This document shows, one piece after another, positions 1 to 64,000 of a stretch of DNA of 64,000 bases. The stretch's first letter is position 1, and every line of letters begins with the position of its first letter. The notes below the pieces were generated by a model, which did no database searches, was not told the DNA's origin, and worked only from the letters and a program-made list of their open reading frames with translations. The DNA comes from BD2-11 clade cluster bacterium bin43. GTDB taxonomy: Bacteria; Gemmatimonadota; Gemmatimonadetes; Longimicrobiales; Gaopeijiaceae. The stretch spans positions 62,001 through 126,000 of the forward strand of contig MPMR01000013.1 in the NCBI GenBank assembly GCA_002238605.1, written 5' to 3'. The position numbers were made by a program, and so were the translations under genes.

Positions 1-1
1 C

Positions 2-1291
2 CTGAAGGCGATGGCCCCCCGGGTGACCCCGTTCAACTACTACTTCGACACGGCCTATCCGGGCGGCGCCCTCGCGCTCGGCTCGCGCATCGGCTGGGCG
101 TCGGGGATGGGCGGGCGCACCGGCCAGGCGGGCAACCCGGACTGGGACCAGGTGCTCTGGACCATGCCGCTGCTGGAGATGGGCGCGGCCACGGGCCAGG
201 ACAATCCCTGGTGGCGCGACTTCGTGATGCATCCGACCTACGACGCCTACTGGGAAGTGCTCGACTCGGAAGCGCGCCTGGAGGATTTCGCCGCGGCTTC
301 CCTGAATATCGGCGGGTGGTACGATGTCTTCCTCGACGGCACCCTCGTCAGCTACACGGGCATGGTTGAGAAGGGCCACAACGAGTACGCGCGGGAGAAT
401 CAGAAGCTGCTCATCGGCCCCTGGCCGCATGCCAGCGTCCCGAACTTCGTGTACGACGGCATCGATTTCGGGCCGAACGCCACCGTCGACTTCGACAGCC
501 TGCACGTGAAGTGGTTCGACGCCCTGCTCCAGGGAGCCGACAACGGTTATCTGGACGAGCCGCCGGTGCGGATCTTCATCATGGGCGAGAACGTCTGGCG
601 CTCCGAGAACGAGTGGCCGATCGCCCGCACCCAGTACACGAACTACTACTTTCACAGCGGGGGCAACGCGAACGGCTCAGGCGGCGACGGGACCCTGAGC
701 GCGGAGATGCCGGGAGCCGCCGACCCGGTCGACGAGTTCGTCTACGACCCGATGAACCCGGTCCCCACCCGCGGCGGCAACCTCATGTTCGGGCCCACGC
801 CCCCCGGCCCCTTCGACCGGGCGGACATCGCCGAGCGGGACGACATCCTGGTGTTCACCACGCCGCCGCTGGAGGAGGCCGTGGAGGTAACCGGCCCGAT
901 CACGGCCACGCTATACGCATCGACCACCGCGACCGACACCGACTTCACCGCCATGCTGGTTGACGTCCATCCGGACGGAAAGGCCATCAACATCGCCGAT
1001 GGCATCCTGCGCGCGCGCTATCACAGCAGTCCCGACTTCAGGGACTTCGAGCTGCTGGAACCGGGCACGGTGTACGAGTTCAACATCGATCTGTGGGCGA
1101 GCAGCAACCTTTTCCAGGAAGGCCACCAGATCCGCGTCGAGATCTCGAGCAGCAACTTCCCCAAGTACGACCGCAACCCGAACACCGGCGGCCCGGTCCA
1201 TCTCGAGACCGAAGTGCAGTCGGCCAGTCAGACGATCTACCACAACGCCCGGTATCCGTCGCACATCACGCTGCCGGTGATTCCCCGGTAG
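2..1291 (+). CDS. CocE/NonD family hydrolase, 3' part (cut by window start)
   Basis: The reading frame is open to the left edge, so only about 429 C-terminal residues are seen of a family usually near 600 residues. The visible part matches the X-Pro dipeptidyl-peptidase / cocaine-esterase class of alpha/beta hydrolases: a GGWYDVF segment that normally carries the catalytic Asp, a GPWPH segment that carries the catalytic His, then the jelly-roll C-terminal domain (from about nt 800, with the PMNPVPTRGGN motif before it). The nucleophilic Ser would lie in the missing N-terminal part. The ATG at nt 11 is internal, not a start. Such enzymes hydrolyse acyl esters or amides and are often exported; the substrate cannot be read from this fragment. 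Confidence 0.88.
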   Translation: MKAMAPRVTPFNYYFDTAYPGGALALGSRIGWASGMGGRTGQAGNPDWDQVLWTMPLLEMGAATGQDNPWWRDFVMHPTYDAYWEVLDSEARLEDFAAASLNIGGWYDVFLDGTLVSYTGMVEKGHNEYARENQKLLIGPWPHASVPNFVYDGIDFGPNATVDFDSLHVKWFDALLQGADNGYLDEPPVRIFIMGENVWRSENEWPIARTQYTNYYFHSGGNANGSGGDGTLSAEMPGAADPVDEFVYDPMNPVPTRGGNLMFGPTPPGPFDRADIAERDDILVFTTPPLEEAVEVTGPITATLYASTTATDTDFTAMLVDVHPDGKAINIADGILRARYHSSPDFRDFELLEPGTVYEFNIDLWASSNLFQEGHQIRVEISSSNFPKYDRNPNTGGPVHLETEVQSASQTIYHNARYPSHITLPVIPR

Positions 1292-1571
1292 CGAAGGCAG
1301 GAAACGGGCGCGGGAGGAGCGCGCACCCGGGCAGGTACGCAGGGGTACTTACAGGAGCGGATTTGCGGGAGCGCGCCGCCGCCAATGGCGGTGCGCGCTG
1401 ATGGCGGCGCCGGTTACCGCCGGCGGTGCGAAGCAGTCCGGACCAATCCGGACCGCCGTGCTTGCGAACGGGAAAGCCCAAGGCGTACTTTGAGGCGGCG
1501 CTATGCCCGGGAGCAGTGTGCCCCGGGGGCGCGTGCGCATTCCGCGCAGCCGTCTGCAGACGGAGGTGTTT

Positions 1572-4052
1572 GTGAGAGCTTTCCTTCCAGGAATCTCGCT
1601 CCTGGGTCTGGCCCTGTTTGTGGGCCATGATGGAGGGCGCGCGCCGAGGTCCCAATCTGCGGTCGGACTTTCCGCCCCGGCGCTCGCGGCCAGCCACATT
1701 CCCGGCGCCGCGGGCCGGTCCGCGGCGCCTCGCACCGCCCCCTCGTCCGAAGCCCTCACCGCCGTCGTCCGCCAGTACTGCCAGGTCTGTCACAACGACG
1801 CCATGATGACCGGCAACATGTCGGTCCAGGGCTTCGACGTGAGCGCCCCGTGGGAGGACTGGGAGACGGCGGAACGCATGGTCGCCAAGCTGCGCACCGG
1901 GATGATGCCTCCGCCCGGCATCCCCCGTCCGGCGGGGGACACGCTCCTTGCGCTCGTCGAGACCCTCGAGCAGGCCATCGACGGCTATGCGGCGGCCAAC
2001 CCCAACCCGGGCAACCGCAGCTTCCAGCGGCTCAACCGGGCCGAGTACGAGAAGGCCGTCCTGGACCTCTTCGGCATCGATGTCGACGCCAGCCAGTGGC
2101 TTCCCCCGGACCTCTATCTCGGGAACTTCGACCACATGGCGGTCTCCCAGCCGCTGTCGCCTACGCTCCTCAATTCGTATCTGAACGCCGCCAACGACGT
2201 CAGCCGTCTGGTGCTGGGGCACCCCGATGCGACCTCGGACTCCAAAACCTACCTCGTGTCCACGTACCAGTCCCAGCACGAGTGGGACCACGTGGAGGGC
2301 GCGCCCTACGGCACCCGCGGCGGCATCGTGGTCGACCACCATTTCCCCGCGGACGGCGAGTACGTCTTCGAGATGTCGTTCTGGGCGGGGGACCATGAGC
2401 GCTTCGCGGAAATGGACATCTCCATCGACGGGGAGCGGGTCGTTCTGCTTCCGGTGGAGGAGCTCCGCCGGGACGCGGACTTCGGCCCGAACTGGAACCA
2501 GTTCACCGATCCCGTCTTCGTAAGCGCGGGCCAGCATCGGGTCGCGGCGGCGTTCATCAGGAAGCAGGACGGTCCCTACGCCGACCTGCAGGAGCCCTTC
2601 GGCTGGTCCAACTCGGGCGTCCGCTTCCGCATCGGGACGGGATTCGTCGTCCTGACCCACCTCAGAGACCTTACGGTCCGCGGCCCCGTCGATCCGCAGG
2701 GCGTCTCCGAGACCCCGAGCCGGCAGCGGGTCTTCAGTTGCCGGCCGACGTCGCCGGAGGCCGAACGATCCTGTGCCCGCGAGATCGCCGCGAGGCTGGC
2801 CCGGCAGGCCTATCGCCGGCCACTCACCGACCCGGACCTCGCGGGCCTGATGTCGTTCTACGACGTGGGGTCCGCCGAAGGGGGGTTCGAGACCGGCGTG
2901 CGCACCGTCCTCGAGGCCATCCTGGCGAGCCCGCACTTCGTGTTCAGAATCGAGGAGGCCCCGGAGAACGCGCTCGAGGCGGGAGGGAGCTATCCGATCA
3001 GCGACCTCGCTCTCGCATCCAGGCTGTCGTATTTCCTCTGGGGAACGCAGCCGGACGACGAACTGATCTCGCTCGCGAGCCGCAACCGGCTCTCGGGCTC
3101 CGGCGTTCTGGAGCAGCAGGTCCGCCGGATGCTGGCCGATCCGCGCTCCGAGAGCCTGGCGACACGCTTCGCCACCCAGTGGCTGAGGCTCCAGGATCTC
3201 GAGAGGGTGCAGCCGGACGCCTTCTGGTTCCCCCACTTCAACGAGCAGCTCAAGGCCGCCATGCGGCGCGAAACCGAGCTGTTCTTCGATCATCTGGTGC
3301 GTGAGGACCGGAGCCTGCTGGAGCTCTACAGCGCCGACTACAGCTTCATGAACCAGCGTCTGGCGGAGCATTACGGCATCCAGGGCGTGGTCGGAGAGGG
3401 CTTCCGGCGCGTGGAGTATCCCGAGGGGATGCTGCGCCAGGGACTGCTGGGGCACGGCAGCGTGCTGATGTCGACGTCCATGGGGACGCGGACGTCGCCG
3501 GTCCTGCGGGGCAAATGGGTGATGGAAGTGCTGCTTGACGCGCCGCCCCCGCCGCCTCCGCCCGACGTGCCGGCTCTCGAAGAGACCGAAGACGAAGGCG
3601 AGGGCCGGCTGCTCACCACGCGCGAGCGCCTGGAGATCCATCGGCGCAACCCGGTGTGCGCTGCCTGCCATCAGTTCATGGACCCCATCGGCGTGGCGCT
3701 GGAGAACTTCGGGGTGACCGGGGAATGGCGGATTCGCGAGAGCGGGTCACCACTCGACGCCCGGGGCCAGCTCTACGACGGCACGCAGCTGACCAACGCG
3801 GTTCAGCTCGCGGACGCGCTCCTGGAGCGCCCGATTCCGCTGGTGCGCACGTTCACCATGAACCTGCTGGCCTACGCCCTCGGGCGTCGCGTGGAGTACT
3901 ACGACGGGCCGACCATACGCGCCATCGCCCGCGAGGCGGAGGCGAACGACTACAGAATCTCTTCCTTCATCCTGGGCGTCGCGACCAGCGACGCCTTCCG
4001 CAGCAGGCAGGACATGGGCGCTGCGACGGCTGAAGGCATAGAGGGCGGATAG
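1572..4052 (+). CDS. Exported DUF1592-family protein with cytochrome-c-type motifs (planctomycete PSD/PSCyt architecture)
   Basis: 826 residues. The GTG at 1572 is chosen because GGAGG at 1562-1566 sits five bases upstream and a hydrophobic signal segment follows at once; an in-frame ATG at 1503 would put 23 charged residues ahead of it. Order: CxxCH heme-type motif at C70-H74, DUF1587-like region around 145-195, DUF1595-like around 396-433, DUF1592-like around 473-606, DUF1588-like around 633-716 with a second CxxCH (C696-H700), and a DUF1585-like tail. The seven-proline run at nt 3541-3563 is a linker. Known: these domains occur together in exported proteins of Planctomycetes and related phyla, with redox or polymer-degradation roles suggested but unproven. 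It heads a cassette with the DUF1552 and ankyrin genes, 58 and 10 bases apart. Two CxxCH sites suggest covalent heme; the substrate is unknown. Confidence 0.9.
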   Translation: MRAFLPGISLLGLALFVGHDGGRAPRSQSAVGLSAPALAASHIPGAAGRSAAPRTAPSSEALTAVVRQYCQVCHNDAMMTGNMSVQGFDVSAPWEDWETAERMVAKLRTGMMPPPGIPRPAGDTLLALVETLEQAIDGYAAANPNPGNRSFQRLNRAEYEKAVLDLFGIDVDASQWLPPDLYLGNFDHMAVSQPLSPTLLNSYLNAANDVSRLVLGHPDATSDSKTYLVSTYQSQHEWDHVEGAPYGTRGGIVVDHHFPADGEYVFEMSFWAGDHERFAEMDISIDGERVVLLPVEELRRDADFGPNWNQFTDPVFVSAGQHRVAAAFIRKQDGPYADLQEPFGWSNSGVRFRIGTGFVVLTHLRDLTVRGPVDPQGVSETPSRQRVFSCRPTSPEAERSCAREIAARLARQAYRRPLTDPDLAGLMSFYDVGSAEGGFETGVRTVLEAILASPHFVFRIEEAPENALEAGGSYPISDLALASRLSYFLWGTQPDDELISLASRNRLSGSGVLEQQVRRMLADPRSESLATRFATQWLRLQDLERVQPDAFWFPHFNEQLKAAMRRETELFFDHLVREDRSLLELYSADYSFMNQRLAEHYGIQGVVGEGFRRVEYPEGMLRQGLLGHGSVLMSTSMGTRTSPVLRGKWVMEVLLDAPPPPPPPDVPALEETEDEGEGRLLTTRERLEIHRRNPVCAACHQFMDPIGVALENFGVTGEWRIRESGSPLDARGQLYDGTQLTNAVQLADALLERPIPLVRTFTMNLLAYALGRRVEYYDGPTIRAIAREAEANDYRISSFILGVATSDAFRSRQDMGAATAEGIEGG

Positions 4053-4110
4053 CAGAGGACACATGCTTCGGGGCCTGTGCCCCGGGCGCAACGATAGAGG
4101 GAGCACGACG

Positions 4111-5553
4111 ATGACGACCAGCTTCATCACGGGCGCGCACATTCCCCGCCGCACCTTCGTTCGCGGGATGGGGGCCACGGTGGCGCTCCCCCTCCTGGAC
4201 GCCATGATCCCGGCCGGACCGGGGCGCTGGGGGCGCGCCTCGGCCGCTCTCGAGGACCGCACCCGCCTGGTGTGCATCGAAGAGGTGCACGGGGTACCGG
4301 GCTGCAGCGAATGGGGCGCGAGCCAGCACCTGTTCGCGCCCGAGACGACCGGGCGAAACTTTCGCATGACCGATGCGAACGTGCTCAAACCGCTCGAACG
4401 CTTCCAGGACCACCTCACGATCGTCAGCAACACCGATGTTCGCATGGCGGAGGCCTACGAACCCAACGAGATCGGCGGCGATCACTTTCGCTCGACGGCG
4501 GTGTTCCTGACCCAATGCCATCCCAAGCAGACGCAGGGCTCGGACATCTATGTGGGCGTATCCCTCGACCAGCTGCAGGCGCGCCGGTTCGGGCAGGACA
4601 CGGCGCTGCCGTCGCTGCAGCTCTGCATCGAGAACCTGGGGCAGGGCGGAGGATGCTGGTACAACTACCACTGCGCGTACACGGATGCGATCAGCTGGGC
4701 GTCGCCGACCGAGCCGCTGCCGATGATCCGCGACCCGCGCGCGGCGTTCGACCTCCTCTTCGGCGCCGGCGGAAGCAACGAAGAGCGGGCGGTGCGCAGG
4801 CGCACCAACCAGAGCATCCTCGACTGGATCGTGGATGAGGTGGCGACGCTCAGGGCCCGGGTGGGGACCGAGGACCGCAACCGGCTGGACCGGTACCTCG
4901 AGAACGTGCGCGAGGTCGAGCGGCGGATTCAGAAGGTGGAGGAGTTCAACTCGAGCGGCGAGCAGCGCGAGCTGCCGGAAGCCCCCGCCGGCGTGCCCGA
5001 TTCCTACGCCGAGCACATGGAGCTGATGTTCGACCTGCAGGTTCTGGCATTCCAGACCGACATGACGCGGGTGGTGTCCTTCAAGATGGGGCGCGACGCC
5101 TCGAACCGGATCCATCCGGAGAGCGGCACCACCACGCCGTTCCATCCGGCCTCGCACCACGGCAACAGCGAAGAAGCCATCCTCGACTTCAACCAGATCG
5201 CCCAGTACCGCATGAGCCCGCTGCCGTACTTCCTGGAGAAGCTCCAGGCGAGCATGGAGGGAGACGCCAGCCTGCTGGACAAGTCGGTGATCGTGTGGGG
5301 TTCGCCGATGGCGGACGGCAACGTCCACAACCACCGGCGCTGCCCGCTCATCCTGCTGGGCCACGGAAACGGGCTGCTCGAAGGCAACGTTCACCTGAAG
5401 GCCCCCGACGGGACTCCCATGGCGAACGTTTTCCTGAGTCTGCTGCACCGGCTGGGGCACGACGACATGGACAGCTTCGGCGACAGCACGGGCGAGTTCG
5501 CTCTGGGTTATCCCGGTGGCGCCGTGGCCGCGGCGCAGTCGTCGAGCCGATAG
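4111..5553 (+). CDS. Tat-exported DUF1552 domain protein
   Basis: 480 residues. The start at ATG 4111 follows an AGGGAG ribosome site; an earlier ATG at 4063 adds 16 residues without improving the signal. A twin-arginine signal (RRTFVRGMG, about residues 12-20) followed by a hydrophobic stretch implies folded export. The rest is one DUF1552 domain, an alkaline-phosphatase/sulfatase-superfamily-like fold in my reading (inference); segments such as DKSVIVWGSPMADG and NVHNHRRCPLILLGHG are typical of the family. DUF1552 genes commonly sit directly after DUF1592 genes, as here, so the two products probably act together in the periplasm. No biochemical function is established. Confidence 0.88.
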   Translation: MTTSFITGAHIPRRTFVRGMGATVALPLLDAMIPAGPGRWGRASAALEDRTRLVCIEEVHGVPGCSEWGASQHLFAPETTGRNFRMTDANVLKPLERFQDHLTIVSNTDVRMAEAYEPNEIGGDHFRSTAVFLTQCHPKQTQGSDIYVGVSLDQLQARRFGQDTALPSLQLCIENLGQGGGCWYNYHCAYTDAISWASPTEPLPMIRDPRAAFDLLFGAGGSNEERAVRRRTNQSILDWIVDEVATLRARVGTEDRNRLDRYLENVREVERRIQKVEEFNSSGEQRELPEAPAGVPDSYAEHMELMFDLQVLAFQTDMTRVVSFKMGRDASNRIHPESGTTTPFHPASHHGNSEEAILDFNQIAQYRMSPLPYFLEKLQASMEGDASLLDKSVIVWGSPMADGNVHNHRRCPLILLGHGNGLLEGNVHLKAPDGTPMANVFLSLLHRLGHDDMDSFGDSTGEFALGYPGGAVAAAQSSSR

Positions 5554-5563
5554 GGGTCCGCCG

Positions 5564-7369
5564 GTGAATCCGACGACCGCCTTCGCGATCATCGCCCTGC
5601 TGCTGGCCAGTCCGGCGGCAGGCGGCCCGGTAGCCGATGCGGCCATGCGCGGGGATCTCGAGGCGGTGCGCGCCCTGCTGGAGCAGGGGGCCGACGCCAA
5701 CGAGGCCCAGGGCGACGGCATGACCGCGCTTCACTGGGCGGCGCGTCACGCTGACGCGGAGATGGCGGGGCTGCTGATCACCGCGGGCGCGAACCTGGAG
5801 GCGGGCACCCGCATCGGACGCTACACGCCCCTCCACCTCGCGAGCCGGGCAGGAGGGGCCGGGGTCGTGGAGGCGCTGCTCGCGGCGGGTGCCGAGGTGC
5901 ACGCGAAGACCACCAACAGCGGCGTGACCCCGCTGCACCTGGCGGCCGAGTCAGGCAGTTCGGAGGCCATCCGGGTTCTGGCCGATGCCGGCGCCGACCT
6001 GAACGCTCGCGAGCGGGAATGGAAGCAGACGCCGTTGATCTTCGCGGCCGCCCGCAACCGCGCCCGGGCCATCCGCACGCTGCTCGACCTGGGAGCGGAT
6101 GTCGCGCTGGCCGAATCCGTGATCGAGGATGTGGATCGGCGGGCGACGGTGGACATCGCCGCCCAGCACCGGTTGTACGAGGTGCTGGCGCAGTTCCGCC
6201 CGGACTGGCTGGAGAACGACCCGCGGGAGGACCCCTGGGGGCCGGTCGACGAGGGAGAACCTCCGACGCCCGGCCAGGTGGCGGTGGCCATCGAGGCCGC
6301 GCGCGAAGTGCAGCGCAGGGGCGAGGTGCTGATCCTGGACGGCGAAGTGCAGGGAATCTCGCCGATATCCACCAATCCCCCTCCGGGCCAGCCGGCCCTG
6401 GTGGGAAGGTGGGGCGGGCTCACCCCGCTTCTCCACGCGGCCCGCGCCGGGCACCTGGAGGCAATGGACGCGCTTCTGGACGGGGGCGCGGACATCGACC
6501 AGACCAGCGGGGACGGGACCAGCCCGCTGCTGATCGCCATGTTGAACGGGCGTTTCGATCTGGGGCTGCATCTCCTCGACCGGGGGGCCGACCCCAACGT
6601 TGCCAGCGATCCCGGGGCGACGCCGCTCTATGCCGTGATCAACGTGCAATGGGCCGGCACGTCCTTCTATCCCCAGCCGCGCGCGCACGAGGCACAGAAG
6701 GCCGACTACCTCCACGTGATGGAGGCGCTGCTGCAGGCGGGCGCGGATCCCGACGCGCGGCTCGCCAGGGACCTCTGGTGGGCGCATCAGCGTCTCGTCA
6801 GCGCCAACCTGGAGGGGACGACGCCCTTCTTCCGCGCCGCGCTCGGCGTCGACGTCGCCGCGATGAAGCTGCTGGTCGCCTACGGGGCGGACCCGGACAT
6901 CCCCAGCCGAAAGCCGCCGGACGCCGGCGTTGCCCCTGTGGCTGCGGACTACTCGGCCGCCGTGGACCAGAGCGGCATACCGCCTGTCCCGGCGGGAGGC
7001 GCGGCCATGTACGCCATCCACGCGGCCACCGGCGTCGGATACGACCAGCGTGCCGCAAACGAACACCGGTATGTGCCCGGCGGATGGCTCCCGGCCGTCA
7101 GGTACCTCGTCGAGGAGCTGGGCGCCGACGTCAACGCCCGGGACCTGGATGCCCGCACGCCGCTGCACAACGCCGCGTCGCGAGGGGACAACGAGGTCAT
7201 TATGTATCTGATCGAGCGCGGCGCCGACGTACATGCGGTGACGCGACTCGGCCAGACCACCGTTGACATGGCCAACAGTCCGAGCTACAACGTTCGCCCG
7301 TTCCCGGCGACCATCGCTCTGCTGGAGCGGCTGGGTGCCATCAACAACGACAACTGCGCCATGTGTTAG
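5564..7369 (+). CDS. Exported ankyrin-repeat protein
   Basis: 601 residues from GTG 5564, which gives a compact signal peptide (hydrophobic residues about 8-18, ending near AGG). About nine or ten ankyrin repeats follow in two blocks: four from about residue 40 to 180 (TALHWAARH, TPLHLASRA, TPLHLAAES, TPLIFAAAR), a non-repeat insert of about 90 residues, then further repeats to the C-terminus (TPLLHAARA, SPLLIAMLN, TPFFRAALG, TPLHNAASR). Ankyrin repeats bind proteins. The gene starts 10 bases after the DUF1552 stop, so the product is probably a scaffold or partner of the two preceding exported proteins. The close of the frame (NNDNCAMC) contains two cysteines with no obvious role. Confidence 0.87.
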   Translation: MNPTTAFAIIALLLASPAAGGPVADAAMRGDLEAVRALLEQGADANEAQGDGMTALHWAARHADAEMAGLLITAGANLEAGTRIGRYTPLHLASRAGGAGVVEALLAAGAEVHAKTTNSGVTPLHLAAESGSSEAIRVLADAGADLNAREREWKQTPLIFAAARNRARAIRTLLDLGADVALAESVIEDVDRRATVDIAAQHRLYEVLAQFRPDWLENDPREDPWGPVDEGEPPTPGQVAVAIEAAREVQRRGEVLILDGEVQGISPISTNPPPGQPALVGRWGGLTPLLHAARAGHLEAMDALLDGGADIDQTSGDGTSPLLIAMLNGRFDLGLHLLDRGADPNVASDPGATPLYAVINVQWAGTSFYPQPRAHEAQKADYLHVMEALLQAGADPDARLARDLWWAHQRLVSANLEGTTPFFRAALGVDVAAMKLLVAYGADPDIPSRKPPDAGVAPVAADYSAAVDQSGIPPVPAGGAAMYAIHAATGVGYDQRAANEHRYVPGGWLPAVRYLVEELGADVNARDLDARTPLHNAASRGDNEVIMYLIERGADVHAVTRLGQTTVDMANSPSYNVRPFPATIALLERLGAINNDNCAMC

Positions 7370-7475
7370 TTCGCGCGGTCGCAGGCTGCGCGCCTGCTGC
7401 CCCGCAGACCCGGCGAATCCAGGGAGGATTCCCGTAAGCAGGATCGGTGCCGTTCCCCAAGCAGGAGGTGGAAGC

Positions 7476-10400
7476 ATGAAAGTCCTTCGTCAGGTCGTCA
7501 CCTTTACCGGCGCGATATGCGCCATGGCCATGGTCGCGGCCGCTCCCGCGTCCGCCCAGACGGGCACCATCACGGGCTCGGTCCAGGAGGTGGGCACCGG
7601 GCTGCCGCTGGCGGGCGCGCAGGTGAGCATCGCCGAAGAGGGTGTCGGCAACGTCACCAACGCCAACGGCCGTTTCGTGCTGCTCGGCATTCCCGTCGGC
7701 AGCCACGTTCTGGAGGTCCGCTACATCGGATACGGGACCCAGACCCTGGACGTCACTGTGGTGGCGGAGGAAACCGTGAACGTGGATGTCCAGCTGGAAT
7801 CGGAGGCGATCGCGTTGGACGAGGTGATCGTCACCGGTACCGGAGTCGTTACCGAACGGCGGCGGCTGGGCGCGACGGTCGAAACGCTCGGGGCCGAAGC
7901 GATCAACACAGCGCCGATATCCAACATCACCGAGGCCCTCTCCGGGCGTGTCGCCGGGATGGTGCCCGGGATCGCCCCCAACGTGGGGACCTCGAGCCAG
8001 ATTCTCCTGCGCGGGGCCGTCAGCCTCACGCAGCGGAGCGCCCCGCTCATCTACGTCGACGGGGTGCGCATCGACTCCAACTACAGCAAGGTGGGTGGCG
8101 CCCGGCAGGCGACATCGCTCGACCGGCTGAACCCCAACGACATCGAGCGCATCGAGATCATCAAGGGCGCGGCGGCCGCGACCCTGTACGGCACCGAGGC
8201 CTCGAGCGGGGTGATCCAGATCATCACCAAGCGCGGAAGCGCCGGCGATCCGGTGTGGACGTTCGGGACCGGCTTCGACGGCACGAGAATCCCCGAAGAC
8301 CGCCTGAAGGGAGTGTGGGGCTACAACTTCGACACCAAGCAGTTGCAGACACTGGGCAAGCCCGTCCTCGACTACCTCGGCGGCTGGGGCTCGGTCATGG
8401 ACTTCAACGCGGACGTGCGGGGCGGGACCTCGACGGTACAGTATTATGCCTCCGGCCGTCTCCGCGACGAGGTGGGGCAGATGGGCCGCGAATACCGCGA
8501 CTTCCAGGGAACCCTGGACGCCAACCTGCGCGCCAACCTCACGGTGCAGGCCACGGAGAGGCTGGGCATTCGCGTGGACATGAACACAGTGTTCAGCGAC
8601 CGGCGCCAGCCCGGGCAGAACGGGCTCAACTGGGGGAGCGGATACCTGTGGGGCTTCTTCCTGGCGACGCCCAGGAATCCGGCGCCGCGCTTCCCCTACG
8701 GCGGGCGCTACGGCGTCAACGCCTACGAGATCGCGTGGCCGCCGCCGCACGGGTACAGCGGACCGCTCTCCGCGAGCGAGCACTTCCTGCCGCTGGACAG
8801 CGATCCGATCGCGAGCGTGACGTCGAACCAGGACGAGCAGCGCGTGACGCTCAGCGGCGCCTTGAACTACGACTGGGGCCACGGCATCCGCTCGGAGCTC
8901 ATCATGGGCCGGGACCGGATGACCGAGGAGTACATCGAGCATGTTGCCAAGGGCCTCAACATCTATCACGAACAGGGCGAGCGCCTGGTGCGCACCTCCG
9001 AGCGCACCGCCACCACGCTTGACTTCAAGACTTCGTGGACGCGCGACTTCAACGAGAACCTGACCTCCACCCTGCTGGTCGGTGGCCAGAGCTTCTGGGA
9101 GGAGGAGTGGTTCAGGACGCTCGGGGTTCGGGACTTCCCGTTGCGCCAGCTCGCAACGCTGCCGGCCGGATCGCAGCTCCTGCCGCCGAACGAGACCTTC
9201 CAGGAGGTCATCAACGCCGGGGTGTACGCCCAGGAGGAGGTCGGGCTTTGGAACCGCTTCTTCCTGAACGCCGGTCTGCGCGTGGACGGCAACTCGGCCT
9301 TCGGTGAGAACTTCGCCTTCCAGGTGTACCCCAAGGGCGGTGCCTCCTGGGTTGTGTCGGAGCATGACTTCTGGCCGTTCCAGAGCTGGGACCAGTTCCG
9401 GGTGCGGGCGGCGCTCGGCGCGGCGGGGCTGCAGCCCGGCGCGTTCGACGCCACCCAGACTTGGCTGCCCGGCATCGCCGTGAACAACCTCTCCATCGTG
9501 AGAACCGGCAACCCCGGAAACGCGGATCTGAAGCCCGAGCGCACCCTGGAATGGGAGTTCGGGACGGAGTTCGGCTTCCTCGACGGTCGCGTCGGGCTGG
9601 ACCTGGTGTACTACAACGCGACCACCAGCGACGCGCTTCTGCCCGTGCCATCCGCGGCCTCCACCGGTTTCCTCCAGCCGGTTGTTTCCAACGTCGGCCA
9701 GATTCGCAACCAGGGGTTCGAGTCTTCGCTGGACGTTACCTGGGTCCGCCGTCCCAGCCTGAGATGGTCGACCACCTTCCAGGTCGCTCTGAATGACTCC
9801 GAGATCCTCGACATGGGCGGCGTGCCCCCCTACCGCGTGCACATCCAGGGCGGTACCAGCGCCGGCCGGTACTATCCCACCATGAAGGAGGGGTTCACGC
9901 CCGGTGCGTGGATCGCTCCGGTGCCCGACCCCAGCAACCCCTATACCGTGGCGGTGCCCATCGCGCAGCTCACGAGGCTCAACCAGATCACGCCCAACAA
10001 GCTCAAGAATGCAGCGGGCGGCGATTCGCTGGAGTACGTGGGGCGTCCCATCCCGCTCTGGACCGGGAGCTTCCTCACCTCGCTCGACCTCCCCGGGGGC
10101 GTGAGCGTCAACGCCACCTTCAGCGGGGCGTACGACTATCACATGTTCTCGGAGGTGTCGGTCATTCAGGACGCCTTTACCCGGAATTCACCCCGAGTGG
10201 CCGAGTTCGAAGCCATCCTGGACGACCCGAACACCTCGGTGGAGGAGCGCCAGCGGGTCGCGGAGGACTTCGGCAACCAGCATCCTTCGATGATTTCCAG
10301 CTACCTCTTCAGGGCCGACTTCCTTCGGTTCGCGGACCTCTCCGTCAACTACAACGTTCCGGAGAGATTCCTGACCTCGCTGGCGGGCATGAGTTCCCTG

Positions 10401-10601
10401 GTGGTCAGATTGTCGGCGAACAACCTGTTCCTCTGGAACAAGTGCCCCGCGGATGTCTGCATGTCCGATCCCCTGACGCCCTACCACGGAATCCCCGATG
10501 CCCGGTCCGGTGGACCCTACAACGCATTCGGCATGAACTCGGACTACGGTCAGCCGCCGAGCCCCAGACGCTATGGCATTCGTTTCCAGGCGACGTTCTA
10601 G
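7476..10601 (+). CDS. SusC/RagA-like TonB-dependent outer-membrane receptor
   Basis: 1041 residues; ATG 7476 has GGAGG at 7464-7468 and begins a clear Sec signal peptide ending at ASAQ. A carboxypeptidase-regulatory-like beta-sandwich domain (about residues 30-105) precedes a TonB-box-like DEVIVTGTG segment (about 112-125), the plug (about 130-240) and the long beta-barrel ending in an aromatic terminal strand (FQATF). This N-terminal domain plus plug and barrel is the SusC/RagA arrangement, and the SusD-like gene follows 77 bases downstream. Role: energised uptake of a polymer fragment, glycan or peptide across the outer membrane. The substrate is not evident; neighbours include exported hydrolases but no glycoside hydrolase or two-component regulator. 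Confidence 0.93.
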   Translation: MKVLRQVVTFTGAICAMAMVAAAPASAQTGTITGSVQEVGTGLPLAGAQVSIAEEGVGNVTNANGRFVLLGIPVGSHVLEVRYIGYGTQTLDVTVVAEETVNVDVQLESEAIALDEVIVTGTGVVTERRRLGATVETLGAEAINTAPISNITEALSGRVAGMVPGIAPNVGTSSQILLRGAVSLTQRSAPLIYVDGVRIDSNYSKVGGARQATSLDRLNPNDIERIEIIKGAAAATLYGTEASSGVIQIITKRGSAGDPVWTFGTGFDGTRIPEDRLKGVWGYNFDTKQLQTLGKPVLDYLGGWGSVMDFNADVRGGTSTVQYYASGRLRDEVGQMGREYRDFQGTLDANLRANLTVQATERLGIRVDMNTVFSDRRQPGQNGLNWGSGYLWGFFLATPRNPAPRFPYGGRYGVNAYEIAWPPPHGYSGPLSASEHFLPLDSDPIASVTSNQDEQRVTLSGALNYDWGHGIRSELIMGRDRMTEEYIEHVAKGLNIYHEQGERLVRTSERTATTLDFKTSWTRDFNENLTSTLLVGGQSFWEEEWFRTLGVRDFPLRQLATLPAGSQLLPPNETFQEVINAGVYAQEEVGLWNRFFLNAGLRVDGNSAFGENFAFQVYPKGGASWVVSEHDFWPFQSWDQFRVRAALGAAGLQPGAFDATQTWLPGIAVNNLSIVRTGNPGNADLKPERTLEWEFGTEFGFLDGRVGLDLVYYNATTSDALLPVPSAASTGFLQPVVSNVGQIRNQGFESSLDVTWVRRPSLRWSTTFQVALNDSEILDMGGVPPYRVHIQGGTSAGRYYPTMKEGFTPGAWIAPVPDPSNPYTVAVPIAQLTRLNQITPNKLKNAAGGDSLEYVGRPIPLWTGSFLTSLDLPGGVSVNATFSGAYDYHMFSEVSVIQDAFTRNSPRVAEFEAILDDPNTSVEERQRVAEDFGNQHPSMISSYLFRADFLRFADLSVNYNVPERFLTSLAGMSSLVVRLSANNLFLWNKCPADVCMSDPLTPYHGIPDARSGGPYNAFGMNSDYGQPPSPRRYGIRFQATF

Positions 10602-10678
10602 GATGCGAGTGTGCGACGGGTATCGGATCGATCGCCACTGGCGATGAGCGGATCTCTGACTAAAGGGGAGTTATAACC

Positions 10679-11920
10679 ATGCGAATGCACATATTGAGAT
10701 TGGGCGTACTTTCGTTCACCGTGTTGATTGCAGCGGGATGCGGTGACCTGTTCACCGTCGACAACCCGGGAAGCCTCACGATCGCGGATCTGGAAGAGCC
10801 GGATCTGGTTCCCGCTCTGGCCGCGACGCCCGAGGGCGTGGTCTGCGACGCCTGGGACGGCATGGTCGCGGCCAACGCCCTGCAGTCCGACGACGTAACA
10901 TTCATTTCGAGTTTCACCTTCACCGAGCTCCACATGTGGGGCCACATGGAGGGGTTCAACACGGTCCAGAACGGGGCCTGGAACTCTCTGTCTTCCGCCC
11001 GCTGGATCGCGGAGGAGGCAGTGAGGAGGTTGCAGGCGTCGAACCCCGCCGACACGACCATCGTGCGCGGCATCTTCTGGGAGGCCTTCGCGCGCATCGG
11101 TCTCGCCGATCACTTCAAAGAGGTGCCCTTCAACGGCGAGCCGCCGGTGGCACCGGATGTCGTGCTGGAACAGACGCTGTCCACGCTCGACCAGGTGGCC
11201 CAGGCGAGCAACCCGGACTTGCGGGCGGCGGCGCTTGCGACCAAGGCCCGGGTCCATCGGGCGCTCTACTTCGAGCGCGGCAGGGACATGGGCCAGATGA
11301 CGGCCGCCATGACGGCCGCCGAGGCGGCGCTCGCGGTAAAGCCCGATTTCTATTTCGCGTGCCGCTACCAGCAGCCGGGCTCGCTGAACAGCCTCAACAC
11401 CTACCACCAGTCGATCACGGGCGTCATCATCGATCCGCGCAACGTGGCCATCGAGGACCCGGTGACCGGCATGGTGGATCCGCGCATCGGGACGCGCGTC
11501 GGCCCGCCCGAGCTCGCCGCGCCGCCGCCCCATACGGGCGACGTGCACCGGTTCTTCAAGTACCCGGGCCTGGATGCAGACCTTCCGGTCAGCCGCTGGC
11601 AGGAGGCGCGGCTGATCCTGGCGGAGGGCCACCTGGTGTCGGGCAACTACCAGGAGGCGGTCAACCAGATCAACATGGTGCGCGCCGCCTGGGATCTGTC
11701 GCCGTTCATGAGCATGGACACCGGCGAGGTTTACGAACAGCTCATTCACGAGCGCAGGCTCGAGTTCATGGTCGAAGGCCGCCGCCTTCAGGACCACCGC
11801 TACTACGACATCAAGCCGTGGCAGTGGGACGAGGTGACCAAGCAGTTGGGGACCAACCGGCGCTGGCCGGTGTCCTCGGAGGAGCTCGCCGGCAACCCCT
11901 ATTACCAGGGCGGCAGCTGA
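10679..11920 (+). CDS. SusD/RagB-like outer-membrane lipoprotein
   Basis: 413 residues; start ATG 10679 after AGGGGAG. Lipoprotein signal with lipobox LIAAGC. The C-terminal segment carries the family hallmark of an EARLILAEG helix followed by the IHERRLEFMVEGRR motif about 40 residues later. It is shorter than Bacteroidota SusD proteins (about 500-600 residues), as is common in this subgroup. It is expected to sit on the outer face of the outer membrane as the lid of the SusC-like barrel encoded just upstream and to capture ligand for it. Confidence 0.9.
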   Translation: MRMHILRLGVLSFTVLIAAGCGDLFTVDNPGSLTIADLEEPDLVPALAATPEGVVCDAWDGMVAANALQSDDVTFISSFTFTELHMWGHMEGFNTVQNGAWNSLSSARWIAEEAVRRLQASNPADTTIVRGIFWEAFARIGLADHFKEVPFNGEPPVAPDVVLEQTLSTLDQVAQASNPDLRAAALATKARVHRALYFERGRDMGQMTAAMTAAEAALAVKPDFYFACRYQQPGSLNSLNTYHQSITGVIIDPRNVAIEDPVTGMVDPRIGTRVGPPELAAPPPHTGDVHRFFKYPGLDADLPVSRWQEARLILAEGHLVSGNYQEAVNQINMVRAAWDLSPFMSMDTGEVYEQLIHERRLEFMVEGRRLQDHRYYDIKPWQWDEVTKQLGTNRRWPVSSEELAGNPYYQGGS

Positions 11921-11938
11921 GTAGCTGACAACGCCGAC

Positions 11939-11984
11939 CCGGCGCACCCAGAGACGATCTACGGTCGCTTTCGGGGTGCGCCGG
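11939..11984 (+). terminator. Inverted repeat after the SusC/SusD operon, possible terminator
   Basis: A perfect 11-base inverted repeat (11939-11949 with 11974-11984; arm CCGGCGCACCC) encloses a 24-base loop, 19 bases past the SusD stop. There is no T-run, so Rho-independent termination is not certain. It lies between a plus-strand operon and minus-strand genes, where a bidirectional terminator is expected. Confidence 0.4.
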
Positions 11985-12112
11985 AGACCTGCGGATCCTG
12001 AAGGGCGGGTTCCGAATAGCAGCGCGATTGGGCCGGGAAGCAACGCAGAGCCCGGCGTTCCAGCGTGGATGCGCCGCCGCTCGAATGTCGAGCGGAGCTT
12101 GTCCAGGGGCTG

Positions 12113-12586
12113 CTAGGGAAAGCGCAACCGTACGAAGGGCTCCTGGGGGACATCCGTCGTCGGTGAGGTGGGTGCTCCTTCGCTGCCCCGGATGATGTTG
12201 ACCAACGCCCAGGCGATCGCAGATCCCGCCACCGCCACCACGCCACCCACCAGAAGCCCGGTGCGGGTACGGTCGACCTCGCGCACGTCGATCGCGACCA
12301 CGTTGTCCGGATCCAGGACAAGGCGCTGGCGCAGGCCCGGGTCGAGGCGCATGGCCGAGGGTCCAAGCGCGGTGGATACAAGCACCTCAGGCTCCCACTG
12401 GAGCAGTTCTCCCGTGACCTCGGTGGTACCCGCGCCGGTCATCTCCTCGAGCTGCTCGGCGCCGTCCTCGGAGAGGCGGAGGCGGACGTCGGTGCCGGGC
12501 GGGACCGTCCCCAGCTGGGCCGGCACCCATCGGGCGCAGCCGGATACGGTCAGGAGAAGGATCAGGGCCAGACCGGTGCGCATCAT
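12113..12586 (-). CDS. Small lipoprotein with C-terminal membrane segment, copy 2 of a tandem pair
   Basis: 157 residues. A GGAGG site lies just upstream of the ATG. Lipobox VSGC follows a short signal; the mature part begins ARWVPA and holds a segment VPPGTDVRLRLSE, then a RLVLDPDNVVAIDVREV strand-rich part, a hydrophobic helix at about residues 112-135 and a conserved end EPFVRLRFP. It is a close paralogue of the gene upstream (12704-13180), same length and sharing most motifs. I do not recognise a characterised family. A lipid anchor plus a hydrophobic helix is unusual and suggests insertion in, or spanning near, a membrane. Function unknown. Confidence 0.8.
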   Translation of the reverse strand: MMRTGLALILLLTVSGCARWVPAQLGTVPPGTDVRLRLSEDGAEQLEEMTGAGTTEVTGELLQWEPEVLVSTALGPSAMRLDPGLRQRLVLDPDNVVAIDVREVDRTRTGLLVGGVVAVAGSAIAWALVNIIRGSEGAPTSPTTDVPQEPFVRLRFP

Positions 12587-12703
12587 GTTCGCCTCCGGTT
12601 GAGAGTCAAGGACGTGTTTGGCGGCGTGTCGGACGGCTGAGACCTCCCGCGACGGGGCAGGCCGGCACCCGACCCTCCTTCGCCGCCCGCCCGGGGTTTC
12701 CGG

Positions 12704-13180
12704 CTAGGGAATGCGAATGCGCACGAAGGGTTCGCTGGGTCCGGGGTTCGGGGGGTCGGTCGGGGCCGCGGTGCCGCCGCCGGTGAGCTGCGACACCACC
12801 CACACGATCGCCGAACCCGCCACCACGGCGACGCTGCCGACAAAGATCCCGGTCCGTGTGCGGTCCAGTTCCCTGACATCTACCCCGAGGATGTCCTCCT
12901 CGTCCACCACGAACCGCTGGCGCAGGCTGCTGCTGTTCGCGCCGGCTCCGGCGCCCTGCAGGGCGGCCGACACCATCACTTCGCCGTCCCATTGCAGCAG
13001 CTGCCCGGAGACCTCGGATTGGCGCGTCCCGGTGAGTTCCTCCAACTGCGCGGCGCCCTCCTCCGACAGCCGCAGGCGGACATCCGTGCCGAGCGGAACT
13101 TCGCCGACCCGGGCCGGAATCCAACGGGCGCAACCGGACACCATGATCAGGAGGGCCAGCAACACACTCGCACGTAGCAT
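12704..13180 (-). CDS. Small lipoprotein with C-terminal membrane segment, copy 1 of a tandem pair
   Basis: 158 residues from the ATG at 13180, preceded by GGAGTTGGAG; a longer frame from 13243 would spoil the signal peptide. Lipobox MVSGC, then ARWIPARVGEVPLGTDVRLRLSE, a strand-rich centre (QRFVVDEEDILGVDVREL), DRTRTG, a hydrophobic helix, and the end EPFVRIRIP. The same motifs in the same order occur in the next gene downstream, 117 bases away, so this is a recent tandem duplication within one transcription unit. Function unknown; the conserved core may be a small beta domain (inference). Confidence 0.8.
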   Translation of the reverse strand: MLRASVLLALLIMVSGCARWIPARVGEVPLGTDVRLRLSEEGAAQLEELTGTRQSEVSGQLLQWDGEVMVSAALQGAGAGANSSSLRQRFVVDEEDILGVDVRELDRTRTGIFVGSVAVVAGSAIVWVVSQLTGGGTAAPTDPPNPGPSEPFVRIRIP

Positions 13181-13356
13181 ACTCCAACTCCGTTGAGGTC
13201 CATGACTGCGTGATTCCGGGATGCCCGGCGCGCGGCCAGTCACCCGCCCAAGTTATTCCGGCGCGGGAATTCGGGGCAACACGTCACGCGCCGGCGCGCA
13301 GCGACCGCCATTTGCGCAGGCCCGGTTCCATGGGCAGGCGATCGTTCATCGAGCGT

Positions 13357-14316
13357 TCAGTACACGTCCAGGTCCGCGGCCGACACCACGCGCCCGGTGT
13401 ACCCCGCCTCGCGCACCTCGCGGATGAGGTCCTCGTCGGTGGCGGAGCGGTAGAGCTGATGGTAGAGCACCAGAAGCCCCGGGCGGGCCTCCATCGCCAG
13501 CGCGGCCACTTCGGCGGTCGAAGTGTGCGCCGCCGCGTGGTAGGTCTGGTTGCGGTGCCGGTCGAAGAAGTCCCGCGAGTAGACCTCGTGCACGAGCACG
13601 TCGCAGCCGTTGCAGGCTTCCACCAGAGATGGACTCGGACGGGCGTCCCCCGAGATGACGATGGTGCGGTCCGGGGTTACGAAGCGGTAGCCGAAGGCGA
13701 TGGGCCAGGTGGTGTGGTCGACGGGGATGGCGTCCACGCGCACGGTGCCGTCGTCGTAGACCGTTCCCGCCTCGATCTCCCGGGTCTCGGCGCGGTAGTT
13801 GTGGGCGCTGCGGCCTTCCAGGCCGAAGAGGCGCATGTGAATGTCCTCCACCCATGCCTCCTCGATGTTCGTGGTCATGCGCAGCGTGCCCGGTGGCCCG
13901 TAGACCTCGACGGGTGCCGCGCGGCCGTTCTGCCAGGGGGTGAACATCAGGTCCGGGAGCCCGACCGTGTGGTCCGTATGCAGATGCGTGATGAAGACCC
14001 GCTTCAGGTTGGACGCCGCCAGGGCGGGGATCCCGTTCCGCGCCGCTGCCGCTGCCCTGCGGACTACACCAGCGCCCGCGTCCACAAGATAGGACTCCTC
14101 TCCGACCACCACCGCGACCGACGGCCCGTACCGATCCGGGTCGGCGATGGGCGTTCCGGTCCCGAGAATCACAACCCGGGTCGCGGGCTCCTGGGCCCGC
14201 ACGGCGGTTGAGCCCGGAAAGATGGCCGGCGCCAGCAGCAACGGCAGCAGCAACGCCGGCGGCGGCGCGGCCGGGAAGGCCCGGCAGGGAGCCAGTGCGC
14301 GGAGATGACGGTTCAT
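13357..14316 (-). CDS. Exported metallo-beta-lactamase-fold hydrolase (RNase Z/arylsulfatase-like branch)
   Basis: 319 residues from ATG 14316, which begins a long alanine/leucine-rich signal peptide ending near VRAQ; the frame extends further upstream but without a better start. The metal motif HLHTDH occupies H111-H116, followed later by a conserved GDARPS segment (metal-bridging Asp) and a HEVYS region and a terminal His (LYHQLY). The opening VVILGTGTP is typical of the branch that contains RNase Z and exported arylsulfatase/phosphodiesterase-like enzymes. Because it is exported it is unlikely to process tRNA; a phosphodiesterase or ester hydrolase role in the periplasm is more plausible. 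It is divergent from the MutM-like gene across a 257-base gap in which I see no clear promoter. Confidence 0.85.
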   Translation of the reverse strand: MNRHLRALAPCRAFPAAPPPALLLPLLLAPAIFPGSTAVRAQEPATRVVILGTGTPIADPDRYGPSVAVVVGEESYLVDAGAGVVRRAAAAARNGIPALAASNLKRVFITHLHTDHTVGLPDLMFTPWQNGRAAPVEVYGPPGTLRMTTNIEEAWVEDIHMRLFGLEGRSAHNYRAETREIEAGTVYDDGTVRVDAIPVDHTTWPIAFGYRFVTPDRTIVISGDARPSPSLVEACNGCDVLVHEVYSRDFFDRHRNQTYHAAAHTSTAEVAALAMEARPGLLVLYHQLYRSATDEDLIREVREAGYTGRVVSAADLDVY

Positions 14317-14573
14317 GGGGGTGGCCCGGCTACGTGGAGGTTTGGAGTGGATGGCGTGCATCGCCGGTCGGGGGCGGCTTGCGAGCCCGGTGCCTGTGCC
14401 GCGCGCCGACCATGACGGTAGCCGATGGCAGGTCGCGGCAACAGCGGCGGGGCCCGGCGCCCGCCAAAGCCTGATTTCCGGCACCGCCGCGCCGCATGCG
14501 ATTCGCCGGAGCGCAACACCGCTCGCGCTCCTCTCCACTGGCGCCCCTCCGTCCGCAGCATCGATCTTGCGGC

Positions 14574-15482
14574 ATGCCCGAACTTCCGGAGGTATCCCTG
14601 TACCTGAACGCGCTCGACGCCCGCATCACGGGGCAGCCGATCGAGCGCGTCCGGCTCCGCTCGCCGTCGCTGCTCAAGACCTTCGATCCGCCGGTCTCCG
14701 AGCTCGTGGGGAAGCGAGTGCGCGCCACCGGGCGCATCGGCAAGCGCATCGCACTGCACCTGGACGACGATCTTCACGCGGTGATCCACCTGATGATCGC
14801 GGGGCGCTTCCAGTGGCGGGATGCCGGGGTGCCCCTGCCCGGGAAACGCGCGGCGGGCGCCCTGGACTTCCCCAACGGAACGCTGGTGCTTACCGAGGCG
14901 AGCACGAAGAAGAGGATGTCGATGTGGGTGGTGCGCGGGAACGAGGCTCTCCGCCGACTCGACCCTGGGGGGGTTGAACCCCTGGAGGTCGACTTCCCGG
15001 GCTTTCAGGCGGCGCTCCTTCGCGAGAACCGCACGCTCAAGCGGGCCCTCACCGACCCGAGGATCCTGAGCGGCATCGGCAACGCGCACTCCGACGAAAT
15101 CCTGCTCGCGGCGCGCCTCTCGCCCGTGCGTCTCACGCGCCAACTGTCGACCGCCGAACTCCGCCGGCTGTACGAGGCGACGCGGGTCTCCCTGCGGGAA
15201 TGGACGGAGCGCCTGCAGGCCGAAGCGGGCGGTGAGTTTCCCAAAAAGGTCACCGCGTTCCATCCGGCCATGGCCGCCCATGGGAAGTTCGGGAAGCCGT
15301 GTCCCCGGTGCGGCACCCCCATCCAGCGCATTGTCTACGCCAGCCGCGAGACGAACTATTGCCCCGAATGTCAGACCGGGGGCAGGCTGTTGGCCGACAG
15401 GGCACTCTCCAGGCTCCTGCGCCGGGACTGGCCGCGCACGCTGGAGGAACTCGAGGCGATTCGGAGGCAGGACACGGCATGA
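14574..15482 (+). CDS. mutM: Formamidopyrimidine-DNA glycosylase family protein (MutM/Nei-like)
   Basis: 302 residues. The start at ATG 14574 gives MPELPEV, so after Met removal Pro is the N-terminal catalytic imine former and Glu3 follows, as in Fpg/Nei enzymes. A beta-sandwich N-domain, an H2TH region (ILSGIGNAHSDEIL) and a C-terminal four-Cys zinc finger (CPRCG ... YCPEC, nt about 15301-15372) are all present. The enzyme excises oxidised bases and nicks at abasic sites. H2TH reads GIGNAHSDE rather than GIGNIYADE, so it belongs to a divergent subgroup and substrate preference (8-oxoguanine versus oxidised pyrimidines) is uncertain. The stop codon lies inside the first unit of the tandem repeat that follows. 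Confidence 0.85.
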   Translation: MPELPEVSLYLNALDARITGQPIERVRLRSPSLLKTFDPPVSELVGKRVRATGRIGKRIALHLDDDLHAVIHLMIAGRFQWRDAGVPLPGKRAAGALDFPNGTLVLTEASTKKRMSMWVVRGNEALRRLDPGGVEPLEVDFPGFQAALLRENRTLKRALTDPRILSGIGNAHSDEILLAARLSPVRLTRQLSTAELRRLYEATRVSLREWTERLQAEAGGEFPKKVTAFHPAMAAHGKFGKPCPRCGTPIQRIVYASRETNYCPECQTGGRLLADRALSRLLRRDWPRTLEELEAIRRQDTA

Positions 15483-15591
15483 GGACGGGCGCCCGACACG
15501 GCATGAGGACGGACACTGGACACGGCATGAGGACGGACACCGGACACGGCATGAGGATGGACACCGGACACGGCATGAGGACGGACGCAAC
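15472..15591 (+). repeat. 24-bp tandem repeat, five units
   Basis: Five contiguous 24-base units starting at 15472, 15496, 15520, 15544 and 15568, each built on ACACGGCATGAGGACGGAC with differences mainly in the last bases. The first unit contains the end and stop codon of the MutM-like gene; the last ends 24 bases before the GTG start of the AAA ATPase. The length is a multiple of three, so each forward frame repeats an octapeptide. There are no spacers, so this is not a CRISPR array. Confidence 0.95.
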
Positions 15592-15615
15592 GATGTTGGG
15601 AGGGGACGCCGCGGG

Positions 15616-16419
15616 GTGTTAGAGCGCATTCATTTCCCGGACTCGGATGGGCGGGCGGATGAGTTCCCGTTCAACATCCCGGCCCTGCAAGGGCTCGGCA
15701 TCCTGGAGATCGGAAAGCCCGTGACGCTGCTGGTAGGCGAGAACGGCTCCGGCAAGTCGACGGTGCTCGAGGCGCTGGCCGCGGCGACCGGGCTTCCCAC
15801 CGTCGGCAGCCGAAGTGCGGATCGGGATCCCACGCTCGCGCCGCAGCGCCGCCTGGCGGGGACGTTGAAGCTCGCGTGGAGGACGCGTACGCACCGCGGC
15901 TTCTTTCTGCGCGCCGAGGACTTCTTCGGTTTCACGAGGCGCATGGCCCGGTTGAGGAGCGAGTTTCAGCAGGAGCTCGCCGAGGTCGACGAGCGATTCC
16001 GCGAACACTCCAGGCTGGCGCGCACCCTTGCGCGCGGCCCCGCCGCAGGCTCCATCGCGGCCATCGAGCGGAAGTATGGGGCCGACCTGGACGCAAACTC
16101 CCATGGGGAGGGCTTTCTGAAGCTCTTTCGGGAGCGGTTCGTGCCCGGAGGCCTCTATCTGCTGGACGAACCCGAAGCCGCGCTCTCTCCCCAGAGTCAG
16201 CTCGGCTTCATGACCATGATGCGCGACATGGTCGACCAGGATTCCCAATTCCTGATCGCCACCCACTCGCCAATCCTGATGGCCGTTCCCGGTGCGAGGA
16301 TCTACGACTTCGATGGCCGGCCCGTGCGCGAGACCGACTTCGAGGAGATCGAAGCCGTAAACCTGATGCGCGATTTCCTGCTTGCTCCGGAGCGTTTCCT
16401 GCGCCATCTCTGGCGCTGA
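15616..16419 (+). CDS. AAA-family (ABC/SMC-type) ATPase, OLD/RecF-like
   Basis: 267 residues from GTG 15616, preceded by GGGAGGGG at 15598-15605; the frame is open further upstream through the tandem repeat but codes there only for a low-complexity repeat. Walker A GENGSGKST is at residues 41-49, Walker B LYLLDEPEAAL has D184/E185, and a switch segment LIATHSPILMA follows, the pattern of the ABC/SMC-like ATPases used in DNA repair and defence. No nuclease or TOPRIM domain is attached and the middle is short (about 80 residues, no long coiled coil). It sits 133 bases after the DNA glycosylase gene; a repair link is possible but not shown. Cytosolic; target unknown. Confidence 0.85.
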   Translation: MLERIHFPDSDGRADEFPFNIPALQGLGILEIGKPVTLLVGENGSGKSTVLEALAAATGLPTVGSRSADRDPTLAPQRRLAGTLKLAWRTRTHRGFFLRAEDFFGFTRRMARLRSEFQQELAEVDERFREHSRLARTLARGPAAGSIAAIERKYGADLDANSHGEGFLKLFRERFVPGGLYLLDEPEAALSPQSQLGFMTMMRDMVDQDSQFLIATHSPILMAVPGARIYDFDGRPVRETDFEEIEAVNLMRDFLLAPERFLRHLWR

Positions 16420-16457
16420 TCGCCAGCGTCGCGCGGCGCATCTTCCACTGACTTGCC

Positions 16458-16480
16458 GCGGGGCGCGTGCCCCGCTTGAT
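16458..16480 (+). terminator. Hairpin after the AAA ATPase gene, probable intrinsic terminator
   Basis: A seven-base perfect stem GCGGGGC/GCCCCGC (16458-16464 with 16469-16475) around a four-base loop is followed by TTGATTATT. It lies 38 bases past the ATPase stop and immediately before the feo promoter, so it would insulate the iron operon from readthrough. Confidence 0.55.
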
Positions 16481-16504
16481 TATTAGGCGAGCCTAACTTA
16501 TTCA
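16476..16504 (+). promoter_or_regulatory. Probable promoter of the dtxR-feoB operon
   Basis: A -35-like TTGATT (16476-16481) and a weak -10-like TATTCA (16499-16504) are separated by 17 bases. The region is strikingly AT-rich for this genome. One palindrome fills the spacer and another follows the -10 directly, the layout expected of a repressed promoter. Confidence 0.5.
16483..16496. promoter_or_regulatory. DtxR/MntR-type operator 1
   Basis: TTAGGCGAGCCTAA is a 14-base palindrome, perfect except at its centre, closely matching the TTAGG...CCTAA type of site bound by DtxR/IdeR/MntR metalloregulators. It lies between the putative -35 and -10 elements. The adjacent gene encodes a DtxR-family protein, so autoregulation by metal is the simplest reading. 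Confidence 0.7.
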
Positions 16505-16518
16505 TTAGGCAAGCCTAC
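16505..16518. promoter_or_regulatory. DtxR/MntR-type operator 2
   Basis: TTAGGCAAGCCTAC repeats operator 1 with two changes; the centres are 22 bases apart, about two helical turns, so two dimers could bind the same DNA face. It starts directly after the putative -10 element. Confidence 0.68.
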
Positions 16519-16569
16519 AAAAGACCCGCGAGAGATTTCGCCGGTCCCTTCACCGCTGGGATCCCCCAC

Positions 16570-17670
16570 ATGATCGAGCCCGGATTCGCGCTACTCGTCT
16601 TCGCCCTGGCGGCGGTCGGTTCGGCTGCGCTGCTGTGGCCGCGCAAGGGGCTCCTGGCACGGGCCCTCGGTGCCGCACGCATGACGGAGCGGGTTCGAAT
16701 CGAGGATGCGCTGAAGCACCTCTTCAACTGCGAGTACCTGGCCCTGCCCTCCACGCTCGAGAGCCTCGCGGGAGGGCTCGGGATGCGCCGCGGAAGTGCC
16801 GGGCGCCTGGTGACCCGCCTGTGCGAACTGGGGTTGGCGGAGGCGCGGGGTACGGCCGTCTCCCTGACCGGTCCGGGCCGGTCCTACGCGCTCCGCGTCG
16901 TGCGAACCCACCGGTTGTGGGAGCGCTACCTGGCTGACCGCACGGGTGTGGCGGAGGCCGACTGGCACGCGCAGGCGGAGGTCCGGGAGCACCGCATGTC
17001 GGTGGCCGAAACGGATGCGCTCGCGGCGCGCCTGGGGCATCCCCGTTTCGATCCTCACGGCGATCCCATTCCGACCGCCCGGGGCGAGGTGCCGCCCCGC
17101 ACCGGGGTCACCCTCACACAGCTGCGCGAGGGGGCGGGGGCGCGCATCGTTCATCTGGAGGACGAGCCGCGCGAGATCTACCTGGAGTTGCTGGCGGAGG
17201 GACTCTCTCCGGGCATGGAGATCCGCGTCGCGGACGTCTCGCCGACGGGGGTCCGGTTCCTGTTGCAGGGGCGGGAACACCTTCTCGATGCGGTTGCGGC
17301 AGCGAGTGTTACGGTGGAGCCGGCCGAGGACATGGTGATGCCGTCCGAACCGCCCAGGACGCTCGCCGCGCTGGCGCTTGGCGAGACCGGCGTCGTGGAC
17401 CGCATTGCGCCCGCCTGCCAGGGCCCTGCCCGGCGCCGCCTGCTGGATCTGGGAGTCGTTCCCGGCACGCCCGTGCGCGCGACCCTGCGCGGGGCGGGCG
17501 GCGACCCCACCGCCTACCAGATCCGGGGCGCGACCATCGCGCTCCGGAGGGAGCAGGCGGCCAGGGTGGAGATCGCGCCGCCGGCCGAGGGCGCGACGGC
17601 CCCGGGGCTGGCCGCCGAGCCGCCCGAGCCGCCGGCGCCCACCCGCAGCCGCGAAGCGGGGTCGCCATGA
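16570..17670 (+). CDS. DtxR-family metalloregulator with N-terminal membrane helix and C-terminal FeoA domains
   Basis: 366 residues. A hydrophobic helix (about residues 5-24) precedes a DtxR-type winged helix (about 40-105), a dimerisation/metal region (about 110-165: [19 protein letters not shown], and the signature [14 protein letters not shown]), then two FeoA/SH3-like modules (about 172-245 and 258-335), the second reading [12 protein letters not shown] ... [14 protein letters not shown] as in free FeoA. Known: DtxR proteins bind Fe(II) or Mn(II) and repress metal uptake; FeoA partners FeoB. The fusion makes one protein sensor/repressor and FeoB accessory, and the membrane helix would tether it. 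Its stop overlaps the feoB start (ATGA), and two DtxR-type palindromes lie in its promoter. Confidence 0.88.
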
Positions 17671-19895
17671 CCGCGCGCCGGCGGAGGGGGTGTGGCGCCG
17701 GCCACGAGCCCCGCCTGGTGAAGCTGGGCGTGAATCCGGGCCGGTGGGACTACCTGGTCGCCCTGGCGGGCAACCCGAATACGGGCAAGAGCACCGTGTT
17801 CAACGCGCTCACCGGGCTCCGCCAGCACACCGGCAACTGGCCGGGCAAGACGGTCGTGCGCTCCGAGGGCGCTTTCCTGCACGACGAGCACCGGGTCAAG
17901 GTGGTCGATCTTCCCGGGACCTATTCCCTGCAGGCCGGCAGCACCGACGAAGAGGTCGCGCGCGACTTCCTCCTGTTCGGGCGCCCCGACGTGACCGTGG
18001 TCGTGGTCGACGCGACCCGCCTCGAGCGCAACCTCAACCTTGCTCTCCAGATCCTGGAGATCACCTCCCGGGTGGTGGTCTGCCTGAACCTGGTGGACGA
18101 GGCGCGCCGGCACGGCATCGCCGTCGACGAGAAGAAGCTGGCGCGCGAACTGGGGGTGCCGGTGGTCGCCACGGTGGCCCGGCGGAGCGAGGGCATCGAC
18201 GACCTGATGCGCGCGGTCCACGACATGGCGACCGGCGGGACGGCCACGACACCCTTCCGCGCCGCCACGCGCGCCCCCGAGGTGGAGCGGGCGGTCTCCT
18301 CCCTTGCGCCCGCGGTCGAGACGGCCTTTCCCGGACTCCCCAATGCACGCTGGGTGGCGCTGCGCCTGCTCAACGCGGACGAACGCGTGCAGGAGGCGGT
18401 GCGTGCCGGGGAGATCGGCGGGGCCGGGCGCGAAGGGGCGGCGGCGGCCCGCCCGCAGGCGCGGGAGAATACGGGACCCGCGCGCGAACAGGTCCTCGAG
18501 CTGGCCTCCCGGTTGCGCTGGAAGCTCCCCGCCGACTTCCACGATTCCCTGGTTACCGGCTTCTACCGCGAATCGGAGCGCATCGCGCGGGCCTCGGAAG
18601 TGAGGGGGCTGCGCCGCGTCGGCTTCGACCTGGACCGCAACCTCGACCGGGCCCTGACCAGCCGCTGGACCGGATTCCCGGTCATGCTGCTCGTCCTCAC
18701 GGTTGTGTTCTGGCTCACCATCGCGGGGGCCAATGTCCCGTCCTCGCTGCTCGCCACCCTGCTCGTCGACCAGGTCCATCCCTGGCTGGTCGGGGCCGGT
18801 TCCGCGCTTTCCATGCCGTGGTGGCTTTCGGGGTTCCTCTTCGACGGGGTGTATCTGGCCACTGCATGGGTGGTGGCCGTCATGCTGCCGCCCATGGCGA
18901 TCTTCTTTCCGCTCTTCACCCTGCTGGAGGACTTCGGCTACCTGCCGCGCGTTGCCTTCAACCTCGACGGCCTCTTCCGCCGGGTGGGGGCGCACGGCAA
19001 GCAGGCGCTCACCATGAGCATGGGGTTCGGCTGCAACGCCGCGGGGGTGGTGGCCACGCGCATCATCGACAGTCCGCGCGAACGCCTGCTGGCCATCGTC
19101 ACCAATAACTTCTCGCTCTGCAACGGCCGCTGGCCCACGCAGATCCTGATCGCGACCATCTTCATCGGGGCGGTCGCGCCCGCGCACCTGGCCGGGCTGG
19201 TGTCGGCGACCGCCGTGGTCGGGGTGGCCGTGCTGGGAATCGTCTTCATGTTCGCGACCTCGTGGCTGCTCTCGAAGACCCTGCTGCGCGGCGAAGCGTC
19301 GACCTTCAGCCTGGAGCTTCCCCCGTACCGGCCCCCGCGCATCCTGCAGACGCTCTACACTTCGCTCATCGACCGGACCCTGATCGTGCTCTGGCGCGCG
19401 GTCGTGTTCGCCATGCCCGCCGGGGCGGTGATCTGGCTCACGTCCAACATCGTCGTGGGCGACGCCAGCCTGGCCGAGCACTTCGTGACCTGGTCGAATC
19501 CTCTGGGCGTGCTGCTGGGGCTGAACGGGGTGATCCTGCTGGCCTACCTGGTCGCGATCCCTGCCAACGAGATCGTCATCCCCACGATCCTCATGCTGAC
19601 CGTGCTGACCGCGGGCATCGCGGGCACCGGAGAGGGGGCCGGGGTCATGTTCGAGCTGAGTTCGGCGGCGGACGTCGGCACTCTGCTGGCTGCGGGCGGA
19701 TGGACGCTCCTGACGGGCGTCTGCCTCATGCTCTTCAGCCTGCTGCACAATCCCTGTTCCACCACGCTGTACACCATCTACAAGGAGACCGGAAGCGTGA
19801 AGTGGACGACGGTCTCGGCTCTGGCCCCGCTCGGGATCGGGTTCGTGGTGTGCTTCCTGGTGGCCCAGGCGTGGAGGCTGGTGGCAGGCGCCTGA
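17667..19895 (+). CDS. feoB: Ferrous iron transporter FeoB
   Basis: 742 residues. N-terminal G-protein domain: G1 GNPNTGKST (residues 35-43), G3 DLPGTYS, G4 NLVDEA. A helical spacer follows, then the membrane domain with Gate-type motifs, including GFGCNAAGV and the [11 protein letters not shown] segment (nt about 19020-19140), and about eight or more membrane helices to the C-terminus. It takes up Fe(II) across the inner membrane, controlled by GTP. It overlaps the preceding regulator/FeoA gene by four bases (ATGA), so expression is coupled. No FeoC-like gene follows; the next gene is convergent. Confidence 0.96.
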
Positions 19896-20010
19896 TTGCG
19901 GCTCCGACAGCGGCCATCGAAGCCCCCGCGCGTCCGGGCGCTCCCCGGATTCGGGTGCCGCGTCCGCCGCTCCGGATTCGCCGGTCGCGTCCGACCGCCG
20001 AGCGCGCTTG

Positions 20011-20793
20011 TCAGATCTCGAATTCCGCGACCACCGGGGCGTGGTCCGAGGGCTTCTCGGTAAAGGGTCCCTTCTTGCGCGCCTCCCGGTCCACGAAGGC
20101 ATCCGTCGAGCGCGTGGCGAGGCTCTCGGTGGCGTAGATGTGGTCGATGCGCAGTCCGTTGTTGCGGGGGAAGGCCAGCCTCTGATACGCCCACCAGGTG
20201 TAGATCGACCCCTCGGGGTGATGCCTCTCGAAGATGTCGGCGAGTCCCCAGTCGCGAATGCGCTCGAGAGCGTCCCGCGCCGCATAGTGACACAGGACGC
20301 TGTCCTTCCAGTCCTCCAGCTGGTTCACGTCGGTGTCTCGCGGGGCGACGTTGAAGTCGCCGGCAAGCACCAGCGCCTCGGAGGGAGAAGCGGTCTGCTC
20401 CAGATGCTCCCGCAGCCGCCGCAGCCAGTCCAGCTTGTAGCCGTACTTGTCCGTCCCCACGCGGGCCCCGTTGGGAACGTAGGCCGAGAGCACCCGGACG
20501 CCGTCTACGGTGGCCGCCACCAGGCGCGCCTGCGGGTCGCGGTCGCCGGGCCCCATGCCCACCTCCACGTCACCGACGGGCGAGCGGCTCAGGATGGCCA
20601 CGCCGTTGTAGGTGCGCTGGCCGTACACCGCGGCGTAGTAGCCCAGCTCCTCGACCGCCTCAAGCGGGAAGGCGTCGTCGGCGACCTTGAGCTCCTGCAG
20701 GCACAGCACATCGGGACGGTGCAGGCGCAGCCAGGTCAGCACACGCTCCTGGCGTGCCCGGATGGAATTGACGTTCCAGGTCGCGATCTTCAT
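20011..20793 (-). CDS. xth: Exodeoxyribonuclease III (AP endonuclease)
   Basis: 260 residues, the usual length. Opens MKIATWNVNSIRAR; contains the LCLQELK motif with the metal-binding Glu, the GDFNVAP motif, the RIDHIYA motif and the terminal SDHAPV with the catalytic His. It cleaves at abasic sites and removes 3' blocks in base-excision repair, cytosolic. It faces feoB and is followed on the same strand, upstream, by the alkyltransferase gene at 21015, so both may be part of a DNA-repair group. The 221-base gap before it holds nothing I can name. Confidence 0.95.
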   Translation of the reverse strand: MKIATWNVNSIRARQERVLTWLRLHRPDVLCLQELKVADDAFPLEAVEELGYYAAVYGQRTYNGVAILSRSPVGDVEVGMGPGDRDPQARLVAATVDGVRVLSAYVPNGARVGTDKYGYKLDWLRRLREHLEQTASPSEALVLAGDFNVAPRDTDVNQLEDWKDSVLCHYAARDALERIRDWGLADIFERHHPEGSIYTWWAYQRLAFPRNNGLRIDHIYATESLATRSTDAFVDREARKKGPFTEKPSDHAPVVAEFEI

Positions 20794-21014
20794 GCGGGGA
20801 TGGGTCCGGGCTTCCGGGGAGGCATCCGGCGCTCGGGGTCCGAAGGTCCCGAGGCGGTGGACTGTCGATCGTTATCGGGAGGCGAACTTAGCCGCTTCCG
20901 GTCCCGGGCGCACCAGCGGGGGGACGTTGAATGGCTCAGCCGAGTCTGTCTACTGATGACAACTGGTGTCTCCTGACAACATCGGCTCGACTTCGTCGGA
21001 TGAATGTCCGGGAG

Positions 21015-21857
21015 TCAGGTCGTGGCCCCGGCCCCGCGGCTGGCTTCCCACCCGAGCATGCAGCGCTTGCGCGAGCGCCCTCCGCCATAGTTTCCGGACT
21101 CGCCGGTGGCGCGGATCACGCGATGGCAGGGGATCAGGAACGAGATCGGGTTGCTGCCTACCGCATTGCCTGTCGCGCGCGCCGCCCGCGCGCTGCAGAC
21201 CTGCGCGGCGAGGCGTCCGTAGGTCGTGACCGCGCCGGTGGGTATGCGCAGCAGGGCGCGCCACACGGCGAGCTGGAAGTTCGTCCCGCGCACATGCACG
21301 GTAAGGGGGCCGGCTTCGGGATCGAACGGCGCCGCGAAGATGGTCCCCGCGAGTGAGTGGGCCCGCGACTCGTCGGCTTCCAGCACGGCCCGCCCCCAGG
21401 TCCGGCGGAGCGCCTTCTTCTCGGCCTCGACATCCCGCGCGCCGGCAAACGAGACCCGGCACACGCCGCGCGCCGTCCACGCGACAAAGACCGGCCCGAA
21501 CGGAGAATCCCCGATACCGAAGCCGATCCGCAGCCCGGCGCCCCGGCTCCGGTACTCCCCCGGCGTTGCCGCCTCCACCGCCACGAAGTGATCGTGCAGC
21601 CTCCCGGGGCCGGACAAACCGCTCCCGTAGGCCGCGGAGAGAACCGATTCGGAATCGTCGAGCAACTTCCTGGCGTGCCGGACGGTTAGAAACTCCAGAA
21701 AGCGTTTCGGCGTGACCCCCGCCCACCGGGAGAACAGGCGATGCAGATGACTCGGGCTGAGCCCGACGTGCGCCGCCAGCTCCGCGAGGTCCGGCTGGCG
21801 AACGCGATGGGTGTCGAGGTAGCGAATGGCGGACTCGATTCGGTCGTAGTCGGTCAT
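21015..21857 (-). CDS. AraC-type HTH fused to O6-methylguanine-DNA methyltransferase (Ada-like without the Zn domain)
   Basis: 280 residues from ATG 21857; a longer frame exists (to 21947) but MTDYDRIE is the natural start. An AraC-type helix-turn-helix (about residues 5-90, LAELAAHVGLSPSHLHRLF) is followed by an Ada/Ogt N-fold and the alkyltransferase domain with the acceptor motif IPCHRV (Cys244) and the downstream NYGGG loop. The enterobacterial Ada N-terminal domain that senses methylphosphotriesters is absent, so the HTH must respond to another signal, perhaps the methylated C-terminal Cys (inference). It repairs O6-alkylguanine by suicidal transfer. Confidence 0.9.
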   Translation of the reverse strand: MTDYDRIESAIRYLDTHRVRQPDLAELAAHVGLSPSHLHRLFSRWAGVTPKRFLEFLTVRHARKLLDDSESVLSAAYGSGLSGPGRLHDHFVAVEAATPGEYRSRGAGLRIGFGIGDSPFGPVFVAWTARGVCRVSFAGARDVEAEKKALRRTWGRAVLEADESRAHSLAGTIFAAPFDPEAGPLTVHVRGTNFQLAVWRALLRIPTGAVTTYGRLAAQVCSARAARATGNAVGSNPISFLIPCHRVIRATGESGNYGGGRSRKRCMLGWEASRGAGATT

Positions 21858-22207
21858 GTTCAGCCGATGCTCGGGCACAGGTCGTCGGGGCAGGTGTTCA
21901 CCTAAACTGATGGTTCCGCCCCGCGAAATCGACCCGATCCTTGCCACGAAGGGCCAGCCCGGACGACCGGCGTCCCGGCGTTGCCCGAGTGATGCGGGTC
22001 ACGCGATGATTACTGTCTCACGCGCGTCCGCGTGGAACCGGAAATGTCCCCGGTCGCGTTCCCGGTGACGTCCCTTGCCACCCCACGAGGAAGAGCATGA
22101 ACGGCCTCGCGAGAACCTCACCGCTCCGTCCCCCCTCCATGCGCTCAGGCATCGTCCGCGCCGCCCCGGCAGCCCGTGGACATACTCCCCCCGGCATTCG
22201 AGCGGCG
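21858..22207. other. Divergent intergenic region
   Basis: About 350 bases between the alkyltransferase gene (minus) and the M16 peptidase gene (plus). It must hold both promoters, but I cannot point to convincing -35/-10 pairs. An in-frame ATG for the peptidase at 22097 has a fair ribosome site (GAGGAAG), so the true gap may be shorter. No repeat, RNA gene or small gene is evident. Confidence 0.6.
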
Positions 22208-25030
22208 ATGCATCCGCGCCGGATCGCCTGCGTTGCCTTGCTCGTCACGGCCGGGACGCTTCTCGCTCCGGCGGCGCTGCCGGCACAGGCGCCGGCGCCC
22301 GACCGACCGCTCCCGGCCGACCCCGCGGTCACGGTGGGCGAACTCGAAAACGGCCTTCGCTACTACGTGCGCGAGAACGCCACCCCCGAGAACCGCGCCG
22401 AGTTTCGCCTGGTGGTGAACGCCGGCTCCATCCTGGAGGACGAGGACCAGCTCGGTCTGGCCCACTTCACCGAGCACATGGCCTTCAACGGCACCGAGAA
22501 CTTCGAGAAGCAGGAACTGGTCGACTACCTGGAGTCGATCGGGATGCAGTTCGGTCCCCACATCAACGCCTACACCAGCTTCGACGAGACCGTCTACATG
22601 CTGCGCATCCCCATGGATGATCCGGAAGTGCTGGAGACGGCGTTCCAGATCCTGCAGGACTGGTCCCGAGGCCTGCTCTTCGAGCCCGAGGACGTCGACA
22701 GCGAGCGCGGAGTGGTGATCGAGGAGTGGCGGCTCGGGCGGGGGGCTCAGGCCCGGATGTTCGACGCCCAGCTTCCCATTCTGTTCGAGGGCTCCCTCTA
22801 TGCGGACCGACTGCCGATCGGGAAGACGGAGGTGTTGGAAACGGCTCCAGCCTCGGCGCTCCAGCGGTTCTACCGGGACTGGTACCGGCCCGATCTCATG
22901 GCGGTGGTCGCCGTGGGGGACTTCGACGGGGAAGCCATCGAGGGCATGATCCGAAGCCGGTTCGAGAGCCTCGCGTCCCCTGCCGATCCGCGCTCGCGCG
23001 CGACGCTGGAGGTGCCCTTCGACCACCCGCCGCGGGTGGCCATCGCGACCGACGTCGAGGCGTTGCAGTCGCAGGTGTCGGTGCTGTACAAGAGGCCGGT
23101 GGCCCCCCGGGGCACCGTCGCCGCGTTCCGGCGCGGCATCACCGAGAACCTGTACGAGGGCATGATGGCGGCGCGCCTCGAGGAATTGACGCAACAGGCC
23201 GACCCGCCCTTCCTGTTCGCCTTCCCGGCCGGCGGGAGCTTCGTGCGCGCCCTGGACATGTATCAGCTGCTCGCGCTGGTGCCGGACGGCGGCCTCGAGC
23301 GCGGACTGGAGGCGCTTCTCACGGAGGCGGAGCGCGTCCGGCGCCACGGGTTCACCGCGACGGAGTTCGAACGCCGGAAGGCCGAGGTCACGCGCGCCTT
23401 CGAGCGCCGTTTCGCCGAACGCGAGAACCAGGAGTCCGGCAGTCTGGCCGGGCGCTATGTCCAGGCTTTTCTGACCGGCACCGCGTTCACCAGCCCCGAG
23501 GACGAGCTGGAGCTGGCGAACGCGCTTGTGCCGGCGATCACGCTGAACGAAGTCAATGGCCTGGCCGGGGAGTGGCTGCAGGAGCGGGGACGCGTGGTCA
23601 TGGCCAACGCCCCCGAGAAGGCGGAACTGGAGGTGCCCACCGAAGAGGACATCCAGGGCGTGTTCGCGTCGGTGGCGGACCGGGAAATCGAGCCCTACGT
23701 GGACATCGCGGTGGACGCGCCGCTGGTGGCCGCGGTTCCGACCGGGTCCCCGGTGGTCGACGAGGAAGCGGTGGAGGAGGTGGGGGTGACGGTGTGGACC
23801 CTCGAGAACGGCGTGCGCGTGGTCCTGAAGCCGACGGACTTCCGGGACGACGAGATCCTCTTCGCGGCGACCAGTCCCGGGGGCAGCTCGCTGGTCCCGG
23901 ACGATGAGTTCGCGGGCGTTCGCATGGCTTCGGCGGTCGTTGTGGAGGGCGGAGTCGGAGCGTTCGACAAGCTTGCCCTCGAGAAGAAGCTCGCAGGCCA
24001 GGACGTGCGCGTCTCGGCGAGCGTGGGAGGGCTGACCGAGAGCATCGGCGGCAACGCCTCTCCGCGCGACATCGAGACCGCCTTCCAGCTCATCTATCAG
24101 CGCTTCGTGGCCCCGAGGAAGGACGAGACCGCGTTCGCGGCCTACAAGACACTCCTGTCCGGGATCTTCGCCAATCGGGGAGCCAGTCCCGCCGCGGCGC
24201 TCGGGGACACGGTGTCCCTGATTGTGACACAGGGGCATCCGCGGGCGCTCCCGCCCGACGACGAGATGATCGAGCGGCTGGACCTGGACGCTTCCTTCGC
24301 CCTCTACCAGGATCGCTTCGCCGACGGGAGCGACTTCGTCTTCTATTTCGTGGGCGCGTTTGCTCCGGAGGAGATCCGGCCGCTGGTGGAAACCTGGCTC
24401 GGAGGACTCCCGAGCCTGCGGCGCGTGGAAAGCTGGCGGGACGTGGGCATCGATCCTCCCGAGGGCGTGATCGAAAGGGAGGTGCGCAAGGGGCTCGAAC
24501 CTCAGAGCCAGACCCGGATCGTCTTTGCGGGAGATGCGGAGTTTTCGCGGGAGGAGGAGATGGCGATCTCCGCGCTCGCCGACGTGCTGGACATCCGCCT
24601 TCGCGAGCTGCTGCGCGAGGATCTGGGCGGGACCTACGGAGTGGGCGTCAGCGGCTTCCTCTCCCACCGCCCGGACCAGGAATACTCCCTCCGCATCAGC
24701 TTCGGGTCGGCGCCGGAACGGGCCGAGGAGCTGGCGGCGGTGGTGTTCGAGGAGATCGACAGGCTTCAGCTGGAGGGCCCCGACGCCGAGACCGTGGAGA
24801 AGGTGCGCGAGACCCAGCGGCGCACCAGGGAGACCCAGCTCGAACAGAACCGCTACTGGCTGGGCCGCCTTCAGCGGCTGGACCAGCTGGGCGTGGACTA
24901 CAGCTACGTGACCTCGTACGAGTTCATCGAGGGATGGACGGCGGACCAGGTGCAGGAGGCCGCGCTCCGGTACCTGCGTGACGACCGGTTCGTGAAGGTT
25001 GTCCTGTATCCGGAGAACCAGGTGCCCTGA
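22208..25030 (+). CDS. Exported M16-family (pitrilysin/insulinase) metallopeptidase
   Basis: 940 residues from ATG 22208, which starts a tidy signal peptide ending at LPAQ; the alternative ATG at 22097 has a better ribosome site but adds 37 residues before the signal. The inverted zinc motif HFTEH is at H86-H90, with the distal Glu in the ERGVVIEEW segment about 75 residues later. A second M16 domain (from about nt 23790) lacks the HxxEH and is the usual inactive half. The length fits two full M16 domains in one chain, as in bacterial PqqL/YmxG-type proteins. It degrades peptides in the periplasm or outer-membrane space. Confidence 0.93.
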   Translation: MHPRRIACVALLVTAGTLLAPAALPAQAPAPDRPLPADPAVTVGELENGLRYYVRENATPENRAEFRLVVNAGSILEDEDQLGLAHFTEHMAFNGTENFEKQELVDYLESIGMQFGPHINAYTSFDETVYMLRIPMDDPEVLETAFQILQDWSRGLLFEPEDVDSERGVVIEEWRLGRGAQARMFDAQLPILFEGSLYADRLPIGKTEVLETAPASALQRFYRDWYRPDLMAVVAVGDFDGEAIEGMIRSRFESLASPADPRSRATLEVPFDHPPRVAIATDVEALQSQVSVLYKRPVAPRGTVAAFRRGITENLYEGMMAARLEELTQQADPPFLFAFPAGGSFVRALDMYQLLALVPDGGLERGLEALLTEAERVRRHGFTATEFERRKAEVTRAFERRFAERENQESGSLAGRYVQAFLTGTAFTSPEDELELANALVPAITLNEVNGLAGEWLQERGRVVMANAPEKAELEVPTEEDIQGVFASVADREIEPYVDIAVDAPLVAAVPTGSPVVDEEAVEEVGVTVWTLENGVRVVLKPTDFRDDEILFAATSPGGSSLVPDDEFAGVRMASAVVVEGGVGAFDKLALEKKLAGQDVRVSASVGGLTESIGGNASPRDIETAFQLIYQRFVAPRKDETAFAAYKTLLSGIFANRGASPAAALGDTVSLIVTQGHPRALPPDDEMIERLDLDASFALYQDRFADGSDFVFYFVGAFAPEEIRPLVETWLGGLPSLRRVESWRDVGIDPPEGVIEREVRKGLEPQSQTRIVFAGDAEFSREEEMAISALADVLDIRLRELLREDLGGTYGVGVSGFLSHRPDQEYSLRISFGSAPERAEELAAVVFEEIDRLQLEGPDAETVEKVRETQRRTRETQLEQNRYWLGRLQRLDQLGVDYSYVTSYEFIEGWTADQVQEAALRYLRDDRFVKVVLYPENQVP

Positions 25031-25064
25031 CCGGCGCCGACCCGCGCGGGTCGACCGCGGGCGG

Positions 25065-25667
25065 CTATCCCGTGAGCAGGGTGAGCGCGACCGCGGCGAC
25101 CAGCGCCACCGTCACGTTGTCGTCCACCGGGATGGGCGCCCGCTCGGCGGCCGCCGCCACCAGGCCGACGACCACAGCCGGGCCGGGTCCGGCGAACGGC
25201 AACACGCACAGCGTCGCCACGGCCCAGAAAACCGCGGACCCGAGCAGGGAAGGCTGTCCGGGCTCGGCGCGGCCCCAGAGCTGGCCGCAGACGCTGGCGC
25301 ACGGATCGGCCAGCGCGACCACCAGGATGCTGGGGATCCAGACCCGGCTCGGAAACACGAGCATCACGGCGGCGGCCCCGATCACGTACCAGGTCGACGA
25401 CGCCCACTTGAGCGCTTCCCGGGGTGAAGCGAGGTGGCGGAACACCATGAAGAACCTGCGGTTGAGGTCCGGTCGCCGGAGGCGCAGGACGTCCGTAGCG
25501 ACCGCCGTCAGGATGATCGCACCGAGACTGACCGAGAGCGCCAGCGGCGCCAGGATGTCCAGCCGGATGAGCCCGGCCAGCCCCAGGCCGCAGGCGGCGT
25601 GGACCACCTTCCGCCACGGCTGCAGGCCGCGCGTCCGCTGCACCAGTTTCTCCAGGGCGGGATCCAT
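25065..25667 (-). CDS. Polyprenol/diacylglycerol-kinase-like (CDP-diglyceride synthase superfamily) membrane protein
   Basis: 200 residues from ATG 25667 (no strong ribosome site). About six or seven hydrophobic helices. Segments such as KVVHAACG near the start, LRLRRPDLNR, a VALADPCASVCGQLWGR loop (compare the DPxA...G loop of phosphatidate cytidylyltransferases and dolichol/phytol kinases) and SLLGSAVFW support the CTP-using lipid kinase group (SEC59/VTE5/DGK-type). It probably phosphorylates a lipid alcohol in the inner membrane; the substrate cannot be read. It lies next to a PAP2 phosphatase on the other strand, which would perform the opposite reaction. Confidence 0.7.
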   Translation of the reverse strand: MDPALEKLVQRTRGLQPWRKVVHAACGLGLAGLIRLDILAPLALSVSLGAIILTAVATDVLRLRRPDLNRRFFMVFRHLASPREALKWASSTWYVIGAAAVMLVFPSRVWIPSILVVALADPCASVCGQLWGRAEPGQPSLLGSAVFWAVATLCVLPFAGPGPAVVVGLVAAAAERAPIPVDDNVTVALVAAVALTLLTG

Positions 25668-25765
25668 ATCCCGGGTATCTACCGTGTCGTCTTCGGGTGG
25701 GCAACGTTGGCGTCCCCGAAACATCTCCGAATTGCTGCACGTTGGGGTGTCGGAGTCGCTGCACC

Positions 25766-25978
25766 GCGGCGCTGGTCCGCGCCCGGGGTCCGGCCGCGTT
25801 TGCCGAGGCGACCCTGCAGGCCCTTGCCGACCGGTCCCATCTGCGTAACATGGGATGCGCCGCGCGCTCGTTCGCCAGGACGCGGACAGGGCCCGGGATG
25901 ATCGACGGGCTGTTGCAGGGATACGCGGAATTCGCCGGCGAGAGCGCGCACGCCGCAAGGAGCGGAGTCTACTCATGA
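25766..25978 (+). pseudogene. C-terminal remnant of a GT4-type glycosyltransferase
   Basis: About 70 codons read like the end of a group-1 glycosyltransferase: GPAAFAEATLQALAD followed by a LRNMGCAARSFA stretch and IDGLLQGYAEF, compare the usual 'PEAFAEAV..LL.D...R..MG.AAR.FAE..W......L...Y' tail. No frame upstream carries the rest of such an enzyme. The stop TGA overlaps the ATG of the PAP2 gene (ATGA, 25975-25978), as if it had been the preceding gene of an operon. Together with its flanks this fills the 307-base gap between the kinase-like gene and the PAP2 gene. It may be a deletion scar; chance resemblance cannot be excluded. Confidence 0.4.
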
Positions 25979-26493
25979 TGACGGCACTGAGGGCATACGA
26001 CGAGCGCATTCTGGATGTGATCACCGCCCGCCGGAAGCGGTGGCTCGACATCTTCATGCGCTGCATCACCCACGCGGGTGACTGGCCGTCGATGGTGGGC
26101 ATCACGGCGACACTCAGCTTCGGCTTCCCGTCCGGCCTGCGCAGGGTGGGGCTCAAGTGCCTGGCGGTGCTCACGGTCTCGCATCTGCTGGTGCAGTTGC
26201 TGAAGCGCACCATCAACCGGCCTCGGCCGAAGCTGCGGCCGACGGGCTTGTTCGTCCTGGAACCCCCCGACCGCTTCAGCTTTCCCTCGGGACACGCCAC
26301 CGCCGGGCTGGCGGTCGCGATCCCGCTCTACTTCGCGCTTGCCCCGCTGGCGGCCTTCATCGTTCTCGGTCTCGGGCTGGCCATCGGCGTGTCGCGCGCC
26401 TACCTGGGCGTGCACTATCCGGGGGACGTCGTCATGGGCTGGGTGACGGCGATCATGACGGCGCTGATCGTGGACTGGAGCCTCCCGGTCTAA
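25975..26493 (+). CDS. PAP2-family membrane phosphatase
   Basis: 172 residues from ATG 25975, with AAGGAG at 25957-25962; the longer frame from 25855 is arginine-rich and unlikely. The three acid-phosphatase signature motifs are complete: K77xxxxR82P83, PSGH (H107) and the SR...H..D segment (R141, H147, D151). Five or six hydrophobic helices. Such enzymes dephosphorylate undecaprenyl pyrophosphate, phosphatidate or similar lipids on the periplasmic side. Which lipid is used here is not evident. The start overlaps the stop of a glycosyltransferase remnant. Confidence 0.9.
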   Translation: MMTALRAYDERILDVITARRKRWLDIFMRCITHAGDWPSMVGITATLSFGFPSGLRRVGLKCLAVLTVSHLLVQLLKRTINRPRPKLRPTGLFVLEPPDRFSFPSGHATAGLAVAIPLYFALAPLAAFIVLGLGLAIGVSRAYLGVHYPGDVVMGWVTAIMTALIVDWSLPV

Positions 26494-26621
26494 GCACCCC
26501 TTCCCTTGTTCGCCATTCCGGGCCTGAAGTGGCGGCCGAAAGAGGGCCCTCCGCCACTCCTGTGGGCCCGGACGCGTCGCCGCTCGAAAACGCGGGCGGA
26601 CCCTCCAGGGGGCTTGTGGCG

Positions 26622-27812
26622 TCAGCGTCCGGCGGCCGTGCCCTGCTCCCGCGCGAACCCGTAGTGGGTCTCCAGGAAGAGCCTGAGCGACCGCGCCAGG
26701 GCACCCGCGAAACGCCGGCGGTTCTCGTCGGTATCGCGGATCCCCGGTCTGTGCAGCTCGATCTGGACGCCGTCGACGACGCCTCCGTCCAGTGACCCGT
26801 GCCGGCGCGTGCTGTAGCCGCCGCTGAAGAAGGGTTCCCCATGCGGATCGGGGATCAGCGGGCTCGGCACGGTCGTGATGCGCTCGCCCGAGAGCAACGC
26901 CCCCAGGCTCAAGGGGCCGCGCACGATGTCGGCGAAGGAGAGATCGACCCGGCGGGCGAGCGAGCGGATGCTGGACTGCTCCGGAAAGCGCGGCTCGTTA
27001 AGCCGGGCGTCGGAGCGGCTCAGGTCGCCTCCGGTGAGCAGATACCCCAGCTCGACCCGCGGGGTGGGGTGCGAGTGGCCGTGCATGTCCACGTAGAGCC
27101 CGCGGCCGTGGTCCTCGGCGACGCGGGCGCGCGCAATCGCGATGAAGCGGTGGTACTCGCGCCAGGCCTGCTCCGCGAACTCGCTCCCCTGGGCGGCTTC
27201 CACGATCTCCCGGTTGGGATCGAGGCGCGTGCGGCGGAGCCGACTGATGACGATGTGTGGCTGGCCGCCCCTGAAGTACGCGATGATCGAGTCGCGGACG
27301 GCGCGCGTCGTCTCCTGCGTCCACGAGTCCCGCCCGAGGGTCCCCCAGGTGCGGCGGGGAATCTCGTCCGGCTCCTCGCCGCCCCCGTGCCCCGCGCTCA
27401 CGACCAGGGGCAGGTCGCCGGCGATGTATTCGACGTACCGGTTGCGCCCGAAATAGGCCTGGCCGGGCACGTACTCGGCGACGGGCGCGGGGATGTACAC
27501 TTCCAGGGTGGCCGTGCCGGACGCCTCTCCGGCCGCGGCCCGAACCTCCGTGCTGCCGGCTGCGACGGCGGTGGCCTGCCCGGTGGCGTCGACGGTCGCG
27601 ACGGAGGGATCGGCGACCGACCACGCAACCTCCGCCCCGGAGATGGCCGAGCCCTGCGCATCGGTCACCCGGGCGGCGAAGCGAAAGGTCGCCCCCGCCT
27701 CCGCCAGCAGCTTCACGCCCGGTGTCACGATGACTCGGGCGGGTGGGCTGGGCGAAGTGCCGCCGTCGCACGCCAGCGCGGCGAGCAATATCGCGGAAAG
27801 CCTGGTGCGCAT
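26622..27812 (-). CDS. Lipoprotein with Ig-like (Big_2) domain and N-formylglutamate-amidohydrolase-like domain
   Basis: 396 residues. Lipobox LAALAC near residue 15. A bacterial Ig-like domain spans about residues 25-105 (VWSVADPSVATVD-type motif: AWSVADPSVATVDATGQA). The rest resembles the N-formylglutamate amidohydrolase / zinc peptidase-like fold: VVSAGHGGGEEPDEI (likely metal His), RLRRTRLDPNRE, YVDMHGHSH (second metal ligand region) and VQIELHRPGIRD near the end. Known cytosolic enzymes of this family work in histidine degradation; here a lipid anchor and adhesive-type domain place it at the cell surface or periplasm, so a different amide substrate is likely. The start at 27812 is the only one giving the signal. 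Confidence 0.78.
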   Translation of the reverse strand: MRTRLSAILLAALACDGGTSPSPPARVIVTPGVKLLAEAGATFRFAARVTDAQGSAISGAEVAWSVADPSVATVDATGQATAVAAGSTEVRAAAGEASGTATLEVYIPAPVAEYVPGQAYFGRNRYVEYIAGDLPLVVSAGHGGGEEPDEIPRRTWGTLGRDSWTQETTRAVRDSIIAYFRGGQPHIVISRLRRTRLDPNREIVEAAQGSEFAEQAWREYHRFIAIARARVAEDHGRGLYVDMHGHSHPTPRVELGYLLTGGDLSRSDARLNEPRFPEQSSIRSLARRVDLSFADIVRGPLSLGALLSGERITTVPSPLIPDPHGEPFFSGGYSTRRHGSLDGGVVDGVQIELHRPGIRDTDENRRRFAGALARSLRLFLETHYGFAREQGTAAGR

Positions 27813-27947
27813 ATAGCTTCTCCGGGTCCTCCCCCGTGGACTTCCCCCGCATAGTGACGACGCGCCATGTCTTCGATCAAGGGCACGAAGGGTGCCCGGT
27901 GACCGGAAACGCAGCGGAACGCGACTGGAGCCGGTGAAAAGAACGAC

Positions 27948-28697
27948 ATGATCCGCACCGAGGCGCTCAGCAAGGAATTCCGGTCACGGGGGGGAACGCG
28001 GGTGCGGGCGGTGGATCGCCTGGATCTCAACTGCGACCAGGGCGAAATCTACGCGCTTCTGGGACCCAACGGGGCGGGGAAGACCACCGTGCTGCGCATC
28101 CTGAGCACGCTGATGGACCCGACCTCGGGCGAGGCCTGGGTGTGGGGACACCCGGTGCGCACCGAGAAAGCCGCCATCCGCGCCCTGATCGGCTTCGTGT
28201 CGTACGAGACCCGCGTCTACGAACGCCTCACGCCGCGCGAGATCGGCCACTTCTTCGGCCGCCTGAACGACATGACCCCGGCCGCCATCGAGGACAATCT
28301 CGCCTACATCTTCGATCTGCTGGACATGACCGGGTTCGCCGACGAGCGGACCGACGTATTCTCGACCGGCATGAAGCAGAAGACCGTGCTCATGCGCGCG
28401 CTGGTGACCGACCCGCTCATCCTCATCTGGGACGAGCCCACATCCGGGCTCGACGTCCTCACCGCCAGAAAGGTGATCGACTACATCCGCCTGCTGAAGG
28501 AGGAGGGCAAGACGGTCCTGTTCTCGACCCACATCCTGTGGGAAGCGGAGAAGCTCGCCGATCGCATCGGCATCATCCATCGGGGGAAGCTCAGGTCCGA
28601 GGGGACCCTCGAATCGCTGAGGGCGCATACCGGACTCGGGGACCTCGAAGACATCTTCTTCTCGCTCGTGGGGGCGGACGAGGAAGCGCGCGGCTGA
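27948..28697 (+). CDS. ABC transporter ATP-binding protein (NatA-like)
   Basis: 249 residues. Walker A GPNGAGKTT, a degenerate signature FSTGMKQK in place of LSGGQ, Walker B LILIWDEPTSGLD and the H-loop STHILWEAE. The STGMKQK form is typical of NatA-type (sodium or drug) exporters. Its stop overlaps the permease start by one base (TGATG), so the two form a coupled pair. The cargo is not predictable. Confidence 0.93.
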   Translation: MIRTEALSKEFRSRGGTRVRAVDRLDLNCDQGEIYALLGPNGAGKTTVLRILSTLMDPTSGEAWVWGHPVRTEKAAIRALIGFVSYETRVYERLTPREIGHFFGRLNDMTPAAIEDNLAYIFDLLDMTGFADERTDVFSTGMKQKTVLMRALVTDPLILIWDEPTSGLDVLTARKVIDYIRLLKEEGKTVLFSTHILWEAEKLADRIGIIHRGKLRSEGTLESLRAHTGLGDLEDIFFSLVGADEEARG

Positions 28698-29815
28698 TGA
28701 TTCGCAAGGCGCTGCTGATCTACGGCAAGGAGATGCGGGTCCTGAGGCGGGACGCCCGGCTCATCGGGGGCATGGTGGCGAGCGCGCTGGTCTTCTTCCC
28801 CCTGCTGATGGGGCTGGCCAGCAACCTCGACCGGCTCGCGGGAGACGACTCCGGGCCGGTACCCGTGGTCGCCCCGGGAGCCGACGATGTCCTGCGCCGG
28901 CTGCTCGACGCCAATCCGCTCGTTCGCCTGGCGACGCTGGAAGAAGTTGCGGACGGCGGCGAGGCCTACGTGAGCGTGCTTCGGGAGGGTGCGGCGTACC
29001 GGATCCGGGCGGCGTCCGCCGAAAACGCGGTCTGGGCGGCGGCGACCTCGTTGCGCCAGGACCTGCAGGCGGTCCAGCAGCGGGCCGTCGAGGACAGGCT
29101 CGCGGAGCGGGGCCTGCGCCTGCGCGATCTGCGTCCCTTCGAGGTCGTGCTGATCGATACCTCGGGCGCCTTCGGGGGGGCGCTCAGCCTGCTGATTCCC
29201 TACATGGCGGTGATCCTGCTCGTCACCAACGCGGCGCGCGCGCTCTACGTCGCGGTGGGCGAGAAGGAAAAGAACACCCTCGCGGCGCTGCTGGTGTCGA
29301 CGGTGCCGCGCCCCGCGATCGTGATCGGCAAGAGCCTGGCCATCATGACCTTCGCGGTGGTGGCGTCGCTCCTGTTGATCGTCGGGATGATGATGGCGGC
29401 CCGGCTGGGGCTGGCGCCCGAGGACTTCGCCGGGGCGGGCGGGCTGTCGCTGGCGCCCGCGCAGGTGGTGGCGCTGGCCGTGAACCTGGCCGCGCTCGCC
29501 CTGCTGGTGTCGGCGCTGGTCATGGTGATCGGCACCTGGGCACGCTCACAGCGCGAGGCGGGCATGTACACCGCGCCGCTGGTGTTTCTTTCCGTTTTCC
29601 TGGCCATCTTTGCGCTCGCGCCAGGCTCCTTCGGGGCTGCGGTATACGCGGTCCCCATCCTGGGCAACGCGCTGGCGATGCGGGAGGCCATTCAGGGACA
29701 GATCGACTGGCTGGCCCTGGCGCTTCTGGGCGGCGTGAACGCCCTGGGCTTCGCGCTCCTGACCTGGTGCTCGATTCGACTCTACGGGCGCGAGTCCGTG
29801 CTCTTCCGGGTGTAG
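28697..29815 (+). CDS. ABC transporter permease (NatB/ABC-2 type)
   Basis: 372 residues from ATG 28697. An N-terminal helix (about 22-42), a soluble loop of about 140 residues, then five or six helices in the C-terminal half: the ABC-2 'one plus five' layout of NatB-type permeases. Contains the GEKEKNTLAALLVSTVPR segment typical of the coupling region. Paired with the ATPase just upstream; likely an inner-membrane exporter. Confidence 0.9.
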   Translation: MIRKALLIYGKEMRVLRRDARLIGGMVASALVFFPLLMGLASNLDRLAGDDSGPVPVVAPGADDVLRRLLDANPLVRLATLEEVADGGEAYVSVLREGAAYRIRAASAENAVWAAATSLRQDLQAVQQRAVEDRLAERGLRLRDLRPFEVVLIDTSGAFGGALSLLIPYMAVILLVTNAARALYVAVGEKEKNTLAALLVSTVPRPAIVIGKSLAIMTFAVVASLLLIVGMMMAARLGLAPEDFAGAGGLSLAPAQVVALAVNLAALALLVSALVMVIGTWARSQREAGMYTAPLVFLSVFLAIFALAPGSFGAAVYAVPILGNALAMREAIQGQIDWLALALLGGVNALGFALLTWCSIRLYGRESVLFRV

Positions 29816-29870
29816 CCCCTCCTAAGCCTTCCACTCCGCAAGGAGCTGCCGGTCGCGCACCAGGTTGAGG

Positions 29871-31709
29871 TCATCCCAGCGATGCGAGCAGGGCGGCGGC
29901 GCGGCGGTTCGATTCGGCGATGGCCTCCAGCAGGCGATTCCGCTCGCGCACCAGCGTGGCCATGGCCAGCCGGTAGCGTTCGCTTCCGGGCGTCTCCTCG
30001 GCGAGGATCCGTGTCGGGGCGAGGCCGGGGAGGAGGCCGGGAACCGCGCCCGCGTCCGGGTGGTGCGGGGTGAGGGGCACGTACAGGATGCGATGCAGCG
30101 GGCGCAGCACGTCCACGAGCGCCATGTCGAGCGCGGCCGAGCCGGTCGCGCCGGGGAGCGCCTCCTGAAGCCGGCCCGCCAGCGCGAGGAGTTCCGCGTG
30201 GGCTTCGGAGGCCCGGGAGAGATCGAATCGGCCGCCTCCGGCCCCGGAGCGGGCGGCGATGGCGGCGCCCAGCGTCTCGACCTGGCCCACCACGTCCACC
30301 GGCAGCAACTCGCGGCCGAGCAGCGCCGACAGCGCAATGGCGTACAGGTAGGTGTCGCGGTCGAGGATGTCGAAGTCGATCTTGTCGAAGGTGTCCTCGG
30401 GGGTATGCCACCACCAATACCCGCCGTCCTCTTCCGCGCGGTTGCGGTAGAGCTGCAGGAGCGGCACGCCGACTCCGTTGAACGACTGGTCGGAGTTCCG
30501 CTCCGGCCGGGTGGGCTGGATATCGGCGTCCTCCCCGCGCTGCATTGCGAAGCGTGCGAGCTCGGCCATCGACGCGGTCGTGGCCGCGGCGAGCACGCGG
30601 GCTCCCATCTGCCCGATGCCGTCCACGTTCACATGGGCGACCGCGCGTTCGCGCAACTCCTCGAAGAAGTGGTCGGCGAACCACGTCGAACCGCCGTAGC
30701 GGGCGTTGGAGTGCCCCGGCCACCACGCCACCACCAGGCCCCGGCGCAGGCGCTCCCGCTCGGCATGGAATGCGAGCGCCAGGTCGAGCATCGCCGCGTT
30801 GGATGCCCCCTCGTCGGTTGCGGCATGATACCATCCGTCGATGTGCCCGCCGAACAGGACGTACGGACCGTCCGGCTCGGGTCCGGGGATGCGGGCAATG
30901 GCGAGGCGCAGCTCCTTCCACCCGGTGTCCGTCTGGGCCGAGAGCATGACCTCCAGCGGGCCCCGGGCGAGCAGGGCGCGCAGTTGCTCTCCGGCGCTGC
31001 GCGCGACGTGGGCGACGGGCAGGTCGGGCAGGCGGTGGTAGTTGAGCAGGGAGGGCGTTCCCCACGTGGAGGTCACGATCAGGTCGTTGACCCGTTCCTC
31101 CGTGTTGGCGAAGATCACGCCCGCCGCTCCCAGCCGGTCGAGAACGATGACCGGCAGGTTCCTGGGCTGGCCGTCCACGAGCACGATGGCCCCGGAGACG
31201 TCGGGAAGTACCGGTCCCGCGGCTCCATCCATTCCTTCCCCGGCGAGCACAATGCGTTCGCCCGTGCCCACCTCGACGGGGGGCAGATCGGCAAGCGGAC
31301 CGAGGTCGACGAGCGGCGCGCGCAGCGAGCGCACCGGGGCGGAGAACGACGACGTGATGGCGCTGAAAGCGGGGCCGTCGGGTACGGACACCGACGCGGA
31401 GACCGGATCGGATACGTAGGTCTCGAAGGTGTGCACCTCCACCGGTACGCCGGCCGCTTCGAGCGTCTCGACGACATAGTCGATCGCCGCGTTCTCGCCC
31501 GCGCTCCCCGACAGGCGCTCGTGCTCCACGATGGCTGTCGCGTGGGGCTCGAGCGAGGCCGGCGAAATGCGCGCGCGCACCGCGGCAGCCAGCAGGTCCG
31601 CGTTCATGTCCGTCCCCATGCCGGATCGCTGATCGGGACCGCAAGCGGTCGTCAGCCAGGGCGAGAGCGCCAGAGCAATGAGGGCCACATGGTGTGCGGA
31701 TCGAGGCAT
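29871..31709 (-). CDS. M28-peptidase-like lipoprotein with PA domain and altered active site
   Basis: 612 residues; GGAGG precedes the ATG. Lipobox LTTAC. A protease-associated (PA) insert spans about residues 100-240, within an M28 aminopeptidase fold. The first metal motif is recognisable (FGGHIDGW ... ATDEGASNAA, about 285-305). Where M28 enzymes carry the catalytic and metal Glu pair (GAEExGLxGS), this one reads WWPGHSNARYGGS (about 328-340). A later metal His is kept (WWWHTPEDTFDKID). A C-terminal helical extension of about 130 residues follows. It may be a subfamily with changed chemistry or a binding protein. Cell-envelope location is expected from the lipobox. Confidence 0.85.
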   Translation of the reverse strand: MPRSAHHVALIALALSPWLTTACGPDQRSGMGTDMNADLLAAAVRARISPASLEPHATAIVEHERLSGSAGENAAIDYVVETLEAAGVPVEVHTFETYVSDPVSASVSVPDGPAFSAITSSFSAPVRSLRAPLVDLGPLADLPPVEVGTGERIVLAGEGMDGAAGPVLPDVSGAIVLVDGQPRNLPVIVLDRLGAAGVIFANTEERVNDLIVTSTWGTPSLLNYHRLPDLPVAHVARSAGEQLRALLARGPLEVMLSAQTDTGWKELRLAIARIPGPEPDGPYVLFGGHIDGWYHAATDEGASNAAMLDLALAFHAERERLRRGLVVAWWPGHSNARYGGSTWFADHFFEELRERAVAHVNVDGIGQMGARVLAAATTASMAELARFAMQRGEDADIQPTRPERNSDQSFNGVGVPLLQLYRNRAEEDGGYWWWHTPEDTFDKIDFDILDRDTYLYAIALSALLGRELLPVDVVGQVETLGAAIAARSGAGGGRFDLSRASEAHAELLALAGRLQEALPGATGSAALDMALVDVLRPLHRILYVPLTPHHPDAGAVPGLLPGLAPTRILAEETPGSERYRLAMATLVRERNRLLEAIAESNRRAAALLASLG

Positions 31710-31906
31710 CGGCGGTTCCTCCGGGAAGTGTTCGGGGCAACGCCATGGATGATGGAGCAGCGCCCCGGGCGGCGCCAGCCTGCGGGCGGTTCCACCGCCT
31801 TCGGGAAGGACTTCGTGCGGGAGAGGGCGGCTCAGCTGCCCTTCGGCGGGCGGATCACGCTATCGTCGCACGCGCCGGTGGCGGGGGTCATCTGGCGCTG
31901 TCGCGA

Positions 31907-32443
31907 TCAGGTATCTCCGGACGCAGATCTCGGGGGCCGGCCCAGAAAGGCGCGTTCTTCCAGAAAGCGAAGCCGCGTATTCACTTGACCAAACCCGTCG
32001 CGCATGTCGCCTCGGAGGGCACCGATGTCCTCTCGCATCTCGGTCCTGAGCGTGCCGATGCCTTCCCGCATCTCGGTCCTGAGGGTGCCGACGTCCTCCC
32101 GCATTTCGGTCCTGAGCGTACCGACGTCTTCCTCCAGTCCGTTTCGGAGCGTGCCGATGCCTTCCCGCATCTCGGTCCTGAGGGTGCCGACGTCCTCCCG
32201 CATTTCGGTCCTGAGCGTACCGATGTCTTCCTTCAGTCCGTTTCGGAGCATGCCGGCGTCTTCCCTCTGCTCGGTCCTGAGCGCGCCCATGCCCTCCGTC
32301 ATTTCAACCCGCAGCGCCTCCAGGTTCGTCCCGGTCTCCGTCCTGAAGGAAGCCATGCCGGCCCGCAACACGCCGGCCATCCGCCACTGGAGGCCGGCCA
32401 GCGCGACTCCGACGGCCAGGACTGCGATCAGGTCGCCGCTCAC
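31907..32443 (-). CDS. Membrane-anchored hendecad-repeat coiled-coil protein
   Basis: 178 residues. An N-terminal hydrophobic segment (about residues 4-20) is followed by eleven successive 11-residue repeats (residues 38-158) of the pattern REDVGTLRTEM, and a short tail ending ERAFLGRPPRSASGDT. Hendecads form right-handed or nearly straight coiled coils, so this should be a long rod, tethered at one end to the inner membrane. Similar short repeat proteins exist in many bacteria without known function. The DNA repeats at 33 bp with a 99-bp higher order, so unit number may vary among strains. Coding is supported by conservation of the repeat at protein level (synonymous differences). Confidence 0.75.
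   Translation of the reverse strand: MSGDLIAVLAVGVALAGLQWRMAGVLRAGMASFRTETGTNLEALRVEMTEGMGALRTEQREDAGMLRNGLKEDIGTLRTEMREDVGTLRTEMREGIGTLRNGLEEDVGTLRTEMREDVGTLRTEMREGIGTLRTEMREDIGALRGDMRDGFGQVNTRLRFLEERAFLGRPPRSASGDT
31970..32332 (-). repeat. 33-bp coding tandem repeat (eleven units; 99-bp higher-order repeat)
   Basis: Eleven 33-base units encode the hendecads of the coiled-coil protein. Within it a block of three units recurs almost exactly: the sequence beginning CGTGCCGATGCC at 32051 returns at 32150, 99 bases later. This shows recent expansion by slippage or unequal exchange. Confidence 0.9.
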
Positions 32444-32626
32444 GGAGCTATCCCGCCGTGGAGGCTTTCCTCTCGCATATCTTCGTCCCAGGTTGAGGTT
32501 TTTCGGTCACCGGGCATCACCCATGGAGCGCGCCGATGAACGCGGAGGCGTCCATGAATGATACGCGCCGCGGCCGGGCCACGGAATGTTGATATGGGCC
32601 GACAACGCTACTCGCGGGAGGTTGTC

Positions 32627-33436
32627 ATGAAGCGACCAGGCGGACTTCACATCATCGCCGCGCTCGCGCTCGTCTCGGGATGCGCGCCCGCACCCCCCGA
32701 CTACTCGGCCGTCTTCGACGGGACTGCGGGAAGGTGGATCGACCTGACCCACGATGTCTCCGCCGACGCCGTCTTCTGGCCGACCGCCGACCCGTTCGTG
32801 CTGGACACGGCCGCCTACGGCATGACCGAGGGAGGGTACTTCTACGCCTCCTTCAACTTCGCGTCGTCCGAACACGGCGGAACGCATATCGACGCGCCCA
32901 TCCACTTCGCCGAGGGCAGGATCTCCACGGAGCAGATTCCGCTGTCCGCGATGATCGGGCCGGCGGCCGTCATCCGTGACCCGGCGGGAGACGATGCGGA
33001 CCACCAGGTGGGGGTGGAGGCGCTCGCCGCGTGGGAGGCGCGCAATGGACCCATCCCTTCCGGCGCCATCGTCCTGCTCGACACGGGCTGGGCGAACCGC
33101 TGGCCGGACCCCGCCCGGTACCTGGGGACGGCGCTGCGCGGGGAGGAAGCCGTTCCGGAGCTTCACTTCCCCGGCATGGATCCGGAGGCGGCGCAGTGGC
33201 TGGTCGACAACCGCGACATCGCCGCGCTGGGCATCGACACCGCCAGCATCGACCATGGGCAGTCAAGCGGCTTCGAAACCCACCGCATCCTTTACGAGGA
33301 GAACATCCCGGGCTACGAGAACGTGGCTTCGCTGGCCGAGCTGCCGGAGTGGGGCGCCTTCGTCGTGGCGCTGCCCATGAAGATCGCCGGGGGCAGCGGG
33401 GGACCGCTGCGCATCGTAGCGTTCGTGCCCGGCTGA
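32627..33436 (+). CDS. Cyclase-family (kynurenine-formamidase-like) lipoprotein
   Basis: 269 residues from ATG 32627 with GGGAGG just upstream. Lipobox LVSGC (Cys19). The cyclase metal motif HGGTHIDAPIH occupies residues 83-93; the second half keeps the GIDTASIDHG segment and the ETHRILYEENIPGYENV region usual for the family. Known relatives are Mn/Zn hydrolases acting on formylkynurenine or cyclic amides and isatin. The lipid anchor is unusual for that role and implies an envelope substrate. Confidence 0.88.
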   Translation: MKRPGGLHIIAALALVSGCAPAPPDYSAVFDGTAGRWIDLTHDVSADAVFWPTADPFVLDTAAYGMTEGGYFYASFNFASSEHGGTHIDAPIHFAEGRISTEQIPLSAMIGPAAVIRDPAGDDADHQVGVEALAAWEARNGPIPSGAIVLLDTGWANRWPDPARYLGTALRGEEAVPELHFPGMDPEAAQWLVDNRDIAALGIDTASIDHGQSSGFETHRILYEENIPGYENVASLAELPEWGAFVVALPMKIAGGSGGPLRIVAFVPG

Positions 33437-33476
33437 GTCGAGAGCGGACTTAGGCCGGTTGACTTAGTCGGACACC

Positions 33477-35219
33477 TCAGCGGCCCGCCCAGCCGGGTCC
33501 GCGCACGAAACGGCCGGACATCGCGCCGGTGGGTTCGGAATCATCGAGCACCATCACGCCGTTGACGAAGACGTGCGTCACCCCGGTGGCGAGCTGGTGG
33601 GAATCCTCGTAGGTGGCGTGGTCGATGATGGTGGCCGGGTCTAACACCACGACATCCGCGAAATAGCCCTCCGCGAGCCGACCGCGATCGGAGATGCGCA
33701 GGTTGGCGGCCGGAAGCGAGGTGAGCTTGCGCACCGCCTCTTCCAGCGGGATGACGCCTTCCTCGCGCACGTACCGGCCCAGCAGGCGGGCGAAGTTGCC
33801 GTAGGCGCGCGGATGGGTGCTGTTCTGCAGGAAGACGCCTTCCGGCGCCATCGACGCCGCGTCGGAGTCGAAGGACACCCAGGGCAGCGCGATCTGGCGG
33901 CGCACGTTCTCCTCCGACATGAGGAAGTAGACGACCTGCACGCGGGTGCCGTCCTCGATCACCAGGTCGATGGCGGTCTCTTCGGGTGGGGTGCCGCGCT
34001 CTTCGGCCACCTCGGCCAGGGTCATGCCCTGGTAGCGGCGCAGTTCCTCGTTGCGGAAGCCGACCAGCAACGCGCCCTCCGGTCCGGACGAGAGCAGCAG
34101 GTTCTCCCACTCGTCGGTGGGGGTCCGCATCTCCTCCACCACCCGCGCGCGGATCCCGGGGTCCCGGATGCGCTCCGCCCAGGCGTCGTAGCCGCCCTCC
34201 TGCACCCAGGGCGGCATGGCCGCGTCGAGCCCGGTGGAGCCGGCGGTGTAGGTGTACATGTCGGCGGTGATGCCGAGCCCCTCGGCGCGCACCTGCTCCA
34301 CGCGCGCGATCACGTCCTCCATCTTGTGCCAGTTCTCGCGCCCGCCCGCCTTCAGGTGGTAGATCTGGGCGCGGATGCCCGCCTCGCGCGCGATGGTGAT
34401 GAGCTCCTCGACCGATTCGAGCAGCCGCGCGCCCTCGCTGCGCATGTGGGAGATGTACATGCCGTCGTACTCGGCGGCGACCTCGGAGAGCGCGATCAGC
34501 TCGTCGGTGTCGGCGAAGAACCCCGGGGTGTAGATGAGCGACGAGCCCACCCCCATGGCGCCCTCCTCCATCGCGGTGCGCACCAGGGCGCGCATGCGCT
34601 CCAGTTCGTCCGCGGTGGGGGGGCGGTCCTCATAGCCGATCTCGTGCACCCGAACGGTGGTGGCGCCGATGAAGGAGGCCACGTTGGTGGCGACGCCCTT
34701 GCGCTCGAGGAAGCCCAGGTATTCGCCGAGCGTCGTCCAGGGCACCTCCAGCGGCGCATCCGGCGGCAGGCCCAGGGCGCGCGCGGCGGCTTCGGTCCCG
34801 CCCAGCCAGGAGACGAAGTCCTCGAGGAAGTCCGCCTTCATGGCGTCGTTCGCCGGTCCCATCGAGCTGCCTTCCCCGAAGACCTCGAGCGTCACCCCCT
34901 GGCGGATGTCGCCGAGGGAGCGCCCGTCCACGATGAGGGATTCGGTGGCCCAGCTGAGCATGTTGATGAAGCCCGGGGACACCGCCATCCCGGAGGCGTC
35001 GAGCACCTGCGCCGCCTGCGCGCCGGAAAGGTTGCCCAGCGCCGCGATGCGGTCTCCGCGGATGCCCACGTCGGCCACCACGGGGGGTGAGCCGGAGCCG
35101 TCGTAGACGGTGCCTCCGCGAATGACGACATCGTAACCGGTTTCCTCGCCGGCGCATCCCGTCAGGCAGAGGGCGCCCGCGCAGAGCGCCGCTGCCAGCC
35201 TCCGCCGGGCGCCGTTCAC
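33477..35219 (-). CDS. D-aminoacylase-like amidohydrolase (lipoprotein) lacking the HxH metal motif
   Basis: 580 residues from GTG 35219; the GTGA overlaps the stop of the symporter gene. Lipobox CLTGC. The chain follows N-acyl-D-amino-acid deacylases: an opening YDVVIRGGTVYDGSG, a central barrel with YISHMRSEG and QIYHLKAGG (His ligands kept) and SFDSDAASMAPEG (catalytic Asp kept), and a C-terminal composite beta domain. However, the GFIDxHxH motif after the first strand is GFINMLSWAT and the Cys of GNCG is replaced (FGEGSS). So the metal centre is changed. Probably a periplasmic peptidase or amidase feeding the sodium symporter encoded upstream. Confidence 0.88.
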   Translation of the reverse strand: MNGARRRLAAALCAGALCLTGCAGEETGYDVVIRGGTVYDGSGSPPVVADVGIRGDRIAALGNLSGAQAAQVLDASGMAVSPGFINMLSWATESLIVDGRSLGDIRQGVTLEVFGEGSSMGPANDAMKADFLEDFVSWLGGTEAAARALGLPPDAPLEVPWTTLGEYLGFLERKGVATNVASFIGATTVRVHEIGYEDRPPTADELERMRALVRTAMEEGAMGVGSSLIYTPGFFADTDELIALSEVAAEYDGMYISHMRSEGARLLESVEELITIAREAGIRAQIYHLKAGGRENWHKMEDVIARVEQVRAEGLGITADMYTYTAGSTGLDAAMPPWVQEGGYDAWAERIRDPGIRARVVEEMRTPTDEWENLLLSSGPEGALLVGFRNEELRRYQGMTLAEVAEERGTPPEETAIDLVIEDGTRVQVVYFLMSEENVRRQIALPWVSFDSDAASMAPEGVFLQNSTHPRAYGNFARLLGRYVREEGVIPLEEAVRKLTSLPAANLRISDRGRLAEGYFADVVVLDPATIIDHATYEDSHQLATGVTHVFVNGVMVLDDSEPTGAMSGRFVRGPGWAGR

Positions 35220-36937
35220 GCCGACACCTCGTGCGCGGGTCCCGAGCCCTTCGGCACCCGGATGCGTTCCACCAGCCTGCCCACCTCCTCGGGCGGCGCG
35301 GCGGTCGAGCGCGACACGATGCCCGCGACCACGAAATTGATCAGCATGCCCACGAAGCCGATGCCCTCCGGCGAAATCCCCAGGAACCAGTTGTCGGCCG
35401 TGTTGGCGGCCGGATTCAGGTAGTTGAAGTAGATGATGTAGGCGGCCGTGAAGACGATTCCCGAGATCATCCCGGCGACGGCGCCCTCTCGGTTCATGCG
35501 CCGGGAGAAGATGCCCAGGATGATGGCGGGGAAGAACGAGGCCGCGGCCAGCCCGAAGGCGAACGCCACCACCTGCGCCACGAAGCCCGGCGGGTTGATG
35601 CCCAGATAACCGGCCAGGACGACCGCGAAGGCCGCGCTGATGCGCGCCCACACCAGTTCTCCGCGCTCGGAGATGCCGGGCCGGAAGACTCCCTTGAGCA
35701 GATCGTGGCTGATGGCCGAGGAGACCACCAGCAGCAGTCCCGCCGCCGTCGAGAGGGCCGCCGCGAGTCCACCCGCCGCCACCAGCCCGACGACCCACGC
35801 CGGCAGCCCCGCGATCTCCGGGTTGGCGAGCACCATGATATCCCGGTCGATCGTGAGCTCGTTCTCCACCGGCTGCCCGGAGACGTCGACGGCACTGGGG
35901 CCCACGAACTGGATCAGCCCGTCGCCGTTGTGGTCTTCGTAGGCGATCAGGTCGGTGTTCTCCCAGGTGGTGAACCACTCCGGAACCGCCTCGTAGGGCT
36001 GCTCCGACACGGTGTTGAGCAGGTTGGTGCGCGCGAAGACCGCGACCGCCGGCGCCGTCGTATACAGAATCGCGATGAAGAGCAGCGCCCATCCCGCCGA
36101 AACCCGGGCGTCGCGCACGCGCGGAACCGTGTAGAAGCGGATGATCACATGCGGCAGCCCCGCCGTCCCCACCATCAGCGCCGCCGTGATCGCGAACACG
36201 TCCAGCGTCGACTTGGAGCCGTCCGTGTAGGCGGCGAAGCCCAGTTGTTCGTGGAGCCCGTCGAGCCGGTCCAGCAGGTACTCCCCGCTGACCAGGTCCG
36301 CGCCGCCCAGCCCCAGCTGCGGCACTGGGTTGCCGGTGATGAGGATCGACAGGAAGATGGCGGGCACCATGTAGGCGAAGATGAGCACGCAGTACTGCGC
36401 CACCTGCGTGTAGGTGATCCCCTTCATGCCGCCGAGCACGGCGTAGAAGAAGACGATCGCCATGCCGATCGCCACGCCCCATTCGATCGGCACCTCTAGG
36501 AAGCGGCTGAAAACGATGCCCACCCCGCGCATCTGGCCGGCCACGTAGGTGAACGAGATGAAGATGGCGCAAACGACGGCCACCACCCGCGCCGTCTTCG
36601 AGTAGTAGCGGTCGCCCACGAAGTCGGGGACGGTATAGCGCCCGAACTTGCGCAGGTAGGGGGCCAGCAGCAGCGCCAGCAGGACGTAGCCCCCGGTCCA
36701 GCCCATGAGGTACACCGAGCCGTCGTAGCCCAGGAAGGCGATCAGCCCGGCCATCGAGATGAACGACGCGGCCGACATCCAGTCGGCGGCGGTCGCCATG
36801 CCGTTCGCCAGCGGGGGCACGCCCTTGCCCGCCACATAGAAGTCGCGGGTGGTGTTCGCGCGCGACCACACCGCCACGCCGATGTAGAGCGCGAAGGTGA
36901 TCGCGACCAGAGTGAAGGTCCAGGCCTGAACGTTCAT
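35216..36937 (-). CDS. Sodium:solute symporter (SSS family), ActP-like
   Basis: 573 residues with about 13 hydrophobic helices; starts at ATG 36937, whose ATGA overlaps the DUF4212 stop. Contains the SSS signatures GMATAADWMSAASFISMAG near the start and GLAAALSTAAGLLLVVSSA in the second half (sodium-site helix). A soluble insert (about residues 310-370, with an EDHNGDGLI segment resembling a calcium-binding loop) lies between helices. With DUF4212 it forms the two-part symporter type known for acetate and similar carboxylates; the coupled amidohydrolase suggests an amino acid or carboxylate as cargo here. Confidence 0.92.
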   Translation of the reverse strand: MNVQAWTFTLVAITFALYIGVAVWSRANTTRDFYVAGKGVPPLANGMATAADWMSAASFISMAGLIAFLGYDGSVYLMGWTGGYVLLALLLAPYLRKFGRYTVPDFVGDRYYSKTARVVAVVCAIFISFTYVAGQMRGVGIVFSRFLEVPIEWGVAIGMAIVFFYAVLGGMKGITYTQVAQYCVLIFAYMVPAIFLSILITGNPVPQLGLGGADLVSGEYLLDRLDGLHEQLGFAAYTDGSKSTLDVFAITAALMVGTAGLPHVIIRFYTVPRVRDARVSAGWALLFIAILYTTAPAVAVFARTNLLNTVSEQPYEAVPEWFTTWENTDLIAYEDHNGDGLIQFVGPSAVDVSGQPVENELTIDRDIMVLANPEIAGLPAWVVGLVAAGGLAAALSTAAGLLLVVSSAISHDLLKGVFRPGISERGELVWARISAAFAVVLAGYLGINPPGFVAQVVAFAFGLAAASFFPAIILGIFSRRMNREGAVAGMISGIVFTAAYIIYFNYLNPAANTADNWFLGISPEGIGFVGMLINFVVAGIVSRSTAAPPEEVGRLVERIRVPKGSGPAHEVSA

Positions 36938-37203
36938 TCCTCTTCCACCCCATACTCGCGGTCCAGGCGGTTCATCAGCCGGACGTAGACGAAGATGAGC
37001 ACCAGGAAGGCGTAGATGGCTCCCTGCTGGGCGAACCAGAATCCGACCTTGAACCCGGTGCCGGGGAACCGGAAGCCGTTGAGCGCGTCCGCGAACAGGA
37101 TGCCGCAGCCGAACGACACCAGGAACCAGATCGAGAGCAGGATGCCCAGGTAGCGCAGGTTGGCCGCCCAGTATCCCGGTCGGACGGATGGCGGAGATGG
37201 CAT
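36934..37203 (-). CDS. DUF4212 small membrane subunit of sodium symporter
   Basis: 89 residues with two hydrophobic helices and the family pattern YWAANLRYLGILLSIWF ... FWFAQQGAIYAFLVLIFVYV. DUF4212 genes sit directly before SSS symporters; here they overlap by four bases (ATGA). It is probably required for assembly or activity of the symporter. First gene of a three-gene coupled operon; GAGGA lies upstream of its ATG. Confidence 0.9.
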   Translation of the reverse strand: MPSPPSVRPGYWAANLRYLGILLSIWFLVSFGCGILFADALNGFRFPGTGFKVGFWFAQQGAIYAFLVLIFVYVRLMNRLDREYGVEEE

Positions 37204-37232
37204 GAGCGGGTCCTCGCGCGGAGCGATGAGGT

Positions 37233-38174
37233 TCAGGCGGGCGCCCGCGGGCGGCGGTAGAGATCTTCAGGCGGGCGGGCCTTGTCCCGGAACGTGCGCC
37301 GGAGCAGCAGATAGCCGCCCACGGCAAACGCCACGCCCACCGCGTTCAGCCAGAAGGGCTGAAACTGCACGGCATCCCCCATGCTGCTCGTGAAGCCTGG
37401 AACCTCCACCCGGGTCAGCCCCGCGAGATACGCCGTACCGTTGGCCACGGCGTGCGCGAACAGGCAGGGCAGCAGCGATCCCGTCTCGATCAGCAGCCAG
37501 GCGAGCAGCACGCCGGCGACGAAGGCGGAGATGAACTGCCACGGGTTGGTGTGCATCACGGCGAAGAGCAACGCGGACAGCAGAATGGCGCTCCTCTTCG
37601 AATAGTTGCCCAGGAATCCCCTCAGGATGAGGCCCCGGCAGAGCACTTCCTCGGTCACCGGGGCGACGACCACGAGCAGAAAGAAGCTGCTGATCGGGCG
37701 CGCTCTCGTGTCCAGGAGTTCTTCGAACGCCTCGGCCAGCCCCGCCGGCGGCGGGAAGACCAGGCGAGTGAGATTGTCGACCTCGGAGAGGAGGATGACG
37801 GTGCCCAGGATGAGAACGGCGACCAGCAGGAGGATTCCCGGGGACACCGGGCCTGACGGGCAGACCGCTGCGAACCCGATCCCCCTGCGTCGCGTGGCCA
37901 CGAGGATCACGATGCCGAAGGCGAGCAGGTTGGCGACGCCCAGCGTGAGTGGGTGCTGGCTGTAGGTTCCCGAGGTCGGATCAAGCAGGAAGGCCGCCAG
38001 CCCTATCGATGACTGGAGGACCAGCACCAGCACCACCAGCCCGAGGCCCTGGAGGAACGTGGGGAAGGGGCGTGTGGATCGTGCGCGCGGGCGGGTGGCT
38101 TCCGGCATGTCGTCCGCAGGCGGCCCGTCCTCCGGGGAGGCCGGACGCCCGTATGTGCCCGAGCTTGCCGTCAC
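37233..38174 (-). CDS. CPBP-family intramembrane glutamic endopeptidase
   Basis: 313 residues with about eight hydrophobic helices after a 35-residue polar N-terminus. The three CPBP (Abi/Rce1-like) motifs are present: EE...R (E175, E176, R180), FAVMH (H208) and HAVAN (H241, N245). Such proteins are intramembrane proteases linked to prenyl-protein processing, peptide self-immunity or membrane stress. The gene starts six bases after the aminotransferase stop, so they are cotranscribed, but a functional link is not obvious. Confidence 0.88.
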   Translation of the reverse strand: MTASSGTYGRPASPEDGPPADDMPEATRPRARSTRPFPTFLQGLGLVVLVLVLQSSIGLAAFLLDPTSGTYSQHPLTLGVANLLAFGIVILVATRRRGIGFAAVCPSGPVSPGILLLVAVLILGTVILLSEVDNLTRLVFPPPAGLAEAFEELLDTRARPISSFFLLVVVAPVTEEVLCRGLILRGFLGNYSKRSAILLSALLFAVMHTNPWQFISAFVAGVLLAWLLIETGSLLPCLFAHAVANGTAYLAGLTRVEVPGFTSSMGDAVQFQPFWLNAVGVAFAVGGYLLLRRTFRDKARPPEDLYRRPRAPA

Positions 38175-38180
38175 GGCTGC

Positions 38181-39308
38181 CTACACCCAACCCCTGCTGC
38201 GGAAGTCGCGCAGGGTCTCGGCCCACTGCTCCATGTGCTCCGGCAGGGAGAAGGAGAGGCGGTTGTAGTCGAGCATGGGCGGGAACCTGCGGCCGACCAG
38301 CAGGCCTGCGTCGCTCATGCGGTTGATGTAGGTGTCCAGATCCCCGCTGATGCGGTGCATCAGGAAATTGCCGTGGGTGGGCAGGTACTCGAGGCCGAGT
38401 TCATCCAGGCAGGCCTCGGTGATCTCGCGGGCCTCCCGGTTCACCTCGCGGCTCTTCGCCATCAGCTCCTCGTCGCCGAAGCAGGCGATGCCGGCCGCCA
38501 GCGCCAGCTGGTTGGCGCTGCTGTGTATCGCGAAGTCCTGCATGCGCCGGACCGCGCGCGGGTGCGCGATGCCGAAGCCCAGGCGCAGCCCCGCCATCCC
38601 GTAGATCTTCGAGAAAGTGCGCACCACGATCACGTTGGGGCGGTCGTGCACCCACTTGAGCGCGGACCAGTACGCGGGGTCTTCCACGTACTCGAAGTAC
38701 GCTTCATCCATGAGGAACAGCACGTCCTCGGGCGCGTCCGCGATCCAGTTGTCGAGTTCGGCGCTGGACGTGATGGTGCCCGTCGGGTTGTTTGGGTTGC
38801 AGATGTAGACCATGGCCGGGCGGCCGTCCTTCTCGGACTCCTCGCGCATGCGGTTCAGGTCGTGCTCGTACTGCGAGGTGAGAGGAACGGTCACCACGTC
38901 GTACGGATAGGTGTCGCGATAGTCGTTCACGTCCTCGAAGGTGGGCTCGGCGAGCACCAGCTTGCGAAGCGGCGACGCGTAGGCCTGAACGATCATCTGC
39001 AGGATCTCGGTGGAGCCCGCGCCGAGCACCAGCTGATCGGCCGTAATGCCGTAGTACGCGCACATCCGGTCGCTGAGCTGCCCGATCAGATCGCCCGGAT
39101 AGCGGTTCGCGAGATCGAGGTTGTCGACGACCGCCTGGCGCGCCGATGGCGAGAGACCCAACGGGTTCTCGTTGGAGTTCATGCGGATGGAGCCGTCGGC
39201 CTGGAGTCCGGGAGACCAGGTTGCGCTGGCGAGTCGAGGGAAGCCCAGGCCTCCGATGCCGAAGGCGCCCAGGGTTGCTCCGGAACGAACGAAGTGTCTG
39301 CGGTCCAT
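38181..39308 (-). CDS. Tat-exported PLP aminotransferase (HisC-like fold type I)
   Basis: 375 residues from ATG 39308, preceded by GAGGAAA; two earlier in-frame ATGs lack ribosome sites. A twin-arginine signal (MDRRHFVRSG and a hydrophobic stretch) leads an aminotransferase of the histidinol-phosphate type: NENPLGLSPSA, GAGSTEILQM, CNPNNPTGT, DEAYFEYV, and the PLP lysine in RTFSKIYGMAGLRLG. Export of a folded, cofactor-loaded aminotransferase is unusual; Tat could carry it with PLP bound. It is unlikely to serve histidine synthesis. Substrate unknown. Confidence 0.88.
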   Translation of the reverse strand: MDRRHFVRSGATLGAFGIGGLGFPRLASATWSPGLQADGSIRMNSNENPLGLSPSARQAVVDNLDLANRYPGDLIGQLSDRMCAYYGITADQLVLGAGSTEILQMIVQAYASPLRKLVLAEPTFEDVNDYRDTYPYDVVTVPLTSQYEHDLNRMREESEKDGRPAMVYICNPNNPTGTITSSAELDNWIADAPEDVLFLMDEAYFEYVEDPAYWSALKWVHDRPNVIVVRTFSKIYGMAGLRLGFGIAHPRAVRRMQDFAIHSSANQLALAAGIACFGDEELMAKSREVNREAREITEACLDELGLEYLPTHGNFLMHRISGDLDTYINRMSDAGLLVGRRFPPMLDYNRLSFSLPEHMEQWAETLRDFRSRGWV

Positions 39309-39527
39309 CGGTTTCCTCATGGCAGAAGAGGTGAAAACGGGTGAGAAAACCCGGCTCATGATAGGCGCGCGCCGGAGGCGGGGCAACGCGCCCCTTGCAC
39401 GTCATCGCGGGCACAGTGAACGTTTTCCGGCGCTGTCGCCGCAGGCTGGCCGAGGCAGCCGACGACGGAAGCACAGACCTTCGCCAAAACGTCCCCGCAG
39501 GGGCAACCGACGCCAGGTCCGGGAGAA

Positions 39528-40904
39528 ATGAGACTACAGGCACCCCCGCGCTTCGTACTGGTTCGCGAAACCGTCGACAGCCGCCTGCAGCCCGGTGCAT
39601 TCCTGAGATGGGGCCGGGGCCGCCCCCGGGGCTTCTGGGCGCGGGGGCGGGGGTGGCTGGCCCATGTCGGGGAACTCGAGTCCCTGGTGGTTCATTCCGG
39701 CGTCGGGTCGCGGGATCGCTTCCTGGCGATCCAGGACCGGGCTCGGAGCTTTGCCCGCCCCGAGAACGGGCTCGGATGGCGAGGAGCGGGGCAGGAGTCC
39801 GCGGTGCGCTTTTACGGGGGCTTCTCCTTCCGGGACGATCACGTGCCGCGCGATTTCTGGGCCGCGTTCCCAAGCGCGCGTTTCGTTCTGCCGGACCTGG
39901 AGTTGGAGCACGACGGCGAGACCGTACGCCTCACCACTCAGGCGCTGGCCGGCCCCGGGGACGACGTGGCGACGGTGCGCGGCCAGCTGCGGGCGCGGCT
40001 CGACTACACGCTGAAGGGCGTGGCCCGGACTGCGCGAAACGGGGATCATCGGGCGCTGCGTCCCGCCGCCCGCCTGCGGTCGGGGCGCCGGAACTGGCAG
40101 CGTGCGGTCGAGGAGATCCTGTCGGCCATCCAGGACGGGCGGATGGAGAAGGCGGTGCTCGCGCGCATCCTCGACGTGTCCACCACGGGCGCCCTCGATC
40201 CGGTGGAAGTGCTCGAATACCTGCGGCGCGAGAACGCGGACGCCCACGTGTTCCTCTTCGAGCCCGTGGCCGGGTCGCCGATCGTCGGTGCCACTCCCGA
40301 GGCGCTGGCCACGGTTCGGGGCGACCGTTTCAGCGCGACCGCCGTCGCCGGTTCGGTGTCGCGCGGTGGGACCGACGAGGAGCAGCGCGCCCTCGCCCAT
40401 CAGCTTCTTGACAGCGCCAAGGATCGAGTCGAACACGCGTTCACCGTCAAGGACATGGTCGCGCGGCTGGAGCCGCTGTCGCGCACGGTCGAAGTCCAGG
40501 CCGAGCCGCACGTGCTCACTCTGGCCCGCATCCAGCACCTCGAGACCCGCATCAAGGCGATCCTGCGGCCCGGGGCATCGGTGCTGGAACTGGTGGCGGC
40601 GCTCCACCCGACGCCCGCCGTCTGTGGCGTGGCCCGCGACGCGGCCCTCGACCTGCTCTCCAGGAACGAGCCCTTCGAGCGCGGATGGTACGCGGGCCCG
40701 GTGGGGTGGTTCGACACCCGCGGCGACGGGGTCTTCGTGCCGGCGCTGCGCACTGCGGTGGCGCGTTCCACCACCTGGCGACTCTTCGCCGGGGCGGGGA
40801 TCGTGCCCGGCTCCGATCCCGATGCGGAGTGGGACGAGACCGGGATCAAGTTCGAGCCGGTGCTGCGCGCGCTGGACGCGGCCGGGGCCCGCGGCGTTCG
40901 CTGA
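39528..40904 (+). CDS. menF: Isochorismate synthase, menaquinone pathway
   Basis: 458 residues. The C-terminal two thirds form the chorismate-binding domain: LEYLRRENADAHVFLFEP, GATPEALATV, ATAVAGSVSRGGT, HPTPAVCGVARDAAL and the GWFDTRGDGVFVPALRTA ending typical of MenF/EntC. It converts chorismate to isochorismate, the entry to menaquinone. The start is uncertain: GGAG lies only two bases before the ATG. First gene of a men cluster; the menD start is 13 bases after its stop. Confidence 0.92.
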   Translation: MRLQAPPRFVLVRETVDSRLQPGAFLRWGRGRPRGFWARGRGWLAHVGELESLVVHSGVGSRDRFLAIQDRARSFARPENGLGWRGAGQESAVRFYGGFSFRDDHVPRDFWAAFPSARFVLPDLELEHDGETVRLTTQALAGPGDDVATVRGQLRARLDYTLKGVARTARNGDHRALRPAARLRSGRRNWQRAVEEILSAIQDGRMEKAVLARILDVSTTGALDPVEVLEYLRRENADAHVFLFEPVAGSPIVGATPEALATVRGDRFSATAVAGSVSRGGTDEEQRALAHQLLDSAKDRVEHAFTVKDMVARLEPLSRTVEVQAEPHVLTLARIQHLETRIKAILRPGASVLELVAALHPTPAVCGVARDAALDLLSRNEPFERGWYAGPVGWFDTRGDGVFVPALRTAVARSTTWRLFAGAGIVPGSDPDAEWDETGIKFEPVLRALDAAGARGVR

Positions 40905-40917
40905 GCGTCGACGGACG

Positions 40918-42741
40918 GTGACCGGTCCGAACCGGAACCTGGTGTGGGCCGGCGTCCTGCTCGACGAACTTGCGCGCGCGGGGGTGCGCGAGGTCGCGCT
41001 GGCGCCGGGCTACCGCTCCGCCCCGCTGGTCATGGCCGCCGCGGCAGATGAGCGGTTGCGGGTGTTCACCCACCTGGACGAGCGGTCGGCGGGGTTCTTC
41101 GCGCTCGGCCTGGGCAAGCGCGCGGGGCGGCCCGCGGCAGTGATCACCACCTCGGGAACCGCGGTCGCCAACCTCTTTCCGGCGGTGGTCGAAGCGTCGT
41201 ACAGCGAGGCCCCCCTGCTCCTGCTGACCGCCGATCGCCCGCACCGGCTGCGTGGCGCGGACGCGAACCAGACGATCGACCAGACGCGCATGTTCGGCAG
41301 CCATGTACGCGATTTCGTGGAGGCCGCGCCACCCGAGGTGGCGGAGGGGGCGCTCGTGCACCTGCGGGCGCTGGCGGCTCGCGCGGTGGCGTCCGCCGTG
41401 GGTCGCCCGGCCGGCCCGGTGCACATGAACCTGCCCTTCGCCAAGCCGCTCGCGCCAACGCGGGTGTCCGGTGAGGTGCCGGAGGGGTTCGCTGCCGCGC
41501 ATCCGCTGGCGGCGCGAGGCCGGCCGGCGGCGGCCCCGCTCACGCGCATCGCCGTACGCCGCTCGGCGTCCCCTGCCGGCCGCGTGGCCGAGCTGGCGGC
41601 GCGGGTGCGGGCGGTCGAACGCGGGCTCGTCGTCGCCGGTCCCTCGCCCGAGCCGGAGCGCGACGGGCCCGCCGCGAAGGCTCTTGCCGCCGCCACCGGG
41701 TATCCGCTCCTTGCCGATGCCCTCTCCGGCGCCCGCTTCGGCGACGCGAAGGGAGCGCTGCGCGTGGGCGGGTACGACCTCTTCCTGAAGCACGCACCCG
41801 CGCGTGATGCCCTGCGCCCCGAACTCATCCTGCGTCTGGGCGCGAGCCCCACCTCGGCGAATCTGCTGACGCTGCTTGGAGAAGCGGGAGGCGAGCAGTG
41901 GGCGATCGACGGCGGGGATCGCTGGAAGGATCACCTCAACGTCGCCAGCGACTACCTGCGCGCCGATGTGGCGACCTTCGCCGAAGCCCTGTGTGCGCAG
42001 TTGGCGGTGGATTCCGGGCCAACGGGCGGTCCCGCGGCCCCGAAGGCCTCCGGACGCGAGCACTCCGGCACGGACAGCGAGTCGAAGGAGCGGTGGCGCG
42101 GCCGGTGGCGCCGAGCACGGGAGGCGGCCTCGCGTGCGGTCGCGGAATGCTCGCAGGGCGAGCTTTTCGATGGCGCCGCGTGCGCGGAAGTCGTGCGCGC
42201 CGCGCCGCCCGGGAGCACCATCTTCGTCTCGTCGAGCATGCCGGTGCGCGACCTGGACGCCTTCGCCTTCCCCTGCCGGAAGCCGCTTCTGGTTCACGGC
42301 AACCGCGGGGCCAGCGGAATCGACGGCATCCTGTCGTCGGCCGCGGGCGTCGCCGCCGGGGGAGAGGGCCCGGTACTGGCCATCGTCGGCGACGTGGCGT
42401 TCATCCACGACATGAACGGGCTCCTGAGCGCCCGCGACCACGCCGAGATCATCTTCGTCCTGGTCAACAATGACGGGGGCGGTATCTTCCATTTCCTCCC
42501 CATCCGGAACTTCGAACCGGCGTTCACCCGGCACTTCGCGACGCCGCACGGACTGGACTTCGCCCACGCGGCCGCGCTCTACGGGCTGCCGCACGAGCGC
42601 GTCCGGACGCACGCGCAGTTGGCATCGTCGCTGGAGCGCCGGATCGCGCGGGGCGGGAGCGGGATTGTCGAGATCGTAACGGACCGGGAGGGGAACCGTC
42701 GTCGTCGTCAGGCGGTGTATGAAGCCGTCGACCCGGGCTGA
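40918..42741 (+). CDS. menD: 2-succinyl-5-enolpyruvyl-6-hydroxy-3-cyclohexene-1-carboxylate synthase
   Basis: 607 residues from GTG 40918. Thiamine-diphosphate enzyme with the MenD opening (LVWAGVLLDELARAGVREVALAPG-type start; PGYRSAPL), a conserved Glu in THLDERSAGF that activates the cofactor, TTSGTAVANLFPAVVEA, LTADRPHRLRGADANQTIDQ, and the cofactor-binding GNRGASGIDGILS ... GDVAFIHDMNGLL ... NNDGGGIF. Somewhat longer than E. coli MenD because of an insert at nt about 42020-42110. Uses isochorismate and 2-oxoglutarate. Confidence 0.95.
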   Translation: MTGPNRNLVWAGVLLDELARAGVREVALAPGYRSAPLVMAAAADERLRVFTHLDERSAGFFALGLGKRAGRPAAVITTSGTAVANLFPAVVEASYSEAPLLLLTADRPHRLRGADANQTIDQTRMFGSHVRDFVEAAPPEVAEGALVHLRALAARAVASAVGRPAGPVHMNLPFAKPLAPTRVSGEVPEGFAAAHPLAARGRPAAAPLTRIAVRRSASPAGRVAELAARVRAVERGLVVAGPSPEPERDGPAAKALAAATGYPLLADALSGARFGDAKGALRVGGYDLFLKHAPARDALRPELILRLGASPTSANLLTLLGEAGGEQWAIDGGDRWKDHLNVASDYLRADVATFAEALCAQLAVDSGPTGGPAAPKASGREHSGTDSESKERWRGRWRRAREAASRAVAECSQGELFDGAACAEVVRAAPPGSTIFVSSSMPVRDLDAFAFPCRKPLLVHGNRGASGIDGILSSAAGVAAGGEGPVLAIVGDVAFIHDMNGLLSARDHAEIIFVLVNNDGGGIFHFLPIRNFEPAFTRHFATPHGLDFAHAAALYGLPHERVRTHAQLASSLERRIARGGSGIVEIVTDREGNRRRRQAVYEAVDPG

Positions 42742-42859
42742 GTGCCGCGGCTGCCTCGTCCGCCCGCCATATTCCGCGGGAATCGCCGGGAGAGATGCCC
42801 GACCCGGGCTGCCGGGATCGCCGGAGATCGGCCATGGAGCAGAGCACGGGAGGTCGTGA

Positions 42860-43696
42860 ATGAAACAGCCGAACTGGAAACAGGTCCGCGAATACGGGGA
42901 CATCACCTATCACAAGTGCGGCGGGGTGGCGCGCATAGCCTTCAACCGTCCCGAAGTGCGCAACGCCTTCCGCCCGGAGACCTTGTTCGAGCTGCAGGAG
43001 GCCTTCCGGGACGCGGGCGAGGACATGGACGTCGGTGTCGTGCTCTTCACCGGCAACGGCCCGGCGAAGGACGGCAAGTACGCGTTCTCCTCAGGGGGTG
43101 ACCAGCGCGTGCGCGGCGACGCCGGGTACGTGGGCGGAGACGGCGTACCGCGGCTGAACGTGCTCGAACTGCAGCGCTACATGCGCACCATGCCCAAGCC
43201 GGTCATCGCCCTGGTGGCCGGATACGCCATCGGCGGCGGCCATGTGCTGCATGTCGTGTGCGACCTCACCATCGCCGCCGACAACGCCGTCTTCGGCCAG
43301 ACCGGGCCCATCGTCGGCAGCTTCGACGGGGGGTACGGCTCCTCCTACCTGGCCCGCATCGTCGGACAGAAGAAAGCGCGCGAGATCTGGTACCTGTGCC
43401 GCCAGTACAACGCCGCCGAGGCGCTGGAGATGGGGCTGGTCAACAAGGTCGTGCCGGTGGAGGAGCTGGAGATGGAAGGCTGGCAGTGGGCGCAGGAGAT
43501 CCTCGACAAGAGCCCGCTGGCGATCCGCTGCCTGAAGGCCGCCTTCAATGCCGACGTGGACGGGCAGACCGGCCTCCAGGAACTCGCCGGCAACGCGACG
43601 CTGCTGTTCTACATGACGGAGCAGGGACAGGAGGGCAGGAACGCCTATCTTGAGAAGCGCAGACCGGACTTCCGCAAGTATCCGTGGCTGCCCTAG
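42860..43696 (+). CDS. menB: 1,4-dihydroxy-2-naphthoyl-CoA synthase
   Basis: 278 residues, crotonase fold. Key MenB features: [14 protein letters not shown], the SGGDQRVRG loop that distinguishes MenB from other crotonases, [17 protein letters not shown] (oxyanion hole), [19 protein letters not shown] and the YLEKRRPDF end. It closes o-succinylbenzoyl-CoA to dihydroxynaphthoyl-CoA. Confidence 0.97.
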
Positions 43697-43796
43697 GGAG
43701 GCGCCGCCGGTCCGGGCCCCGGGGATCCCTGGTGGGGCACGGCGGCGGCGAAGCCTGGGCGTCGCGATGTTCGGATCGGCCCGGCCGGGCTGAGGC

Positions 43797-44693
43797 ATGA
43801 CCGGAGGGAGCATCTCCCGGACGCGGGCCTGGGTGATGGCGTGCAGGCCCCGCACCCTCACGGCCGCCGTCGCCCCGGTCGCCGCCGGCACCGGGCTGGC
43901 GCACATGCATGGCGGCTTCGCGCTGCTGCCTGCGCTTGCCGCATTGGCCGTGGCGATGCTGATCCAGGTCGGCACCAACCTGGCCAACGACTACTACGAC
44001 TACCGGAAGGGCGGGGACGGCGAGGGGCGCCTGGGTCCGGTGCGCGTCACCCAGGCCGGGCTGATCGAAGGGAGGGCCGTGCTGCGGGGAGCCTTGCTTG
44101 CGTTCGCGCTCGCCACGGGCCCGGGGGTCTACCTGGCGCTGGTGGCGGGGTGGCCGATGGTGGCCGTCGGCGTGGCCTGCATCGCCTCGGGAATCGCGTA
44201 CACCGGGGGGCCCTGGCCGCTGGGATACCACGGGCTGGGCGACCTGTTCGTGTTCGTCTTCTTCGGCCTGGTCGCGGTCGCGGGTACCTGCTACGTGCAG
44301 CTGCTGGAATTCCGCCCGGACTCGCTGACCGCGGGCGTCGCGCTGGGGGCCGCCAGCACCGCGATCCTGGTGGTGAACAACCTTCGCGACATGGAGACGG
44401 ATGCGCGCGCCGGCAAGCGAACCCTGGCTGTGCGCATGGGCGGCGGGTGGACGAAGGCGCAGTACGTCTCCCTGCTGGGGTTGACCGCGGCCGTGCCCTT
44501 CGCGGGGATGGCGCTGCACGGCTGGAGCCCCCAGGTCCTGCTCGCCCTGTGCGCGCTACCGGCGGTCGCGGGCACGCTCCGCCTGGTCCTGACCTACCGC
44601 GAGCCAGCTTCGCTCAACCGTGCCCTTGCCGGGACCGCCCGCTTCCTGGGGCTGTTCGGAGTCCTGCTCGGGCTCGGGTTCGCGCTGGGGTGA
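43797..44693 (+). CDS. menA: 1,4-dihydroxy-2-naphthoate polyprenyltransferase
   Basis: 298 residues with about eight or nine hydrophobic helices. UbiA-fold motifs: the first aspartate-rich site NLANDYYDYRKGGD and the second NNLRDMETDARAGKRTLAVRMG. It attaches the polyprenyl tail to the naphthoate ring in the inner membrane. The stop overlaps the menE start (GTGA). Confidence 0.95.
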   Translation: MTGGSISRTRAWVMACRPRTLTAAVAPVAAGTGLAHMHGGFALLPALAALAVAMLIQVGTNLANDYYDYRKGGDGEGRLGPVRVTQAGLIEGRAVLRGALLAFALATGPGVYLALVAGWPMVAVGVACIASGIAYTGGPWPLGYHGLGDLFVFVFFGLVAVAGTCYVQLLEFRPDSLTAGVALGAASTAILVVNNLRDMETDARAGKRTLAVRMGGGWTKAQYVSLLGLTAAVPFAGMALHGWSPQVLLALCALPAVAGTLRLVLTYREPASLNRALAGTARFLGLFGVLLGLGFALG

Positions 44694-46210
44694 GCGACGC
44701 CGTCGCACGGGGGGCGCGGGCACATCCCGACAGCATCGCGCTCGACGATGGCGGTGGGGGCCTGAGCTACCGTGACCTGGACGTGGCGGCTGACCGTCTG
44801 GCTCGGCGTCTGGTAGCGCTCGGAGTCAAGCCGGAGGATGCGGTCGGCATGCTCGCGCCGACCGGGACCGGGGCGGTGACGGCCATGTACGCGGCGCCCC
44901 GGACGGGGGCGGCGCTGGCCCCGCTCAACCCGGCGCTGGCGCGCCGCGAGATGAGGGACGCTCTCGCGGTCGCGCGCCCGGCGGTCGTGCTGTGCGCTCC
45001 GGCTCATCTGGAGCTGGCGCGCGGCGTGGTCGCCGCGTTGGGGGGGGGAACGGAGCCACGGGTCTTCGCGCTGGCGGACCGAGGCTTCCCGCCGGACGGC
45101 CGGTCGCGTGGTTGCGGGCCGGCCGCGGCGACGGACATCCGCCGGGTGGCCCCCGCGGACGGGCCGCTCCCCGGGTCGGGGCCCGACGACGTGGTTGCCG
45201 TCCTGCGCACATCGGGCACCGGGGGGAGAGCACGCGCGGTCGCGCTCACCCGCCGAAACTTCGCCGCCAGCGCGCGCGCCGTGCGCGCCCGCCTGGCACT
45301 GGGGCCCGACGACGCCTGGTACGCTTCGCTCTCGCTCGCCCACATCGGCGGGATGGCGCTGGTCGACCGGGCGCTGGCGGCCGGCAGCCGGGTGGTGGTG
45401 CGCGGCGAGTGGCGGCTGGAGGTACTGGGCGAGCTGATCGGGACGGGCGCCATCAGCCATGTCTCGCTGGTGCCCACCATGCTCGGCCGGCTGCTCGACG
45501 CCGGCCTCCCCCGCCCCCTCCCGGCCTCCCTGAGGTGCGTGCTGTTGGGAGGGGCGGGCGCCCCGTCGGCCTTGCTGGAACGCGCGCTGTCCGCCGGGCT
45601 GCCGCTGGCGCTCACCTACGGCATGACGGAGACCTGCTCGCAGGTGGCCACCGCCCCGCCCGCGCTGGTGCGCGCCAACCCCGGCTCCGCCGGCGCCCCC
45701 CTCGACGGCGTCGAGGTACGCATCGCCGCCGACGGCGAGATCGAGGTGCGCGGCGACATGGTGGCGCGCGCGTATCACCGGGGTGGTCCCATCACCGGCC
45801 CGGGCGGCTGGTACCGCACCGGTGACCTGGGTGGCTTCGACCGCGACGGCCACCTGCGGGTCACCGGCCGCAAGGCGCACCGCATCGTGAGCGGGGGGGT
45901 GAATGTCGACCCCGCCGACGTCGAACAGGTGCTCGCCGCGCATCCCGCCGTGGCGGAGGCGGCGGTGGCGGGGCTGCTCGATCCAGCATGGGGAGAACGG
46001 GTGGCGGCCGCGATCGTGCCCGCCGCCGGCCGCGAAGTCCACGCGGAGGCCCTGCACCGGCACTGCCGTGATGCGCTCGGCCCCGCGGCCCGTCCGCGCG
46101 CCCTCGTGGTCCTCGCCGACCTCCCGCGCAACCCCAACGGCAAGGTCGATCGTGCGCGCCTCGCAATCCTTCTGTCCGGAGCCGTTCCCCGGAAGGACAT
46201 CGTCCAATAG
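44690..46210 (+). CDS. menE: o-Succinylbenzoate-CoA ligase
   Basis: 506 residues from GTG 44690, overlapping the menA stop by the GTGA tetranucleotide. AMP-forming ligase: a loop RTSGTGGRARAVALT in place of the usual TSGTTGxPKGV, LTYGMTETCSQV, GWYRTGDLG, RKAHRIVSGGVNVDP and the C-terminal NPNGKVDR lysine. Identity rests on the men context plus the T/S-H-xS architecture; by sequence alone it could be another acyl-CoA ligase. Activates o-succinylbenzoate for MenB. Confidence 0.9.
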   Translation: MSDAVARGARAHPDSIALDDGGGGLSYRDLDVAADRLARRLVALGVKPEDAVGMLAPTGTGAVTAMYAAPRTGAALAPLNPALARREMRDALAVARPAVVLCAPAHLELARGVVAALGGGTEPRVFALADRGFPPDGRSRGCGPAAATDIRRVAPADGPLPGSGPDDVVAVLRTSGTGGRARAVALTRRNFAASARAVRARLALGPDDAWYASLSLAHIGGMALVDRALAAGSRVVVRGEWRLEVLGELIGTGAISHVSLVPTMLGRLLDAGLPRPLPASLRCVLLGGAGAPSALLERALSAGLPLALTYGMTETCSQVATAPPALVRANPGSAGAPLDGVEVRIAADGEIEVRGDMVARAYHRGGPITGPGGWYRTGDLGGFDRDGHLRVTGRKAHRIVSGGVNVDPADVEQVLAAHPAVAEAAVAGLLDPAWGERVAAAIVPAAGREVHAEALHRHCRDALGPAARPRALVVLADLPRNPNGKVDRARLAILLSGAVPRKDIVQ

Positions 46211-46415
46211 AGTTCCGGCGCCGACGCGTCTGTCGGCCGGACGCGCGCGAACCGGCGCCTATCGATTTCGCCGGAGCGAAAAGGCGACATCCCCATGACC
46301 ATGGTAGAACGCCACCCAACCCTGTAGCTTTGGCCGATCCGAACGCCGCCGGTCCTCGACCCGTCCGTTATCGTTCACCCGCAGCCCGGCGCCCTTCCGG
46401 CAATTGCCCCGACCC

Positions 46416-47696
46416 ATGAGCCTGCTCGACGAATACAAGTGGCGCGGCCTGTTCTACGATGCCACCGACGGCGCCGCGCGGGCGTTCGCCACCGAGCCGC
46501 GGGTCGCCTACATCGGCTTCGACCCGACCGCCTCCAGCCTGCACGTCGGCAGCCTGCTGCCCATCATGGGGCTGGTGCATCTGCAGCGCGCGGGACACAC
46601 CCCGGTCGCACTGGTAGGCGGAGGCACCGGCCTGATCGGCGATCCGTCCGAGAAGGCCGCCGAGCGCGCACTTCTGTCAAGGGAAGAGGCCGAAGCCAAC
46701 GCCGCGGGCATCCATGCCCAGCTCGCGCACTTCCTCGACTTCGAGGTGAAGGGCAATCCCGCGCGCATGGCCAACAACCTCGACTGGCTGGGCAAGGTCG
46801 GGATGGTCGATTTCCTGCGTGACGTGGGCAAGCACTTCTCCATCAACGCCCTCCTCGGCAAGGACTCGATCCGCAGGCGGGTGCAGGATCCGCAGGCCAG
46901 CATCTCGTTCACCGAATTCAGCTACGTGCTGCTGCAGGCCTACGACTTCCTCGAGCTCTACGACCGGCTGGGATGCACCGTCCAGATGGGCGGAAGCGAC
47001 CAGTGGGGCAACATCACCGCGGGCACCGAACTGATCCGCCGCGTGCGCGGAGCCCGCGCGTACGGGGTGACCTTCCCGCTCCTGACCACCTCCTCCGGCA
47101 CCAAGTTCGGCAAGACCGAGAGCGGCACCGTCTGGCTGGACCCCGCCCGCACCACGCCCTACCGGTTCTACCAGTTCTGGATGAACACACCGGATGCCGA
47201 CGCGGGAGCCTACCTGCGCCTCTTCACCCTGTTCTCGCGGGAGGAGGTCGAGGAGCTGGAGGCGTCAACGGCGGCCGAACCGCATCGCCGCATCGCTCAG
47301 AAGGCGCTGGCGGCCGACGTCACCCGCCGTCTCCACGGGGAGGACGGGCTGGGCCGGGCGCGCAAGGCGAGCGAGGTGCTGTTCGGCGGCGAAATCGAAG
47401 GGCTGGACGCCGGCGAGATCTCGGACATCTTCGCCGACGTGCCCTCGAGCCGCATCCCGCGCGGCGCCTTGCAGGGAGAGGGGCTTGCGCTCGTGGACCT
47501 GCTCCACGGCGCTGGCCTGGCCGCATCGAAGAGCGATGCCCGGCGCGCCATCAGCGGAGGAGGCATCTACGTCAACAACCACCGCGTCGCGGACGTTTCC
47601 GCGCGCGTCACGGCGGACCAGGCCGTGGAGGGGGAGATCGTGGTGCTGCGGCGTGGAAAGAAGCGGTATCATCTGGTCCGTCCGGCGGACCAGTGA
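46416..47696 (+). CDS. tyrS: Tyrosyl-tRNA synthetase
   Basis: 426 residues from ATG 46416. Class I signatures: SLHVGSL (HIGH-like, H43) and KFGKT (KMSKS-like, 230-234); tyrosine pocket segments GFDPTASS and YDFLELYDRLGCTVQMGGSDQWGNI. The C-terminal S4 RNA-binding domain (GAGLAASKSDARRAISGGGIYVNN) is complete. The 205-base upstream gap has a small hairpin (TTTCGC/GCGAAA) but no recognisable T-box. Confidence 0.97.
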   Translation: MSLLDEYKWRGLFYDATDGAARAFATEPRVAYIGFDPTASSLHVGSLLPIMGLVHLQRAGHTPVALVGGGTGLIGDPSEKAAERALLSREEAEANAAGIHAQLAHFLDFEVKGNPARMANNLDWLGKVGMVDFLRDVGKHFSINALLGKDSIRRRVQDPQASISFTEFSYVLLQAYDFLELYDRLGCTVQMGGSDQWGNITAGTELIRRVRGARAYGVTFPLLTTSSGTKFGKTESGTVWLDPARTTPYRFYQFWMNTPDADAGAYLRLFTLFSREEVEELEASTAAEPHRRIAQKALAADVTRRLHGEDGLGRARKASEVLFGGEIEGLDAGEISDIFADVPSSRIPRGALQGEGLALVDLLHGAGLAASKSDARRAISGGGIYVNNHRVADVSARVTADQAVEGEIVVLRRGKKRYHLVRPADQ

Positions 47697-47751
47697 GCCG
47701 AGTCACCGCTCAGAACCTGATCGGGGCTTGACGCCCGTCGGGCGCCTGAAG

Positions 47752-48165
47752 CTAGACGACCTCCACGTCGTAGCAGACCCGCCAGTTGGTCATGGCCTCG
47801 GGATCGGGCGGCCCTTCATCTCCTGGCCGATGGCGGCCGACCCACGAGTCGACCGGGCCCGAGAACTCGCGCGAGTAGCGTTCCAGTTCATCGTCGCTCG
47901 AGAACAGGTCCATCTCGACGCCACGTACTTCGATAAGCAGGGAATCGCCTGCCTCGCCCTCGTACATGACCTTGTTCAGGTGGTCGAGCCTGTTCCAGCG
48001 GCGATGATCCGAGATGGGGTAGTGACCCTCTTCGGGGAACCGGCGTTCGTCCGTGTTGCCTCCGCTGGTGACCCGGGTCCAGAAGACGAACTGGCCCTTG
48101 GCCTTGTACCAGGGCTCGAGCTTGTCGAGTATCTGCAGCCAGCGAAGCGTGACCCTGATGTTCAT
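47752..48165 (-). CDS. Conserved-looking protein of unknown function
   Basis: 137 residues from ATG 48165, preceded by GGGGAAA; upstream in-frame starts (to 48303) add low-complexity sequence. No signal, no membrane helix. Strand-rich, with many aromatic and charged residues: NIRVTLRWLQILDKLEPWYK at the start, FPEEGHYPISDH, EGEAGDSLLIEVRG, and the end TNWRVCYDVEVV. The pattern suggests a compact beta domain (perhaps C2-like, inference). Convergent with tyrS and divergent from purE. I do not recognise the family. Confidence 0.65.
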   Translation of the reverse strand: MNIRVTLRWLQILDKLEPWYKAKGQFVFWTRVTSGGNTDERRFPEEGHYPISDHRRWNRLDHLNKVMYEGEAGDSLLIEVRGVEMDLFSSDDELERYSREFSGPVDSWVGRHRPGDEGPPDPEAMTNWRVCYDVEVV

Positions 48166-48332
48166 GCGGTTTTCCCCTGTTGATCTGACGGCGCGGTGCG
48201 GGATGGATGCGGACGCAGCTATCGACAGTAACTCCGGCTTCGGCGCCAATTCAACCCTTGACCCCTTGGCGGCGGTTCTGCATCGTGGGCTCTCGCCGCT
48301 CACTTCCTCCGACCCGCACCGGTTGCAATCGC

Positions 48333-48830
48333 ATGCATTCCAACAGTCGTCCCAAAGTAGGCGTGCTCATGGGCTCGAAGAGCGATTGGCCCGTCATGAC
48401 ACACGCCGCCGACACCCTCGAGTCGCTCGGCGTCCCTCACGAAGTCCGGGTGATGTCCGCGCACCGCACTCCGGACCTGGTGCACGAGTATTCCGGCACT
48501 GCCGAAGCGAGGGGGCTGGCGGTCATCATCGCGGCAGCCGGAGGGGCGGCCCACCTTGCGGGCGTGGTGGCGTCGGGCACCACGCTCCCGGTCCTTGGCG
48601 TGCCCATGGGTTCCGCTCTCGACGGCCTGGACTCGCTCCTCTCCACGGTCCAGATGCCGGGGGGCGTGCCGGTGGCGACGCTCGCCATCGGGAAAGCGGG
48701 AGCGGTGAACGCCGCGATCCTCGCGGCGCAGATCCTGGGGGTGGCGGACTCCCAGGTCCGAGAGGCGGTGAAGGCGGACCGGCGGGCACGCCGCGAGGTG
48801 GTTCTGGCCACCTCCGATCCGCGAGCCTGA
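48333..48830 (+). CDS. purE: N5-carboxyaminoimidazole ribonucleotide mutase
   Basis: 165 residues from ATG 48333. Class I PurE motifs: [38 protein letters not shown], and the [14 protein letters not shown] segment. It catalyses a carboxyl shift in de novo purine synthesis and would need a PurK partner, which is not adjacent here. Confidence 0.96.
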
Positions 48831-48873
48831 CGCCGCGTCGCCGCGTCTTCCCGAGTCGTCCGGAGCAGCCTGG

Positions 48874-49353
48874 ATGCTGAACGAAATCAGACAGAAGTTG
48901 GAAGACGAGATCGAAACGCTCTCGCGCGAGCTGGCCTTCGAGCTTCCCGAGCGCATCCGAAAGGCCGTCGAGCTGGGCGATCTGCGCGAGAACTCGGAGT
49001 ACAAGTCGGCGCTGGAGCGGCAGCAGTTCGTGAACGCCCGCATCGGCCACCTGCGGCAGCGCGTCTCCGCGCTGTCGCAGATCGACGTCGAGGGGATGCC
49101 CCCGGACAGGGTGGGGTTCGGCTCCCGGGTTACGGTCCATGATCGTGTACGGGGAATGCAGGTAACGTACACGATCGCAGCCGGTGACTACATCGACATC
49201 GAGGCGGGCCATGTCTCCATGGCGTCCGCCATCGGCCGGGGTCTGATGGGCGCGCGCCAGGGCGAGGAGGTCGAGGTAAGGCTGCCGAGCGGCATACGCC
49301 GGTACGAGATCGTCGAGCTGGAGACGTTGCCTCAGCGGATGGGGATGTCATGA
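48874..49353 (+). CDS. greA: Transcription elongation factor GreA/GreB family
   Basis: 159 residues, the usual length. N-terminal coiled coil with the tip motif AVELGDLRENSEYKSALERQ (acidic residues that reach the RNA polymerase active site), and a C-terminal FKBP-like domain (FGSRVTVHDRVRG ... ASAIGRGLMGARQGEEVEVRLPSG). It reactivates backtracked RNA polymerase. Its stop overlaps the next gene's ATG (ATGA). Confidence 0.95.
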   Translation: MLNEIRQKLEDEIETLSRELAFELPERIRKAVELGDLRENSEYKSALERQQFVNARIGHLRQRVSALSQIDVEGMPPDRVGFGSRVTVHDRVRGMQVTYTIAAGDYIDIEAGHVSMASAIGRGLMGARQGEEVEVRLPSGIRRYEIVELETLPQRMGMS

Positions 49354-51230
49354 CCGGGCCGGCGAAGGCCGTTCGCCGCCGCGGCGCCACGGCCCGGCGG
49401 ACGGTCGTGGTAACCAGTGGACCGGATGACCGAACAGGCGCGCCCGGTTGCGTCCATCCCGCAAGCCGGGTCCTCGCCGCCGGACTTCTCGTGTTCGCGA
49501 TCGGCGGGTGCGCCGAGGCTCCCCGCGCCGAAGCGGGTCTCCCGCCCCTGCACTACGTCGCTTCCGCCGAACAGGTCGGGCCGGTGGCGTACCGGGATCC
49601 GCTCGGCGTGGTGTCGCCCGATGGCCGCTGGCTGGCCTACACCGAGCGAGACCGACTGCACCTGGTCCCGGTGGCCGGCGGCGCCACGCGCGTCCTGGGA
49701 TCGGGGGCGTCGTCGATGCGCTTCATCGCGTGGCTGCCCGACAGCCGCCGTGTCGCCGTGCGGGAGCGCGTATTCGACCGCAGCCGGCAGGAGTGGTGGC
49801 TCTACGACCGCACGGACGGCGCCCGCGAGCCGCTGTGGCCGGGCCGGAACGCGTCACCCGACCTGCTCGCGCTGGACATGCTCGCCTGGTCGCCGGACGG
49901 CACCACCGTGGCGGGTGTCTCGTCGGGGGGCGGTGAGTCCATCGTGTGGCTGCTGGACGCCGAGGGGGCCAACCCGCGGCCGGCCGCCACGGGAACGCGC
50001 CTCTCGTTCCCCGCATGGTCGCCGGACGGGCAGCTCGCCTGCCTCTCATTCGAGGACAGCCATCAGCGGCTGCACCTCCCCTGCGACGCGCCCGGCCCGC
50101 TCTTCACGGATCAGGAGGTGTACGGGCCGCTCGCCTTCTCGCCCGCCGGGGACCAGGTCTACTACGCGGCGCCGGGAGAGGGCGGGTTTCTGGACCTCTG
50201 GGCGCGCCCGGCCGCGGGCGGGGCGCCCACCCGCCTGACCGGATTCGCGCGCGACGCCTACGCCCCCACCGCGGGCGCCGATGGGCGCATCCTCTTCAAG
50301 TCGCAGGACTACCGCGTCTTCGTGGCGACCGCGCCGGCCGCGGGCGGGCCATCCACCCCGCTCACCACCTTCCAGTCCGAGACGCCCACCTGGAGCTGGG
50401 ACGGATCCGAGGTCGCGTTCACCTTCGGCAGTTGGCGCCATGTCACCGACGACTTCCACTACCCCGACATCGCGCAGCACATCGGCATCGTTGGAGCTGG
50501 TGCGCGTGAGCCGCACGACGCCCCGGAACGCGTGGTCCGCCAGTCCTACTCGGAGGACCAGGGAATGCACACCTCGCCCAACGGGCGCTGGATCGCCTTC
50601 CATACCCACGAGGAATCGGACGACATCTGGCTCATGGCCGCCGACGGGAGCGGCGAGGCGCGCATGATCAGCGAGGACGGCCACGAGACGGGGTGGGCGC
50701 GCTGGTCGGCGGACGGGCGCTGGATCCTCTTCCCCAGCTATCGCATGGACGACGCCGGGGCGCGGCGGGCGCACCTGTTCGTCATCGGCATCGACCAGGA
50801 GACGGGGCAGGTGACGGAGCCGCAGGCGCGCATCGAGCTCGTGGGCTTCGAGCAGGACGTGATCCAGGGAGAGTGGGCCGACGCGGGCGAGACGGTCATC
50901 TTCGAGGCGGCGGAGGCGGTCGGACGCAAGAGCCTCTGGCGCGTTCCTCGCACGGGCGGGACGCCGGAGCGCCTGCACAACTACGGCTCGGACCAGATCC
51001 ATTCGGGAATCGGCGTCTCGGCCGACGGGCGCTGGGTGGCCTACGTCGACCGCGCCGGTGACGGGTTCTTCCAGATCTTCCGGGTGCCGGCGGGCGGAGG
51101 GGCAGCGGAGCAGTTGACCTTCGACCCCTCCCACAAGACCCAGCCCGCCTATTCGCCGGCCGGGGATCGCATCGCCTTTACCGTTTTCGACTACCGGGTT
51201 CATTTCTGGCGAATCGAAGCCGGGTTCTGA
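49350..51230 (+). CDS. Exported TolB/PD40-type beta-propeller lipoprotein
   Basis: 626 residues from ATG 49350 (start overlapping the greA stop); the export signal with a lipobox (FAIGGC) only appears around residues 40-55, so the real start may lie downstream, for example GTG 49407. The mature protein is built from WD40-like PD40 repeats: VSPDGRWLAYTER, WSPDGTTVAGVS, WSPDGQLACLS, FSPAGDQVYYA, TSPNGRWIAFH, WSADGRWILFP, VSADGRWVAYVD, YSPAGDRIAFT. No peptidase domain is attached. Likely a periplasmic or surface binding propeller; partner unknown. Confidence 0.85.
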   Translation: MTGPAKAVRRRGATARRTVVVTSGPDDRTGAPGCVHPASRVLAAGLLVFAIGGCAEAPRAEAGLPPLHYVASAEQVGPVAYRDPLGVVSPDGRWLAYTERDRLHLVPVAGGATRVLGSGASSMRFIAWLPDSRRVAVRERVFDRSRQEWWLYDRTDGAREPLWPGRNASPDLLALDMLAWSPDGTTVAGVSSGGGESIVWLLDAEGANPRPAATGTRLSFPAWSPDGQLACLSFEDSHQRLHLPCDAPGPLFTDQEVYGPLAFSPAGDQVYYAAPGEGGFLDLWARPAAGGAPTRLTGFARDAYAPTAGADGRILFKSQDYRVFVATAPAAGGPSTPLTTFQSETPTWSWDGSEVAFTFGSWRHVTDDFHYPDIAQHIGIVGAGAREPHDAPERVVRQSYSEDQGMHTSPNGRWIAFHTHEESDDIWLMAADGSGEARMISEDGHETGWARWSADGRWILFPSYRMDDAGARRAHLFVIGIDQETGQVTEPQARIELVGFEQDVIQGEWADAGETVIFEAAEAVGRKSLWRVPRTGGTPERLHNYGSDQIHSGIGVSADGRWVAYVDRAGDGFFQIFRVPAGGGAAEQLTFDPSHKTQPAYSPAGDRIAFTVFDYRVHFWRIEAGF

Positions 51231-51264
51231 CGGAACGCCCCTGCTGCGGGAGTGAGCCCGCGGC

Positions 51265-51293
51265 TTGACATGGCCGCGGCTGAGTTAAAGAAT
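51265..51293 (+). promoter_or_regulatory. Probable sigma-70-type promoter for the acyl carrier protein gene
   Basis: A consensus -35 TTGACA (51265-51270) is separated by 17 bases from AAGAAT (51288-51293), four of six matches to TATAAT. It lies about 50 bases before the carrier-protein ATG at 51345 and just after the propeller gene, so the carrier and hydrolase genes appear to have their own promoter. Confidence 0.5.
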
Positions 51294-51344
51294 CGACCGA
51301 CAGCGTCTTCAACGACTATTTACAACCCGAGGATCCGACACAGA

Positions 51345-51569
51345 ATGTCTACCACCGAAGCACGCCTCCGCGCACTTATCGACGAGCACCTGGATCTGGA
51401 CCACGAACCGGACTTTGACTTGGCGTTCGGCGAAGCCGGTGTGTCCTCTCTTGACTGCGTCGCCTTCGTGAAGCTGGTGGCCAGGGAATTCGAGGTCGAG
51501 ATTCCCCCCGAGGAGTGGATGGGCGTCGGATCTCTCCGCGGCCTGGCCGCTCGTATCGACGCCGGCTGA
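51345..51569 (+). CDS. Discrete acyl carrier protein
   Basis: 74 residues from ATG 51345 (GAGGA about 11 bases upstream; an earlier ATG would add 31 unrelated residues). One helical carrier domain: acidic N-terminal helix, attachment motif GVSSLDCVAF with the phosphopantetheine Ser at residue 35, and EFEVEIPPEEWMGVGSLRGLAARI as helix three. Asp of the usual DSL is Ser here. It is not near fatty-acid synthase genes; it lies between a propeller gene and an alpha/beta hydrolase, and faces a polyketide synthase whose last module lacks an ACP. Confidence 0.87.
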   Translation: MSTTEARLRALIDEHLDLDHEPDFDLAFGEAGVSSLDCVAFVKLVAREFEVEIPPEEWMGVGSLRGLAARIDAG

Positions 51570-51659
51570 TCGAGGCGCGTCCCGTCTCATCACGCACCCG
51601 CCCGGCCGGACGGGTGCTGATTTCGACATAGCGCATCGGGGGTGTAGCGGCCGCCACGC

Positions 51660-52580
51660 ATGAACAGGGCAGGCAGATGGGAGATCCCCGAGCCGCGCTC
51701 CGTGCACGAGGTCCGTCAGGACGACGGCAGCGTAACGATTCTGCGCAGGCATGGGAATCCGGCCGGCCCGCGGCTTCTGCTGGGCCACGGCAACGGGCTG
51801 GCGATGGACTTCTACTACCCGTTCTGGTCGTTGCTGACGGGTGACTTCGATGTGCTGCTCTACGATCTGCGGAACCATGGCTGGAATGCCGTCGGGGAAC
51901 GCCCCGAGCACAACATGCCCAACCTGGTCCGGGACCAGGAGCGCGTTATCGAAGCAGCCGCGCACCGGTACGGCGAACGACCCACGACCGGGGTTTTTCA
52001 TTCGCTTGCGGCGCTGACGACGCTCCTCTCATCGACCTTGGGAACAGGTGGGTGCGACAGGTTGGCCGCGTGGGTCCTGTTCGATCCGCCGCTCTACAGA
52101 CCTGGACCGAAGGACCCGGATTTCGACGCGCTGGCCGAGGCCGCCGCGGGGATGGCGAGCCGCCGCGCGGACCGATTCCACAAGCGGGAGGATTTCACGG
52201 AACTCCTCAGCTTTCTGCCACTGCTTACCAGGGCGGTTCCCGGTGCGGCGGATCTGATGGCTCGTACGGTTCTGCGGGAATCCTCGGGGGAAGGCGGCTA
52301 CGAGCTTCGCTGTCCTCGCGAATACGAAGCGCAGATCATCGCCTACGTGAGGACCTACGCGTTCCTCGTCGATTTCGGGAATCTGCCGTGTCCTACGAAG
52401 GTGATCGGCTCCGATCCGACGTTGCCCTACGCGTACCTGCCCACGTTCGACCTCACCCACATCGGGGCCGTCAACTACGACTTCGTCCCCGAGACGACGC
52501 ACTTCCTTCAGGTGGAACAGCCGGCGGAGTGCGTCGCGATGATGCGAGTGTTCCTGGAGGAGTGCGGGCTGCTCCAGTAG
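51660..52580 (+). CDS. Alpha/beta-fold hydrolase
   Basis: 306 residues. Oxyanion region LLLGHGNGLAMD (residues 39-50), YDLRNHG, a nucleophile elbow GVFHSLAAL with Ser115 (relaxed from GxSxG), and a likely catalytic His281 in ETTHFLQVEQP. It follows the carrier-protein gene by 90 bases on the same strand. Such hydrolases act as thioesterases or esterases; the location suggests a role in product release from the carrier or synthase (inference). It ends 16 bases from the convergent DUF1761 gene. Confidence 0.83.
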   Translation: MNRAGRWEIPEPRSVHEVRQDDGSVTILRRHGNPAGPRLLLGHGNGLAMDFYYPFWSLLTGDFDVLLYDLRNHGWNAVGERPEHNMPNLVRDQERVIEAAAHRYGERPTTGVFHSLAALTTLLSSTLGTGGCDRLAAWVLFDPPLYRPGPKDPDFDALAEAAAGMASRRADRFHKREDFTELLSFLPLLTRAVPGAADLMARTVLRESSGEGGYELRCPREYEAQIIAYVRTYAFLVDFGNLPCPTKVIGSDPTLPYAYLPTFDLTHIGAVNYDFVPETTHFLQVEQPAECVAMMRVFLEECGLLQ

Positions 52581-52596
52581 GAAGAGCGCGCGGTCG

Positions 52597-53010
52597 CTAA
52601 GCAGGCCACAAGGCGATGACAACCGCCTGTCCGATGAGCGACACTCCGTTGTAGCCGACGTTCAGCCATGCGAGCCCGGGCTTGCGCCCCTCGAACGTGA
52701 CCCCCTGGTGCGCGACCGGGAGGACGAAGGCAACCAGCGCCATGAGTCCCACGTGTACGCCGACCATCGGCGAGGCGGTCCCGGGAGCGATATCGGCGAT
52801 CAGCTGGGCCAGAATGAACGCGGTGACCAGCGAGAGCAGGAAGCTGATGCCGTAGGTCTTGAGCGGGTTGAAGCCCTCCTGGATTTCCTCGGGCGTCGTC
52901 TCCATCAGCGCCATCCAGCGCTTGCCGAACAGCGGTCCGTACCAGAGCATGCCGACGATCATCGGGACGATCCCGGCGACCAGCACTGCGAGCAGGTTGA
53001 CATCGTGCAT
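52597..53010 (-). CDS. DUF1761 family small membrane protein
   Basis: 137 residues, four hydrophobic helices; GGGAGAA precedes the ATG. The family pattern is clear at the start (AGIVPMIVGMLWYGPLFGKRWM) with the WYxPLFGxxW signature. Function is unknown in all relatives. It lies 86 bases downstream of the permease gene and probably ends the synthase operon, though the gap allows independent transcription. Confidence 0.85.
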   Translation of the reverse strand: MHDVNLLAVLVAGIVPMIVGMLWYGPLFGKRWMALMETTPEEIQEGFNPLKTYGISFLLSLVTAFILAQLIADIAPGTASPMVGVHVGLMALVAFVLPVAHQGVTFEGRKPGLAWLNVGYNGVSLIGQAVVIALWPA

Positions 53011-53096
53011 GGGGTGTGTTCTCCCGTGAGTTGAGGTGAGGGGTTTCTGTGATCCGTTCCCCGGCGAAATCCGGCGTACGCTCCCGCGACGATCCG

Positions 53097-54857
53097 TCAG
53101 CCGGAGCCGCGGACTTCCTCCACGCGCACCGTTACGATCTCGGTGTCGTGGTACTGCTGGTGGCGGACCGAAGAGGCAAGGTGGCGGAGCAGGCGCAGCG
53201 ACACCTCCCGCTCCATGGAGGCTTCGTCGGAGTGGTCTTCGAGCAGGGCGATCCGGTCCTGCAGGTTCTCGGTTCCGGGACCGACAACGAATTCGAGCAC
53301 GGCCCCGCGCTTCTCGATGTGCGCTGTCAACAGGAGCCGGCGGCCGCTGTCCTCGTCCGGTCCGGAATCGGTCCCTCGCGCGAGCGCGAGCAGCGCCTCC
53401 TCGGCGGCGGCCCCAAGCCGCTCGGCCATCTCCTCGCCCCAACCGCCGCGGGACGCGAAATCGTCCAGGAACTTCTGGATCGTCGGTAGTTGCGCGCTGT
53501 CGAGTCCCGCTTCGATGCGGCTCGGGCGGGGCTCCGTGAGGCGGAGGAAGAGGGTCATGAGGATGGCGCTGAAACCGCCGGCATTCATGCCGTTCTCGAG
53601 CAGGCCGCCCGCGAATCGAGACGCCTCCCCGGGGAAGATCAGGCCGTACTGGAAGCCCACCCCGGCGAGGAAGGCGATGCCGACGACCATGCCCTCGCGG
53701 TACCCCAGGCCGCCCTGCAGCACGATCTTCATGCCGATCGCGAAGAGCATGGCGAGCAGAACGACGAGATAGCCGGCGAAGACCGGGTCGGGAATCGCCA
53801 GTACGGCCGCGAACGGCTTCGGCAGGAAGGCGAACGCGATGAACGTTGCTCCCGCCACGATCCCGACTGCGCGCGCCGCCACGCCGGTGAGCTGGGTCAG
53901 GGGCACGCTCGTGGTGGTTGCGCTGCCGGGGACGGTCCCGGCGAGGCCGGCGAGGAGGTTGCCCACTCCGTCCACCGTCATGGCACCCTGTACGGCGCGG
54001 AAGTCGACCGCGCGGCTCCTTCGGCGCCACGAGACGCGCTGGACCGCCACCGCGCTGCTCATCGTCCGGATTGCTGCGATCACGGCAACGAGCAGGAAGG
54101 AGGGGAGCAGCGTCCAGAATGCCGTGCCGAACTCGAGATCCAGACCAGGGGCCTGGATCCGCGGCAGGTCCAGCCAGGGAGCAGCCGCGACGCGCTCGAG
54201 GTCGTAGAGGCCGTATCCGGCCGCGATCGCCGAGCCCAGGATTACCCCGATCACGGGGGCCCATAGCCGCAGTGTTCCGCTCGCCTTGAGCGCAAGGCCG
54301 CCGATGAGGAGCACCGTTGCGAAGAAGCTGACCGGCGCGCCCGGGACGGTGCCCGTGTCGGGGGAGCCGGAGAGGAGGCCGCCGATGAAGGGCATGACCG
54401 TGACCGGGATGAGCATGATCACGGTGCCCGAGACGGCGGGCGTCAGGACGCGCTGGAAGAGGGAAAGCCGCCAGGAGAGCAGGAGCGGGACCATCGCGGA
54501 GACCACGACCAGCACTGCGAGCAGGGCGGGGCCCCCCTCCACGAGCGCCATGATCGAGGCGGGGATGAAAGCCCCGGAGGTGCCCATGACCATCACATGT
54601 CCCATCCCGATGCGTCCGGCGCGCAGCGCCTGCAAGACGGTCGCCACGCCGCAGATGGTCACCGACGCCACCACGGCCCAGGACAGGTAGGCGTCGCTCA
54701 TGCCGGCGGCCCGCATCACCACCATGGGAATGAGCATCACGGCGGCGATGTTGAGCACCGCCAGCTGCAGGCCGACCCCCAGCGCGAGGCGCGGCGGGGC
54801 TTTCTCGTCGGCCTGGTAACGAAGTGAGGGATCGCTGCGGGGACTGCGGGCGCTCAT
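53097..54857 (-). CDS. NCS2-type (xanthine/uracil) permease with C-terminal RsbW-like domain
   Basis: 586 residues from ATG 54857; ATGA overlaps the stop of the polyketide synthase. Residues about 25-450 form a permease with 12-14 helices of the nucleobase:cation symporter 2 type (GMGHVMVMGTSGAFIPA, GLAGTVPGSATTTSV; a FANL-like segment is not clear). The last 120 residues are soluble and resemble the serine-kinase/anti-sigma ATPase fold (GEEMAERLGAAAEEALLAL; VSLRLLRHLASSVRHQQYHD), but the Asn of the N-box and the DxGxG nucleotide motif are missing, so ATP binding is doubtful. Its coupling to the synthase suggests transport of its substrate, product or precursor; nucleobase uptake is the family default. 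Confidence 0.82.
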   Translation of the reverse strand: MSARSPRSDPSLRYQADEKAPPRLALGVGLQLAVLNIAAVMLIPMVVMRAAGMSDAYLSWAVVASVTICGVATVLQALRAGRIGMGHVMVMGTSGAFIPASIMALVEGGPALLAVLVVVSAMVPLLLSWRLSLFQRVLTPAVSGTVIMLIPVTVMPFIGGLLSGSPDTGTVPGAPVSFFATVLLIGGLALKASGTLRLWAPVIGVILGSAIAAGYGLYDLERVAAAPWLDLPRIQAPGLDLEFGTAFWTLLPSFLLVAVIAAIRTMSSAVAVQRVSWRRRSRAVDFRAVQGAMTVDGVGNLLAGLAGTVPGSATTTSVPLTQLTGVAARAVGIVAGATFIAFAFLPKPFAAVLAIPDPVFAGYLVVLLAMLFAIGMKIVLQGGLGYREGMVVGIAFLAGVGFQYGLIFPGEASRFAGGLLENGMNAGGFSAILMTLFLRLTEPRPSRIEAGLDSAQLPTIQKFLDDFASRGGWGEEMAERLGAAAEEALLALARGTDSGPDEDSGRRLLLTAHIEKRGAVLEFVVGPGTENLQDRIALLEDHSDEASMEREVSLRLLRHLASSVRHQQYHDTEIVTVRVEEVRGSG

Positions 54858-57800
54858 CGGGCCGGGTCGAACCAGTGTCTTCTGCGCTGGAACGGATAGC
54901 CGGGAAGGGAGATCCGGCGGCGCGCCTCCCCCGCGAACAGTCCGGCGAACGAAATCGGCAACCCTGCCTCGTAGGCTCGCGCCACTGACTCCGCGAAGGA
55001 GGTGCTGTCGGCTCGGCTGGCCGCTTCGGGCCACATCCCCAGCCGGGCGGGTCCCGCTCCTGGCCGCGGGCCGACCTCCACGACGAGTTCCGCTTCCGCC
55101 CCCGCGAGCGCCCGGGTCAGTCCGGCCGTTTTGTGCGCCGCGTTCGCCTGTCGGCGCCAGTACGTGCCGTCGAGCCCTGCGTCAGCCGCCAGGACGGCGC
55201 CCGTGAGCTCGCTCACCATCGCGATTTCCGGAGGGGTGAACGTCATGCCGGAGCACACGGCTTCCAGTTCGGCCAGTGGATCCGGATCCGGACCGGAGCG
55301 ATCACCGGCCGGAGCGGCCGCCGCCATCCGTACTCTCGGCCGACTCATCGCGGCTCCGCGGGCGGCTGCGATGCGCAGCCCGTCTTCCAGGGTGAACACG
55401 CCCGCGGCCCAGGCGGCGGCTACCTCGGCGACGCCGTGTCCCGCGACCACCCCGGGCCGCACGCCCACGCTTGCCCAGAGCGCCGTGAGCGCGCACGCGA
55501 GCGAGTAGACGGCCGGCTGCGCCCACTCCGGGTCGCCCAGCCTGCCCGCCGCACCCGCCCGTCCGAACATGAGGTCGATCAGGGAGGCTCCCCCACGTTC
55601 GGCTCCGAACACGGCGTCACACCGATCCAGCACCGCACGGACCACGGGCTCGGTTTCGTAGAGATCCCGCCCCATTCCTATCCGCTCACTGCCCTCGCCG
55701 GTGTACACGAAGGCGGTCCTGGGGGGCGGGGGAGGCTCCGGCATCCCTCTGGGCTCCGGCCCCAGGTCCGCCCGCAGCAGGGCGTTGAGCCCCTCCAGCA
55801 GCGACGCGGCATCGCCGAAGACCAGACCTGCGCGGCGAGCGAAGTGACTGCGCCCCACGCCAGCCGTCCAGGCCATGTCGGCGAGCAAGGTCTCCGCCGC
55901 GCCGCCTCCCGCGGACAACTCCTCCTCATGCTCGTCCAACCAGGTCCGGTACCGCTGCGCGAGTTCCCGCAATGCGGCTGGAGATTTCCCGGAGAGCGGC
56001 AGCACGCGCATCGCGCGGGGAACGAACTCGCCCCCGGCAACCGGCAGTTCGACCGCGTTTCCGGGCAGCTCGACCGGCGCGGTTCGGGCAGGACCGGCTG
56101 CCCGGGGCGCGCCCGCCAGCGCTGAAGCATCCCCCTCCACGGCGCCCGCTTCGACCACCACGTGTGCGTTCGTCCCGGAGAGCCCGAAGGAACTCACCCC
56201 GGCGCGCGCCGGACGCCCGGGACGGGAAGGCCAGTCCATGGACTCGGAAGTGACCCGGACCGGAAGCTGGTCCCACGCCAGATGCGGGTTCGGGTCGTGG
56301 AAGTGAAGCTGCTTCGGGATGCTGCCCTCGTTCATGGCAAGGACTGCCTTGATCAGGCTGGCCACTCCGGCCGCGCACTCCGAGTGGCCGATGTTGGTTT
56401 TCACGGACCCGATCAGCAGCGGGCGCTCCGGGCTCCGTTCCCGGCCGTAGACGGCTGCCGCCGCCTGCACCTCGATCGGATCGCCCAGATCGGATCCTGC
56501 TCCGTGTGCCTCCAGATAGTCCACCTCTGCCGGCGCGATCCCGGCGCGGGCAAGGGCTTCTTCGATGACGCGCTCCTGGGCCGGTCCGTTGGGTACGGTC
56601 AGCCCCGCGCTGGGCCCGTTCTGGTTGACCGCGGATCCCCGGATCACGCCCCAGATGCGGTCACCCTCCGCCCGCGCCTCGCTCAGTCGCTTCAGCACGA
56701 CGACGCCGCACCCCTCCCCGCGCACGAAGCCGTCCGCCGCCGCGTCGAAGGTGCTGCAGCGTCCCGTTGCCGACAGCATGCCGACCTCTTTCATGAAGGT
56801 CGATATGTCCGGGGACAGGATTGCGTTGACGCCGCTGACCAGGGCCATCTCCACTTCGCCGTGCCGGAGGGCGGAAGCGGCCTGGTGGACGGCTGCCAGG
56901 GAGGACGCGCACGCCATGTCCAGCGGGATCGCCGGGCCTGTGAGCCCCAGCGCGAAGGAGATCCGCCCGGCGGTGACGCTCATGGTCGTGCCGAGGTAGC
57001 CGTGGGCCTCGCCACTCATCGCCGCCACATCCCGGTAGTCGCCGTTTCCGACCCCGACATAGACACCGATGTTGCTGCCCTTCAGTCGCTCGGGATCCAC
57101 CCCCGCGTCCTCGAGCGCATGCCAGGTTGTTTCGAGCAGCAGGCGCTGCCGCGGATCCATCATGCGCGCCTCGATCGGCGCAATCCGGAAGAACCTGGCG
57201 TCGAACTTGTCGATGTCCTCGAGGAACGCGCCCCGACGGGAAGCGTCGTCGGGTCCGGCCGGATCTCCGGCGACGCCGTCCCAGGGACCGGGATCCCGGC
57301 GTCCGTCCGTCACCAGATCGGCCCCGCCCTGGAGGAGGCTCCAGAAGGAGGCGAGGTCAGGGGCTCCGGGGAATCGGCACGCCATCCCGACGATCGCGAT
57401 GGCGTCGTCTTCGTCCGACGCGTCCGGCGCGCTCGCCGGTTCCGGCTGAGGTCCGGGGGCGGGCACCGGCTGACGCTCGGCGGCCGCCGCCGCCCCGTCC
57501 TCGCCCAGTTCGCCGTTCAGGTGAGCGGCGAGCGAGGCGATGTCCGGGTAGTCGAACACGAGCGTGTTGGGTGCCGTGTACGCTCCCGAAAGGGCGCGGT
57601 TGAGCCGGTTGCGCAGCTCGACGGCCATCAACGAGTCCATCCCCAAGTCGAAGAACCCCACCGCCGGCGCCGGAGCCGACGGCAGCCGCAGCACGGCCTG
57701 CACCTCGCCCTGCAGGAAGGACACCAGCACGTTCTCGCGCTCCGCCGCGGGGGATTCCCGTACGCGGGACAGAACATCCCTCGGGGCAGACGCGGTCTCC

Positions 57801-60800
57801 GGCTCGGCCTCGGAGGCCCCGGAGAACAGCTCCTCGAGAAGGGGCGGACGCTCGTCGACGGCTTCTTCGAACGCGCCCCAGTCCATCGCCATCACGACGG
57901 AATGGGTCACGTCCTGGCGCACGAGCCGGTCGAACGCCCTGATGCCCTGTTGCGGCGTGAACCAGCGGCCGCCGAGGGCCGAGCGCCGCTGGTCGATACG
58001 CTCCCGTTGCTCGGCCGCCTCGCCGATTTCCGACCACGCGCCCCATGCGATGGCCTGTCCGGCGAGCCCCAGCGCGCGGCGGTGGCCGGCAAGCTGGTCG
58101 AGGAAGGCGTTGGCGGCGGCGTGGTTCGCCTGGCCGGGATTCCCCATCACGCCCACCCGGCTGGAAAAAAGGACGAACATGTCCAGATCGCGGTCGAGCG
58201 TCGCGCGATGCAGATGCCAGGCACCCAGGATCTTGGGCCACAGAACCTGTTCGAACCTCTCCCAGGTCTGATTGGGGAGGGCGCCGTCGGACAGGACTCC
58301 CACGCTGTGGATCACGCCCCCGAGCGGCGGCAGCCTCAGGTCCATGCGCGCAAGCATCTCGTCGACCGCGTTCCCGTCCGCGATGTCGGCCAGCTCCACC
58401 TCGACCGTCACCCCGCGTTCCCGGAGCGAACGGACGGTCTCCTCGGCGTCGGGATCCGGCGGGCGCCGGCCGTTCAGCACGATGGCGCCCGCGCCCCGGT
58501 CGGCCAGCCATTCGGCCACCGCACAACCGATGCCGCCCAGGCCGCCGGTGACCAGGTAGGTCCGGTCCGGCCGCAGCCGGCCACCCGTGAGCGGGGGCGT
58601 GGTCACGACGATCTTTCCGAGATGCCGCGCCGATCTCATGAAGCTCAGCGCCGCGCCGGCCTCCGCCAGGGGCCAGCGGCTGTGGATGATGGGGCTGAGC
58701 TCTCCCGAGTCGATGCGTGCCATCACGCCGCGCAGGACCCTTCCCACCCGCGCCGGATCCGTCTTCTTCAGAACGTCCAGTTCCAGGATGTGATAGGGCA
58801 CGTCGGGACGTACCGCCGCCATCTCCTCTTCGCTGAGGATGTCCCGTCGGGCCATCTCCACGAAACGGCCGCCGCGCTTGAGGCACGAGAGGCTGGCGTC
58901 GATGAAGCCCTCTCCCGTCAGGCTGTTCAGAACGACATCCACGCCCTCGCCTTCCGTGGCCTCGAGAATCTCGCGCCCGAAGTCGATGGTGCGGCTGTCG
59001 AAGACGTGCTTCACGCCGAGGGACCGCAGATACGCCTGTTTGGGTGCGCTCGCGGTGGCGAAGACCTCGGCGCCCGCTGCCTGCACCCACTGGATGGCCG
59101 CGAGGCCCACGCCGCCCGCGCCCGCGTGGATCAGCACCCGTTCGCCGGGCTCCAGTCCCGTGAATTCGAACGAGAGGGCCGCCGACACGAAGGCGCTGGG
59201 GACCGCCGCCAGTCCGGTTACCGGGAACCGCTCGGGCGCGGGAGCCACCAGTTCCGCGTGCGTGATCATCTCCGGGCCGAATGCCCCGAACCCCATTCCG
59301 ACCACATGATCGCCGACCCCTGCCTCGGACACGCCGCAGCCCACCTGAATGACATGGCCGCACATCTCCCTGCCCAGCAGCCCCTCCTCGATGAAGCCCA
59401 GCGAGCGGAACACGTCCCAGAAGTTGAGTCCCGCCGCCTCGACCGCGACGCGCACCTCTCCCGGCTCCAGGGGCCGCGCCGGCAGCGGCAGCACGAAAGG
59501 CCTGTCGAACACCCCGGCCGGATCAGGAGCCAGCACCCAGTCGGGGTCGTCCGGGAGCGCCAGCCGCTCCGCGTCCGACTCCGCGCGAATCAGACGGGCC
59601 ACCCGGCGACGTCCGAAGCGGTGGACGATGTGGTTTTCCGAGTCCGGATACATGAACTCGTTCGCGAGGTCCGGGTCGGCCGCCCTCTCCCCGGGGTCCA
59701 GATCGATCATCCTCGGCTGCAGATGGGCGGCCTCCCGGGCCACCCCCTTGCCCAGGCCCCACAGGACCGCACCGGCGAGCTGGCCGCCGGTCTCGCGCTC
59801 CAGCACCTGCGCGCCTCGCGTGACGAACCACACGCCCCGATCCGGGTTCCGGCCGGAGTCGGTGACCCCCTGCACCATGGCAAGCGCGGCTGTCCCCCCG
59901 CGCGCGACGTCGGCGGCGACTTCCGCGGTCGTCGCATCCTGTCCGTGCCCGTCCAGGGCCATGAGGTGCGCAACGCCCCGTAAAGGAACGTCCGCGGGGA
60001 GGCTCTCGATCAGCGACCGCCACGACTCGCGCCGATCCATCTCCAGCGTCGTGACGAAGACCCCGGGGCCGGTCGCATCCGGCCGCTCGTCTTCCGGTTC
60101 GCCACCGGCCGCCAGCACGACCGTCTGGTTGCGTGCCGCCAGATCGTTCGCCAGCCGCTCGGCGATGCCGCCCTGGTCGGCGGCCAGAATCCAGGCGCCC
60201 GGCGGCTCCTGCACCCGCGCGGGGCCGCTCGCCACGATCACGCCCTTGTCCGGCATGCCCGCGAGGTCGGACTCGTCCACACCCAGGACTTCCACCGCCT
60301 CGAAGCCCGCGTCGCCGAGCGCGCGCCGCCACACCGCCGGACCCGCCAGCGCGTGGTGTGGCCGGTAGTCGTCGGCGAACCGCCACCAGCCGTCGAGCTG
60401 CCCGAACGTCAGGTCCATCCAGCCCAGGCCGCTCAGGTTCTCGAGCGCGATCAGCTGTCCCGAGGGCGCAAGCAGCTTGCGACAATGGGTCAGCGTCTCT
60501 TCCAGATAGCGTGTCGCGTGCAGGACGTTGGACGCGAGCAGCAGATCGTATCCGTGGGCCGCGAACCCCTGCTCGAGGGGATCCTTCTCGATGTCCAGAG
60601 GACGGTATTCGATGGAGCCGTCCCCATCCCCGAAACGCGCCTCGGCCTCCGCGAAGAAGCCCGCGGAGATGTCGGTGTACATGTAGTCGAAGCGCCCTTC
60701 CGGAAGCACCGGCAGGACGGACGCGGTGGCCGATCCGGTGCCGGCGCCGACCTCGATGATCCTGAGACGCCGTCCCTCGGGCAGCGCATCCACCAGCGCC

Positions 60801-63800
60801 CTGACCGCCTCCTCCAGCATCTGGTTTGCCGCGCGCGCCACGGGCGCCTTCAGGTATAGGTCGGCCGCGGTGGGTTCCCCGCTGCTGAACAGGAGCGTCA
60901 GCGGATCCTCCCGGCCGCGCAGCACCTCCGCCAGAGCGCCGCCCGACCGCCGGAACAGCCCGGTCTCGGTCAGACCATGCGCATAGCGGCCGGCCATCAC
61001 GTCGGCGTACTGGTCCGGATCGCGCGGCAGCACCCCCGGCCACGGATCCTCGGATCCGGCGACGACCACGAAGCCGTCGTCGCTCTCCTTCAGCACCCCG
61101 GACTTCGCCGCCATCTCGAGCATGCGCCGGAAGAGACGCTGGTGGTCCGGGATGACGCCGAGGCGTTCACGCAGGTCTTCGGGTTGGACGATTGAGCCCG
61201 GCTCGCGTTGCCAGCCCAGCCTGTCCAGCGTCGCCAGCGCATAGGCCCACGACCAGTGCTCCAGGTCCGTCAGGAGGGCGTTCCTGCCGTCGGGATCGAC
61301 GCCGGCATCGACGAGATAGTCCGCGAACATCCGCGCGCCCGCCTTGACGGACGCCGGGGCGGGGAAGAAATCCGCGGACGGCAGGCCGGGAGGGAGGGCG
61401 CGCTCCCTCCAGACCACCTCGTAGAGCAGATCCTTCACACCCTCCACGGCCGAGAGCAGCGCCGCCCGGGTCGCGCGTTTCACGGTGTAGCCGCTCAACC
61501 CGCCGAGCAGCGCGCCTTGCGGGTCGTAGATGCGCAGCTCGCCGGAAAGGACCTCGGGCGCCTCGCCGTCGCTCTCCGCCGCGATGCGGGATGCCTCGTT
61601 CATGAGCACGTGACAGACCACGCGGTCGGGCAGCCGTCCGGCCGTAAGCCACAGCCGTTCCCAGCCGAAGGGGAGGTAGGTCACGGATCCGTGCGGCCCC
61701 TCCAGGTCGCGCGCCGCGCCCACGACCTGAAAGCACCCGTCCAGGACCAGCGGATGAACCTCCAGCTGGTTGCGGCCGAGACCTTCCGGGAACGACACTT
61801 CGCCCAACGCCTCCCCGGCTCCGGACCAGGCGCGCTGCAACGTGCGGAAGGACGGACCGAGATCGACCCCGGTGCCCGCGCGGGCGCGGTAATATGCCGA
61901 CACGTCCACCGGCGACAACCGGGCCCTGAGAGCATCCAGATCGATGTTCCCCTCGGCTTCCGGCACGCGGGAGCCCGGTGACGTGCGGCCTTCGACATGC
62001 ACAGTCCATTCCCCGTCGCTCCCCTTGCTGAAGATCTGGAAGGGATGCGCCGCGGGCGCCTCCGGGGCGTCCAGCACGAACTGCATCTCACGGCCGTCCA
62101 CGCCCGCGCCGTTCGCGGAGCCCTCCTCCGTCAAGACCAGCGCGTTGTGCAGCTGAACCTCCTCCACGACCACCGGTGCGCTCCCTTCGAGCAGGGACGC
62201 CGACACCGCCATGGCCCCGTACAGCGCCCCGGGCGCCACCACCCGGCCGTACACCCGGTGGTCGTCCAGCCACTCGGGATCCGAGGCGAACACTTCCGTC
62301 TCGAACGTCACCTCGCCCCGCGCCGACTCGTGGCGGGCACCCAGCAGGGGATGCCCGGCGTCCGCCCGCCGTCGCCTGGGCGCCTCGAGCCAGTGGCGCC
62401 TCCGCTGGAAGGGGTAGCCGGGGATCGAGATCCGCCGCCGGGCTTCCCCTGCAAAGAGGCCCTCGAACCGGATCGGGAGCCCGGCCTGGTAGGCGCCTGC
62501 GGCGGCTTCCGCAAAGCCGCCGGTCGACCCGCCGGCCCCGGCGTCACCGGATGGTGGCGCGATGCTCGACAGCGCCGCCGGCGCCTCTGCCGACGCCGGC
62601 CAGGCCGAGAGCGCCATCGGGGCCAGCACCGAGCGCGGACCGATCTCGATCACCAGGTCCACGCCCAGATCCGCCAGGGTTCTGACGCCGCTGGCAAACG
62701 CCACCGCCTGCCGCGCGTGCCGTTTCCAGTAGCTGCCGTCGAGTAGCTCGCCCGCCTCGACGGCGCGGCCCGTCAGATTGCTGACCATGGTCAGCGTGGG
62801 CGGCGCGATGGCCGAAGCATCGAGCGAAGCCTCAAGCACGTCGAGCACCGGCTCCACCAGGGCGCTGTGGAATGCTTTCGCGGTGTTGAGTCTGCGCACC
62901 CGGACCGCCTCCGCCTCGAAGCGGTTCGAGATGGCTTCGACGTCCTCCGCGGGGCCGCTGATCACCTGGTGGGTGCCGTTGTCCCCCGAGATGCTGACGC
63001 CAACGCCGACCGACGCCGCGCTATGCGCTTCGACCGCCTCTGCGACGCGCGCGGCCGGCGCGAACACCGCGGCCATGGCGCCGTCTTCCATGCTCGCCAT
63101 CAGCGCGCCGCGCGCGCAGGCGAACCGCATTCCGTCCTCCAGGCTGAACACGCCCGCCGCCTGCGAGGCCGCCAACTCCCCGACGCTGTGCCCCAGCACC
63201 ACATCGGGCCGGATGCCCATGCTCGCCCAGAGCGCAGTCAGCGCGCATTCGAGCGTGTAGAGAGCCGGCTGTTCCCATGCGGTGTCGCGCAGCTGATCCT
63301 CATCTCCGGACCGGCCGAACATCGCGTCCAGCAGGGAAGTGCCTCTCTCGTCGCGGAAGACCGCCTCGCAGCGGTCCATCACCGCGCGCACCACGGGCTC
63401 CGTCTCGTACAGCTCCCTGCCCATCCCGACCCACTGGCTCCCCTGCCCTGTGTAGGCGAACGCGACCCTGGTGGCAGTGCCCGGCCCTGGTACGTCCCCC
63501 GACTCGGCGAGCGCCTCCAGCTGACGGCGCAGCGGCCCGACGTCCTCGAAGACGATCCCCGCGCGCTGATCGAAGTGACTCCGCCCCACGCCCGCCGTCC
63601 ACGCCAGGTCGGCGAGCAGCTCCGCCGCGGCGGCTCCCCCGGATAGTTCGCCGGCGCGGTCTTCGAGCCACGCCAGATACCGCCCTGCCGATTCCCGCAG
63701 CGCCTGTTCGGACTTGGCGGACAAAGGCAGCACGCGGGTTCGACGCGCGCGGATGTCAGGCTCGGGCGGCGGCAGATGCGCTACCGCGGCGGGAAGCGCA

Positions 63801-64000
63801 ACCGGGATGGGTTGCGGGGATCCCAGCGGCAGAGGGCTCGCTTCACGGGTCGCCTCGGGGCCCCAATACTCTTCCACTACAAGGTGGGCGTTCGTCCCGG
63901 ATATGCCGAAGCAGTTCACCCCGGCCACGCGCGGGCGGCCGGGACGATCCGGCCAGTCCATCATGTCCGAAGTCACCCGCAACGGCGCCCGATCCCAGTC
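54854..64000 (-). CDS. Type I polyketide synthase, 3' part (cut by window end)
   Basis: 3048 codons are visible and the frame is open to the edge. Order (with nt): end of a KS (64000-63880); AT1 (about 63470-62600) with GHSVGE, catalytic Ser at 63187, and KAFHS, suggesting malonyl-CoA; DH (about 62355-61480) with DHRVYGRVVAP, His at 62260, and LDGCFQ, Asp at 61741; C-methyltransferase (about 60900-60290) with EVGAGTGSAT at 60754; spacer like a structural KR half (60210-59600); ER (59500-58620) with HAGAGGVG at 59128; KR (58590-57900) with TGGLGGIG and NHAAAN; ACP (57740-57510) with GMDSL, Ser at 57634; KS2 (57420-56150) with DMACASS (Cys at 56911), EAHGAGSD, NIGHSE; AT2 (55730-54990), degenerate. 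No thioesterase. One methylating, fully reducing module plus an unfinished one. Confidence 0.93.
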   Translation of the reverse strand, partial: DWDRAPLRVTSDMMDWPDRPGRPRVAGVNCFGISGTNAHLVVEEYWGPEATREASPLPLGSPQPIPVALPAAVAHLPPPEPDIRARRTRVLPLSAKSEQALRESAGRYLAWLEDRAGELSGGAAAAELLADLAWTAGVGRSHFDQRAGIVFEDVGPLRRQLEALAESGDVPGPGTATRVAFAYTGQGSQWVGMGRELYETEPVVRAVMDRCEAVFRDERGTSLLDAMFGRSGDEDQLRDTAWEQPALYTLECALTALWASMGIRPDVVLGHSVGELAASQAAGVFSLEDGMRFACARGALMASMEDGAMAAVFAPAARVAEAVEAHSAASVGVGVSISGDNGTHQVISGPAEDVEAISNRFEAEAVRVRRLNTAKAFHSALVEPVLDVLEASLDASAIAPPTLTMVSNLTGRAVEAGELLDGSYWKRHARQAVAFASGVRTLADLGVDLVIEIGPRSVLAPMALSAWPASAEAPAALSSIAPPSGDAGAGGSTGGFAEAAAGAYQAGLPIRFEGLFAGEARRRISIPGYPFQRRRHWLEAPRRRRADAGHPLLGARHESARGEVTFETEVFASDPEWLDDHRVYGRVVAPGALYGAMAVSASLLEGSAPVVVEEVQLHNALVLTEEGSANGAGVDGREMQFVLDAPEAPAAHPFQIFSKGSDGEWTVHVEGRTSPGSRVPEAEGNIDLDALRARLSPVDVSAYYRARAGTGVDLGPSFRTLQRAWSGAGEALGEVSFPEGLGRNQLEVHPLVLDGCFQVVGAARDLEGPHGSVTYLPFGWERLWLTAGRLPDRVVCHVLMNEASRIAAESDGEAPEVLSGELRIYDPQGALLGGLSGYTVKRATRAALLSAVEGVKDLLYEVVWRERALPPGLPSADFFPAPASVKAGARMFADYLVDAGVDPDGRNALLTDLEHWSWAYALATLDRLGWQREPGSIVQPEDLRERLGVIPDHQRLFRRMLEMAAKSGVLKESDDGFVVVAGSEDPWPGVLPRDPDQYADVMAGRYAHGLTETGLFRRSGGALAEVLRGREDPLTLLFSSGEPTAADLYLKAPVARAANQMLEEAVRALVDALPEGRRLRIIEVGAGTGSATASVLPVLPEGRFDYMYTDISAGFFAEAEARFGDGDGSIEYRPLDIEKDPLEQGFAAHGYDLLLASNVLHATRYLEETLTHCRKLLAPSGQLIALENLSGLGWMDLTFGQLDGWWRFADDYRPHHALAGPAVWRRALGDAGFEAVEVLGVDESDLAGMPDKGVIVASGPARVQEPPGAWILAADQGGIAERLANDLAARNQTVVLAAGGEPEDERPDATGPGVFVTTLEMDRRESWRSLIESLPADVPLRGVAHLMALDGHGQDATTAEVAADVARGGTAALAMVQGVTDSGRNPDRGVWFVTRGAQVLERETGGQLAGAVLWGLGKGVAREAAHLQPRMIDLDPGERAADPDLANEFMYPDSENHIVHRFGRRRVARLIRAESDAERLALPDDPDWVLAPDPAGVFDRPFVLPLPARPLEPGEVRVAVEAAGLNFWDVFRSLGFIEEGLLGREMCGHVIQVGCGVSEAGVGDHVVGMGFGAFGPEMITHAELVAPAPERFPVTGLAAVPSAFVSAALSFEFTGLEPGERVLIHAGAGGVGLAAIQWVQAAGAEVFATASAPKQAYLRSLGVKHVFDSRTIDFGREILEATEGEGVDVVLNSLTGEGFIDASLSCLKRGGRFVEMARRDILSEEEMAAVRPDVPYHILELDVLKKTDPARVGRVLRGVMARIDSGELSPIIHSRWPLAEAGAALSFMRSARHLGKIVVTTPPLTGGRLRPDRTYLVTGGLGGIGCAVAEWLADRGAGAIVLNGRRPPDPDAEETVRSLRERGVTVEVELADIADGNAVDEMLARMDLRLPPLGGVIHSVGVLSDGALPNQTWERFEQVLWPKILGAWHLHRATLDRDLDMFVLFSSRVGVMGNPGQANHAAANAFLDQLAGHRRALGLAGQAIAWGAWSEIGEAAEQRERIDQRRSALGGRWFTPQQGIRAFDRLVRQDVTHSVVMAMDWGAFEEAVDERPPLLEELFSGASEAEPETASAPRDVLSRVRESPAAERENVLVSFLQGEVQAVLRLPSAPAPAVGFFDLGMDSLMAVELRNRLNRALSGAYTAPNTLVFDYPDIASLAAHLNGELGEDGAAAAAERQPVPAPGPQPEPASAPDASDEDDAIAIVGMACRFPGAPDLASFWSLLQGGADLVTDGRRDPGPWDGVAGDPAGPDDASRRGAFLEDIDKFDARFFRIAPIEARMMDPRQRLLLETTWHALEDAGVDPERLKGSNIGVYVGVGNGDYRDVAAMSGEAHGYLGTTMSVTAGRISFALGLTGPAIPLDMACASSLAAVHQAASALRHGEVEMALVSGVNAILSPDISTFMKEVGMLSATGRCSTFDAAADGFVRGEGCGVVVLKRLSEARAEGDRIWGVIRGSAVNQNGPSAGLTVPNGPAQERVIEEALARAGIAPAEVDYLEAHGAGSDLGDPIEVQAAAAVYGRERSPERPLLIGSVKTNIGHSECAAGVASLIKAVLAMNEGSIPKQLHFHDPNPHLAWDQLPVRVTSESMDWPSRPGRPARAGVSSFGLSGTNAHVVVEAGAVEGDASALAGAPRAAGPARTAPVELPGNAVELPVAGGEFVPRAMRVLPLSGKSPAALRELAQRYRTWLDEHEEELSAGGGAAETLLADMAWTAGVGRSHFARRAGLVFGDAASLLEGLNALLRADLGPEPRGMPEPPPPPRTAFVYTGEGSERIGMGRDLYETEPVVRAVLDRCDAVFGAERGGASLIDLMFGRAGAAGRLGDPEWAQPAVYSLACALTALWASVGVRPGVVAGHGVAEVAAAWAAGVFTLEDGLRIAAARGAAMSRPRVRMAAAAPAGDRSGPDPDPLAELEAVCSGMTFTPPEIAMVSELTGAVLAADAGLDGTYWRRQANAAHKTAGLTRALAGAEAELVVEVGPRPGAGPARLGMWPEAASRADSTSFAESVARAYEAGLPISFAGLFAGEARRRISLPGYPFQRRRHWFDPAR

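Follow-up and report, generated by a model that had tools for sequence, protein, structure and literature searches.

Polyketide synthases (PKSs) of the sponge symbiont ubiquitous (SUP) type, described as small and monomodular and as dominant in sponge metagenomes, occur in many phyla (PMC9426513), and a permease, SupE, has been named for their clusters (PMC3908369). Neither the product nor the release step of such PKSs was found to be established in the literature searched. Three further systems are relevant to the present study. The KS3 of HtmA1, a non-elongating KS0 (Cys-Asn-His) within a split bimodule, is a transacylase 'springboard' that moves the chain from one acyl carrier protein (ACP) to another, an activity seen in vitro as well as in vivo (PMC8456789); in chlorophyte PKSs a terminal KS0 preceding a hydrolase-like domain has a proposed role in release (PMC4661987); and the thioesterase domain of curacin CurM (PDB 3qit) deploys an alpha/beta hydrolase fold in polyketide release.

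The window analysed here, a stretch of 64,000 nucleotides that is part of contig C19 of a 4.47-Mb genome, contains a type I PKS that is probably of the SUP type, an assignment based on its domain set, hosts and permease neighbour, the comparison being one of description rather than of sequence. The likeness consists of a reducing domain set of the methyl-branched-fatty-acid type including an MT domain, occurrence in MAGs of sponge symbionts, and an accompanying permease that may correspond to SupE; the SUP enzymes are described, however, as small and monomodular. In the SUP literature searched, the founding 2007 paper excepted (it may already describe ACP or hydrolase genes), we found no account of a dead terminal AT combined with a trans-acting ACP and hydrolase, and literature searches on supB-supE returned nothing relevant. 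With HtmA1 KS3 the locus shares a transfer Cys, an AT that is not needed and passage of the chain to a next ACP, some relatives of the window PKS being themselves Cys-Asn-His; here, however, KS2 stands at the end of a cis-AT synthase, the carrier is encoded as a protein of its own, and the first His is retained in most members. The chlorophyte system similarly combines a terminal KS with a hydrolase proposed for release, but is fused and eukaryotic, whereas the present one consists of separate genes and includes a carrier as well as a dead AT.

Organisation of the locus

The window includes the C-terminal 3048 aa of the PKS (54854-64000, minus strand; ...AT-DH-MT-ER-KR-ACP-KS-AT), the complete protein of ~3446 aa being organised as KS1-AT1-DH-MT-ER-KR-ACP1-KS2-AT2. 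AT1 (62618-63460, minus strand) is intact by motif (GHSVGE, AFHS), the MT domain carries its SAM motif, and the internal ACP1 (57518-57715, minus strand) has GMDSL. The AFHS motif of an AT is usually taken as malonyl-type, and consequently the MT domain would be the source of the methyl branches. Since AT1 is intact in cis and only AT2 is dead, the enzyme falls outside the trans-AT PKSs. A domain search found no other release domain within the synthase. In all 47 copies seen the KR motif read GNPGQ[AS]N-H-AAAN, PKS residue 1960 (58121-58123, minus strand) occupying the KR catalytic position at which Tyr is usual.

The stop of the PKS lies at 54854, after KS-AT, and a free ACP gene (51345-51569, plus strand) and an alpha/beta hydrolase gene (51660-52580, plus strand) are convergent to it, coordinates and strands that agree with the original prediction. 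Two genes absent from that prediction separate the PKS from the hydrolase: an NCS2-type permease with a C-terminal HATPase-like domain (53097-54857, minus strand), the start of which overlaps the PKS stop as ATGA (54854-54857), and a DUF1761 membrane protein (52603-53010, minus strand) restricted, among the loci compared, to the window's genus. The NCS2/xanthine-type permease was present in most PKS loci compared, its position varying; the HATPase_c_2-like stretch at its C-terminus (a weak match) is unusual for a transporter. A comparison of 11 flanks upstream of the PKS revealed no other gene shared throughout the family.

The terminal KS2 and AT2 domains

By motif and selection KS2 (56153-57406, minus strand) appears to be live, with Cys2364 at 56909-56911 and His2499 at 56504-56506. 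Alignment of relatives indicated that the Cys was kept in 53 of 53 scorable sequences, and the Lys and the second His in 54 of 54. The first (decarboxylation) His was kept in 42 of 54, the window included, and was replaced by Asn in nine and Gln in three; when the tree was built with this motif left out, the replacements mapped as five changes, of which at least four were independent losses. KS1 retained HGTGT wherever it was read. Apparent losses of the first His from G486, G528 and G559, suggested by pattern matching, were rejected as artefacts, the residue being kept in the alignment. Values of dN/dS within the genus (KS2, 0.09; KS1, 0.07) indicated strong purifying selection. Considered as a potential non-elongating KS0, the window domain has the expected transfer Cys but has not lost the first catalytic His.

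In AT2 (54926-55708, limits approximate, minus strand), GHGVAE replaces GHSxGE at residue 2856, the Ser to Gly change lying at 55433-55435, and the AFHS segment is deleted. Among 54 terminal regions the nucleophile position was occupied by Gly in 40, Asp in three and Ser in one, and was gapped in ten; the catalytic Ser was therefore present in only one of 44 aligned sequences. The His segment AFHS was gapped in 54 of 54, and in actinobacterial lineages most of the AT2 core was deleted. Judged by these residues, the terminal AT is predicted to be catalytically dead across the whole family, which is a new finding of this study. The claim that the ACP and hydrolase together supply exactly what the last module lacks accordingly needs amendment: a carrier and a release enzyme are indeed provided, but a working AT is also missing. 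Decay of AT2 into a pseudodomain was discounted within the window's genus, in which its dN/dS (~0.25) is similar to that of AT1, and because of this near equality the domain is considered to be retained as a structural part. An in-frame TAG or a frameshift was recorded within the dead AT2 at L042, L043 (G003, G010) and L165 (G005), the premature TAG being carried by G003 and G010.

The free carrier protein and the hydrolase

Domain matches, identity across the genus (~90% or more for the hydrolase, and likewise for the free ACP where present) and dN/dS values within the genus of 0.10-0.11 (ACP) and 0.10-0.14 (hydrolase) confirmed that both genes are coding. The 74 aa ACP matched PF00550 at 34 bits, above the cut-off of 20.8, and is thereby a member of the carrier proteins; its phosphopantetheine Ser35 (codon 51447-51449) was kept in 45 of 45 aligned relatives. 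The fatty-acid ACP of the same genome is a different gene, located on contig C3, with a stronger match. A promoter-like site of sigma-70 type, TTGACA-17-AAGAAT (51265-51293, plus strand), lies 5' of the free ACP, and its -35 box was unchanged in all six relatives compared; the carrier match and this site together bear out the prediction of a free carrier with its own promoter. Also 5' of the ACP is a TolB-like beta-propeller protein (49350-51230, plus strand), whose match to lasso-peptide isopeptidases falls below threshold. A single PPTase match was obtained in the window's genome (L112, G000:C28), and this one enzyme may serve both the fatty-acid carriers and the PKS carriers.

The hydrolase (306 aa) matched PF12697 at 51 bits and possesses a Ser115/Asp252/His281 triad (codons at 52002, 52413 and 52500), each residue of which was unchanged in 45 of 45 relatives; fold and triad place it among the alpha/beta hydrolases. 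In all 45, however, the nucleophile elbow is G-x-[FY]-H-S-L-[AS]-[AS] instead of GxSxG, and the protein is accordingly not a canonical GxSxG serine hydrolase. The intact Ser/His pair and relaxed elbow noted at the outset were thus both upheld, but the elbow provides no specific link to the editing thioesterases to which it had been likened. The thioesterase family PF00975 was absent from the Pfam matches at E up to 0.1, the generic Abhydrolase_6 being the only assignment. When an AlphaFold2 model (pLDDT 78, pTM 0.82) was submitted to Foldseek, the first match was the CurM thioesterase domain, although many alpha/beta hydrolases scored alike and the nearest folds were mostly 12-20% identical; a sequence search of the PDB gave one weak match (5a62). 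The CurM domain differs in being ~15% identical to the hydrolase and in being fused to its module. Assigning a function from the fold was rejected, the Foldseek and VIA lists being full of generic alpha/beta hydrolases; a thioesterase role is permitted, though not demonstrated, by the modelled fold. Hydrolase paralogues 46-53% identical were located at L053 (G000:C42) and L055 (G007:C30), adjoining a class-III aminotransferase or an AMP-binding ligase, with no ACP or PKS nearby.

Co-occurrence and gene order

A survey of 395 genomes of the window's phylum, in which PKSs were counted at 700 bits or more, detected the hydrolase in 42, the PKS in 43 and both in 42 (Fisher 5e-56, uncorrected for relatedness), the sole PKS without a hydrolase being that of G429, a 670-contig assembly. 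Among 198 genomes of the order to which the MAG G128, labelled Acidimicrobiia, belongs, the PKS and orthologues of the hydrolase (E up to 1e-138) were confined to the same ten, and weaker paralogues (E 1e-80 to 1e-97) occurred without the PKS in three, shared descent being uncorrected for in the counts from both phyla. Similarly, the 17 of 118 relatives with a close hydrolase (E < 1e-100) were the same 17 that had a strong terminal KS-AT match. G034 (g25) and G037 (g28), sampled from genera that otherwise have the unit, lack it, which indicates that the PKS, ACP and hydrolase genes come and go together. The association of the three is beyond chance. In the co-occurrence check suggested initially, no hydrolase orthologue was encountered without the PKS in the 395 plus 198 genomes, and the PKS was encountered without a hydrolase once; the pattern named at the outset as refuting the idea did not appear. 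The relatives are mostly MAGs with sponge-type bin names, which we take to reflect a sponge origin, their records being labelled Gemmatimonadetes/Gemmatimonadota or Gammaproteobacteria, both within one genus, so that Gemmatimonadota is regarded as the likely phylum. The peptide patterns used found no relative in viral contigs.

Linkage was assessed in the 47 genomes in which the end of the PKS could be read. In 43 of them an ACP gene lay no more than 4 kb from the PKS stop (36 convergent, seven tandem), in several gene orders, and in 37 the hydrolase did so. In one arrangement the PKS converges on a hydrolase-ACP pair, with or without the permease between; a tandem PKS-ACP-hydrolase order occurs in G246, G277 and G349, and in some Actinobacteria (L094, G579) PKS-ACP-PPTase-hydrolase lie on a single strand. 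A lone ACP is situated 60-150 bp from the PKS stop, the hydrolase being elsewhere, in G002, G005, G009, G173, G229, G256 and G274, and G115 and G109 each contain two such synthases, every one facing its own ACP-hydrolase pair. The exceptions are G061, with only the hydrolase near the PKS end, G171 and G062, with the pair elsewhere in the genome, and G429, in which neither gene was found. Adjacency of the hydrolase to the PKS is not required.

Proposed function of the unit

The coupling of ACP, hydrolase and PKS is well supported, and on balance it appears rather probable that the ACP, the hydrolase and KS2 constitute an off-loading module that is split and acts in trans. A reduced acyl chain with C-methyl branches would be built, probably in iterative rounds, by module 1 (KS1-AT1-DH-MT-ER-KR-ACP1); KS2 would take the finished chain from ACP1 onto Cys2364 and, most likely adding no extender unit, hand it to the stand-alone ACP; and the hydrolase would then cleave the thioester on the free ACP, the acid being released or handed on. 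We infer this transfer, the absence of extension and the thioester hydrolysis from the residue patterns. KS2 is read as a chain-transfer domain because its Cys is kept, the AT never works, and the decarboxylation His has repeatedly been lost beside the same ACP, and the last module probably serves to transfer and off-load the chain without elongating it, rather than being an ordinary extension module that lacks its carrier. HtmA1 KS3 provides a precedent for such transfer, and the role proposed for the chlorophyte terminal KS0 domains one for release. The trans-acting termination module originally envisaged is thereby supported by co-inheritance and residue pattern, but refined to one that would off-load without elongating. 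Whether it extends to the whole family, as an off-loading gate in which a cis-AT synthase, its last module having lost AT activity to become a KS-only transfer station, delivers finished methyl-branched chains to a free ACP that has its own PPTase and hydrolase, the unit having spread among sponge symbionts of two phyla, is a question on which we regard the case as evenly poised. If the off-loading reading is correct, a synthase expressed alone in a heterologous host would fail, the free ACP, hydrolase and PPTase also being needed, and the system would be a natural case of a dead-AT terminal KS serving as a chain-transfer gate.

Several observations nevertheless count against off-loading. The Cys-His-His set retained by the window KS2 means that condensation is still possible, and a dead AT2 is compatible with extension, given that the free ACP could be charged by AT1 or FabD. 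It is conceivable, though unlikely, that KS2 performs one extra elongation with malonate so loaded, the hydrolase releasing a beta-keto acid, from which a methyl ketone may arise by decarboxylation. Consistent with this, the complete catalytic set (Cys, Lys and both His) is present in 42 of 54 sequences, including that of the window, KS2 is under strong purifying selection, and the top-scoring CurM thioesterase is a decarboxylating one. However, the first His has gone in at least four lineages that still have the ACP, most with the hydrolase adjoining, AT2 has been lost in every sequence, and no reductive domain follows KS2. The AT2 dN/dS within the genus, being about that of AT1, also sits uneasily with off-loading.

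Further points against off-loading are the generic Abhydrolase_6 match of the hydrolase, its location away from the PKS in about one fifth of genomes, and, for G062, G171 and G429, a PKS end with neither gene nearby. A distant hydrolase, and paralogues adjoining an aminotransferase or AMP-binding ligase, would suit a type II, or editing, enzyme acting to remove stalled chains, with the free ACP as a supply or holding carrier, KS2 delivering to an unseen acyltransferase and release being non-hydrolytic; we consider this improbable, however, in that no further enzyme gene is conserved in the 11 upstream flanks and the synthase has no other release domain. That the three genes are merely co-inherited neighbours of unrelated function draws on the few independent acquisitions and on co-occurrence largely inside a few genera, but is very improbable: order and strand have been reshuffled with the genes still together, in two phyla, and co-presence persists where the genes are unlinked.
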